43,309 bases of DNA from assembly GCA_002712285.1 (NCBI GenBank), contig PATC01000001.1, forward strand, positions 6,662 to 49,970. Direction: 5' to 3'. Under the pieces are notes generated by a model that saw only the letters and a list, made by a program, of their open reading frames with translations, made no database searches and was not told where the DNA came from. Shown here in pieces: positions 1 through 43,309 of the stretch. Within the stretch, counting starts at the first letter, position 1; each line of letters begins with the position of its first letter. The translations under genes and the position numbers were made by a program. The stretch is from Methanobacteriota archaeon. Its GTDB lineage: Archaea > Thermoplasmatota > Poseidoniia > Poseidoniales > Thalassarchaeaceae.

Positions 1-638
1 ATGAATACATTAACATCATTACATGAAGAACAATCACATCCCTCCTCCGCGCTCCAGCATCTGCTGCAAGAACGGCAGTTCTCAACATGCATTTCATACC
101 ATGTCTCTCCATCGATTTCAAACACTTGATGTTGACTTTCCGGCCCTTGGTAATTTCCAAAAAGTATCGCAGTACCTCCAACAGCAAAGCCTAGGTCACC
201 TTCAACCACAATATCCCAACTATTACCTGGATATTCTTCTTCAAATCCACTTCCGAGATGATATTCACGCACAGAATAGGTCTCATTTTGGATAGTAATA
301 TTCGGTTCTCTTGTCCATCCATCGTGCGAAAAATATTCCTGACCTGAACTGTGAGATACCTCAATTAGGATAGAACTGACTGTTCCAGAAAAAAGCGGAA
401 GGACAAGCAATCCCGACAAGAAGAGTGCCCATGAAGGAAGATTTCTTTTTTCTATACCTGTAAACGGATTCAATTGTGCACCAGTTGCTGAATCCGAAGA
501 AACCTTTCCACCGAACACGATCTGGCTATCTAAATTTTCATCCACAGTGTCAGAGGGTTTTTGTTTTGATTCTGCATTATTTTGAGCCTGAAGGAGCGCT
601 TTTTGAAACACTTCAATCGCATCTTGATTAGAATCCAC
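1..638 (-). CDS. Membrane protein with Cys-rich C-terminal segment, partial (runs off left edge)
   Basis: This frame is open on the minus strand from a GTG at 638 to the window edge, about 212 codons, with an in-frame TAA four codons upstream of the GTG. It is absent from the ORF track, probably because it starts with GTG and has no stop in the window. The N-terminal 75 residues are polar (VDSNQDAIEVFQKALLQAQ). One hydrophobic segment follows (LPSWALFLSGLLVLPLF), then an outside-type domain with many Gly, Glu and aromatic residues. The last visible part has clustered cysteines (NCRSCSRCW, then CDCSSC). That pattern could bind metal or form disulfides. I do not recognise the family. The 46 bp gap to the NUDIX-MBL gene upstream holds a palindrome that may be its promoter. 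Confidence 0.7.
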   Translation of the reverse strand, partial: MDSNQDAIEVFQKALLQAQNNAESKQKPSDTVDENLDSQIVFGGKVSSDSATGAQLNPFTGIEKRNLPSWALFLSGLLVLPLFSGTVSSILIEVSHSSGQEYFSHDGWTREPNITIQNETYSVREYHLGSGFEEEYPGNSWDIVVEGDLGFAVGGTAILFGNYQGPESQHQVFEIDGETWYEMHVENCRSCSRCWSAEEGCDCSSCNDVNVF

Positions 639-658
639 ATGACGTTTTTATTGAGCCT

Positions 659-672
659 GTATTTCCAAATAC
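659..672 (-). promoter_or_regulatory. Palindrome GTATTTCCAAATAC at TATA-box distance from the GTG start
   Basis: A perfect inverted repeat (GTATTT-CC-AAATAC) is centred about 27 nt upstream of the GTG start of the left-edge gene. That is where an archaeal TATA box would lie for a leaderless transcript. It may be the promoter, an operator, or the terminator hairpin of the NUDIX-MBL gene that ends at 685. Confidence 0.35.
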
Positions 673-684
673 CCCCGTATTGAA

Positions 685-2238
685 TTAGAAATGTAAATTC
701 TGAACCCATTTCCCATTTTCTCTTCGAATTCGACCTGCCGCCTCATGTGAGGACAGGTGAGAAAGTGTCTGGTCAACCTTGAGCATTGGATGCGCATCTG
801 GAGTATCAGAATATGCGTGGTTTGCAATTTCTTCGATAGAGCATAGACCAGAGGTAACCGCTTCTAGAACACGTTCATGGCGACCACTTCGGTGTTTGAT
901 GTATCGATCCAGTAATTTCTCGGGGCGATGGGTGAAGGGGCCATGAGCTGGAAATAATATCTCTGGATTGAGTGCACGCATTCTCTCCAAGCTATCGATG
1001 TAAGCATCCATGTCGCCGTCTGAACTTGGAATGAGAATTGTCCCGACCATCACGGCTAGATCTCCAGAAACAAGGTAGCGATCGGATGCTAGGCAGATAT
1101 GTCCTGGGCAGTGACCTGGTGTGACATACACCGTCCACTCCATAACTCCACTCGGACCATTGAGTGAGATGATGTCTCCTTCTTCCAATACTCGATTTTC
1201 CTTAGAGTCAGGGAGTGCTAACAGTGTCTCTAGAGTGGCCCAGATTGGTGCAGTATACATTTCTGCAATTTTGGATAGATCACCGATGTGGTCCTGGTGG
1301 CGATGAGTGAATATAGTCGCGATGATGTTTCCTCCATCTTCTTCGATTCCTTGTATTCGTCGTTGGAGATATGCGAGTTCTTCAGGGGTTCTCGCAGCGG
1401 GGTCGATGATGAGTCGATCACCACCTTGCTCGCCTAGAATGAAGCAGTTTGTGTGAGTTGCAGGAGGAAGAGTTGCAGTCCGTAAAGGAACACACTCAAT
1501 TTTAGGTGCGAGTTCGATACGGTGTTCTCCTGATTTAGGTTCAGATGCCATTGATGTCATAGCCGCGTGTATATCGTCGTCATTTACTTCTAGTGCATGA
1601 GCAACATCCCGAAGTAATGTGACTATAGGAGGTGCAGTGAGCATATTTCCTGATTTCCAAACCTTCACAGCATCCGCTGGATGCATCCAGAGAAGTTCAT
1701 CAAATTCGCTACCTATGTCAAGTAGTTCGGGATCAGGTGCTCCATCATTGAGGTGAACATGCATGAATCGATTCTTGAATCTCAGAGGAGCGAAAGGCGG
1801 TGTTGTCCTTGTTCCGATGTGAGTAATCCCTCTTGGAGAAGCGGGTATCACACCGTTTTCAACAGCCTCAATCCAAGCATTCGAGTCTTCGATTATAGCA
1901 TGACGTAATGCCATTGGAACACGTTCTATTTTCCCGTCATCGATAGCTAGGCCAACCTCCTCAGCAGTCTCGCGGAGAATTGCTGCATATACTGCGGGCC
2001 AATCGTCCTCAATTTGTTCAAGTCCTTTGATAGATGCAGCAGCTTCAGTGTCATGGCCTCGGATTCCTCCTCCTGGTAGTGCCCAGAAGTCGGCGAAGGC
2101 TCGAAGAGTAGGGATACGGTGAGCGAGAAGGACTTCTGGACCCTTAGATCCGTTACGTGTAATGAGAATAGACGTAGAATCTCGTGGTTTTGCAACCCTT
2201 GCCACAGGCATTGCCACACCCTTGGGAACTTCGTCCAT
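685..2238 (-). CDS. NUDIX hydrolase / metallo-beta-lactamase fold hydrolase fusion
   Basis: The N-terminal half (about residues 20-230) is a NUDIX domain with LPGGG and RETAEEVGL. The two halves of the Nudix box are separated by an insertion of about 20 residues, as in NUDT19-like proteins. The C-terminal half (about 245-515) is a metallo-beta-lactamase domain with THRHQDHIGD, PGHCPGH, SGDLAV and PAHGP, which are the usual zinc ligands. A short tail (LSHLSSHEAAGRI) looks like the winged helix of LACTB2-like enzymes. By family knowledge the NUDIX part would hydrolyse a nucleoside-diphosphate derivative such as a CoA compound, and the MBL part a phosphodiester, thioester or RNA; the substrates cannot be read from sequence. 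The length of 517 aa fits two complete domains. The next gene upstream on this strand is the small zinc-ribbon ORF. Confidence 0.9.
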   Translation of the reverse strand: MDEVPKGVAMPVARVAKPRDSTSILITRNGSKGPEVLLAHRIPTLRAFADFWALPGGGIRGHDTEAAASIKGLEQIEDDWPAVYAAILRETAEEVGLAIDDGKIERVPMALRHAIIEDSNAWIEAVENGVIPASPRGITHIGTRTTPPFAPLRFKNRFMHVHLNDGAPDPELLDIGSEFDELLWMHPADAVKVWKSGNMLTAPPIVTLLRDVAHALEVNDDDIHAAMTSMASEPKSGEHRIELAPKIECVPLRTATLPPATHTNCFILGEQGGDRLIIDPAARTPEELAYLQRRIQGIEEDGGNIIATIFTHRHQDHIGDLSKIAEMYTAPIWATLETLLALPDSKENRVLEEGDIISLNGPSGVMEWTVYVTPGHCPGHICLASDRYLVSGDLAVMVGTILIPSSDGDMDAYIDSLERMRALNPEILFPAHGPFTHRPEKLLDRYIKHRSGRHERVLEAVTSGLCSIEEIANHAYSDTPDAHPMLKVDQTLSHLSSHEAAGRIRRENGKWVQNLHF

Positions 2239-2273
2239 GGTACTGTTCAGAGTATTGGGGCTATGAAGATGGG

Positions 2274-2525
2274 TTATTCATCGTAATCTGATTTGAAGAA
2301 ATTCCATGAAATCTTTCCTTCTTTAATCATCTTTAGGAAAATGCCCATCTGTATCCGACTCCATTCCTCAAAACAATCGCATTCAGCATAATCTTTGCAT
2401 TCCTGATTACTACATTTTTGACAACAACTTGTTTTGAATCCAACACTCTTGTCTCGGGATATATCGACTTCCTCAGAAAATGTCTTTCTGTTTCCACAAT
2501 TCTGACATTCATAGACGTAAGTCAT
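2274..2525 (-). CDS. Small zinc-ribbon protein, 83 aa
   Basis: The protein opens with MTYVYECQNCGNRKTFSE, a CxxC half-site like that of FmdB-type zinc ribbons, followed by further cysteines (SCCQKCSNQEC and ECDC) and an acidic C-terminal half. Nine cysteines in 83 residues point to one or two zinc sites. The function is unknown; small ribbons of this sort often act in transcription or as adaptors. A TTTAAA box lies about 26 nt before the ATG, so the mRNA may be leaderless. It lies between the MFS gene upstream and the NUDIX-MBL gene downstream on the same strand. Confidence 0.75.
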   Translation of the reverse strand: MTYVYECQNCGNRKTFSEEVDISRDKSVGFKTSCCQKCSNQECKDYAECDCFEEWSRIQMGIFLKMIKEGKISWNFFKSDYDE

Positions 2526-2548
2526 GTCTAGGTAAGGACATGACTCGA

Positions 2549-2554
2549 TTTAAA
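2549..2554 (-). promoter_or_regulatory. Putative TATA box (TTTAAA) for the zinc-ribbon gene
   Basis: TTTAAA is centred about 26 nt upstream of the ATG at 2525, the spacing expected for an archaeal TATA box driving a leaderless transcript. No Shine-Dalgarno sequence is seen before this ATG, which agrees with leaderless initiation. Confidence 0.45.
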
Positions 2555-2577
2555 CACTCCAATATCGATGTGGGTGT

Positions 2578-3891
2578 TTAATCCTGTGATTGCACGATTC
2601 CCCATTGGATTAGGACACCGAATACAGCGATGAGTCCCGCAATTCGGAAAACTGTGTGGTAGGAAAACAATCCAGTACCATCAACTGTTGCAGCCCAAAT
2701 GAAGGCGGCTAGTATAGGTCCAATAATCCGTGATAGTGCTCCATAGCCCTCCTGAGCACCCATTACTCGCCCGAGGTCAAGATTATTGAATTTGGTTTCA
2801 GTTGTTATTAGCGTGGATTGGGTGGGTTGGAATAATCCGTTACCTGCGGCAATGAAAGTCATCGCCAATAAAACAACTACTAGTGGTTCGGGTTCTAGAT
2901 ATGGTATCCATCCAAGGCCAAATGCAGTAATAACAATACCAACAACCATGAGTTTCCTAACATCAAAGTGTTTTGATAGTGGTCGAATTAAACCTCCCTG
3001 GACGATTACGCCGACTAAGCCAACAAATGCGAATATGTATCCATTCATTCTTTCATCGTAACCCAATCCTCCGTTTTCGATTGGCAATGCCGTAAACAGG
3101 ATGAACGTCGTATGCATCATTGTAAATGCTAGAAGGAAAGATGCGTTGACGAAGATTAAGCGGCGAACATTTGGGGAAAGGTCTCTAACGCCAACAAGAT
3201 TTCTTAATACCACTTTGAATCCTGCTATTTCTCCATCATTGTGGCTTCTCTTTTCTTTCGGTAGGCTCTCAGGTAGCATGCGGATTGCAAAAACGAAGGA
3301 TATTGCAGAAAGCAGGCCTGCGGTGAGACAAGGCAGGAAGTATGGATGCGCTTCCCACCAATCGGTCGCAAATGGTCCACCAAAGGTGTTTGATGGATCT
3401 GTTAGGATGCCTCCAACAAATGGACCAATCATGAATCCGAGACCAAATGAAGCACCAATGATCCCCATCCTCGCTGGAAGTTGTTCTCTCGTACTGATAT
3501 CTCCTATGTAGGCGCGAGTAACAGCAATATTGCCATTACCCGCTCCGGCAAGGAAGCGGACAGCAATGGCCATCCAAAGCGTAGAGGCAAGCCCGAAGGA
3601 AATGAAGAAGATAGTGTTGCATAATAGGCCAAACATCACTATTGGACGCCGCCCAATTCGGTCGGAGAGAGATCCGAGTATGGGTGTGAAAAGAAATTGT
3701 CCTAATGTGTAGGATGCAAGGACTATACCCACCCACCAATCCCTAGACCCCATATCAATGAAGCCATCCGCCTCAGCAAGGTCTTGAACGAAATATGTTA
3801 GGAAAGGTATCACGAGTGTAAAACCAATCATATCGATTAGGACTACTAGGAAAAGAATCAACAGCGGGGAGCGCTGATTTTCTACTTCCAT
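2578..3891 (-). CDS. Major facilitator superfamily exporter (TetA-like)
   Basis: A 437-aa protein with about 12 hydrophobic segments, beginning PLLILFLVVLIDMIGFTLVIP. The loop 2-3 signature LGSLSDRIGRRPIVMFGLL is MFS motif A, and RFLAGAGNGNIAVTRAYIGD resembles the drug:H+ antiporter motif after helix 4. The size and N-terminus fit the TetA/MdtG-like drug:proton antiporters of the cytoplasmic membrane. The substrate cannot be assigned. The gene follows the aldo/keto reductase by 39 bp on the same strand and may be co-transcribed with it. Confidence 0.9.
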   Translation of the reverse strand: MEVENQRSPLLILFLVVLIDMIGFTLVIPFLTYFVQDLAEADGFIDMGSRDWWVGIVLASYTLGQFLFTPILGSLSDRIGRRPIVMFGLLCNTIFFISFGLASTLWMAIAVRFLAGAGNGNIAVTRAYIGDISTREQLPARMGIIGASFGLGFMIGPFVGGILTDPSNTFGGPFATDWWEAHPYFLPCLTAGLLSAISFVFAIRMLPESLPKEKRSHNDGEIAGFKVVLRNLVGVRDLSPNVRRLIFVNASFLLAFTMMHTTFILFTALPIENGGLGYDERMNGYIFAFVGLVGVIVQGGLIRPLSKHFDVRKLMVVGIVITAFGLGWIPYLEPEPLVVVLLAMTFIAAGNGLFQPTQSTLITTETKFNNLDLGRVMGAQEGYGALSRIIGPILAAFIWAATVDGTGLFSYHTVFRIAGLIAVFGVLIQWGIVQSQD

Positions 3892-3930
3892 GACTCTACT
3901 CCGGAGAACTTTTCTTTTCAGGGGTCCGCA

Positions 3931-5010
3931 TCATAATGTATTCAGGACACGATTGCCGGAGCCGCCCGGCCCTATCCAATCACTGGGTCGATTGTCGAGG
4001 ATTTCTTCAATCGCTTCCAGATGTTTCTCAGTCATTTGGAGTGCAACTGAAACACAGCCCAAGTTTTCTTCCAATTGCTCTGAATTTGTCGCTCCAAGGA
4101 GAATGGTGGATACATTTGGATTTTTCAAACACCAAGCAAGTGCTAATTGCGCCATAGTGCAGTTGAGTTCTTCTATAGCATATGAGGTAAGAGCGCGTAT
4201 ACGATCGATATGTCCATCCTTGCGTGCTTGAGTGAGTTTATCATCCATCCAGGAATATAATTCGATAGTAGCTCTAGAACCTTCGGGAATTCCATCATTA
4301 TATTTGCCCGTCAAAAGACCAGAATTTAGGGGACTCCAAATTGTTGTGCCAATGTTGTATGGGGATCTAAACATTGGAAAATACTCATTCTCAAATCTGT
4401 CACGATGTAACATATTGTATTGCGGTTGTTCATATTGTGGTGGTTCAAGTCCCTCATTTTTTGCTATCCAGAAGGCTTCTGTGATTTGCTGCGCAGACCA
4501 TTCACTTGTCCCCCACGAGGTGGCCATTCCATTTCGGATCACATCAGTCATTGCTCGCACAACTGTCGAAGTCGGAGTGAACGGGTCTGGTCTGTGGCAA
4601 AAAACCATGTCGACGTAATCTAATTGTAGCCTTTCAAGTGATTTAGACAAGCCTTCCAGAATGTGTTTTCTAGACAAACCTGATTCATTCACACCTTCTC
4701 CTCCCCAGAATACCTTTGTTGTGATTACAAGTTCGCTGCGCCTCCAAAGATTAGAATCTTCATTCTGTAGTTTTTTCAGTGCAATGCCAAAAATTCGTTC
4801 TGCTTCCCCATTGGGTAAGCCGTATGCTTCAGCATGGTCGAAACAATTAATCCCAGCTAGTCGACATTTTCTCAGGAGTTCAGTCGCCCTCTCAATTCCA
4901 TCATCTCCGGAGAGTTTCTCTTTGACCCCATAGGTAGCCCAAAACCCATAGCTTAGAACCGATACTTGTATCCCAGTGTTGCCCATCATCCGGTATCTCA
5001 TTTTATTCAT
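3931..5010 (-). CDS. Aldo/keto reductase, Kv-channel beta-subunit-like
   Basis: A 359-aa TIM-barrel oxidoreductase using NAD(P)H. The N-terminus MRYRMMGNTGIQVSVLSYGF is typical of AKR enzymes related to the potassium-channel beta subunit. The catalytic tetrad can be followed: FDHAEAYG (Asp, Tyr), TTKVFWGG (Lys) and DMVFCHRPDP (His). The C-terminal cofactor region is TILLGATNSEQLEENLG. The start could be the ATG at 5010 or the one three codons in (5001). The substrate is probably an aldehyde or ketone, not determinable here. It is divergent from hemA across about 118 bp. Confidence 0.9.
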   Translation of the reverse strand: MNKMRYRMMGNTGIQVSVLSYGFWATYGVKEKLSGDDGIERATELLRKCRLAGINCFDHAEAYGLPNGEAERIFGIALKKLQNEDSNLWRRSELVITTKVFWGGEGVNESGLSRKHILEGLSKSLERLQLDYVDMVFCHRPDPFTPTSTVVRAMTDVIRNGMATSWGTSEWSAQQITEAFWIAKNEGLEPPQYEQPQYNMLHRDRFENEYFPMFRSPYNIGTTIWSPLNSGLLTGKYNDGIPEGSRATIELYSWMDDKLTQARKDGHIDRIRALTSYAIEELNCTMAQLALAWCLKNPNVSTILLGATNSEQLEENLGCVSVALQMTEKHLEAIEEILDNRPSDWIGPGGSGNRVLNTL

Positions 5011-5128
5011 GAATCAAATTCAATACACCAGTACTCAATAGTTTGTGAATAAGCAAGATAATCTGAGAGATTGACAATTCATTGACTCTAACTCACCCTT
5101 ATGGAGGGGATGTTACACCAGTTACCCT

Positions 5129-6487
5129 ATGGCCGGTACCACCGGGTGGTCAGGATCGGTGGGGAACCAAGTCAGTGACGCGAAAAGCATAGTATCACTA
5201 GGCTTGAAAATCTCCGTCGATTCCCACGACGATATCCTAAAGCTCTCTAGCGAAGGGATGACTGAAGTCGAGCGTGAAAACAAAATCACCAGTATCGCAG
5301 AGATTTGTAAGTGTGATATTTTTGAATTCTCGACATGTAACAGAGTTCTGTTTGTGGGATTCAATACATCCTTGGAGAAACTTGAGAACGCTATACGAAA
5401 ACTCCACCCTACTGTCAAGAGTAAAATGATTTCACATGAAGGAATTGAAGCTTGGTCTAATTTAGTTACTATCGCAAGTGGCTTGGATTCTTTGGTTTTA
5501 GGAGAATTACAAGTCATGGGTCAATTCAGGAAAGCCATCAACTGGCATCGTTCGAGAAATTTAATCGGGCAATCAACGTCTGAAGAACTAGACACAGTAA
5601 TTAGCGCAAACAGGCGAGTAAGAAGAATCTTGAATTTAAATCACACTACACGATCAATGTTTACACTAGCATTAGACGAAGTTAATCGATTCGTAGAATC
5701 TCAGGGGAACAAGGATATCAAAATTGTAGTTCTAGGGTGTGGAGAAATGGGGTCTCAAGCGATATTCAGTCTACTTGACTTGGGTCTAGAAAATATATTG
5801 GTAGCGAATCGTTCAGTATCTAAAGCGAAAGAACGGTTAGGCAGTCGATTCCAAGAAGTAACTGCAGTATCAATGGAGGATTGGTTGGCGGGAACCCCAG
5901 TTGAAGTCGATCTAATAATCTCCATACTTAGACGCTCAAAACCGCTCTTCGACAGCGATTATCCACTGATAACCTCGACTCCATGCACCATATTGGATTT
6001 CTCTTGGCCTCCTTCAGTTGACCCTTCGGCAATTAACTCCTCACAGAATTTGTTGGGCATGAAGCATTGGATTAAAGCAGCCCATGGGTATAGTTCTGAT
6101 AAAAAACTCGATGAAATAAAGAAACAATCAATCTCGGTTATAGAGGAAGTTGTAGATGGTCACAAACGTCTGATTCGCCTTCGTTCGAGTTCAGAATGGA
6201 GGCGACAATTACACATGCAAATGAGGGATATAGTGGAACATTGGGATGCAGAATCTACAGGTGTCAGTCATGAACATGTTGAGAGAATTGTCAAAAATAT
6301 AGCCCACAAAATAGGAAAAACCCAACAAACCAGAATCGATGATGAAATCATAAGAAGTTGGATTACGGAAGACAGTAAAGGGATTCCAGAAACCTCATTG
6401 AGCCAACTACTAGGAATAGTGCAATCAATCGAATCAGTAGTCGAATTAGGAGCTAAAGGAAATGAGGATAAGAATCGGCACTCGTAA
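5129..6487 (+). CDS. hemA: Glutamyl-tRNA reductase
   Basis: Catalyses the first committed step of the C5 tetrapyrrole pathway: NADPH-dependent reduction of glutamyl-tRNA(Glu) to glutamate-1-semialdehyde. Diagnostic features are the catalytic cysteine in FSTCNRVLFVG (Cys70), GLDSLVLGELQVMGQ, and the nucleotide-binding VVLGCGEMGSQAIF. The C-terminal helical dimerisation part is present; 452 aa is slightly long for the family. About 20 residues precede the point where family alignments usually begin (SLGLKISV), so the true start may lie inside, for example the GTG at 5159; no clear ribosome-binding site decides this. It is the first gene of the haem cluster and overlaps hemCD by 26 bp. Confidence 0.95.
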   Translation: MAGTTGWSGSVGNQVSDAKSIVSLGLKISVDSHDDILKLSSEGMTEVERENKITSIAEICKCDIFEFSTCNRVLFVGFNTSLEKLENAIRKLHPTVKSKMISHEGIEAWSNLVTIASGLDSLVLGELQVMGQFRKAINWHRSRNLIGQSTSEELDTVISANRRVRRILNLNHTTRSMFTLALDEVNRFVESQGNKDIKIVVLGCGEMGSQAIFSLLDLGLENILVANRSVSKAKERLGSRFQEVTAVSMEDWLAGTPVEVDLIISILRRSKPLFDSDYPLITSTPCTILDFSWPPSVDPSAINSSQNLLGMKHWIKAAHGYSSDKKLDEIKKQSISVIEEVVDGHKRLIRLRSSSEWRRQLHMQMRDIVEHWDAESTGVSHEHVERIVKNIAHKIGKTQQTRIDDEIIRSWITEDSKGIPETSLSQLLGIVQSIESVVELGAKGNEDKNRHS

Positions 6488-8159
6488 GTCCCGCTTGGCC
6501 ATGCATCAAGCAGAGAAAGTTGCCGATAAATTACGTAATGCCGGCATCTCATCCACGATTATTGGAATGGAGTCTAGTGGCGACCGATCCTTGGGAGGTG
6601 ATTTAGCATCATTTCTAGGCCAGTTCACCCTCGGTATAGATGCAGCCTTGTTATCTGAAGAAGTAGACCTAGCAGTCCACTCTAGCAAAGACGTTCCAAT
6701 TGAGCCGAACGAAGGAGTTGAGACACTAGCATATCTAGAAAGAGCCCCCACAGCAGACATTCTCCTTACCCGTGATAATGATGAAGATACAGTAACATTG
6801 GGCGAAATTCTCAATGGTGACCAATCATTTGACCCACTGTTTGCATTATCCAAACTACCAGATAACGCGCGTGTTGGGTCTGCTTCCAGCCGTAGACAAT
6901 CATTTGCGGTGGGTATACGTCCAGATTTGATCCCTCTAGCGGTTAGGGGAACTGTTGAAACTCGAATCAAGAAATTGGTCTTAGGTTGGGTGGACGCCCT
7001 AATTTTGGCAGAAGCGGGCTTGTCTAGATTAAGCCAAGAAGGTGTATTTTCTAATGAAATATTATCTCTCAATGCTTACAGGTTAGATCGATCTAAATGG
7101 CCATGTGCCCCAGGACAGGGTAGTATTGTTGTTCATTCAAGGAGTTCCAGTGACTTGCAAAATATCCGCGATTTTCTAAACCATCCTCCAACTGAACTTA
7201 GTGTAACCAGCGAGCGCTCGATATTACGTAATTGGGGTGGTGGTTGTACACATCCTGCCGGTATTTGGGACAACGATGGATGGATATCTTCAGTTGTTGC
7301 TGAAGATGATTGGCGACACAATATTGCGAACGGTCTTCCAGTAGTATTACACCGATTTGAGGGGGATCTGAATAGTATTCCTAGTCAACCTCCGGTTTCC
7401 AAATCAGAGGTTAAGAAACCAATAAAAATCGAACATCCTCGTCTGATATCTACGGTGATATCCCCGCGATTTACAAAAGGGATCGCGGCATCCGGAACGT
7501 CAGTTTTACATTATCCAGTCATCGAAATTGCCTCTAATTCTAATTCATGGCCAAGAGACATAGGTTTAGACCAGAAACCCCGAAGTGAATGGCCATGGCT
7601 AGTGCTAACCTCACCTTCAGCAGCTCGTTGTGCAGTAGAATCAATACAATCCATTCCATATATAGGGCGTATCCCATGGCTTGCATTGGGTGAGGGCACT
7701 GCTATGGAGTGCTTTCAACTCGGCATGGCTGCTTCTGCATGTCCAATGGCGGCGGACGGTCAAGAAATGGTTGTGTGGATGGAAGAATGGTTTCCACAAC
7801 GACCAAACATTATCTTACCACGTTCCAATTTAGGTTCTACTGATTTGGCAGAACGCCTTTCTGAAATAGGATTTCAAGTAGAGACGTTTGTCGCTTATGA
7901 TAATCGTCCAAGAAAGTTGAGTACGGTTCCAGAGATGTATCCTAGTGATGTTCTACTTCTTGGTTCGGGATCAAGTGCTGAGACATGGATGAATGCTAAT
8001 CTCCCAATACCGGACAATGTTCTTTGTATTGGACAACGGACACTTGCAGTGGCGCAAGAATTGGGTTTTCAGCAACTTACAGCTCTTGCTGTGTTAGAAC
8101 TACCCACCGGTGATGCTATGATGGAATGGTGGAAGCACCACATAGAGGCGAGTTCATGA
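6462..8159 (+). CDS. hemCD: Fused hydroxymethylbilane synthase / uroporphyrinogen-III synthase
   Basis: Two successive pathway enzymes in one 565-aa chain. Residues 1 to about 300 are porphobilinogen deaminase: IGTRKSRLAMHQ, AVHSSKDVPIE, GSASSRRQSF, RGTVETRI, and the dipyrromethane-cofactor cysteine in GGGCTHPAG (Cys262). After a linker of about 25 residues, residues 320-565 resemble uroporphyrinogen-III synthase: WLVLTSPSAARC, LALGEGTAMEC, ILPRSNLGSTDLAERL, and a closing VLLLGSGSSAETW segment. HemD is always poorly conserved, so the second assignment rests on fold-typical motifs and position. The fusion would hand unstable hydroxymethylbilane straight to the cyclising enzyme. HemCD fusions are known in some bacteria such as Leptospira. 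The ATG lies inside hemA, and the TGA overlaps the hemB start (ATGA). Confidence 0.93.
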   Translation: MRIRIGTRKSRLAMHQAEKVADKLRNAGISSTIIGMESSGDRSLGGDLASFLGQFTLGIDAALLSEEVDLAVHSSKDVPIEPNEGVETLAYLERAPTADILLTRDNDEDTVTLGEILNGDQSFDPLFALSKLPDNARVGSASSRRQSFAVGIRPDLIPLAVRGTVETRIKKLVLGWVDALILAEAGLSRLSQEGVFSNEILSLNAYRLDRSKWPCAPGQGSIVVHSRSSSDLQNIRDFLNHPPTELSVTSERSILRNWGGGCTHPAGIWDNDGWISSVVAEDDWRHNIANGLPVVLHRFEGDLNSIPSQPPVSKSEVKKPIKIEHPRLISTVISPRFTKGIAASGTSVLHYPVIEIASNSNSWPRDIGLDQKPRSEWPWLVLTSPSAARCAVESIQSIPYIGRIPWLALGEGTAMECFQLGMAASACPMAADGQEMVVWMEEWFPQRPNIILPRSNLGSTDLAERLSEIGFQVETFVAYDNRPRKLSTVPEMYPSDVLLLGSGSSAETWMNANLPIPDNVLCIGQRTLAVAQELGFQQLTALAVLELPTGDAMMEWWKHHIEASS

Positions 8160-9127
8160 TTAGACCACGGATTAATCGTGCAACCTCCGGAAGGAGGCGA
8201 TTGATGAATGGGTCTCAATGGGCAGACCACCTAATTCAGCCACATTTTGTCGTATCAGGAAACGGAGTGGATGAACCCATTGATAGTTTAGTGGGGATTA
8301 ATCGACAATCTGTCGATGTTCTGATGGAAACCGTGGCTTCTGATATGGCTCTGGGTATATCTGCAGTGATGTTGTTTCCAGTAATTGACAAGTCTCACCG
8401 GGACGCAACCGGTACAATGGCATCTACTCCCGATAATCCTCTAATTCAGGCGACTCGTTCTTTGAGGGAAAAACATGGAGAATCACTAGTAATACTTGCA
8501 GATGTATGTCTTTGCACATACACTGATCATGGGAATTGCGGGATAATCGTTAACGGCCACATAGACAATGATTCGACTCTCCCTCACCTGACTCGACAAG
8601 CAATTGCTCTTGCAGACGCAGGAGTAGATTACGTTGCTCTGTCAGATATGATGGATCACCGAGTCGCTCATGTTCGTTCTGGTCTTGAGAAAGAAGGACA
8701 TACAACAACCGGCATACTCGCTTATTCGGCAAAATATGCCTCCTCATTTTATGGTCCATTCCAAGAAGCAGCGCATAGTGCTCCATCAAAATGGGGTCGC
8801 TCAAGTCACCAAATGGACTTCAGATCAACTGTTCGAGAAGCCCTGTTGGAGGTTGATATGGACATAGAAGAGGGTGCAGACATAGTCATGATCAAGCCCG
8901 CACTTCCCTACTTGGACATTATCAGTGCTGTTGCTGACAGATCTCTTAGACCTGTGGCTGCCTATCACGTAAGCGGAGAATATGCAATGCTGAATTCGGT
9001 AGCAAAAGACGATGACCATCTCGGCCGCATGGTGAACGAAACCCTTCACTCTATTCGTCGATCTGGTGCCGAACTAATTGTCACATACCATGCTCGCCGT
9101 GCGCTAGAACAGGGTTGGCTAACATGA
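8156..9127 (+). CDS. hemB: Porphobilinogen synthase (delta-aminolevulinate dehydratase)
   Basis: Condenses two 5-aminolevulinate molecules to porphobilinogen. The zinc site of the cysteine-type enzymes is complete in DVCLCTYTDHGNCG (Cys118, Cys120, Cys128). The two Schiff-base lysines are in ILAYSAKYASSFYG (Lys193) and ADIVMIKPALPYLD (Lys247). MLFPVIDKSHRDATG is also typical. The ORF track starts at 8126, but the in-frame ATG at 8156 forms an ATGA overlap with the hemCD stop and gives the usual family N-terminus (IRPRINRATSGRRR) and a normal length of 323 aa. It is therefore translationally coupled to hemCD. Confidence 0.96.
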   Translation: MIRPRINRATSGRRRLMNGSQWADHLIQPHFVVSGNGVDEPIDSLVGINRQSVDVLMETVASDMALGISAVMLFPVIDKSHRDATGTMASTPDNPLIQATRSLREKHGESLVILADVCLCTYTDHGNCGIIVNGHIDNDSTLPHLTRQAIALADAGVDYVALSDMMDHRVAHVRSGLEKEGHTTTGILAYSAKYASSFYGPFQEAAHSAPSKWGRSSHQMDFRSTVREALLEVDMDIEEGADIVMIKPALPYLDIISAVADRSLRPVAAYHVSGEYAMLNSVAKDDDHLGRMVNETLHSIRRSGAELIVTYHARRALEQGWLT

Positions 9128-10431
9128 AAGAGAGCCACCCCAGACCCCGTTCTTTTTCCCTACATGAGAAAGCCTGCAAACATCTCGTTGGCGGAGTCAA
9201 TTCTCCAGTTCGTGCATTCAAATCAGTCCACGGCTCTCCTGTCTATTTTGCTCAAGCAAAAGGTGCTTGTGTAACAGACGAAGATGGAAACGAGTATGTC
9301 GATTACATCCAATCATGGGGTCCGATGATTCATGGGCATGCGCCTGAAAATGTGTTAGATGCAATTCGTGAAACTATGGAGAAAGGTACATCATTTGGCG
9401 CTCCACATGTAGGTGAAATCGAGATGGCATTACGAATCAAAGCCCGCTTCCCAAATATTGACAAGGTTCGATTTGTAAGTTCTGGAACTGAGGCCGTGAT
9501 GTCTGCGGTCCGCTTAGCACGAGGGGTAACTGGTCGAGATGGGATTCTAAAATTTGAAGGATGTTACCATGGCCATGTCGACTCACTCTTAGCAAAGGCT
9601 GGGAGCGGAATTGCGACACTCGGAATCGCAGGTAGTCCAGGTATCCCCCAAGGCACGGTAGGTGATACACTAATTCTACAACTCAATGATGAAGAAATGT
9701 TAGAACATGCGTTTAGCATGCATGGCAAAACTCTTGCTTGTGTAATCATTGAACCCTTGCCAGCAAACAATGGGCTGTTACCACAGCGTCCAGAATTCCT
9801 GCAAAGAATTCGAGATTTATGTGATGAGCACCAAGTTCTACTTATCTTCGATGAAGTAATCACAGGTTTTCGTTTCCAACAAGGTGGCGTCTCGTCAGTC
9901 CTTGACATACAGCCAGATATTACCACTCTAGGGAAAGCAATCGGGGGAGGGTTACCTGTGGGTGCATATGGTGCGAGAGATGAAATCATGTCCCAGCTAG
10001 CACCAGAAGGTCCAGTATACCAAGCTGGCACATTATCAGGAAATCCACTCGCAATGGCAGCTGGAAGTGCCGCGATCGATTTGTTAGACAACTCATGTTA
10101 TGACAAACTCGAGGCTCTTGGAATTTATTTGGAAGATAGCATAAATCAAATTCTATCAAAACATAATTTTCCCTTTAATCTCGTTCGAGTCGGGAGCATG
10201 TTCTGGATGTCTCCTCCTTCAGATGATTTGATCCGTAGCGCTGCAGATATCCCTTCAGAATCGGGGTCTCGCTATGCAGACCTACATTATGGTCTACTAG
10301 CTCGTGGACATATGCTGGCTCCGTCCGCCTACGAGATTGGATTCCTATCTACAGCCCACACGAGAGAAAATATCGATGATTTGTGTAGGGCTCTCGATTC
10401 GACTTTGATTGAAATTGAGGTAAAGACATGA
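9124..10431 (+). CDS. hemL: Glutamate-1-semialdehyde 2,1-aminomutase
   Basis: PLP enzyme converting glutamate-1-semialdehyde to 5-aminolevulinate, the second step of the C5 route. Signatures: GGVNSPVRAFKSV, FVSSGTEAVMSAVRLARG, FEGCYHGHVDSLL, the cofactor aspartate in LLIFDEVITGFR, and the PLP lysine in TTLGKAIGGGLPVGAYG (Lys271). The ORF track starts at a TTG (9115); the ATG at 9124 overlaps the hemB stop as ATGA and is preferred, giving 435 aa, normal for the family. It lies after hemB, so gene order does not follow reaction order. Confidence 0.97.
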   Translation: MKESHPRPRSFSLHEKACKHLVGGVNSPVRAFKSVHGSPVYFAQAKGACVTDEDGNEYVDYIQSWGPMIHGHAPENVLDAIRETMEKGTSFGAPHVGEIEMALRIKARFPNIDKVRFVSSGTEAVMSAVRLARGVTGRDGILKFEGCYHGHVDSLLAKAGSGIATLGIAGSPGIPQGTVGDTLILQLNDEEMLEHAFSMHGKTLACVIIEPLPANNGLLPQRPEFLQRIRDLCDEHQVLLIFDEVITGFRFQQGGVSSVLDIQPDITTLGKAIGGGLPVGAYGARDEIMSQLAPEGPVYQAGTLSGNPLAMAAGSAAIDLLDNSCYDKLEALGIYLEDSINQILSKHNFPFNLVRVGSMFWMSPPSDDLIRSAADIPSESGSRYADLHYGLLARGHMLAPSAYEIGFLSTAHTRENIDDLCRALDSTLIEIEVKT

Positions 10432-11462
10432 ACGGAAAAGATCGGATAAAATCTGCTCTTAGGCGGGAACCGGTAGACCGGCCTCCAGTTTGGTTCATGA
10501 GGCAGGCTGGTCGCCACCTTCCAGAGTATCGAGCAATTTCCAAAGAAACGTCCTTCATGGAGAGATGTATGGACTTAGATCTTTGTCTCGAAGTAACTAC
10601 GCAACCTCTAACTCGTTATCCGCAAATTGATGCTGCGATTGTGTTTAGCGATATTCTTACCCCTCTACCCGGACTTGGTTACGAAGTAGAGTTTGGTGGT
10701 GGAATTCGGATAGACGCTTTCGAATGGGACGACTTAGACAACTGGGGGAGTTTCAATTCCCGCGCTCATGCACCTTGGGCCGCAAACGCTCTTCGCGCCT
10801 TGGAAGATCACGTTGAACGGGATGTTGCTCGCTTGGGTTTCGTGGGCTGTCCTTGGACTGTGGCAATGTATCTCATCGCGGGTGGAACGGGAGACAAGGA
10901 TTTCCATCAAACAAGGGCGTTAATCCATTCAAACCCCAAATCAGCAAAGGAACTCTTGGATAAACTTGCAGTTGTTGTGGGTGATTTATTGGCAGATCAG
11001 GCCAATCACGGTAAAGCAGATGCAGTGCAAATGTTCGATACATGGGCTGGTATGTTGAGCAATCAAGATTACCGAGATATCGTTTTACCAGCAACCAAGA
11101 AAGCAATTGATGTATTTCGGAAGAAGTGCGATAAATTTGTTCCATTAATTCATTACGCTCGAGGTTCAGGCCATCTTCACAATGAAATGCGTACGCTTGA
11201 CATTCAGGCTATGTCTCTAGATTGGAGAGATAACCTTGCAGAAAATCGTCGTCTTTACGGGGAAAAATTTTGCTTTCAAGGGAATTTAGACCCTGCTAGG
11301 ATGCATGGTTCTGTTGAAGCGGCAAAGTCCGCCGCACGTCGTGTGCTCGCTGAGGCTGGAGATTCTCCGGGCCATATCTTCAATCTCGGCCATGGATTCG
11401 CCCCAGGGGCAAAAATCGACTGTGTCGAGGCAGTTCTACGGGTCGTGGAGGGCAAGCGATGA
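10428..11462 (+). CDS. hemE: Uroporphyrinogen decarboxylase
   Basis: Decarboxylates the four acetate side chains of uroporphyrinogen III to give coproporphyrinogen III. The N-terminal hallmark PPVWFMRQAGRHLPEYR is intact, including the substrate-binding Arg residues, and the essential aspartate sits in VFSDILTPLPGLG. Further conserved stretches are GFVGCPWTVAMYL and GHIFNLGHGFAPG. The 344-aa length is normal. Start and stop overlap the neighbours (ATGA on both sides). HemE commits uroporphyrinogen to the coproporphyrin branch, which the archaeal sirohaem (Ahb) route does not use. Confidence 0.97.
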   Translation: MNGKDRIKSALRREPVDRPPVWFMRQAGRHLPEYRAISKETSFMERCMDLDLCLEVTTQPLTRYPQIDAAIVFSDILTPLPGLGYEVEFGGGIRIDAFEWDDLDNWGSFNSRAHAPWAANALRALEDHVERDVARLGFVGCPWTVAMYLIAGGTGDKDFHQTRALIHSNPKSAKELLDKLAVVVGDLLADQANHGKADAVQMFDTWAGMLSNQDYRDIVLPATKKAIDVFRKKCDKFVPLIHYARGSGHLHNEMRTLDIQAMSLDWRDNLAENRRLYGEKFCFQGNLDPARMHGSVEAAKSAARRVLAEAGDSPGHIFNLGHGFAPGAKIDCVEAVLRVVEGKR

Positions 11463-12364
11463 AGAAGCGCATTGCTGACTTCATGCATCGTATGCAGGAT
11501 GACATTACCAATACGCTGCATGCCTTGGATCAGGGTGAAATCAGAGAAGACATCTGGACTCGCAAAGAGGGTGGTGGTGGACGTAGTCGTGTTCTAACAG
11601 GAGGCCGTCTCTTCGAAAAAGCTGGTGTAAATGTCAGCGTGGTCCATGGGGAATTAAGCCCAGAAGCGGCCAAAAACATGGGTGGTGGACAAACACTCGG
11701 GGCCGAAGATCTTGAGTTCTACGCTACAGGACTTAGCCTTGTTCTCCATCCGCACAATCCGATGGCCCCTACTGTTCATGCTAATTATCGATATTTTGAA
11801 CGTGGAGATGGAGTAAAAGATGGAGCATGGTGGTTCGGGGGAGGTTCTGACCTAACTCCATCATACTTGTTTGAAGATGATGTAATTCACTTCCACCAGG
11901 TTCTTCGAGATGTGTGTGACGAGCATGCAATTGGAGATTATTCAAGATTCAAACAATGGTGTGACGAGTATTTCCATATTCACCATAGAAATGAGGCACG
12001 TGGCGTCGGGGGTGTATTTTTCGATGATTTACGTGATGAGAACAAAGAATCATGTTTTAGTTTCGTTAAGGACATGGCAGCAGCATTTTTACCATCCTAT
12101 CTTCCAATATTACAACGCCGTTCCAACTTACCTTATGATGAGAATAACAAACGTTGGCAGGGTATACGGCGGGGCCGCTACGTCGAATTCAACTTAGTTC
12201 ATGACCGGGGCACAACTTTCGGATTACGTACTGGGGGTCGGATTGAGAGTATCTTGATGTCCTTACCTGAAACAGCTCGCTGGGAATACTGTCATGAGGT
12301 AGTGAAGGGATCAAAAGAGGAAGAGATGTTGAATATTCTTCGTAGGCCGCGTGAATGGGTTTGA
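11459..12364 (+). CDS. hemF: Oxygen-dependent coproporphyrinogen-III oxidase
   Basis: Aerobic oxidative decarboxylation of coproporphyrinogen III to protoporphyrinogen IX, using O2 and no cofactor. Conserved blocks: PTVHANYRYFE, WWFGGGSDLTPSYLFEDD, FHIHHRNEARGVGGVFFDDL and RYVEFNLVHDRGTTFGL. At 301 aa it matches bacterial HemF. No radical-SAM HemN or HemW is present in the window. The requirement for molecular oxygen marks the host as aerobic. It is coupled to hemE by an ATGA overlap and followed after 6 bp by the protoporphyrinogen oxidase gene. Confidence 0.97.
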   Translation: MKKRIADFMHRMQDDITNTLHALDQGEIREDIWTRKEGGGGRSRVLTGGRLFEKAGVNVSVVHGELSPEAAKNMGGGQTLGAEDLEFYATGLSLVLHPHNPMAPTVHANYRYFERGDGVKDGAWWFGGGSDLTPSYLFEDDVIHFHQVLRDVCDEHAIGDYSRFKQWCDEYFHIHHRNEARGVGGVFFDDLRDENKESCFSFVKDMAAAFLPSYLPILQRRSNLPYDENNKRWQGIRRGRYVEFNLVHDRGTTFGLRTGGRIESILMSLPETARWEYCHEVVKGSKEEEMLNILRRPREWV

Positions 12365-12370
12365 AGAGAA

Positions 12371-13651
12371 ATGGCGCATTCAATTGACTCCTGGGTTCGC
12401 CATGGCGTGGAAATGAGAAAGCCTCTGTTAATTCATCCAAATCTTTCGGATGCACAACGTATTATTGTCATTGGAGGGGGATTATCTGGACTTACATTCG
12501 CGCTTCGTTGTGCTGAAAAATTCCCTGAAAGAACGATTGATCTTGTTGAATCGAGTCCTCGGTTAGGAGGTGTAATTGAGACTTGGTCAGAGGATGAATG
12601 GAGATGTGATGTGTCTGTAAATGCATCAAGGCCTCATCCGGCTGTTTGGCGTCTAATACATGATTTGGGGTTGGATGATGAATGGCACGTCACCAACGAT
12701 TATGCCAGTAATCGATGGGTTCATTTCAACGGACAGCGGGTCAAAGTTGGACCTGCATTGGCAATGAAAATAGGTATATTTCGAACAATTCGTGGAGTCC
12801 GTAATGCACGAAAGGGCGGCCGTCCTGTTTCAGAATTAATACCTAATACCTCTATCGCAGATGCGTTAACGCTTGGAATAGTGAATGACATATCAATCAA
12901 CGTTGATGCTGATACCCTTTTTCCGGGATTGACACGCTTTGGACATGAGCCTCCAGTCAGTCGTTCTAAACTCCGCCGTCTGGTCAACGATTCATATCCA
13001 TCCAAAGCACCTCCCCGTCGTTCGATGGCTTCACTAGACGGTGGTATGGAACAACTGATCGATTCCATAGTTGCTCGTTTAGAGGAATCTCCCAAAGTGA
13101 AAATCCATCTTAATTCAAGGATGCGTAATCCAGAAGAGGCCGCCAGCAATTTCCAAGTTCCAATCCATAGTGTTGTATGGGCCACGCCAAACTTTCCAGA
13201 TTTGGGTTTCAAAAAAGAGAGAACTAAGATTCGAATATTTGCATGGGGTGAGCTAGCAAAGTCATCAATAGCCCCAATAGGATATGGTATGCTAATCCCC
13301 ACCGGTGGGCCTGTAAGTGGCATTCTCCATGAATCTGACATTCATCATGGTAGCAGAGCCCCGGAGGGTCAACGACTCTTCCGTATTATGGTTCCAGAAA
13401 ACCGCTGGAATGGTGAATTAAATCAAATTCATGCTCATATGAATGACCTTCATGGTCAAAAGAATCCCACGATATTCAAGGAGATTGCAGAAAGAGAAAT
13501 CCCTCGGTATCTTCCCGGCCATCTTCAAAAATTAAATGATCTCCAAGTTCCATGCACATGGATTGGTTGGGGTGCTTCTGGACCATCGATAACCCATGTG
13601 GTGGACGAGGTAGAGAGAATTGTTGAACGAATGGCAGATTATCGAATTTAA
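12371..13651 (+). CDS. hemY: Protoporphyrinogen oxidase, HemY/PPOX type
   Basis: FAD-dependent six-electron oxidation of protoporphyrinogen IX to protoporphyrin IX. The N-terminal dinucleotide fold is RIIVIGGGLSGLTFALRC followed by the acidic strand end and SSPRLGGVIETW. The segment PAVWRLIHDLGLDDEW aligns with the PPOX region after the FAD motif, and the C-terminus (WGASGPSITHVVDEVERIVERM) is the usual FAD-closing helix. At 426 aa it is a little short and divergent for HemY, so another amine-oxidase-like role is possible by sequence alone, but its place between hemF and hemH makes PPOX by far the best reading. The ATG at 12413 is an alternative start. The stop overlaps the convergent hemH stop. 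Confidence 0.88.
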   Translation: MAHSIDSWVRHGVEMRKPLLIHPNLSDAQRIIVIGGGLSGLTFALRCAEKFPERTIDLVESSPRLGGVIETWSEDEWRCDVSVNASRPHPAVWRLIHDLGLDDEWHVTNDYASNRWVHFNGQRVKVGPALAMKIGIFRTIRGVRNARKGGRPVSELIPNTSIADALTLGIVNDISINVDADTLFPGLTRFGHEPPVSRSKLRRLVNDSYPSKAPPRRSMASLDGGMEQLIDSIVARLEESPKVKIHLNSRMRNPEEAASNFQVPIHSVVWATPNFPDLGFKKERTKIRIFAWGELAKSSIAPIGYGMLIPTGGPVSGILHESDIHHGSRAPEGQRLFRIMVPENRWNGELNQIHAHMNDLHGQKNPTIFKEIAEREIPRYLPGHLQKLNDLQVPCTWIGWGASGPSITHVVDEVERIVERMADYRI

Positions 13652-14670
13652 TTTTTGATATCCAAATCAAACGCCTGTAGAATAATTCTCTCTAGGCCCT
13701 TAATCCAATCTTCTCTGTCATTCAAACAAGGGACGACCTTCACATTATGACCACCTGCTGCCACAAATTCTTCTTTAACCTCAATCTCTAATTCTTCGAG
13801 TGTTTCAAGCCCATCTGCAACAAAAGCTGGTGATACTATAACTAAATCCTTAATTCCTTTTTCTGCGAGTTCTTCCACTGTTCTGCTTGTGGCAGGGCTT
13901 AGCCACTTAGCCGGTCCAAGACGACTTTGGTAACTATGCGACCATCGTGATTCTGGAAGCTTCAGAGACCCTGCCACCGCCATCGACGTCATCATACATT
14001 GATGAGCATAACATTTCTTATTTGCAAGATCTTTAACTTTGCAGCATCCATCATTTAGACAATGTGATCCGGTTTTGTCGATTCGACGGATGTGCGAAAG
14101 CGGAAGACCATGGTATGAAAATAAAAGATGATTTGACTCATTTATATGTGGGCGTATCGAGTCAACTAATGGCTCAATGAACCCTGGGTCGATAGGAAAA
14201 TCTCCCAATTCCAGTATCCGAGGGCTCCAATTTATTTTCTTCAGGTCACGATATGTTTGTTTTAATGCCGTTTCTGTAGTAGCTTGGGCATGATGAGGAA
14301 ATAGAGGAGCAATCAACAGGTCAGTAACACCTCTATCTCTTAACCGCTCAAGAGCTCCACGAATTGTCGGATTTCCATATCTCATACCAACTTCAAATTC
14401 GATTTGAGAATCTTGGTGCAGAGCCTCACAAATTCGTTGGGTATAAACTCGAAGTGGGGCTCCTTCATTCATCCATATTGAAGCGTATTTAGGAGCGACT
14501 TTCCTTGGTCTTGTGTTGAGAATAATACCTCTTACTAACAAGTGACGGATTGGAGCCGGAATATCAATTACATCCGGATCTAGGAGGAACTCTTTCAGAT
14601 ATCGACGCACTGCAGGCGTTGTAGGCTCATCTGGTGTGCCGACATTTATCAGAACAACCCCCCGAGTCAT
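13648..14670 (-). CDS. hemH: Ferrochelatase (protoporphyrin type)
   Basis: Inserts Fe2+ into protoporphyrin IX. Motifs: VVLINVGTPDEPT, EGAPLRVYTQ, the metal-site histidine in LLFSYHGLPLSHIRR, and SPAFVADGLETLEELEIE near the C-terminus. The ORF track extends to 14739, but the ATG at 14670 is preceded by a purine-rich GGGGTGG and yields the normal N-terminus, 340 aa. Right after the catalytic loop is a dense cysteine segment (HCLNDGCCKVKDLANKKC, then CYAHQC). Some bacterial ferrochelatases carry an internal [2Fe-2S] cluster, so this may bind one; that is inference. The gene is transcribed towards hemY, with stop codons overlapping. Confidence 0.96.
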   Translation of the reverse strand: MTRGVVLINVGTPDEPTTPAVRRYLKEFLLDPDVIDIPAPIRHLLVRGIILNTRPRKVAPKYASIWMNEGAPLRVYTQRICEALHQDSQIEFEVGMRYGNPTIRGALERLRDRGVTDLLIAPLFPHHAQATTETALKQTYRDLKKINWSPRILELGDFPIDPGFIEPLVDSIRPHINESNHLLFSYHGLPLSHIRRIDKTGSHCLNDGCCKVKDLANKKCYAHQCMMTSMAVAGSLKLPESRWSHSYQSRLGPAKWLSPATSRTVEELAEKGIKDLVIVSPAFVADGLETLEELEIEVKEEFVAAGGHNVKVVPCLNDREDWIKGLERIILQAFDLDIKN

Positions 14671-14757
14671 GCCACCCCGAAAATAACTCAACCTATGAGT
14701 GTCTGCTTCTATCTTATCATCCAAACTCTTGATACACATTCCCCTGAATAGCGCTCT

Positions 14758-14943
14758 GTGCCATTCAGAGAACCTGAGACAATCGAGGAAGATCTCGCAT
14801 TAGTAGCACTGGCTATGGAGATGGGCATTGATCCATTCCCGCCCAAGCGTGAGAAGAAGCGCTGGGGCCGTATGGCACTTGGTTCGTTCATGATTGTCTT
14901 GATGGTATCTTGGACGTCGCAATTCTTGATGCGATTTCTTTGA
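14758..14943 (+). CDS. Small membrane protein, 61 aa, GTG start
   Basis: The start is GTG at 14758. The N-terminal half is acidic (REPETIEEDLALVALAMEM), followed by a basic stretch (PPKREKKRWGR) and one hydrophobic helix (MALGSFMIVLMVSWTSQFLM). Acidic head, positive-inside cluster and single transmembrane helix form a coherent small tail-anchored protein. It is divergent from hemH. No homolog is recognised, and it could be a chance ORF. Confidence 0.5.
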   Translation: MPFREPETIEEDLALVALAMEMGIDPFPPKREKKRWGRMALGSFMIVLMVSWTSQFLMRFL

Positions 14944-14972
14944 GTTAGCATATGCAAATTTTGCTTCATGAG

Positions 14973-15048
14973 TGGTAGCCCCTCCCGGATTCGAACCAGG
15001 GTCACGAGATCCAGAGTCTCGTATGATGGACCACTACACTAAGGGGCT
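14973..15048 (-). tRNA. tRNA-Gln(CTG), CCA encoded
   Basis: The minus strand folds as a full cloverleaf with no intron. The acceptor stem is AGCCCCT/AGGGGCT and the anticodon stem CGAGA/TCTCG. The loop CTCTGGA carries anticodon CTG, which reads CAG. The T arm is CCTGG-TTCGAAT-CCGGG. The D arm has a short GTG/CAT stem and the conserved GG in its loop. The discriminator is A, followed directly by CCA in the DNA. The first pair A1:U72 is usual for archaeal tRNA-Gln. In archaea this tRNA is normally charged through glutamate by GluRS and the GatDE amidotransferase. Confidence 0.95.
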
Positions 15049-15070
15049 GTGTGAATCATGCCAGATTTCT

Positions 15071-15081
15071 CATGTATATCA
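15071..15081 (-). promoter_or_regulatory. TATA box of tRNA-Gln
   Basis: Minus-strand GATATACATG lies about 25-32 nt upstream of the mature tRNA 5' end, inside the 41-bp gap between korB and the tRNA. Position and sequence fit an archaeal TBP site. Confidence 0.6.
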
Positions 15082-15089
15082 TAGCAACG

Positions 15090-16136
15090 TCAAGAGAGAA
15101 ATTCTGAATTTAGGGCATCTAATGATTCCTTACTAGGTCTCATTTCAGAGTCCTCTAAATCAAGCAATGGCTTATCGACTAAATCCAAATCTTCTGCAAG
15201 TGAAGGTTTTGATGGATCAAAATATAGTAGTCCAGTCACATGTTTAGCCTCGGTATCTGCCTCATGTAAAGCAGTCAACGCGGCTACTGCATTCGAAGGA
15301 TCGTGCTCTTCAGAAATTGTTTCTAGACGAATGGTAGATCCATCATGAAGTTCAATATCACGATAATGTCCCTCTGGCACATCAACCTCCTCAACGGGGT
15401 TGAAATGAGGGATATAATCCGCCATATGCAGAGTGACTTCATTCTCCTTCACATAACTAAATGACTTCATTGATTCACTATTGTTGTTGAATGTCACACA
15501 GGGTGAAATCACGTCCAGAAACGCAAATCCTTTGTGAGACATTGCAGCGCGTAATAACGACGTCAATTGTTTTCTAGAACCTGAGAATGATCGTGCAACA
15601 AAGGTGCAACCTAGGTTAATCGCTAGTGCGCACAAATCAATTGGTTGAAGTTCATTCGAGGGTCCTTTTCGCTTTCTTGAACCGACATCCGCTGTTGCAG
15701 AATATTGGCCCTTTGTCAAGCCATATACTCCGTTATTTTCGACGATATATACCATGTCCATATTTCTTCTAATTGCATGAATCAATTGACCGATTCCTAT
15801 CGAAGCAGAATCACCATCTCCTGAAACTCCCAGATATAGAAGATCCTTGTTGATTGCATATGCACCAGTAGTGACTGATGGCATTCGTCCGTGGACGGTA
15901 TTGAAGCCGTGCGATTGTCCAAGGTAATATGCAGGCGTTTTGGATGAGCAACCTATGCCTGACATTTTTGCGATTCGATGAGGTTCAACACCATTCTCCC
16001 AAGCTGCATTGATGATCATACCAGATATCAGATCATGGCCGCAACCTGGGCATAATGAGGATGGGCCTCCTGAATAACTGTCCTTTGGCTCATTGATTAC
16101 ATTCAGTTTCACAGCGCGTTCTCGACGCATACTCAT
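15090..16136 (-). CDS. korB: 2-oxoacid:ferredoxin oxidoreductase, beta subunit
   Basis: Thiamine-diphosphate-binding subunit that oxidatively decarboxylates a 2-oxoacid to acyl-CoA while reducing ferredoxin. CPGCGHDLISGMI, SGIGCSSKTP and SPCVTFNN supply the four cysteines expected for the [4Fe-4S] cluster. GDGDSASIGIGQLIHAIRRN is the ThDP/Mg motif, and YIVENNGVYGLTKGQYSAT is highly typical. Length 348 aa. Its start overlaps the korA stop (ATGA), so the two are coupled, alpha first. With the alpha-gamma fusion partner, 2-oxoglutarate is the likeliest substrate, though pyruvate cannot be excluded. Confidence 0.94.
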   Translation of the reverse strand: MSMRRERAVKLNVINEPKDSYSGGPSSLCPGCGHDLISGMIINAAWENGVEPHRIAKMSGIGCSSKTPAYYLGQSHGFNTVHGRMPSVTTGAYAINKDLLYLGVSGDGDSASIGIGQLIHAIRRNMDMVYIVENNGVYGLTKGQYSATADVGSRKRKGPSNELQPIDLCALAINLGCTFVARSFSGSRKQLTSLLRAAMSHKGFAFLDVISPCVTFNNNSESMKSFSYVKENEVTLHMADYIPHFNPVEEVDVPEGHYRDIELHDGSTIRLETISEEHDPSNAVAALTALHEADTEAKHVTGLLYFDPSKPSLAEDLDLVDKPLLDLEDSEMRPSKESLDALNSEFLS

Positions 16137-17923
16137 TGCATCACCTCCTTCAATTTCTTATCGATTAATGTGGCATAAATCCTAGCACGTGGAGGTAATC
16201 CATCGCTGTAAGCAACAGAGTGTACTCTAGTTATTATGTCATCAGGTAGTTCCTTTCTTAGAATTCCATGGAGTTGACCGTCGCGATTTATTTCTAGCAC
16301 AATAGTCACTTTATGTCGTCGAATAAAATTCTCTACTTCAGGATGATATGGCAATGCTCTGATTCTACACTGGTGTACGTTGTGTCCGAAATCGAGGAGA
16401 ATATCATCGATTTCTTGTATTGAATTCTCCATGCTTCCCAGATACAATATTCCGATTTCAGCATCTTCTCCTTCCCTGAGTATCGGTGGTGGTAACTGAT
16501 CTCTTGCATTGTCGATTTTCCGTCTCAATCGATTCATCAAATCGTGGTAATCATGGGGTTTCTCGGAGTAAACTCCCATTGGATTGTGCCCAGTTCCTCT
16601 GTAGAGTATTGGATCCATACCTGAGCCTGGTAGTGTCCTGTAGGGGATTCCATCCCCATCCACATCTAGATATCTCCCGAAATTTTCGAATGCCTCAAAG
16701 ACATCTTTTTCACGGACAACTTTTCCCCTATCCATGTCAACAGAGGGATAATCAAAACCTGCACATGCCCATTTGTTCATTCCTAGATCTAAATCACTGA
16801 GTCCGAACACTGGGGTCTGGAATCGTTCAGTACAATCGAATGCATACCAACCAAATTCAAAACACTCTTCGATGGTTCCTGGAATCAACACGATGTGTTG
16901 GGTATCCCCATGACTTCCTTCGTATAGCATCGATATATCCGATTGTTGTGTCCGAGTAGGAAGGCCAGTGGATGGACCAACTCGGTTTACATCCCAGAAA
17001 ACGGATGGTATCTCTGCGAAGTAAGCGAGCCCAATGAATTCCTGCATCAGAGATATCCCTGGTCCAGAGGTTGCAGTCATGCCCCTTCCTCCAGCCCAAC
17101 CAGCGCCCAATACCATACCTGCAGCAGCGAGTTCGTCTTCAGCTTGTATCACTGCAAGATTGGCTTTTCCGTCTTCATCGGTTCTAAGTTTTGGAATATA
17201 TGCAATGATACCTTCTGCAATTGATGAGGAAGGTGTGATGGGATACCATGACAACATCTGGCAACCCCCATAGATGCAGCCCAAAGCAACTGCCTCATTC
17301 CCTTCAATGAAGAATTTAGATTGAGTAATTTCACGCTTGGCTACGACATACGGGTCACATTTTTCCAAGTTTTCTCGAAAATATTCCCTGCCTGATTTTA
17401 TTGCCTGGATATTGAGTTCAATTGCACTTTCTTTACCTTTGAATTGTTTTGTTACTGCAAGATTAAGACACTCTTGGTCTATCCCCAATAGTTCTGCAAG
17501 GGCGCCAACATAAATGATGTTTGTAACCAATTTCGATAGTTTCGGATTGATGCCTTTTGCCAGCTTTGTCATTGGTAATGGATATGAAAAAACATCTTCT
17601 CTTTCCACAGTTTTGTTTTTTGTATTACTATTCCATATAACTACAGAACCTGATTCTAAAGATTCTAAGTCATCGTCCCATGTATCTGGATTTACTAGAA
17701 TTTGGATATGGGTCCTGTCTCCTGGAGCCTGATACCCCTTTTCAGAAAGCCTGAGGATATACCATGTGGGTAGTCCCGAAATATTGGATGGAAATAGATT
17801 CTTACCACTGACAGGAACTCCCATATCGAATAGTGATTCGAGAAGAATTAGATTAGCAGATTGGGAACCAGTACCATTGGCTGTGGCGATATTTATCGTG
17901 AAATCATTGATGATTTTCTCCAT
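16133..17923 (-). CDS. korA: 2-oxoacid:ferredoxin oxidoreductase, fused gamma-alpha subunit
   Basis: Residues 1 to about 180 form the gamma domain (INIATANGTGSQSANLILLE), and the rest is the alpha pyrimidine-binding domain: WYPITPSSSIAEGI, AVIQAEDELAAAGMVLGA, GRGMTATSGPGISLMQEF and GPSTGLPTRTQQSD. A C-terminal domain (EIGILYLGSMENSIQEID) completes the chain. The 596-aa length equals that of other fused KorA proteins. Initiation at 17923 is supported by an AGGGAGGGG Shine-Dalgarno a few bases upstream. Together with KorB it forms the complex that feeds ferredoxin from the TCA cycle. Confidence 0.94.
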   Translation of the reverse strand: MEKIINDFTINIATANGTGSQSANLILLESLFDMGVPVSGKNLFPSNISGLPTWYILRLSEKGYQAPGDRTHIQILVNPDTWDDDLESLESGSVVIWNSNTKNKTVEREDVFSYPLPMTKLAKGINPKLSKLVTNIIYVGALAELLGIDQECLNLAVTKQFKGKESAIELNIQAIKSGREYFRENLEKCDPYVVAKREITQSKFFIEGNEAVALGCIYGGCQMLSWYPITPSSSIAEGIIAYIPKLRTDEDGKANLAVIQAEDELAAAGMVLGAGWAGGRGMTATSGPGISLMQEFIGLAYFAEIPSVFWDVNRVGPSTGLPTRTQQSDISMLYEGSHGDTQHIVLIPGTIEECFEFGWYAFDCTERFQTPVFGLSDLDLGMNKWACAGFDYPSVDMDRGKVVREKDVFEAFENFGRYLDVDGDGIPYRTLPGSGMDPILYRGTGHNPMGVYSEKPHDYHDLMNRLRRKIDNARDQLPPPILREGEDAEIGILYLGSMENSIQEIDDILLDFGHNVHQCRIRALPYHPEVENFIRRHKVTIVLEINRDGQLHGILRKELPDDIITRVHSVAYSDGLPPRARIYATLIDKKLKEVMQ

Positions 17924-17948
17924 TAACGCCCCTCCCTTTGTCGTCGGC

Positions 17949-17960
17949 CGATTAAAATCG
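17949..17960. promoter_or_regulatory. Palindrome CGATTAAAATCG in the korA/cyclophilin divergent region
   Basis: A perfect inverted repeat (CGATT-AA-AATCG) lies about 26-37 nt upstream of the korA ATG. Its AT core could serve as TATA element or operator for korA. The rest of this roughly 180-bp region shows no clear element. Confidence 0.3.
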
Positions 17961-18104
17961 ATTGCTCATGACCACCGCGCAACATCTCGCGCGAATGAGG
18001 CGTATGCCTTAGGTTTTCGGACAGAAGATTCGTATTTCTTAGCCCTGAAGAATTTGTACCGTCAGCCGTTGCCGTTTTGAATGACTTGTTCATCGGAAGG
18101 GGTG

Positions 18105-19148
18105 ATGCCCACACCAAAAGCGCTCAAGGATGCATGGGAGCAGGCCCGGTCTCTCACTGAGGATGGTGACCCTGAAGAAGCCATCAAGATGATGCGAACT
18201 GTATGGGATGAACATGGAAAAAATGCTGATGATCACCGTACTTGGACAATCGTAGCGAATGCAGAGGCCAAGATTGCCGGTGAGTCGACCCGTCCTAGTG
18301 ATTATCGCAAATCGATCAAACATTACGAGAAGGCTTTGGATAAAGGTGCAGGAAAAGAAGTCCGTCGCCAGATGAATAAGGTCCGCGCAGAAATGGACGA
18401 GAGAGGAATTGGAATGGGTACATTCCGATTCGTTGATGATGGATCTCCCACTGTTTACGGTGTATTCGCGCTTTTTGTAGTCGGCATGCTCCTACTTGTT
18501 TCGCTTCGCTACGTCGACGGAGGCCTCGATCTCAGTAGTATTTTTGCTACAGATGAAGATGATTCAAATCCTTCACCGTCTGGAGACGTTGCTCAATTGA
18601 GTATTTCCTATGTTCCAGCAGGACTGTCTGAGTCGGATCGAGTGACAGTTGCAGTTATGATTGGCTTACACGCTGATGCTGCCCCTGTTCATGTAGATAA
18701 TTTCGTCAAGTTAGCACAGAATGGAGATTATGATAACACGATTTTCCATAGAATCATTGACAACTTCATGATTCAGGGAGGTGATTTTACGAATATGGAT
18801 GGAACCGGTGGCCATGCTGCTGAATTTTATGGGTACTGCAACGGGCAACCGAGTGCAACAGCTTGTTCTTCGGCTGATGCATATACGATTCCTGATGAAG
18901 CAAATAACGGCCTAGTTCACGACCCATGCACTCTCTCCATGGCGAAGACATCTAGCCCTAATACAGGAGGAAGCCAGTTCTTTGTGATTCCAGAGGATAG
19001 TAATCCGACTCATCTCGATGGAGTGCATACGGTTTTCGGGACTGTTACCTCAGGTTGTTCCTTTGTTACGGCGATTTCAGGGGTTGACACCGGCAGTAAC
19101 GATCGTCCAGTCTATGATGTTCGTCTTGAATCGGTAACCATCTCGTGA
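18105..19148 (+). CDS. Membrane-anchored cyclophilin-type peptidyl-prolyl isomerase with TPR-like N-terminus
   Basis: Residues 1 to about 110 are a charged helical TPR-like region (DAWEQARSLTEDGDPEEAIK, KSIKHYEKALDKG). One transmembrane helix follows (VYGVFALFVVGMLLLVSL), then an acidic linker and a cyclophilin domain: DNTIFHRIIDNFMIQGGDF, GGSQFFVIPED, LDGVHTVFGTV. The FHRII and SQFF motifs hold the active-site Arg and Phe. Two cysteine-containing insertions (FYGYCNGQPSATACSS) could form a disulfide, fitting an extracytoplasmic foldase. The ORF track starts at 18081, but the ATG at 18105 follows GGAAGGGG and is preferred. Topology: TPR inside, isomerase outside. Confidence 0.9.
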   Translation: MPTPKALKDAWEQARSLTEDGDPEEAIKMMRTVWDEHGKNADDHRTWTIVANAEAKIAGESTRPSDYRKSIKHYEKALDKGAGKEVRRQMNKVRAEMDERGIGMGTFRFVDDGSPTVYGVFALFVVGMLLLVSLRYVDGGLDLSSIFATDEDDSNPSPSGDVAQLSISYVPAGLSESDRVTVAVMIGLHADAAPVHVDNFVKLAQNGDYDNTIFHRIIDNFMIQGGDFTNMDGTGGHAAEFYGYCNGQPSATACSSADAYTIPDEANNGLVHDPCTLSMAKTSSPNTGGSQFFVIPEDSNPTHLDGVHTVFGTVTSGCSFVTAISGVDTGSNDRPVYDVRLESVTIS

Positions 19149-19216
19149 TTACTTCAACATGATTCGATGGGTCAGATTGATGGACGACTGTTTGGTGCAT
19201 TGTAACAGTGAAGCCC

Positions 19217-21916
19217 ATGTCAGACGAACATCCCTTCAAGTCATTACGGGATTTTGAGACGTCTTCAGGGTCATCAGCAACCTACGCCGCCCTTTCTTCT
19301 TTGGAGGAATTAGGACTTGTCGAAAATATTGGGAATCTCCCTTACAGTATTCGAATTCTACTCGAAGCCGCCCTTCGAAAGTGTGATGGATTTCTAGTTA
19401 CTGAGGGAGATGTCAAGCGAATTGCAGGGTGGTCTCCTACACAGACGCCAGCTGAGATTCCGTTTATGCCCAGCCGTGTAATTTTACAGGATTTCACGGG
19501 CGTACCTGCCGTTGTGGATATCGCAGCTTTGCGTGACGCCATGGTTGAACTTGGAGGTGACCCTGTGAAGGTTAATCCTCAGGTCCCAGTTGATTTGGTG
19601 ATTGATCATAGTGTCCAAGTCGATGTCTCAGGTTTGTTTCCTGATGCTCGTGAACGTAATCTTGAGATTGAATATCAACGCAATATGGAGCGATATCAGT
19701 TCTTGAAATGGGGGCAACAATCACTGGATAATTTCCGTGCTGTTCCTCCTGGTCGCGGTATCGTCCATCAGGTGAATCTCGAATGGATTGCAAATGTTGC
19801 ACGTGAAGAGGGAGGAATCTGGTTGATGGATTCTCTCGTTGGAACTGATAGTCATACTACGATGATCAATGGTCTTGGTGTTCTTGGTTGGGGAGTGGGA
19901 GGTATCGAGGCTGAAGCCGTGATGTTAGGTCAACCGATTTACATGCTCTTGCCAGAGGTTGTTGGTTTTGAGCTGACAGGAACTCTCCGCCCAGGAGTTA
20001 CTGCTACTGATATGACGCTACGCATCGTTGAGATGTTACGTGAACATGGTGTTGTTGGCAAGTTCGTAGAATTCCATGGATTGGGTCTATCTAACCTATC
20101 GTTGCCGGACCGTGCTACGATTGCCAACATGGCTCCAGAATATGGTGCAACTTGTGGCTTCTTCCCTGTTGATGAGGTTACTCTCGATTACATGCGGCTG
20201 AGTGGTCGTGATGAGTCTCATATCGAAGATGTCAAGCGTTACATGGTTGCGCAAGGTATGTTCTGGACCCCCGAGGCATCCACTCCTGCCTACACTTCTT
20301 CGATTGCTCTCAATTTAGAGGATGTTGAACCTGCACTTGCTGGTCCTAAACGCCCTCAAGATCGAGTAGATCTTTCAGCGATGAAAGCACATTGGCGAGA
20401 GAGTCTCAATGCGCCCCTTGGACACCAAGGTCATGGAGTTGATAAATCGCAGAATCAGAATATAGTGGATGTATCCGCTCCATCTGGAGAATCTTTTGAT
20501 TTAGGTCATGGAGATGTCGTGATTGCGGCGATTACCTCATGCACGAATACTTCGAATCCTAGCGTAATGTTAGCCGCAGGTCTTCTCGCACGAAATGCGC
20601 GTGCTCGTGGATTAGAGATCAAGCCATGGGTTAAGCCCAGTCTAGCACCTGGGAGTCGTGTTGTAACAGAATACTACGATGCAGCAGGTCTGACAGATGA
20701 TCTTGCCGCACTTGGATTCAATGTTGTTGGATATGGTTGTACTACCTGTATCGGAAATTCAGGACCTTTGGATGCCCATATCGAGAATGGAATTGATGAA
20801 GGCGGCCTTATCGTCGGTTCAGTCATATCTGGAAATCGAAATTTTGAAGGCAGAGTTCACCAGAAGGTGAAAGCAAACTATCTCGCATCTCCTCCACTTG
20901 TTGTAGCGTACGCACTCGCTGGGACTCTTGATGTTGATTTTGAGGTTGACGCAATTGGTACCGATTCATCTGGCAAGCCAGTCATGCTTGCCGATATTTG
21001 GCCTTCTGACATGGAGATTCAGCAGGTTGTCGCGTCTTCTATCTCTCCTGAAATGTTTCGTGAACGGTATGCTGATGTCATGCAGGAGCCTCGCTGGGAT
21101 TCCATTGAGAGTCAGCCTTCTCCACTTTATCCTTGGGCAGATGAGTCAACTTACGTCCGCTTACCTTCATTCTTTGAAGGTATTGAGCCGAGTCCCGCTC
21201 CAATTAAGCCGATTCAAGGCGCCCATGTTTTGCTAAAACTCGGCGATTCGGTAACTACTGATCACATCAGTCCTGCGGGCGCCTTTCCTCATACTGGGCC
21301 TGCAGGCCAGTACCTTGTATCGAAAGGTGTCGAACCTCGCGATTTCAACTCCTTTGGTAGTCGCCGAGGTAACCATGAGGTTATGATGCGAGGTACCTTC
21401 GCAAACGTTCGAATCCGTAACCAAATTGCTCCTGATACTGAGGGAGGATATACCACTCATTTCCCATCTGGTGAAGTTACTTCGGTCTTTGATGCGAGTA
21501 TGAAGTATCAGGATGAAGGCATACCTCTAGTTGTTCTTGCAGGTTCCCAATATGGAACCGGTAGTAGCCGAGACTGGGCGGCAAAAGGCACACTTCTCCT
21601 CGGAGTGAAGGCCGTGATTGCGACTTCTTTTGAGAGGATTCATCGGAGTAATCTCGTGGGCATGGGTGTTCTTCCACTTACCTTCATAGATGGTGAGAAT
21701 GCGGCGAGTCTCGGTCTCGATGGAACGGAGACCTTCGACATCCCAGCAAGCGCAGACCTCATACCTTTGAGTAAGATTAGTGTCACTGCCCATCGCGCTG
21801 ATGGATCGACTGTAGAATTCGATACGATTGTTCGTCTCGACACTCCTGTCGAGGTGGAATATTACCGTAATGGTGGAATTCTTCAGACCGTTCTCCGAAA
21901 TCTCGCATTGACTTGA
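19217..21916 (+). CDS. acnA: Aconitate hydratase A
   Basis: Isomerises citrate to isocitrate in the TCA cycle. The three cluster cysteines are in AAITSCTNTSNPSVM and GYGCTTCIGNSGPL. Other AcnA blocks: DLVIDHSVQVD, GTDSHTTMINGLGVLGWGVGG, and the swivel domain GSQYGTGSSRDWAAKGT. About 900 aa is typical of the AcnA/IRP branch. The ORF track begins at GTG 19208; the ATG three codons later (19217) is as plausible and is used here. It lies 68 bp after the cyclophilin gene on the same strand. Confidence 0.96.
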   Translation: MSDEHPFKSLRDFETSSGSSATYAALSSLEELGLVENIGNLPYSIRILLEAALRKCDGFLVTEGDVKRIAGWSPTQTPAEIPFMPSRVILQDFTGVPAVVDIAALRDAMVELGGDPVKVNPQVPVDLVIDHSVQVDVSGLFPDARERNLEIEYQRNMERYQFLKWGQQSLDNFRAVPPGRGIVHQVNLEWIANVAREEGGIWLMDSLVGTDSHTTMINGLGVLGWGVGGIEAEAVMLGQPIYMLLPEVVGFELTGTLRPGVTATDMTLRIVEMLREHGVVGKFVEFHGLGLSNLSLPDRATIANMAPEYGATCGFFPVDEVTLDYMRLSGRDESHIEDVKRYMVAQGMFWTPEASTPAYTSSIALNLEDVEPALAGPKRPQDRVDLSAMKAHWRESLNAPLGHQGHGVDKSQNQNIVDVSAPSGESFDLGHGDVVIAAITSCTNTSNPSVMLAAGLLARNARARGLEIKPWVKPSLAPGSRVVTEYYDAAGLTDDLAALGFNVVGYGCTTCIGNSGPLDAHIENGIDEGGLIVGSVISGNRNFEGRVHQKVKANYLASPPLVVAYALAGTLDVDFEVDAIGTDSSGKPVMLADIWPSDMEIQQVVASSISPEMFRERYADVMQEPRWDSIESQPSPLYPWADESTYVRLPSFFEGIEPSPAPIKPIQGAHVLLKLGDSVTTDHISPAGAFPHTGPAGQYLVSKGVEPRDFNSFGSRRGNHEVMMRGTFANVRIRNQIAPDTEGGYTTHFPSGEVTSVFDASMKYQDEGIPLVVLAGSQYGTGSSRDWAAKGTLLLGVKAVIATSFERIHRSNLVGMGVLPLTFIDGENAASLGLDGTETFDIPASADLIPLSKISVTAHRADGSTVEFDTIVRLDTPVEVEYYRNGGILQTVLRNLALT

Positions 21917-21921
21917 TTTAT

Positions 21922-22470
21922 TCAATCGATTTGATTCCAATATTCCTGAATCAGAGCAAGGGTGCTCTCATCACCTGCAGGTCCGAAGGAGCCCTCATGT
22001 CTCTGAATTTCTTCACCAACTGAATTGACGAAGATTACAGTTCCCGGTGCAAAGACATCCATCTGCTCTGCAAAATCGTCTCCCTCAATTACACGAGTGA
22101 ACGTGTACTCAAGTGTTTGACCAATGTTGTCGCCATCATCATCGAACTCATTTACAATATCGATCCACTCGACCATACTCACTCCCTGTGGTGCATAATC
22201 ATACTCGGTGGAGACAACAAGAACCTCGATTCCGGGGACTGAAGTGTTGAGGTTGTGCATATTATTGTGACAAGGCGTTCCGCACCATTGCGCACTGAAG
22301 ATGATAACATATGATGCTCCGAGGTAATCCTCTTTTTCGACGGTAGAGTTGGTGTGGTCAAGTAGGTTGTATTCAGGAAGTGGAATTACTTCTTCCGATT
22401 CCGATGTGCAGCCAGTTAGAGGAGCGAGCGCAATTAGTATGGTCAACAACAAGGTGACTACTCGGGACAT
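21922..22470 (-). CDS. Thioredoxin-like lipoprotein with CX3C motif
   Basis: The signal peptide MSRVVTLLLTILIALAPLTGC ends in a lipobox (LTGC), so the mature protein should be lipid-anchored outside the membrane. A TlpA/Sco-like thioredoxin fold follows: YVIIFSAQWCGTPCHNNM at the active site and APGTVIFVNSVGEEIQRHEG with the cis-proline position. The redox site is C-G-T-P-C, three residues between the cysteines instead of two. Sco-type copper chaperones also use CX3C, so a metallochaperone role is an alternative to disulfide chemistry. Length 182 aa. Convergent with acnA. Confidence 0.82.
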   Translation of the reverse strand: MSRVVTLLLTILIALAPLTGCTSESEEVIPLPEYNLLDHTNSTVEKEDYLGASYVIIFSAQWCGTPCHNNMHNLNTSVPGIEVLVVSTEYDYAPQGVSMVEWIDIVNEFDDDGDNIGQTLEYTFTRVIEGDDFAEQMDVFAPGTVIFVNSVGEEIQRHEGSFGPAGDESTLALIQEYWNQID

Positions 22471-22560
22471 GTAGATTTGGTGAATATGATTGATTATGAA
22501 TGATTGGAAGAAATATGACTTTGCCGTTCATTTCAAAATCAACGAAGAGATGGGCTATGC

Positions 22561-23571
22561 ATGCGGTCCACTTTGAATCATATAGTTCCGCTGATTATAA
22601 TCCTCTTACTAATCCCGGTTGCTTCTTCCGAGGTTGGAGATCTGGATGAAGATGGCGTGCCCGATGAGCAGGACGCTTGTCCAGAAACTTTCGGTAATTC
22701 TACACTAGACCGTTTAGGGTGTATGGATACTGATGATGATGGCTGGTCCAACCCGGATGAAAATTGGACAGCTGCTTTTGGGGCAGATGCCTTCCCTGAG
22801 CGTGAAGATGCCTGGTCGGATACCGATGGTGATGGCTTTCCTAATCAGGCGTCGTTGTCAGACTCTGATGACTGTCCTTTCAAAAGTGGGACTTCAAGGG
22901 TCATTTTGAAGGGATGTTCCGATATTGACAGAGACCATGTTCCGGACCTGTATGATGATGATGCTGATGGAGATGGGATACGGAATGAGATGGAACGTGC
23001 AGCATCTACTGGGCGGTTCCTTTTCGATCCATTCGATGCGTCTTCAACTCCGGAGGACCGTGATTTCGACACAATTCCCGACGTCTTAGATGATGACAAC
23101 GACAACGATGGTTGGCCTGATGAAATTGAAATCGATCGAGGGAGCGATCATGAGAATCGAGACATGACTCCTCTAAACCAATACTTTGGGATTCAAACGG
23201 GTTTCATCTACCATGGCGGGTTATCATTCGGTGACGAATATGATGAAGGAGAACTCGAAATTTCACTGAGTTGGTTCATTTCTGTCTTGACAGGCGAGTT
23301 GGTTATTCCTATTGCATTGATCCCAATCTATGTGTTCCTCTTTGTTGTGCGGCGACGGAAGTATAACACAATCCTTACCATGATTGAGATTGAGAACGAT
23401 TTAGAGCGTTTGTTTGACCTTGAAATGGAGGTGAATGAACTCGTCCGTGCTCGTAGTATCAAGGTCTACCATGGACTTGTATTAAGGAACGCATTAGAAG
23501 AGAGAGAGAATATACTGTCTGATAGAGCTGCTCAAATTAAGGGTAGACATGGTGACTTTGAATCAGAATGA
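22561..23571 (+). CDS. Secreted calcium-repeat (thrombospondin type 3-like) protein with C-terminal membrane anchor
   Basis: Signal peptide IVPLIIILLLIPVASSE, then several acidic calcium-loop repeats (DLDEDGVPDEQDACPE, DTDDDGWSN, DDDADGDGIRNEME, DDDNDNDGWPDEIE) to about residue 210. One transmembrane helix follows (GELVIPIALIPIYVFLFVV), then a basic and acidic cytoplasmic coiled-coil-like tail (MIEIENDLERLFDLEMEVNELV). This arrangement recurs in the right-edge protein of this window. The likely role is a calcium-stabilised cell-surface stalk; partner and ligand are unknown. It is divergent from the lipoprotein gene. Confidence 0.85.
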   Translation: MRSTLNHIVPLIIILLLIPVASSEVGDLDEDGVPDEQDACPETFGNSTLDRLGCMDTDDDGWSNPDENWTAAFGADAFPEREDAWSDTDGDGFPNQASLSDSDDCPFKSGTSRVILKGCSDIDRDHVPDLYDDDADGDGIRNEMERAASTGRFLFDPFDASSTPEDRDFDTIPDVLDDDNDNDGWPDEIEIDRGSDHENRDMTPLNQYFGIQTGFIYHGGLSFGDEYDEGELEISLSWFISVLTGELVIPIALIPIYVFLFVVRRRKYNTILTMIEIENDLERLFDLEMEVNELVRARSIKVYHGLVLRNALEERENILSDRAAQIKGRHGDFESE

Positions 23572-23576
23572 CACAA

Positions 23577-24998
23577 TCACACTTGATCAACTTCAATTAG
23601 ATTCTCAAGAAAACGAGTGACTGCCTCTTTATCCACGGATGGTTGTGCTGCAGCGAAACGAATCACAAGGCGTCCATCTAATCGTGCATCGATGACCATC
23701 GCAGTCCCATCTCGTTCAAGTTGGTCTCTTGCCTTCCTTACCCGCATATCGCCCTCTTCTATTGTTTCGTTTTCTTTGGGTGTGAATCGGATACATACGT
23801 TGGTGAATTGATGTGATATTAGCTCCACCTCCTCCCTTTTTTCTACGAGTTTCGCTAAGTGATCTGCAACGTCCATGCATGAATCAACAATCTTGCCGAA
23901 TCCGTCGCTACCTGTGTCCAACCAAGTCAGCCAGAGTTTGAGGGCATCTGCACGCCTTCCACATTGTGGGGAGATGCGCCCGAGGCTCTGGCTACTCACG
24001 GGGTCGTCGAATAGATAGTCTCCCTTTTCTGTGTGAGCCATTGCATTTTCAAGGACACGACCATCACGAAGTAGGAACATAGAGCAAACCATGGAAGCCC
24101 CAAGCATCTTGTGCGCATCGAAAGTCACTGAATCGGCTCTTTCTATTCCATTCAGCATGGTACGATATCGCTCAGAAAAGAGAACCGAACCGCCCCATGC
24201 TGCATCTACATGGTGCCAAATACCGTGATTTTCCGCAATGTCTGCAATTGCATTGAGGTCTTCGAATGCCCCTCGTACGGTGCTACCTGCAGTCGAAACG
24301 ATGGCCATCGGCTCCATGCCATCTTCTTTCACATCGTGAATCGCTTTGATTAAATCAGAAGGTTGCATGATTCCATAATTTGTTGGGACGCGTATGATGG
24401 AATCCATACCAATGCCCATCCTGTTCATAGCCGAATCTACAGAGTAATGCGCTTCGTCTGAAGTCAGTACACACAACCTATGCCCCTGAATTCCAGTCCT
24501 ATGGGATCCTGGGATCAAGTTCTCACGAGCACATATGAGCCCGAGTTCATTGCTGTTTGAACCGCCTGTAGTAAATATCCCATTAGCATTGAAGCCTATT
24601 CGTTCTGCAATTCCCCGAATCATCTCTCGTTCGATGATAGTTGCAGCAGGAGATACTGCGAAGGAATGCATAGTGGTGTTTCGTATATCTGCCAGAAGGG
24701 ATCCGATTACGGATGCGGGTTGTGACGCTCCCCAGAATGCTCGCATAAATTCGGGTAAATCGGTCCTTACTGCGGATTGTAAGTAGGCGTCGATTGCACT
24801 CTTCACTCTTTCAGGGCCACCTGCAGTTTCACTCGTAAAAGGTCCGAGTAATTGTTGGATTTCTTTCGGGTCCATTCCGTTGTGGAGTTGCGCTTGAGCT
24901 TCTGCTTCCGACGTTAGGATGTGCTGGATGAGCTTATCCCTGTCGTGCGTGTTCATAGCATCCACGAGTCGGCTACAGGTTTTGAGGCTGTGTGGCAT
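23577..24998 (-). CDS. PLP-dependent group II amino acid decarboxylase
   Basis: A 473-aa fold-type I PLP enzyme. Key segments: TTGGSNSNELGLICARE (cofactor phosphate), HHVDAAWGGSVLFSE (the Asp pairing with the pyridine nitrogen), and DSVTFDAHKMLGASMVCSMF (Schiff-base Lys in the HKM motif). Length and motifs fit the glutamate / DOPA / diaminobutyrate decarboxylase family rather than the shorter archaeal MfnA. The amino acid substrate is undecidable from sequence. The track's first codon is a GTG; the ATG two codons in (24998), just after GAGAGTGGCT, is preferred. Convergent with the calcium-repeat gene, with only 5 bp between the stops. Confidence 0.9.
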   Translation of the reverse strand: MPHSLKTCSRLVDAMNTHDRDKLIQHILTSEAEAQAQLHNGMDPKEIQQLLGPFTSETAGGPERVKSAIDAYLQSAVRTDLPEFMRAFWGASQPASVIGSLLADIRNTTMHSFAVSPAATIIEREMIRGIAERIGFNANGIFTTGGSNSNELGLICARENLIPGSHRTGIQGHRLCVLTSDEAHYSVDSAMNRMGIGMDSIIRVPTNYGIMQPSDLIKAIHDVKEDGMEPMAIVSTAGSTVRGAFEDLNAIADIAENHGIWHHVDAAWGGSVLFSERYRTMLNGIERADSVTFDAHKMLGASMVCSMFLLRDGRVLENAMAHTEKGDYLFDDPVSSQSLGRISPQCGRRADALKLWLTWLDTGSDGFGKIVDSCMDVADHLAKLVEKREEVELISHQFTNVCIRFTPKENETIEEGDMRVRKARDQLERDGTAMVIDARLDGRLVIRFAAAQPSVDKEAVTRFLENLIEVDQV

Positions 24999-25073
24999 AG
25001 CCACTCTCTAATCTACAGACAAACGCTCCTCCATTCGATTGATTGAAAGACCGGGGCTCAAGCAGATAGTTCC

Positions 25074-25733
25074 ATGGCCATGTCAGGTCCCGTCCGATTC
25101 AGATACCGGAATCAGGAGGAGGACATCGATGTTCTCATTCAAGGGGATGCAGATTGGGTAGAACAAATCCGAGACGAACTCGGTCTTTCAGGAAATGGTC
25201 CAGGATTCCTATCTCCTGTATTTGATTCTGCAGGTCCTCGGCCATCGTCTCGTTCCTCCATTCGATCATCATCTAGAACAGCTGAGTCCGATGATTCCAT
25301 CTCTATTCGTCCAGGTCCAGAACCAGATCCAAGTAAAATTCCGGCTTCAATTCGAGAGATTGGCGCCCTAGATATCCATCAGGAGTTTGTAGGAATGAAT
25401 TTGACTCCAGCATCTGAAATAGATTTCAATGCTATTCAGAAAGAATTCGACGCTTTAGGTCCCTTTGAACCACTCGAAGATGCCGGGACTGAGCGTGCAC
25501 TCGAAGAGAAAACTCTTCAGGTTTTAATGAGCCAATTAGTTCAGGTTCACGGTATGATTGCGATTCCAGAAACGATGCTCCACAGTATTCTTGGAGAACG
25601 CTTTAGCATGAGTTTAGAAGAGTTTGGAAAATGGTTACGTCGTTTGTGGAGAATGGGTCGTCTTGAACGAATGTTCGGTTCAGATGGCTCTGATTCTTAC
25701 GTTCCCTTTCCTTATTGGCTTGAACGCGAATAA
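25074..25733 (+). CDS. Hypothetical protein, 219 aa
   Basis: No family recognised. The N-terminal 45 residues look folded (VRFRYRNQEEDIDVLIQGD). A Ser/Arg/Pro-rich linker follows (PRPSSRSSIRSSSRT, then acidic). The C-terminal about 100 residues are helical (FNAIQKEFDALG, EKTLQVLMSQLVQVHGMI) and end in a basic WLRRLWRMGRLERMFG stretch that could be a winged-helix or dimer surface. It lacks a signal peptide, so it is probably cytoplasmic. It precedes the giant surface-protein gene by 94 bp on the same strand. Confidence 0.72.
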   Translation: MAMSGPVRFRYRNQEEDIDVLIQGDADWVEQIRDELGLSGNGPGFLSPVFDSAGPRPSSRSSIRSSSRTAESDDSISIRPGPEPDPSKIPASIREIGALDIHQEFVGMNLTPASEIDFNAIQKEFDALGPFEPLEDAGTERALEEKTLQVLMSQLVQVHGMIAIPETMLHSILGERFSMSLEEFGKWLRRLWRMGRLERMFGSDGSDSYVPFPYWLERE

Positions 25734-25827
25734 ATATCGATATGTTACCTCTGTCTTCGCTTTTCAGAAACAGAGTTTGGAGCACGACCCCATAACCCTC
25801 AATAAGAGTCGGTTAACTCAGACGTTC

Positions 25828-28800
25828 ATGATGTCCCTAGCGAATGCCACGAATGATTCCAACAGGAGGCGGCGTCTTTCTTTCTTCTTAACAAGTCTGA
25901 TGCTAACCTCTCTCCTGATTGGGTTGGCCCCAAATGCTGTCGCGTCTCACGAAAAGACGTACCATACGACGAAGAACCCTACGACAATTGCCGCAGGTGA
26001 TCTTGACTGTGACGGAGATAATGATCTTGTGACTGGTTCTGAAATGGGTAACTTCCTTACAATCCTCTACAATGAGAATGGTGATTTTTCAGATCGACAG
26101 GATGTTTGGACGAATAACAATAATTCACGTCGTGCAGGATTCGCTGATATTGCAGATTCTAGTGATGTAGACATAGGTGACATTGATGACGACGGTAGTC
26201 CTGACATCATCTACTTCCAAGGAAATATCCGTACTGTCAGTGGCCCCTCAGTCATGGGTAACATCACAATTCTTTACGGCGATTGTGCTGGCGGTTGGAC
26301 CGCATCTAATCCGATTACTGTATCTCCAAATGCAATCGGAATTGAGGTTGCAGACATAGACGGAGACGGAAATGACGACATTGTTGGATTGTTCATTGAT
26401 GTCACCGTAGTGAACATGCAGTTAGCGATTTTCCGGGGCCCTGATCCAACTCAGGTCAACAATCAGGCTACGACCACAATGCCGCTTGGTGGCACCTCAG
26501 GTGCATATTACTATGATTTCGCACTGGGGTCATATGGCGAGACTGTTGCTGGAGGTGGGATTGGAACACCTGTTGGAGATTGTGAAGATCTAGATGCCTG
26601 GTTGATGACATCTCCTCCTTACAACGGTCCTCAATCAGGATTCGATCCTGGAAATTGGGATAACGTGACAATCATCGAATACGATTGCACTACGAACCAG
26701 TTTTACAATCCAAATACTGCTCCAAACAATGTTCACAAGTTCGCAATGGGAACAGACAATGATGGTAAAATCGACGTTGCAGATACTGATGGCGATACAG
26801 TCGTTGATATGGTTGCAATGAATGATGGCTGGGACCAGAACGTTACCTATGCCACTGGTGGTGGAACGACTTGGACCACTGGTAATCTTGCCTTCATCGG
26901 TGATTTTGTAGGTTCAGATGTCAGTATTGAAGACATCAATCAAGATGGTCACATGGACTTGGTCGTACCGAGCATGTTGACAGTTACTACCGTTACTTCT
27001 ACCGCATTGGGTAACAGTACTATCCTCTCTACAGACAATCTTCAGGACCAGAATACAGTTCAGATTATCTTATCCGATGGTTCGGGAGGTTGGGAGAGTC
27101 CTCAGTCCTTCGATGTCGGTCGTCGTCCAACTATGGCAATTGTTTCACAATTAACTGGTGGCTCTAGCAGTGCTCTTGACATCGCTGTTGGTCAGCGTGA
27201 CTATACATTCAGTTTCGTTGATGGTTCCTTATGGATTGATTCCAAGGGTTGGGGTGGAAGTGTAGATTCTGTTACGATTGTGCAACTGGATAACCAAGAT
27301 CTCGGTGTGACTGGCCTATCGGTCTCACCAGCAGCCTTCAATCCGTTTACTCAGAGTGCACAACTTGGTGCAGGAACTCGGAATGTGAATGTAACAGTTC
27401 GAAACACTGGTCTTGAAACAGTTAGTGGTTCAGCTGACGTCGAAGTTAAGGTTCGTGACATCCTCTCTGGTACTGACACAATTGTCTATGCCAATGATTT
27501 TGATGGCAATGTCGATTCCTCTAACTGTGCTGGATGTAATTTGGATGCAGTTTCTTACTCTGGTGAATGGGGCTCTGGAAGTTCATGGCACGTTGAGCAG
27601 GCATCAAATACATCCAACAAAGCAGATACACGCTTCGAAGCTCATGACAATCCTACTGGTTTCATGTGGGCCGGCCTAAGAGCTGCGAATTCTTCTGATG
27701 GAGGATCCCTAGAGACTGGATATTACAACAATATGGATGAAGCGTTCATTGTTGAGAACATCGATCTCAGGAATTCTGATACCGCAGCGATGGATATCGA
27801 CATGCTTTGTGCGGTTGGTTACTCGATGGTTTACTACAGCAGTACAGGTATTGCTAACCGTGTTCTTTACGATGATTCCTGCACAATTGATGTATGGTCT
27901 GAAGCAGATGGATGGGAGAGCGTTAGTTACTTCGGTGGTCACGACAATGATCGTGTGTTGTATATTCAAAATGGGTATGCTCCTGAGCGTGCAGTGAACA
28001 ACAACTTGTACTATCAAGGTACTATCTACAACTGGTTAAATCTAACAGGTGAAAATGCGATTGACCTAACAGAATGGGCTGGCGAAGTGGTCGATATCCG
28101 CTTCCGCTTCCGCACTGGTTTCGATGGTTCTGTAGGAACAGATGATGAAACAAACCAGACACAATGGGATGGTTTCGCTTTCGATAATCTCTCGATTCGA
28201 AAGACTGTTTCCTCATTCGGTGCTAGTCCTCAAGTTTCGTCACAAACCTTGACACTGAACAACTTCGCTCCAGGTGATGAGGAAATTGTAACACTCTCAG
28301 CGAATTTCGTTAACGGTACGACTTACTTGATTGAGACTTCAATTTCTTCCACAAGTGGAATAACTAATGGTGACGCTACGAATGACGATGCGAAGTTCAG
28401 CACTCTCGTTGAGAATCTGTATGATCCAGCGACTAGTGATATCACTTCACTCGAGAAGGGCGCACTGTACGCAGCAGATACCTACCCCATTGATGTGGAG
28501 GTCGTAAACCGTGGAAATACAGTTACTGACTTTGAGGTTGTAGCTAATGTCTACACTGCCCAGAGTTCAGAGCTCCTTTCCGAGGACTTTGAAGCCGGTT
28601 CAGGGGGCTTCCAGTTTGGTGATGATGGCGATAACTTTGGAGTAGTAATCGACGATACAGCTGCCAATGTCCAGAACTCACTTGTCCCTCAGAATCGCCC
28701 AGTATTCGAAGGTGCAGCTTACTGGTTTGGCGGTCCTGATGATGGATACGGTCAGGACTGGAATGAGACAATGAATCTAGCCACTATCGATCTCACGAAT

Positions 28801-31800
28801 ATGCAGGGCGACTTTGCATACCTAAACTTCGATTACTTTGCCGAGATGGAAGTCCTTGAAGACTCCAACGGAAACGTCGTTGGATGGACAGCTGAGACTG
28901 GACTTGAAACATCTTGGCGCTCTGGAAGTACTACCTACAATGGTGTCGTTTACGGTTCTTGGAACGATATTAACGAGAACGGTGTTCTAAACAATCAAAC
29001 CTGTGAGGATATCGATGATGATGGTTATCTCGATGAGGTTGAGACTTTCGGTGACCGCCCAGACGATGGTAACTATCGTGTTTGGTTCGACTCAGAGGGT
29101 CTCAAGAAGTCGGTAACTCTGGATCTCACTCACGTCTATCTGTTGAATACAACTAACACAAATTCGAATTTGTGGAGGACTGAGTGTTTGTCCTTTAGTG
29201 GTTTCGAGGTTGACTTTACGTGGCGATTCCAGTCCGATTCAAACGGTGCGACAGGTGCGAACGGTCTCGCAGGATTTGGATTGGATAATATCAGTGTAAC
29301 AGAGTTTACCTTCGTGCCTGATCAGACATACTCCACTACAGTAACAGGTCTTGATTCTCAAGAAGATCGCGTTGTAACTGTAGGTAATCACCCGTTTACC
29401 CAAGGTATCTACAGGATTGATGCAATCAGTGTGTTCGATAATACGACACAAGGAACTGATTGGTATGGTGCTCAAGAGCTCCTACTATCGAATAATCTCA
29501 CTCGTATTGTATTCGACGTGGCTTCAGTTGATGTCCTCCTTCGGCCACCCGATGTGCTATCTTGCGTTGAGGAGATTATCCCCTGCAGTTATCCAATTGA
29601 CGACGCTAAGAATCACGACTTCAGTCTCAGCCTCGATAATGGTGTCCTTGCAGGTGATTACAACATCATGATGTCAGTTGTCGATACCTCAACGAATACA
29701 GCAGTCGTAGGTTCCCCATTCAACTCAGAATCCGGATTGATTAGCCTAACTCCACACGAGAGAACGAATGTATCTTGGATTGCTGCATTCGATGGTTGGG
29801 CGGATGGAAAGGTGTACAATATCTCGTTCTATGCAGAACTTGCTGACGGAACACCTTCTGGAAATATGCATTACTTCAACATCCTCTTTGAGGATAATAT
29901 CGATGTTGCAATACTTTCCGCTCCTACCGATCAGGACCGTTTGAAGACGGTTCGTGAAGACCTTGAGGCTATGGGGATGACATATACTCAGTTTAAGCCA
30001 GACGACTGGGCTACTTATGTGAACTCAGACTGGATTGACCCGTTGAAGTACAACAAGGTCTTGCTTCCATGGCAGACTGAAAACAACGTTCTGAACGGGA
30101 ACTACTACAGTCGTCTTGCACTGGGCATTGGTGGCAATCCGTCGCCAACCATGGTCTTGACCAGTTACATGAATGGTGGTGGTACTGTGCAGATGCATCT
30201 TGGTCCGTATGCGGATTCTCCGCACAATGCTTACCTTAACAACAAGTTACCTTTCGGTATTGAGATTCAAGATCGCGACACAACGACTAACCCACAAGTA
30301 ACATACCAGGACATGACGATTCTAGATCCATATCACAATATGATGGAGGATATTGTTCCATCTTCATTTGTTGGTGTTAACAGCGGAAATTATGTCTCTA
30401 ACGCTGTAATCAATACTGGACAAACGGGTAACGATCAGATGCCATACATTTGTGGAGGTCCGATTACGAATCCACGAACTGGTTTTGATACATCTTTCCA
30501 CAACATAATTCAGGGACCTGAGTCATCTATGTCCCTCTTGGCAACTTGTGGATATGGATCAGGAGGTCTGATTGTTACTACTATTGATGTCGAGAATGAG
30601 GCAGTTACCAACAAGTATGGTGATACCACTTTCCCAATCCTGAGTAATTTGCTTTCATACCAAATGAACCCTTACCCATCTGGGTTTGGAATTGCTGGCG
30701 GAGATGACTGGAATTTGCTAATCAATGGCGAAGCGCCTGATTGGGATACAGTCAACGGAAACTATCAGCGAATGTATCTGAAGTCATCAGCAGAGCTTGA
30801 CTTCTCCTTTGAATCGACCGTATCTGGTCTTGATGCGAACTGGGAGATTCGTTCAGGTGATGCTTTCGATGTAACAAAGTGGGATGGTGGAGTACTACCT
30901 GCTGGCCAGTTTGATCATACTCCTGACGATTCACATACTGCATCTTTCTGCGTTCTTGATACTTCCTCATCGACGAACTGCAAGACAGATGCATCATGGA
31001 TTGTAACAATCTTCCTCCATGATTCGGCAGGTCATGTGCGCAAGGCGAGTATTGAGTTAGTCACTAATGATATTCAGGCTGATGAGGACCGTCCTATTGC
31101 TCACTTCTCAGTTGTGGATCGACTAGATACTTCTGGATACATCACTTCTCTCGATACATACGAAGTCAATGGAGAACAGTGGATGTTCTTCGAGATTCGT
31201 TGCCCTGGTGACGAGACAGATCCTTGTGAGCGACGTGTATATTTCGATGCAAGTGAGAGTTCTGACAATGATTCCACAGATGGAACCAGCGGTATCACTG
31301 AGTATGAGTGGAGAGTATACTCTGACCGCTACTACAACCAACTTCCAGGCTCTCCTTACCACGAGTATATCCGTGGAACGGATTCCTTCTCCTATGCGTT
31401 CAGAAATGTGACTGTTAATCCAAGTGGTATGAATAACGGTACTCCAATCCGAATTGATTTGACAGTTCAGGACCGAGCGAACAAGGACTCAGAGAAGTAC
31501 CGAATGTTCTTCCAAGTTGTCCCCGATAGTTTCGGTGATGCTGAAGCACAAGTTTCTATCACTAATCCATCAGCTGGAGATACACAATCCGGCGCCTTTG
31601 TATGGATTAACGGTAGTGTAACTAGCGGTGTCGAAGAGAACGATTTGTCAATCTATGTAGCACTCTCTGGTAGCGATTTGAATCTGACACCTACCCAACA
31701 ATTCGCAAGGGCCCAAGCGATGAAGTTCAACTCTTCAAGTAACCTCGCGAATGGTGAAGAATTCAGCCTAACTCTCAGTATTGAAGACCTCTACTTAGAG

Positions 31801-32229
31801 GGTCAAGGTGTATCTCAGACCGTTTACATCAAGATTCAGGAAGGTAACGATGGTGACCCTATCTATCAACAGATTCAGATTAATTTGATCCCATTGACAA
31901 ATGAAGATCCTTGTATAACGGATCCAAATGCTGAAGGTTGTGAAAACACAACAGATGGTGAGAATACCGAATCAGGTGGCGAATCAAGTCTCATGTTGAT
32001 TATCGCTATCATCGCTGTTGTTCTCTTGGGTATTGTGTTTGGAACAGTCCTACTTGTTCGTGGACGCGGTAAATCAGATGTTGATGTTGGAATGGGCGAG
32101 GTTACCTTTGGTGGTGTCGAAACCATGGATCCAAAGGAGGCATATGTCCAGCAGTTGATTGCTCAAGGCTATCCAGAGGAAACGGCTAGAGCATATGCTG
32201 AACAGTATGCGTCACATTTCCAACAGTGA
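25828..32229 (+). CDS. Giant secreted surface protein with FG-GAP/VCBS-like repeats, PKD-like domain and C-terminal anchor
   Basis: About 2133 aa. The ORF track starts inside the previous gene (25624); the ATG pair at 25828/25831 directly precedes a basic signal peptide (RRRRLSFFLTSLMLTSLLIG, cleavage near NAVASHEK). Residues about 45-430 contain FG-GAP/VCBS-like calcium loops (DLDCDGDNDLV, DIDDDGSPDII, DIDGDGNDDIV, DINQDGHMDLV). Then come CARDB-like segments (NVNVTVRNTGLETVSG), two jelly-roll-like modules starting YANDFDGNVD and LSEDFEAGSG, a possible alpha/beta domain near 29.9 kb (VAILSAPTDQDRLKTVREDL), a PKD-like domain (VYFDASESSDNDS), a transmembrane helix (LMLIIAIIAVVLLGIVFGTV) and a cytoplasmic tail. 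It probably forms a large adhesin or polymer-binding structure. Confidence 0.88.
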   Translation: MMSLANATNDSNRRRRLSFFLTSLMLTSLLIGLAPNAVASHEKTYHTTKNPTTIAAGDLDCDGDNDLVTGSEMGNFLTILYNENGDFSDRQDVWTNNNNSRRAGFADIADSSDVDIGDIDDDGSPDIIYFQGNIRTVSGPSVMGNITILYGDCAGGWTASNPITVSPNAIGIEVADIDGDGNDDIVGLFIDVTVVNMQLAIFRGPDPTQVNNQATTTMPLGGTSGAYYYDFALGSYGETVAGGGIGTPVGDCEDLDAWLMTSPPYNGPQSGFDPGNWDNVTIIEYDCTTNQFYNPNTAPNNVHKFAMGTDNDGKIDVADTDGDTVVDMVAMNDGWDQNVTYATGGGTTWTTGNLAFIGDFVGSDVSIEDINQDGHMDLVVPSMLTVTTVTSTALGNSTILSTDNLQDQNTVQIILSDGSGGWESPQSFDVGRRPTMAIVSQLTGGSSSALDIAVGQRDYTFSFVDGSLWIDSKGWGGSVDSVTIVQLDNQDLGVTGLSVSPAAFNPFTQSAQLGAGTRNVNVTVRNTGLETVSGSADVEVKVRDILSGTDTIVYANDFDGNVDSSNCAGCNLDAVSYSGEWGSGSSWHVEQASNTSNKADTRFEAHDNPTGFMWAGLRAANSSDGGSLETGYYNNMDEAFIVENIDLRNSDTAAMDIDMLCAVGYSMVYYSSTGIANRVLYDDSCTIDVWSEADGWESVSYFGGHDNDRVLYIQNGYAPERAVNNNLYYQGTIYNWLNLTGENAIDLTEWAGEVVDIRFRFRTGFDGSVGTDDETNQTQWDGFAFDNLSIRKTVSSFGASPQVSSQTLTLNNFAPGDEEIVTLSANFVNGTTYLIETSISSTSGITNGDATNDDAKFSTLVENLYDPATSDITSLEKGALYAADTYPIDVEVVNRGNTVTDFEVVANVYTAQSSELLSEDFEAGSGGFQFGDDGDNFGVVIDDTAANVQNSLVPQNRPVFEGAAYWFGGPDDGYGQDWNETMNLATIDLTNMQGDFAYLNFDYFAEMEVLEDSNGNVVGWTAETGLETSWRSGSTTYNGVVYGSWNDINENGVLNNQTCEDIDDDGYLDEVETFGDRPDDGNYRVWFDSEGLKKSVTLDLTHVYLLNTTNTNSNLWRTECLSFSGFEVDFTWRFQSDSNGATGANGLAGFGLDNISVTEFTFVPDQTYSTTVTGLDSQEDRVVTVGNHPFTQGIYRIDAISVFDNTTQGTDWYGAQELLLSNNLTRIVFDVASVDVLLRPPDVLSCVEEIIPCSYPIDDAKNHDFSLSLDNGVLAGDYNIMMSVVDTSTNTAVVGSPFNSESGLISLTPHERTNVSWIAAFDGWADGKVYNISFYAELADGTPSGNMHYFNILFEDNIDVAILSAPTDQDRLKTVREDLEAMGMTYTQFKPDDWATYVNSDWIDPLKYNKVLLPWQTENNVLNGNYYSRLALGIGGNPSPTMVLTSYMNGGGTVQMHLGPYADSPHNAYLNNKLPFGIEIQDRDTTTNPQVTYQDMTILDPYHNMMEDIVPSSFVGVNSGNYVSNAVINTGQTGNDQMPYICGGPITNPRTGFDTSFHNIIQGPESSMSLLATCGYGSGGLIVTTIDVENEAVTNKYGDTTFPILSNLLSYQMNPYPSGFGIAGGDDWNLLINGEAPDWDTVNGNYQRMYLKSSAELDFSFESTVSGLDANWEIRSGDAFDVTKWDGGVLPAGQFDHTPDDSHTASFCVLDTSSSTNCKTDASWIVTIFLHDSAGHVRKASIELVTNDIQADEDRPIAHFSVVDRLDTSGYITSLDTYEVNGEQWMFFEIRCPGDETDPCERRVYFDASESSDNDSTDGTSGITEYEWRVYSDRYYNQLPGSPYHEYIRGTDSFSYAFRNVTVNPSGMNNGTPIRIDLTVQDRANKDSEKYRMFFQVVPDSFGDAEAQVSITNPSAGDTQSGAFVWINGSVTSGVEENDLSIYVALSGSDLNLTPTQQFARAQAMKFNSSSNLANGEEFSLTLSIEDLYLEGQGVSQTVYIKIQEGNDGDPIYQQIQINLIPLTNEDPCITDPNAEGCENTTDGENTESGGESSLMLIIAIIAVVLLGIVFGTVLLVRGRGKSDVDVGMGEVTFGGVETMDPKEAYVQQLIAQGYPEETARAYAEQYASHFQQ

Positions 32230-32240
32230 CGAACTTAGAC

Positions 32241-32330
32241 TAGTAACCCCCATTTGGGGGTAATTCCCCCCGGCCGAGAGGCTCATGGTGCTGACGGAGG
32301 ACTAATGAACGAGAGTTTGGAGGCTCCAAC
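32241..32330 (+). promoter_or_regulatory. Structured leader of ahcY with alternative hairpins and a ribosome-site palindrome
   Basis: Three blocks CCCCC (32247), GGGGG (32256) and CCCCCC (32266) let the middle block pair with either flank, two mutually exclusive hairpins. A small GGCC-GAGA-GGCT hairpin with a GNRA loop follows at 32272-32283. Just before the ahcY ATG the palindrome TTGGAG-G-CTCCAA (32317-32329) contains the Shine-Dalgarno GGAGG, so it can hide it. The first hairpin might simply be the terminator of the giant gene. The regulatory meaning is inferred; the repeats are seen directly. Confidence 0.5.
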
Positions 32331-32373
32331 ATGGACAGAAGTGACTTGTATACCGTTGCTGATCTCTCTCTAG
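32305..32373 (+). CDS. Putative 22-codon upstream ORF overlapping ahcY start
   Basis: ATG at 32305 follows GGAGG by a few bases and opens a 22-codon frame (MNESLEAPTWTEVTC...) that ends at TAG 32371-32373, inside ahcY in another frame. Ribosomes translating it would run through the palindrome that covers the ahcY Shine-Dalgarno. It could couple or regulate ahcY translation. It is too short for coding statistics and could be chance. Confidence 0.3.
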   Translation: MNESLEAPTWTEVTCIPLLISL

Positions 32374-33596
32374 CTGATTCCGGAGCCAAGCGTGTTGATT
32401 GGGCTCGGACTAGGATGCCAGTTCTTCGCCTCTTACGCGAGCGTGCAGAACAGGAGAAACCTCTCGAAGGAATGCGTGTAGCCGGTTGTCTTCATGTTAC
32501 TAAGGAAACTGCTGTCCTTATCGAGACGATTGCTGCAGCTGGAGCTGAAGTTTCGTGGTCGGGATGTAATCCCCTCAGTACCCAGGATGATGTCGCAGCC
32601 TGGCTAGCATCTGAAGGATACAGTATCCATGCTTGGCACGGCCAATCCGTAGAGGACTTTTACCATTGTATCGACCGAACTCTTGAGTTCGCTCCAACAT
32701 TGACTCTTGATGATGGTGCGGATCTAATTTTCCGTGTTCATGATGCACGTAAGGATGTCCTCCCCTCGATTATTGGTGGAACTGAGGAGACGACTACAGG
32801 AGTCCATCGACTACGAGCGATGGCCGATCAAGGTGCACTTCTATACCCTGTGATTGCGGTAAATGATGCTAAGACTAAGTGGGACTTCGATAATGTCCAT
32901 GGTACTGGACAATCAACCTTGGATGGTATTTTGAGAGCGACTAGTGTTCTATTGGCTGGGAAAACTGTTGTTGTTGCAGGATATGGCCACTGTGGCCGCG
33001 GAGTCGCTCAACGTGCTCGAGGCATGGGTTCGAACGTCGTTGTAACTGAAGTTGATCCATTAGCTGCACTCCGAGCACATATGGATGGATTCCGTGTGAT
33101 GACCATGGATGAAGCTGCAGAGATTGGAGATCTCTTCTGTACTGCTACAGGTATGAAGGATATCATTTCTAGATCACAGTTCTCGAAGATGAAAGATGGT
33201 GCAATTGTCTGTAACACTGGTCATTATGACTGTGAAATCGTGATTGAAGATCTTGAAGATTTATCGACATCTGTTCGGACTATCCGTGATGATAATGAGG
33301 AATTCACACTTCCTGATGGTCGTCGGATATTCCTTCTCGCACGAGGCCGTCTGGTTAACCTAGCCGCTGCAGAAGGGCACCCTTCTGAAGTCATGGACAT
33401 GTCTTTTGCGAACCAGTTCCTGTCTTTGTGTCGTCTAGCAGCAGATGCATATACGATGGATGTAGCTGTTCATGATATCTCAATGGCTCAGGATTTGGAA
33501 CTTGCACAAACGAAATTGTTGGCTGAGGGTATTCAAATTGATTCACTCAGCTCGGATCAAATTGCCTACCGTGATTCCTACAACGAAGGGACTTGA
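32331..33596 (+). CDS. ahcY: Adenosylhomocysteinase (S-adenosylhomocysteine hydrolase)
   Basis: Reversibly splits S-adenosylhomocysteine to adenosine and homocysteine, relieving product inhibition of methyltransferases. Motifs: GCLHVTKETAVLIET, GGTEETTTGVHRL, PVIAVNDAKTKWDFDNVHGTGQS, the NAD site VVVAGYGHCGRGVAQRARGMG, and NTGHYDCEI near the active site. The 421-aa length matches archaeal and bacterial enzymes without the approximately 40-residue insertion of some bacteria. The ATG at 32331 follows GGAGG by about 7 nt. Convergent with the TPR membrane protein, with 7 bp between. Confidence 0.97.
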   Translation: MDRSDLYTVADLSLADSGAKRVDWARTRMPVLRLLRERAEQEKPLEGMRVAGCLHVTKETAVLIETIAAAGAEVSWSGCNPLSTQDDVAAWLASEGYSIHAWHGQSVEDFYHCIDRTLEFAPTLTLDDGADLIFRVHDARKDVLPSIIGGTEETTTGVHRLRAMADQGALLYPVIAVNDAKTKWDFDNVHGTGQSTLDGILRATSVLLAGKTVVVAGYGHCGRGVAQRARGMGSNVVVTEVDPLAALRAHMDGFRVMTMDEAAEIGDLFCTATGMKDIISRSQFSKMKDGAIVCNTGHYDCEIVIEDLEDLSTSVRTIRDDNEEFTLPDGRRIFLLARGRLVNLAAAEGHPSEVMDMSFANQFLSLCRLAADAYTMDVAVHDISMAQDLELAQTKLLAEGIQIDSLSSDQIAYRDSYNEGT

Positions 33597-33603
33597 GATT
33601 GAT

Positions 33604-34644
33604 TCATTCCTCTTCGGAAATTGTAAGAATCTCAGCCCATATTGGTAGCGTAAAAGTCCATTTCCGGCTCATGCGTTCCCCGTTTTCTATGATGCGATCA
33701 AGCCGTTCCATTGACGAGATTGATCTTTTATCTCGAAGTGCCCGATATAGGCGACTTTCCCGATATTCATTGGGTATGCAAAGTAAACCGCTAGAAAGCT
33801 CAGCATTGATTGCACGAGTCAATTCGTGAGCAGGGCGATTTAATCGGTGGACATGGCGCTTAACCCATCGACTTCCATAGAGAAAGGATGCAAAGATGAT
33901 TAAGAATCCAAGAACCATCGTCGAAAATCCGCCTGATAGGATTCCGTTGGTTTGTAACCATTGAAATCCAATAGCTTCAATCCACACAAGTGGCATCAAA
34001 AAGGTGAGTAACCAGAATGTTTCGGTCGTAGGCTTCCTACCTGAGAATGCTTTGATTCGAATCCACCCCTCATCGCTTGGATTGTTTGGACGAAAGAAAT
34101 CGGTACTATTTGCTGCAGCCATTTTGATCTGCTCGCTCATAGTTCTGAGGCGCATCATACTCTTTGGATCAGGCTGTTCCATGTTCTCTCCGAAAATCAG
34201 GTCAATTCGGTCAGCAGCCTCTGCATATTCGCCAAACTCGGCAAGAATAGCAACCTGTTCAACTAAAGGTACCACTGCTTTGGGATCAAAGGTTCTGCGT
34301 GAATCCCACCACTGTAGGGCGTCCTCAAACATTCCTAACTCATCAACCAACAACCGGCCTCCAATTGCCCACGCTTCCTCGTTTTCTGGGTTCTCTGCAA
34401 TAACAATTCGACACTTATGCAAACCTTTTGCAGCATCTTGTAGGCTCATTTTTGTGGGGCGGTCTCCTCTTGGCCCTGTACGACTGAAGAGTTCTCGAAT
34501 TTCTGACATTAGGGCATCTTCATGATGCGGATTAATCTCGAGTGCCTTGGCGCGTAATTCAACGAAATTATCGCGGTCTGCTAGATCTCTTGCTTCCATG
34601 GCATCCAACCAGACATCGTCAGCGCTGCGACTTTCATCCCCCAT
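33604..34644 (-). CDS. TPR-containing membrane protein, 346 aa
   Basis: The N-terminal about 180 residues are TPR-like helices (LRAKALEINPHHEDALMSEI, CRIVIAENPENEEAWAIGGRLL, VEQVAILAEFGEYAEAADRI). Two adjacent transmembrane helices follow (FWLLTFLMPLVWIEAIGF and GFSTMVLGFLIIFASFLYG), then a basic cytoplasmic tail. With no signal peptide, both ends probably face the cytoplasm. No enzyme motif is visible; a scaffold for a membrane complex is a guess. It is the last gene of the minus-strand run after the Gar1-like gene (57 bp gap). Confidence 0.75.
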   Translation of the reverse strand: MGDESRSADDVWLDAMEARDLADRDNFVELRAKALEINPHHEDALMSEIRELFSRTGPRGDRPTKMSLQDAAKGLHKCRIVIAENPENEEAWAIGGRLLVDELGMFEDALQWWDSRRTFDPKAVVPLVEQVAILAEFGEYAEAADRIDLIFGENMEQPDPKSMMRLRTMSEQIKMAAANSTDFFRPNNPSDEGWIRIKAFSGRKPTTETFWLLTFLMPLVWIEAIGFQWLQTNGILSGGFSTMVLGFLIIFASFLYGSRWVKRHVHRLNRPAHELTRAINAELSSGLLCIPNEYRESRLYRALRDKRSISSMERLDRIIENGERMSRKWTFTLPIWAEILTISEEE

Positions 34645-34701
34645 CTATATGCCTCCGTTACTCCGACACTGAGGATACGATTCATCACCTTATGCGTTGA
34701 A

Positions 34702-35748
34702 TCAACTACGGCGCCTATCTCTGAATGATCCATTGGAACCCCCACTTCGGTGATTCCTTCTACCTCGATTTCCAGAGAAGCGTTTACTGTCTCGTCGGTC
34801 ACCTAATCGGCGAACTCCTTCTGAGTTGCCTCTTCGAGGTGTCTTATTGGCTGAATCATTACCTCCTGAACCGTCTTTGTTTCGTCCACATCGATTACAT
34901 TCAGTCCTGAAGGCGAAGTTACTGTTACCGCACTGCTTGCAGGTCCAATCGCCTTCCCGCGCCTCGCTCTGATTACTATCTTTGCGATCTCCACCTCTAC
35001 GGTCACCCCATGATGAACGTCGTTGGTCTCTACGATCTCCACCCCTACGGTCTCCGCCTCTACGGTCTCCGCCTCTACGGTCTCCGCCTCTACGGTCTCC
35101 GCCTCTACGGTCTCCGCCTCTACGGTCTCCACCTCTACGGTCTCCACCTCTACGGTCACCCCATGATGAGCGTCCTTGGCTTCTACGATCGCCTCCACTT
35201 GGTTTTGGTTCATCGCAATTTGATCGATTACATACGTTCTTACTTGCGAAATTGTGATTGTTGCACTTTGGACACATCCAGTCACCTGGCTTCATCCTTG
35301 AATTCTGGTCGTCTATGCGGCGATCACCCCATGAACGATTACGTTCGCCACGTTCGCCACCTCTGCGGTCACCACCTCTACGGTCGCCCCATGACGAGCG
35401 TCTTCTGTCTCTACGGTCGCCACCCCTGCGATCGTTACGTCGATCAAATTGTCTATCGCCCCGATTATCACGTGAAAATCGAGAACGTCCGTTGTCTCGT
35501 CGCTCACGGCGTTCCCGCGGGGCTAGTTCTAGAGTTGAACCAATGAGGGTTTCAGCTTCGAGATGAGGGTCTAGGATTACGAGATTAACCACTGGATCAT
35601 CAATAGGACCAATCACACTATCAACGCGACCAACCGTAGTTCCAGTACTATCTCGGAGTCGCTGGCCTAAACGGGGTACGCCTCCATCGAAACTCGCCAG
35701 AACGGACCCTTCGTGGGTCACACGCAGAACCGTGGCTGTGTAGGACAT
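34702..35748 (-). CDS. Gar1-like H/ACA RNP protein with RGG repeats and two RanBP2-type zinc fingers
   Basis: Residues 1 to about 78 resemble archaeal Gar1 (GSVLASFDGGVPRLGQRL, VGRVDSVIGPIDDPVVNLVI), the beta-barrel that binds Cbf5 in H/ACA pseudouridylation RNPs. The rest is low-complexity RGG/RRGGD sequence interrupted by two zinc fingers: GDWMCPKCNNHNFASKNVC (about 155) and GDWTCKQCGNSNFAFRTEC (about 270), both fitting W-x-C-x2-C-x3-N-x6-C of RanBP2 fingers, which bind single-stranded RNA in FUS/ZRANB2-type proteins. Ordinary archaeal Gar1 is about 80-100 aa without such tails. Eight tandem DRRGG copies sit between the fingers. It starts 3 bp after the stop of the secreted-protein gene. 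Confidence 0.85.
   Translation of the reverse strand: MSYTATVLRVTHEGSVLASFDGGVPRLGQRLRDSTGTTVGRVDSVIGPIDDPVVNLVILDPHLEAETLIGSTLELAPRERRERRDNGRSRFSRDNRGDRQFDRRNDRRGGDRRDRRRSSWGDRRGGDRRGGERGERNRSWGDRRIDDQNSRMKPGDWMCPKCNNHNFASKNVCNRSNCDEPKPSGGDRRSQGRSSWGDRRGGDRRGGDRRGGDRRGGDRRGGDRRGGDRRGGDRRGGDRRDQRRSSWGDRRGGDRKDSNQSEAREGDWTCKQCGNSNFAFRTECNRCGRNKDGSGGNDSANKTPRRGNSEGVRRLGDRRDSKRFSGNRGRRNHRSGGSNGSFRDRRRS
35030..35162 (-). repeat. 15-bp tandem repeat encoding DRRGG
   Basis: Eight or more near-identical 15-bp units (plus strand tacggtctccgcctc) with a few third-position changes encode DRRGG between the two zinc fingers. Near-identity at DNA level points to recent slippage expansion, so copy number may vary between strains. 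Confidence 0.9.
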
Positions 35749-35751
35749 GAC

Positions 35752-37809
35752 TCAATCGCGCCGTCCGGCGTACATGAGCGCTCCGATGACTGCAACCACG
35801 ATGAAGGCGATTCCAGGTGCAGGCAAAGAACCGGAATCCTCCGGTTCAGCGACGATGGCAGGTGGTTCGATTATGTTCCCTGTATTGAATAAGAATGAGT
35901 TGTCAACTGTTTGCGTAATTGTTGTGCAGACATTCGATTCATCACATGCTGTGATAGTAACAACATGTTCTCCTTCGCTAAATATGTCGAAGTTAATTTG
36001 CTGACTACTCCAAGTATTCCCACTTGTTGAAATCTCACCACCAGCGGCTCCATCAATTTCGATAGTGAATGTTACAGCTTCCCCATCTGGGTCACTGAAA
36101 ACACCGGTGACTTGCCACATACTACCATCGAATTCAGCACTGGAGATACTGATAGTGGGTGGCTGACTTGATTTCATCAGAATAGTGTCGAAAGTGTAGT
36201 GGAAATCAGACATTCCTTCGCCAGTAGCATGAACACGTAACTGGATTTCTCCTGGGCTGAGAGATCCAGTATCCACAACAATTGCGTCACCGGGGATTGT
36301 TCCGGTGGATGATGCTGTGCCGCCTTCCTGGAATAGGGTAACTGTAACTTCCATTACAGGTTCAGCATCTTGTGTGTCAATTGTGAAAGTATGTGATGCC
36401 TGTATGTCAGTGTTGAACATTACAGAAAACGGAACGAAAAGATCGAACACACGATGGTCTCCTGCACGTGCTGATCCATTGTCGTCGATATCGTAAGGAG
36501 TACATTCAACTGAACTTGCTTGTTGACCATTTGTTGTAACTTGCCAAGCCCCATCAGCGGCTTCAGCAATGGTCCAATCTCCAGATAGTCGCACACAATT
36601 CAGGTCTATGGCAGAGAAACCAGCTTCGTCAGTTAGCCAAAGGCCTTGGTTCACTACGGAGATGAAGTCTACAGTAACACCTGATGGAACAGGGATTTTG
36701 TCATCATGCGCAGGTGCCGCTGCAGTCCATTGAGGGGGGTCGTTTGGTGGCGGTGGTTGGTTCGTGAAGTCGGCAAACATGTCCTGCCCTGCAGGCCATG
36801 TGTTCAAGTCGAAGTCAGTGTGAACTTGCACAGTTAGAGAACCATCCGAATTCTCAGTCACGGTTTCAGTGATGGTTCCATCACCAATACAGCCGCCGAC
36901 TGGAGGTGTAGATCCTTGGTGCATCTCATGTTGGACGATTCGTCCATCGCATTCCTCAAACAAAGCAACACGTAATGGATCCCCATCGTTAGAATCTTTT
37001 TCTGGGAAATTCATTATTAGTTCAGCGTTTGTCATGTTAGTAGTGTTCATGGCAATGGTGAAGTAATCAGAATTAGCCAAATCTGCTGCCCAAGTCATGG
37101 TTCCATTAAGCCAGACAATTATCTGACATTCATCGGGTGCTGTTGCATCTGTGGTGTCACAGTTGCGTGTTGTTGCAGCATCTGTAGGTCTAACTGGAAC
37201 TTCATAGCATTCGCCGGTTGCTGAGAGTCGGCTTTGAGGTGGACAACTTCTGTTGTCGGGATGATGAGGTGGAAACAGATTCCAGTATTCTAACTGAAGC
37301 GGATTTGCTTCGTCATTTATCCAAGATGCATTTTTCCAATCAACACCCTCTCCCCCGCGATGAGGTTCACCGGTGCGGAATCCGAATCGGGGATTTGTTT
37401 CAACGATACAATCGTCAGTTATGTCGAGAATCATATTTTCCTCTTGATTAGAGAGGTATCCATTTGCTCCTCCCGGAGCCCCAACAGTGCCTATCAAGTC
37501 GTCTAAATCGAAGCGCACTTGATCGGACAAGCTGTTGTTGATATACGCAACAGCAGAAACCTGTGCACTGGCATAATCCGCGTTAATATCCACTGAGAAG
37601 CGCGCATAGGAGTATACGAACATGTCTTCAAAGGTCAAACCCTCGCAAGCGGCACCAATTAGTTCCTCTCCGGATTGCCGAGATTCGGTATTTTGGGGAT
37701 TGACAGGCTCCCTTAGTAAGTCATCAGAGGGCGTCAATATCCCCAATGTCGTTGCTCCAATCATGAGGAGAATCATTGCGTTCGCGAGTAATTGTCGAGT
37801 GTTCACCAT
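35752..37809 (-). CDS. Secreted, C-terminally anchored surface protein, 685 aa
   Basis: A signal peptide (LLANAMILLMIGATTLGIL) starts the chain, and LPAPGIAFIVVAVIGALMYAGRRD ends it. Proline/glycine, a hydrophobic helix and terminal basic residues resemble the PGF-CTERM-like signals processed by archaeosortases. The middle holds beta-rich domains, several Cys pairs and an Ig-like region (VTGVFSDPDGEAVTFTIEID). The first track codon is a TTG adjacent to GGAGG; the ATG at 37809 (MVNTRQ) is better placed and used here. It lies downstream of the ABC-2 genes on the same strand and could be exported or modified with their help, but there is no direct evidence. Confidence 0.82.
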   Translation of the reverse strand: MVNTRQLLANAMILLMIGATTLGILTPSDDLLREPVNPQNTESRQSGEELIGAACEGLTFEDMFVYSYARFSVDINADYASAQVSAVAYINNSLSDQVRFDLDDLIGTVGAPGGANGYLSNQEENMILDITDDCIVETNPRFGFRTGEPHRGGEGVDWKNASWINDEANPLQLEYWNLFPPHHPDNRSCPPQSRLSATGECYEVPVRPTDAATTRNCDTTDATAPDECQIIVWLNGTMTWAADLANSDYFTIAMNTTNMTNAELIMNFPEKDSNDGDPLRVALFEECDGRIVQHEMHQGSTPPVGGCIGDGTITETVTENSDGSLTVQVHTDFDLNTWPAGQDMFADFTNQPPPPNDPPQWTAAAPAHDDKIPVPSGVTVDFISVVNQGLWLTDEAGFSAIDLNCVRLSGDWTIAEAADGAWQVTTNGQQASSVECTPYDIDDNGSARAGDHRVFDLFVPFSVMFNTDIQASHTFTIDTQDAEPVMEVTVTLFQEGGTASSTGTIPGDAIVVDTGSLSPGEIQLRVHATGEGMSDFHYTFDTILMKSSQPPTISISSAEFDGSMWQVTGVFSDPDGEAVTFTIEIDGAAGGEISTSGNTWSSQQINFDIFSEGEHVVTITACDESNVCTTITQTVDNSFLFNTGNIIEPPAIVAEPEDSGSLPAPGIAFIVVAVIGALMYAGRRD

Positions 37810-37837
37810 GGTGGTCACCAACCTCCGTTGAACTATG

Positions 37838-37852
37838 AGGGTAAAATACCCT
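37838..37852 (-). promoter_or_regulatory. Palindrome AGGGTAAAATACCCT upstream of the secreted-protein gene
   Basis: A perfect 6+3+6 inverted repeat with a TATTTTA core lies 29-43 nt before the ATG at 37809. It may be the promoter TATA element with flanking operator symmetry, or a terminator hairpin for the ABC permease gene that ends at 37886. Confidence 0.35.
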
Positions 37853-37885
37853 GTCCTACACTATACCTCATTGGATGTAGTTCGA

Positions 37886-38719
37886 TTAAGGCTTCAATTG
37901 GCGGAAACGGCGAAGATAGAACCCAGCAGGGAGAAACGTCCAACCTATTGTTGACATGACCAAGAATGCAGGATGAACTGTAGGTTGAGCAGTTTCTGGT
38001 AATCGGCTTTGTAGAAGGAGTTGATAGATACCATTAGGCGAGAATAAATCTGCGCGTTCTTGGAAGCGGATGAATTCAATATTTGATGTATCTGTAGCAT
38101 CCACGCCAAGGAGTGTAGCGATTACTACCGTCACGAGAAGCCATAGTAGTGTGAAGAAAAGCCAAGTAGCAACGCCGAAGGTTACGGAGGATCCTAGGTC
38201 TTGAGCAATTGAAGATGCAATTAACTGTAAACTTGCATACCAGAATAGAAGCAGTGCAGTACTGACAATCCAGATTCCAGCATCGAGGGGTTCAGGAACA
38301 ATGTCCATCTGTCGATAGATTAGGCCTAATGAGAGAAATTGTAGGATTGCTACAGGTATCGCAACCGTACCCCACACACCGAATAGATGCCCCATAGCAA
38401 GATCGCGTCTATCGATGGGTTGAGCAAGATCGATTGCAAGTTCTCCTGTCATCCTTGGTCGGCTGATTGCATCGAAACCCACAAGCACGACTCCGAGTGT
38501 CGCGGAAAGAAGTACGAAGAGACTTGAGAGAAACATTACGGTAGCTGCTCCATCGACAGCAATTTGGCCCGGGAGAGTAGTATTAGGGTCAGCGAACCCC
38601 CATACTGATCCGGGTATAAACAGAATCAGTAGTGGGCCAAGGATTACCATCCGTTGAGAGCGTATACGAATACGGAGTTCATGTAGGCTCAGTCTGATGA
38701 TAGTAGTCATAGAACTCAT
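37886..38719 (-). CDS. ABC-2 type transporter permease
   Basis: A 277-aa protein with about six transmembrane helices: MVILGPLLILFIPGSVWGF, VMFLSSLFVLLSATLGVVLVGFDA, VAIPVAILQFLSLGLIY and three more towards the C-terminus. The segment RMTGELAIDLAQPIDRRDLAMG matches the cytoplasmic loop of NosY/ABC-2 permeases. It overlaps the ATPase gene by 4 bp (ATGA), so they form one transporter. The substrate is unknown. Confidence 0.88.
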   Translation of the reverse strand: MSSMTTIIRLSLHELRIRIRSQRMVILGPLLILFIPGSVWGFADPNTTLPGQIAVDGAATVMFLSSLFVLLSATLGVVLVGFDAISRPRMTGELAIDLAQPIDRRDLAMGHLFGVWGTVAIPVAILQFLSLGLIYRQMDIVPEPLDAGIWIVSTALLLFWYASLQLIASSIAQDLGSSVTFGVATWLFFTLLWLLVTVVIATLLGVDATDTSNIEFIRFQERADLFSPNGIYQLLLQSRLPETAQPTVHPAFLVMSTIGWTFLPAGFYLRRFRQLKP

Positions 38720-39729
38720 TCCGATTCCTCCTGGAGAGCCAAATCACGCTCTAACCCAGTGGCTGCGGCAAGAATTTCCTCCAGATTAGGAGGTACAATT
38801 TCCATTAGAGTCAGTCGTGTGTTTCCTTTGCAAATTTTCTCAACGATTCCTGCACGGAGATCCGCGGACCATGATTGGTCATGTCGGATTAGCCGCAGAG
38901 TCCAATCGGGTTCACCATCAATTTCCTCTATCTCGATTAATGGGTCATCTTTGATACGGAGTTTAGGTGATTTCCCCAGCCCAGAGACGAGGAGCCGATG
39001 CCCAACTCCTAGGTCGTGTTCAACTGATGAGAACGAACCCCTGGTCACAATTTTTCCTTGATTCATAATCGCAACATGATTCACAATTCGTTCTAATTCA
39101 TTCAGTCGATGACTGCTAATCACTACCGCCGCTCCTTGGTCTGCTTTTTGCTGAATCATGTCTCTAAAAGCACCTTGTGCTACAGGGTCTAATCCATTCA
39201 TGGGTTCATCAAGAAGAAGGATTTCAGGGTCACCCATCAGGGCTACAGCCAATGAGAGCCTTTGTCGCATTCCTTGACTTAGGCTTGACAAACGGTCGTT
39301 TGTTCTAGAACGAAGACCCACTGTTTCAAGCAAATTTATTGTCATCTCGGGATTCAACCCTCGGACCACGCAAAGACGTTGGAGAACTTCCTTTGGAGTC
39401 CCAGGTCCGGACCATCCAACTCGTTCAGGCATGAAGCCCACGCGCTGACGATGATTGAGCTGATCCGCATTCTGTTCTATTGGCTTCCCATTCAGACGAA
39501 TTGTACCCTTCTGAGGTGAGAGTATGCCAGCAAGCACGCACATCAATGTGCTTTTCCCAGCACCATTTGGACCTACTAAGCCCAAAATTTTCCCTTTCTC
39601 TAAGCGAAGGTCTGCTTCTATCAATCCTCGTCTTGGTGGAGTGACGCTTCTAGCACGTGCGGATGCTTTTGTAGCTCGATTATTGGGATAAATATGGCGT
39701 ACTTCGTTTAATTCAAGGATAGTATTCAT
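38716..39729 (-). CDS. ABC transporter ATP-binding protein
   Basis: A 337-aa ATPase with Walker A GLVGPNGAGKST, signature LSQGMRQRLSLA, Walker B PEILLLDEPMNGLDP and switch ISSHRLNELE, all in order. An extra C-terminal domain of about 110 residues follows the switch region, as in many ABC-2 exporters. It is first in a minus-strand run (ATPase, permease, secreted protein, Gar1-like, TPR protein). NosF-, CcmA- and drug-export-type partners all share this form, so the cargo is open. Confidence 0.93.
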   Translation of the reverse strand: MNTILELNEVRHIYPNNRATKASARARSVTPPRRGLIEADLRLEKGKILGLVGPNGAGKSTLMCVLAGILSPQKGTIRLNGKPIEQNADQLNHRQRVGFMPERVGWSGPGTPKEVLQRLCVVRGLNPEMTINLLETVGLRSRTNDRLSSLSQGMRQRLSLAVALMGDPEILLLDEPMNGLDPVAQGAFRDMIQQKADQGAAVVISSHRLNELERIVNHVAIMNQGKIVTRGSFSSVEHDLGVGHRLLVSGLGKSPKLRIKDDPLIEIEEIDGEPDWTLRLIRHDQSWSADLRAGIVEKICKGNTRLTLMEIVPPNLEEILAAATGLERDLALQEESE

Positions 39730-39829
39730 GCCGGCTCATCCTCTATATTGTAGTACTCTTACCCGGTATTGTCTAATCTTCATAATTCAATGTGATTGAT
39801 TATTACATCCTATCTTTTCGGTAGGTTCA

Positions 39830-40777
39830 ATGGGGCGACTAAAGAACACGTCAATTGATGTGGTAGTTCCACTGTACAATGATCAAGAAGTTGTTCGCCC
39901 GCTTTGCTCAGCAGTCTTCTCTGAACTCGAATTTAGATTCAAATCCGTACACTTGATTCTTGTTGATGATGGTTCTTCAGATTCAACATTCCAGATTGCT
40001 GAAGAAATCGCGAAACAAGAAAATAGAATCCGATTGGTTCGCCTTGCAGGGAATTTCGGACAACACCAAGCAATATCTGCAGGTTTAACCTTCACAGATT
40101 CAGATATAGTTGCAGTTATGGATTCAGATCTTCAAGATCGACCTGAAGATATTATTCGGATAACTGAGCAGATGTTTGAACAGGATGTCCCCATAGCCAT
40201 TGCTAGGAGTCGAGTTCGCTCTTCCAATATCATCAAAAGGTTCTCTAGTCGTCTATTTTCCATTGTTTCTAACCTATTAGTTCCATTCAAAGTAGATCCA
40301 GGATTAGGTGCGTTCAGGGTCATGGACCGTAGCATTGTGAATCAACTAAATTCAGTAAAGGAAAGCACTGGAACTCCTTTTTCCCTCCTTTATTCTCTTA
40401 AGATTCCATTTGCTATGGTAGATGTGGAACGAAGTAATAGAGTCGCTGGAATGACTGGCTATACTTTCTTCAAATCGTTGAAATTGGCGATGAATAGAAT
40501 ATTGACTTATTCATTTACGCCTCTTCGTTTGTCAATCACTATAGGAGTATTTTCAGGATTATTCTCCCTAGGAATTGGACTCTACACTATTCTAAATTTC
40601 GTAATTGTAGATGAGGTAGCACCAGGTTGGACATCAATTGCTTTCCTAACCAGTTTCTTCGCTGGCCTAAATCTCTTGTTCCTCGGAATCATTGGAGAGT
40701 ATATTGGCCGAATTTACCTCGAATCGAGAGGTGTTCCGAGGTACGTAATCCGATCATCTTCTGATGAAACGGAATAA
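39830..40777 (+). CDS. Family 2 glycosyltransferase with C-terminal membrane helices (GtrB/ArnC-like)
   Basis: The N-terminal GT-A domain holds VVVPLYNDQEVVRPLC, ILVDDGSSDST and the metal-binding AVMDSDLQDRPEDI. Two transmembrane helices close the protein (LSITIGVFSGLFSLGIGLYTIL and FLTSFFAGLNLLFLGIIGEYIG), and the end IYLESRGVPRYVIR is typical. Such enzymes move a sugar from a nucleotide to a polyprenyl-phosphate carrier on the cytoplasmic face, feeding N-glycosylation or surface polysaccharide. Length 315 aa. Its last 89 bp overlap the wbqC gene on the other strand. Confidence 0.93.
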   Translation: MGRLKNTSIDVVVPLYNDQEVVRPLCSAVFSELEFRFKSVHLILVDDGSSDSTFQIAEEIAKQENRIRLVRLAGNFGQHQAISAGLTFTDSDIVAVMDSDLQDRPEDIIRITEQMFEQDVPIAIARSRVRSSNIIKRFSSRLFSIVSNLLVPFKVDPGLGAFRVMDRSIVNQLNSVKESTGTPFSLLYSLKIPFAMVDVERSNRVAGMTGYTFFKSLKLAMNRILTYSFTPLRLSITIGVFSGLFSLGIGLYTILNFVIVDEVAPGWTSIAFLTSFFAGLNLLFLGIIGEYIGRIYLESRGVPRYVIRSSSDETE

Positions 40778-41447
40778 CATTGGTCGTATCTAATGCACTT
40801 TCTCCGAGCATTATCATTGTGTCGATAATTGACATTTCATCGCCGGATTCAGGCCCTATCTGTGCATACTTTGGAAACGGCCCATATTCCATCCACAACA
40901 TTTCGATTCCACTATCATTGAACTCATCGCCAATGTAATTCATTGCAGCAGGCCCTGAAAGATATTCATCCGCTCCGATCGATTTACAGATGCCTATTAA
41001 TCTCTCAACTCGACCACCTTCGATTCCAAGTTTTGATGATTGAATGAATCGAGTATTTATGCCCAGGAATGAACATATGTCTTGGATTAAACCCTGATTG
41101 AATTCAGAGAGAGTATTAATCTCTTTATTTTTGAACCATGGTTCAATTATGTTCATCACGGCCTCAAAATGTGGTTGTTTGGAGTAAACTCGCCGAATTG
41201 TTTCAAGATGATTTGTTCTCCATTCTCCTTCGGGCAATAGAACCTCTTCGATAGTGCGATTACGATTTTTCCCGACAGGTATTGTCAACCAAATTGGTCC
41301 CTGGGGGGTCATAATTCGGTTCCTACTTCTCCAATCTCTCTTCGTGTATTGCACATCGTCATAGAAAACGAAAACATCAACCTCTGAAATCAATTGAAAA
41401 TAACCTCTCCATGGAATGTAGTTTGATTGTGATATCGCACACCTCAT
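40689..41447 (-). CDS. WbqC-family protein
   Basis: The N-terminus MRCAISQSNYIPWRGYFQLI and the following VDVFVFYDDVQYTKRDWRSRN are the hallmark of the WbqC-like family, found in O-antigen and other glycan loci; the reaction is not established. Further family features: WLTIPVGKNRNRTIEEV, HLETIRRVYSKQPHFE and EYLSGPAAMNYI. The track begins at 41459; the second ATG (41447) begins the family domain directly. The promoter region holds a TATA-like sequence flanked by two TTAGG-type palindromes, so expression is probably controlled by a DNA-binding repressor. Tail-to-tail with the glycosyltransferase, suggesting a shared glycan theme. Confidence 0.88.
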   Translation of the reverse strand: MRCAISQSNYIPWRGYFQLISEVDVFVFYDDVQYTKRDWRSRNRIMTPQGPIWLTIPVGKNRNRTIEEVLLPEGEWRTNHLETIRRVYSKQPHFEAVMNIIEPWFKNKEINTLSEFNQGLIQDICSFLGINTRFIQSSKLGIEGGRVERLIGICKSIGADEYLSGPAAMNYIGDEFNDSGIEMLWMEYGPFPKYAQIGPESGDEMSIIDTMIMLGESALDTTNVIPFHQKMIGLRTSEHLSIRGKFGQYTLQ

Positions 41448-41463
41448 GGAATTACACAACCAG

Positions 41464-41479
41464 TTTAGGCTTGCCTAAA
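41464..41479. promoter_or_regulatory. Operator-like palindrome 1: TTTAGGCTTGCCTAAA
   Basis: A perfect 7+2+7 inverted repeat, 17-32 nt before the wbqC ATG and over the predicted transcription start. The TTAGG half-site resembles that of DtxR/IdeR-type metal-dependent repressors; regulator identity is inferred. Confidence 0.6.
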
Positions 41480-41497
41480 ACGTCCGAAATGACAGCC

Positions 41498-41506
41498 GTA
41501 TATGAT
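41498..41506 (-). promoter_or_regulatory. Putative TATA box for wbqC
   Basis: Minus-strand ATCATATAC predicts a transcription start near 41475, which falls inside palindrome 1. The box sits between palindromes 1 and 2. Confidence 0.5.
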
Positions 41507-41517
41507 ACTTATTCCCC

Positions 41518-41533
41518 TTTAGGCGTGCCCAAA
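41518..41533. promoter_or_regulatory. Operator-like palindrome 2 (imperfect): TTTAGGCGTGCCCAAA
   Basis: Same layout as palindrome 1 with one arm mismatch (CCCAA for CCTAA), 54 bp away, upstream of the wbqC TATA box and just downstream of the 126-aa gene stop. Confidence 0.45.
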
Positions 41534-41554
41534 AAAAACGGCTGGATATTCTAC

Positions 41555-41935
41555 CTATTCCGATTCTTCATCCGTTTTAATTTCTTGAAAAAACACCTGA
41601 ATTAACAAGAAAACAAAGATTCCTGCAAATGGAGCACTAGTGTAAGTTATCCAACCCGCATCAATCGAATCCAATACACTGGTTTGATCTCCAAAGAGCC
41701 ACCCCTGAGTGGAAGTAATTGCGGTGAATCTCAACCCAATGAACACTCCGAAAACAGTACTGAGATTCGAAAATCTCGAATCTTGATAGATATTTTGGTA
41801 AATAACAATCGAAATACCAATTGCTAACAAGTGCCAAATTCCGATGTTAGAAAGGAGGCCGTCTAGGATATTGTTAGCGATTATCGCTGAAGTTAGAATC
41901 AAAATGAATGAATGAATCATCTCTTTCATTCTCAT
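41555..41935 (-). CDS. Small polytopic membrane protein, 126 aa
   Basis: About four hydrophobic segments: MIHSFILILTSAIIANNILD, IGIWHLLAIGISIVIY, TVFGVFIGLRFTAI and APFAGIFVFLLIQVFF, then an acidic tail (EIKTDEESE). No family recognised. It precedes wbqC by about 107 bp on the same strand and is divergent from the right-edge surface protein, with palindrome 3 in the shared region. Confidence 0.65.
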   Translation of the reverse strand: MRMKEMIHSFILILTSAIIANNILDGLLSNIGIWHLLAIGISIVIYQNIYQDSRFSNLSTVFGVFIGLRFTAITSTQGWLFGDQTSVLDSIDAGWITYTSAPFAGIFVFLLIQVFFQEIKTDEESE

Positions 41936-42002
41936 GTAACTGCCCTCTTTGAACTCGAGTTTCTCAGGTATTCGGCATTCTTTTCTTGTTATTGAACTTG
42001 GT

Positions 42003-42016
42003 TTAGGTAATCCTAA
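42003..42016. promoter_or_regulatory. Operator-like palindrome 3: TTAGGTAATCCTAA
   Basis: TTAGG-N4-CCTAA, the same arms and spacing as palindrome 1, 27-40 nt before the ATG of the right-edge surface protein and in the region divergent to the 126-aa membrane protein. Confidence 0.5.
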
Positions 42017-42042
42017 TCTATTGGTGTATCTCGGAGATAATC

Positions 42043-43309
42043 ATGGGGAATCCAGTGAGGATCAGTTCGGCTGCTGTTGTTCTAATCCTACTGATGCCGT
42101 TTATGTTCTCCTTTGGTGGAGAAATTCTCTACGAGGCCAATCTTTCCCAGAATACTAGTGGTCGCGACCATTGCGAAGACATAGGAGACGAAGCTAGTTG
42201 CAACTCTGACAACCGATGCGAATGGGATGAGGAGGACGACCCCTCCGATTCAGATTACCCTGGTGAATGTGAAGACACAGATTCGCATGAAGATGAAAAC
42301 TCCAGTGATTCAAGCTCGAGTGATTCAAGTTCGAGTGATTCAAGTTCGAGTGATTCAAGTTCCAGCGATTCTAGTTCCTCAAGTGGTAGTGGGAATGGAA
42401 ATGGCAACTCTGGTTCAGGCAATGGTGGAAGTGGACAGGCTCCAACGGATACCGATGGGGATGGCATAGACGATGCAGCGGATGATGATGATGATGGAGA
42501 TGGGGTAAAGGATATCGATGATGATTGCCCACTTGATTCGAATGAAACAGTCGACACTGATGGAGATGGACTTTGTAATAATTCAGATTTTGATGATGAT
42601 GGTGATGGTGTAAATGATGATCAAGATGCCTTCCCCCTTGATCCTTCAGAGCAATCGAATTTTGATGGTGATGCGCGAGGAGATAATCTCGACGAAGATG
42701 ATGACAATGATGGTGTTCCCGACACAATGGATGATTTCCCATTGAATGCTTCTGAGCAATTTGATACTGATTCAGATGGTATTGGTGATAACACAGATGA
42801 TGACGATGATAACGATGGCGTGAAGGATGACCAAGATGCATTCCGATACGATCCTTGTGCTGATACTGATTCTGATATGGATGGTAAGCCAGATGTAATC
42901 CGAGCCGGATGCTCAACTAATTTGGTTGAAGACATGGATGACGATAATGACGGCATATCTGATGCCTCAGACGATCAGCTCGATATTGATCAAAATGCGG
43001 CACCTGATTTTGATCGCGATGGTATTCCCGATATCGAGGATGATGATGATGATAACGATGGGACACCTGACGTATCCGATGCTTTCCCCTTTAATCAGTC
43101 AGAAAGAAGTAATTTTGATGGAGATTTCATGGGTGACTTCTACGATCCAGATGACGATAATGATGGCATAAACGATGTTGACGACATGTTCCCATTCGAC
43201 GCTAGTGAATGGAAGGACAGCGATCGCGATGGAATTGGCGACAACGCCGACTTGGATGATGATAACGACATGATTCCTGATGATGAGGATGATTTCCCCT
43301 TAGATTCTG
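42043..43309 (+). CDS. Surface protein with Ser/Asp and thrombospondin type 3-like calcium repeats, partial (runs off right edge)
   Basis: The frame is open from ATG 42043 (after GGAGATAATC, a usable Shine-Dalgarno) to the window end, 422 codons; the ORF track lists only shadows of it. A signal peptide comes first (VRISSAAVVLILLMPFMFSF). A short Cys-rich PSI-like segment follows (CEDIGDEASCNSDNRCEW), then a Ser/Asp stalk (SSSSD repeats), a Gly/Asn linker, and at least eight calcium loops of the DTDGDGIDD / DDDNDGVPD type spaced by DAFPLDPSE-like turns. The layout fits an extended, calcium-stiffened cell-surface or cell-cell contact protein. The C-terminal part that would show its anchor lies beyond the window. 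Confidence 0.88.
   Translation, partial: MGNPVRISSAAVVLILLMPFMFSFGGEILYEANLSQNTSGRDHCEDIGDEASCNSDNRCEWDEEDDPSDSDYPGECEDTDSHEDENSSDSSSSDSSSSDSSSSDSSSSDSSSSSGSGNGNGNSGSGNGGSGQAPTDTDGDGIDDAADDDDDGDGVKDIDDDCPLDSNETVDTDGDGLCNNSDFDDDGDGVNDDQDAFPLDPSEQSNFDGDARGDNLDEDDDNDGVPDTMDDFPLNASEQFDTDSDGIGDNTDDDDDNDGVKDDQDAFRYDPCADTDSDMDGKPDVIRAGCSTNLVEDMDDDNDGISDASDDQLDIDQNAAPDFDRDGIPDIEDDDDDNDGTPDVSDAFPFNQSERSNFDGDFMGDFYDPDDDNDGINDVDDMFPFDASEWKDSDRDGIGDNADLDDDNDMIPDDEDDFPLDS
42303..42377 (+). repeat. 15-bp tandem repeat encoding SDSSS
   Basis: Five copies of agtgattcaagttcg-like units, nearly identical at DNA level, encode the Ser/Asp stalk of the right-edge surface protein. Length is likely to vary between strains by slippage. 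Confidence 0.9.

Follow-up and report, generated by a model that had tools for sequence, protein, structure and literature searches.

Introduction

In archaea, DtxR homologues, described in Thermoplasma, in haloarchaea and as MDR1 in Archaeoglobus, control iron genes from promoters built around a TATA box, and MDR1 of Archaeoglobus has several operators in its own promoter. A study of this family likewise cites Thermoplasma IdeR and a haloarchaeal DtxR network as archaeal DtxR-family iron regulators (PMC10317159). In regard to the operators themselves, a structural study of IdeR found a site holding a single dimer, and proposed the 14-bp consensus TTAGGNNNNCCTAA in replacement of the 19-bp box (PMC8464063). 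The 14-mer TTAGGTTAACCTAA is bound by DtxR as a single dimer, with a Kd of 5.5 nM in the presence of Co2+ (PMC13379313). Among possible targets of such regulators, FEA1 and the phytotransferrin ISIP2a are iron-uptake proteins of algae, where the Fea1 family is induced by low iron (PMC7676907).

The operator and the regulator type discussed below are thus already known, while a regulon of this kind in Marine Group II archaea, with Fea1 as its core and with surface targets, appears to be undescribed; our literature search found no paper that treats DtxR or Fea1 regulation in this group. These archaea are uncultured and numerous in ocean surface waters, which are often short of iron.

Results

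Palindromes between the genes

The window, i.e. the whole analyzed stretch of 43,309 nucleotides, contains three palindromes of the form TTAGG-N4-CCTAA. The proximal operator of wbqC is the 16-bp palindrome TTTAGGCTTGCCTAAA at 41464..41479, with the exact core TTAGGCTTGCCTAA at 41465-41478, located about 17 bp before the wbqC start codon (ATG at 41445-41447, minus strand). The distal one, TTTAGGCGTGCCCAAA at 41518..41533, has a core with one mismatch (TTAGGCGTGCCCAA, 41519-41532) and lies 54 bp from the first, with a TATA-like element, AGTATCATATAC, between the two on the minus strand (41498..41509). The third site, the exact TTAGGTAATCCTAA at 42003..42016, is single and precedes by 26 bp the ATG of a gene for a surface protein with thrombospondin type 3 (TSP3) repeats. 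This gene (42043..43309, plus strand; 555 aa) runs past the end of the window (L016:2205-3872). The wbqC gene (40689..41447, minus strand) belongs to the WbqC-like family (PF08889, Pfam E 4.7e-69) and is a putative surface-glycan gene. Upstream of it, on the same strand, a 126-aa ORF (41555..41935, minus strand) encodes a probable membrane protein without a match in Pfam. The first two operators occupy the intergenic space between the wbqC start and the stop of this ORF, and the third operator is intergenic as well.

The original prediction, which reported two exact copies and one near-copy, all intergenic, around the wbqC TATA box and before the surface gene, was therewith confirmed, apart from a start that was off by one. 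Its statement that the window holds no other copy is also correct, as none with 0 or 1 mismatch was found besides these three. In 300 dinucleotide shuffles of the window, exact copies occurred with a mean of 0.033, in agreement with the approximately 0.04 per 43 kb given previously, and two or more copies were obtained in 0/300; for the 595-bp interval 41448-42042, the expected number of exact copies is 0.0005. The half-sites TTAGG and CCTAA, which are inverted and 4 bp apart, had been described as DtxR/IdeR-like; TTAGGNNNNCCTAA has been published as the IdeR/DtxR consensus for a single dimer. The full 19-bp box for two dimers, TTAGGTTAGSCTAACCTAA, is absent, and no further half-site follows CCTAA at any of the window sites.

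Two other parts of the window were inspected by eye. A long run of genes for tetrapyrrole (haem) biosynthesis, resembling HemA, HemC/D, HemB, HemL, HemE, HemF, protoporphyrinogen oxidase and ferrochelatase, extends over 5129-14739, without the motif nearby. An ORF at 34702-35748 holds numerous repeats of GGDRR together with zinc-finger-like CxxC segments, the latter of RanBP2 type.

Motif across the host genome and its relatives

The host assembly comprises 1.70 Mb in 51 contigs and is 74% complete, and the list of regulon members is partial for that reason. Genome-wide, there are five exact copies of the motif, all of them upstream of genes: one before wbqC, one before the TSP3 gene, a pair before a lipoprotein gene and one before a ferredoxin gene. 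Four of the five are gathered within 5.3 kb on the contig of the window. The pair, whose members are 55 bp apart, is situated past the right edge of the window, directly before the lipoprotein gene, the product of which contains a Fea1 domain ('low iron-inducible periplasmic protein', PF07692; 92 bits against a curated cut-off of 25, E 5e-26). The next gene encodes a binding protein that matches both Phosphonate-bd and Transferrin. The fifth copy, on contig C35, precedes a 4Fe-4S ferredoxin gene and reads TTAGGTTAACCTAA, identical to the 14-mer known to be bound by DtxR. Of the one-mismatch copies in other parts of the genome, nine were inspected, and every one was inside a gene.

As a separate observation, the gene after Fea1 (L016:8494-9882; L054:3707-5812) specifies a tandem PhnD-like protein whose match to Transferrin (PF00405) is significant; judged by its sequence, it is possibly an archaeal iron-binding transferrin-like protein.

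Fea1 is present in 43/118 genomes of the family, and the motif was found at most about 150 bp upstream of it in 30/30 fetched family loci. When these loci were joined with loci from public genomes into a set of 59 distinct Fea1 promoters, a site with no more than one mismatch was present in 57, an exact site in 53 and two or more sites in 46, compared to 2/59 for the reversed-pattern control. In the second family of the order, exact sites occur in 13 of the 14 Fea1 loci, a set partly overlapping that of the public genomes, and the last locus has a site with one mismatch. Among the sites of relatives, the four spacer bases vary freely, and an outer T-A pair, which lies outside the search pattern, is 93% conserved, giving the extended consensus TTTAGGNNNNCCTAAA.

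Chance palindromes, or a repeat without regulatory role, could be invoked from the raw genome count, because five copies are only about twice the base-composition expectation of approximately two; raw genome counts alone are not striking, and the case for operators is made by position, pairing and conservation. Such an origin is extremely improbable and is already contradicted by promoter conservation, given the intergenic position of the sites, their pairing, the conservation at Fea1 in two families and the conserved outer pair that was not selected for.

Paired sites fall into spacing classes of 19-21, 33-34, 43-45, 53-55 and 59 bp. Steps of about 10 bp are suggestive of helical phasing, but the independent spacing classes are too few for it to be claimed. 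The spacing of 54-55 bp seen at wbqC also occurs in the Fea1 promoters of the host genome and of two relatives. In 31/38 promoters with the wider pairs, a TATA-like element separates the two sites, against 5.2 expected. Most Fea1 site pairs surround the TATA box or sit just before it, and the sites lie over the core promoter or the start site of iron genes. In relatives, sites additionally precede genes for PhnD/transferrin-like proteins accompanied by an ABC ATPase and a permease, and a ferritin gene, while Peripla_BP_2, FecCD, ABC ATPase and flavodoxin genes follow downstream of Fea1. The genome-wide scan that had been suggested as a check thus places the motif before iron genes in the host genome and in its relatives.

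Ferredoxin was considered as a conserved member of the regulon and rejected, as only 4/30 orthologous promoters have a site, which is therefore lineage-specific. In the host, this site is single and located just upstream of a TATA-like element. It is here that activation instead of repression, of which IdeR is capable, might be expected at some sites, since ferredoxin should rise with iron and its site has this upstream position; we nevertheless regard activation as unlikely, because the sites of Fea1 and wbqC lie on both sides of the TATA box and probable start, where repression usually takes place.

Two further observations concern the distribution of the motif. An exact copy is found about 30 bp before a 489-aa ORF in another genome (G087:C62:2393; L108:1501), making this ORF a possible further member of the regulon. 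Relatives of Fea1 were also found in marine Acidimicrobiales, Microthrix and Chloroflexi (L183-L198), and in five of the Acidimicrobiales copies, palindromes resembling DtxR/IdeR sites, with at most one mismatch, lie just before the reading frame; therefore, the Fea1-DtxR pairing seems to cross domains.

Promoters of the surface genes

In the wbqC promoter, the two operators are 54 bp apart with ATCATATA between them, an arrangement that resembles the Fea1 promoters of the genus, and the TATA-like element of wbqC aligns with ATATCATATA of the Fea1 promoters. The alignment with the Fea1 promoter of one genome (G038) covers about 78 bp and extends past the operators; with the operators masked, similarity between wbqC and Fea1 promoters still exceeded all 300 shuffles. 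As this similarity continues past the operators, wbqC looks to have captured a copy of a Fea1 promoter, and it probably joined the regulon by acquiring such a copy. The TSP3 promoter was examined as another copy of this kind and rejected, as it shows no similarity outside the operator.

At good similarity, wbqC is found in three genomes only, two of which are other genomes of the same genus. One of these orthologues (G077) has no site directly before the gene, the other is truncated by the end of its contig, and the control of wbqC is without orthologue support. The TSP3 gene cluster was found in only two genomes, those of the host and G077, and in the latter a site precedes the TSP3 orthologue at about the same distance (L052:4910), while a further site precedes rmlA/rmlB.

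It could be argued that genuine operators exist only at Fea1 and ferredoxin, and that the copies at wbqC and TSP3 are incidental or drive, for example, the 126-aa ORF. The missing site at the G077 wbqC orthologue agrees with this, as do the single TSP3 site and the restriction of its gene set to two genomes. On the other hand, the wbqC pair has the 54-bp spacing and the TATA element of a Fea1 promoter, with similarity reaching outside the operators, the TSP3 site is kept in G077, and the interval has the very low chance expectation given above; we regard this alternative as quite unlikely. The originally proposed control of surface genes draws support from where the sites lie, from the similarity of the wbqC and Fea1 promoters and from the TSP3 and rmlA/rmlB sites of G077, but finds none in the wbqC orthologues.

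Candidate regulator

The proposed search for a DtxR-family regulator yielded two proteins encoded in the host genome, on contigs C35 and C10. The C35 homologue (C35:17700; L017:2701-3135) has 144 aa and a Fe_dep_repress domain, and aligns with DtxR, with Met10, Cys102, Glu105 and His106 of the primary site all present. Among the orthologues checked, one short, incomplete row excepted, these four metal-ligand positions are invariant, as are, in the probable recognition helix, Ser39, Ala41, Ser42, Glu45 and Met46. According to the roles described for primary-site residues, the sulfur ligands Met and Cys favour iron (PMC10317159). At the ancillary site, His79 is absent, the aligned residue being Gln or Glu by eye, so this site may differ. 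A C35 orthologue is encoded in 108/118 family genomes and in 14/14 of the high-quality ones, and in many of them its gene lies about 4-5 kb from the ferredoxin gene. No site was found within 250 bp upstream of the regulator gene in the loci checked for autoregulation.

Most C35 orthologues have 214-221 aa, with a C-terminal extension. The C-terminal SH3-like domain is missing from the C35 protein, which has the same 144 aa in its two closest relatives (G038 and G058); in these three, a C-terminal part of about 70 residues has been lost.

The C10 homologue is MntR-like by sequence: its best PDB matches are MntR, its metal motif is of the Glu type (EGIEH), and Ser-x-Pro-Thr is retained in the recognition helix, just as it occurs in DtxR. 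These features would suit a manganese (MntR-type) regulon read by this protein. However, the targets are iron genes, namely Fea1, ferredoxin and ferritin, along with FecCD, Peripla_BP_2 and flavodoxin from the cluster that follows downstream; the Met/Cys ligands of the C35 protein are of the iron type, and its gene is close to the ferredoxin gene. We hold a manganese regulon to be very unlikely, and the C35 homologue is the likeliest protein to read the sites. Among the genes next to the inspected sites, no manganese transporter was recognised. Of the two metals initially suggested, iron is favoured over manganese by the target genes and by the C35 ligands.

Discussion

The sites, their positions and pairing, their conservation at iron genes, the ligands of the regulator and the promoter similarity, all directly visible in the sequence, are best explained if the palindromes are operators of an iron-activated DtxR/IdeR-type repressor controlling iron uptake and surface genes, which we consider very probable. 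What we infer is that the sites are bound, that iron is the effector, that the promoters are repressed and not activated, and that the targets have a glycan or surface function.

In the mechanism that we propose, each operator of 14-16 bp would take one dimer of the iron-activated repressor. With ample Fe2+, dimers would occupy one or two operators abutting the BRE/TATA box and would cover the probable start site, thus blocking assembly of the archaeal pre-initiation complex. Operators that reach the BRE/TATA box as well as the probable start site fit repression. Once iron drops, the promoters would fire, and the Fea1 lipoprotein and the PhnD/transferrin-like binding protein would be made, together with, as relatives suggest, ABC transporter parts and flavodoxin. 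In the host species, WbqC, acting on surface glycan, and the TSP3 surface protein would be produced as well. We lean slightly towards the wider proposal that an iron-starvation regulon of Marine Group II couples a scavenger of the phytotransferrin family to surface remodelling, and that wbqC entered it by capture of a duplicated Fea1 promoter.

A readable operator would supply a list of iron-starvation genes for Marine Group II, among them the Fea1 genes related to algal phytotransferrins, and this reading predicts that genes for surface glycan and for surface proteins respond to iron. Broad support would at the same time be gained for the 14-bp single-dimer site, put forward on the basis of a single bacterial promoter, as a natural operator.

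Compared to the IdeR/DtxR systems of Actinobacteria, the sites described here share the 14-bp single-dimer consensus and the iron-homeostasis targets (PMC8464063), and the candidate regulator is likewise a DtxR-family protein with a Met/Cys/Glu/His primary metal site. In contrast to Actinobacteria, the 19-bp double-dimer box is replaced here by separate sites of 14-16 bp, often paired at distances of 19-59 bp, which flank an archaeal TATA box or lie upstream of it. With the archaeal DtxR-family systems, the Marine Group II regulon would have in common the control of iron genes by a DtxR homologue at TATA-box promoters, which is here predicted. It differs from them in its host group, in being centred on Fea1 and in including surface-glycan and surface-protein genes, and it differs from MDR1 of Archaeoglobus in that no site lies near the regulator gene in the orthologues checked. 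Finally, the Fea1 domain (PF07692) is shared with algal FEA1/ISIP2a, whereas here it belongs to an archaeal lipoprotein, encoded beside PhnD/transferrin-like proteins and ABC transporters and preceded by a predicted DtxR-type operator.
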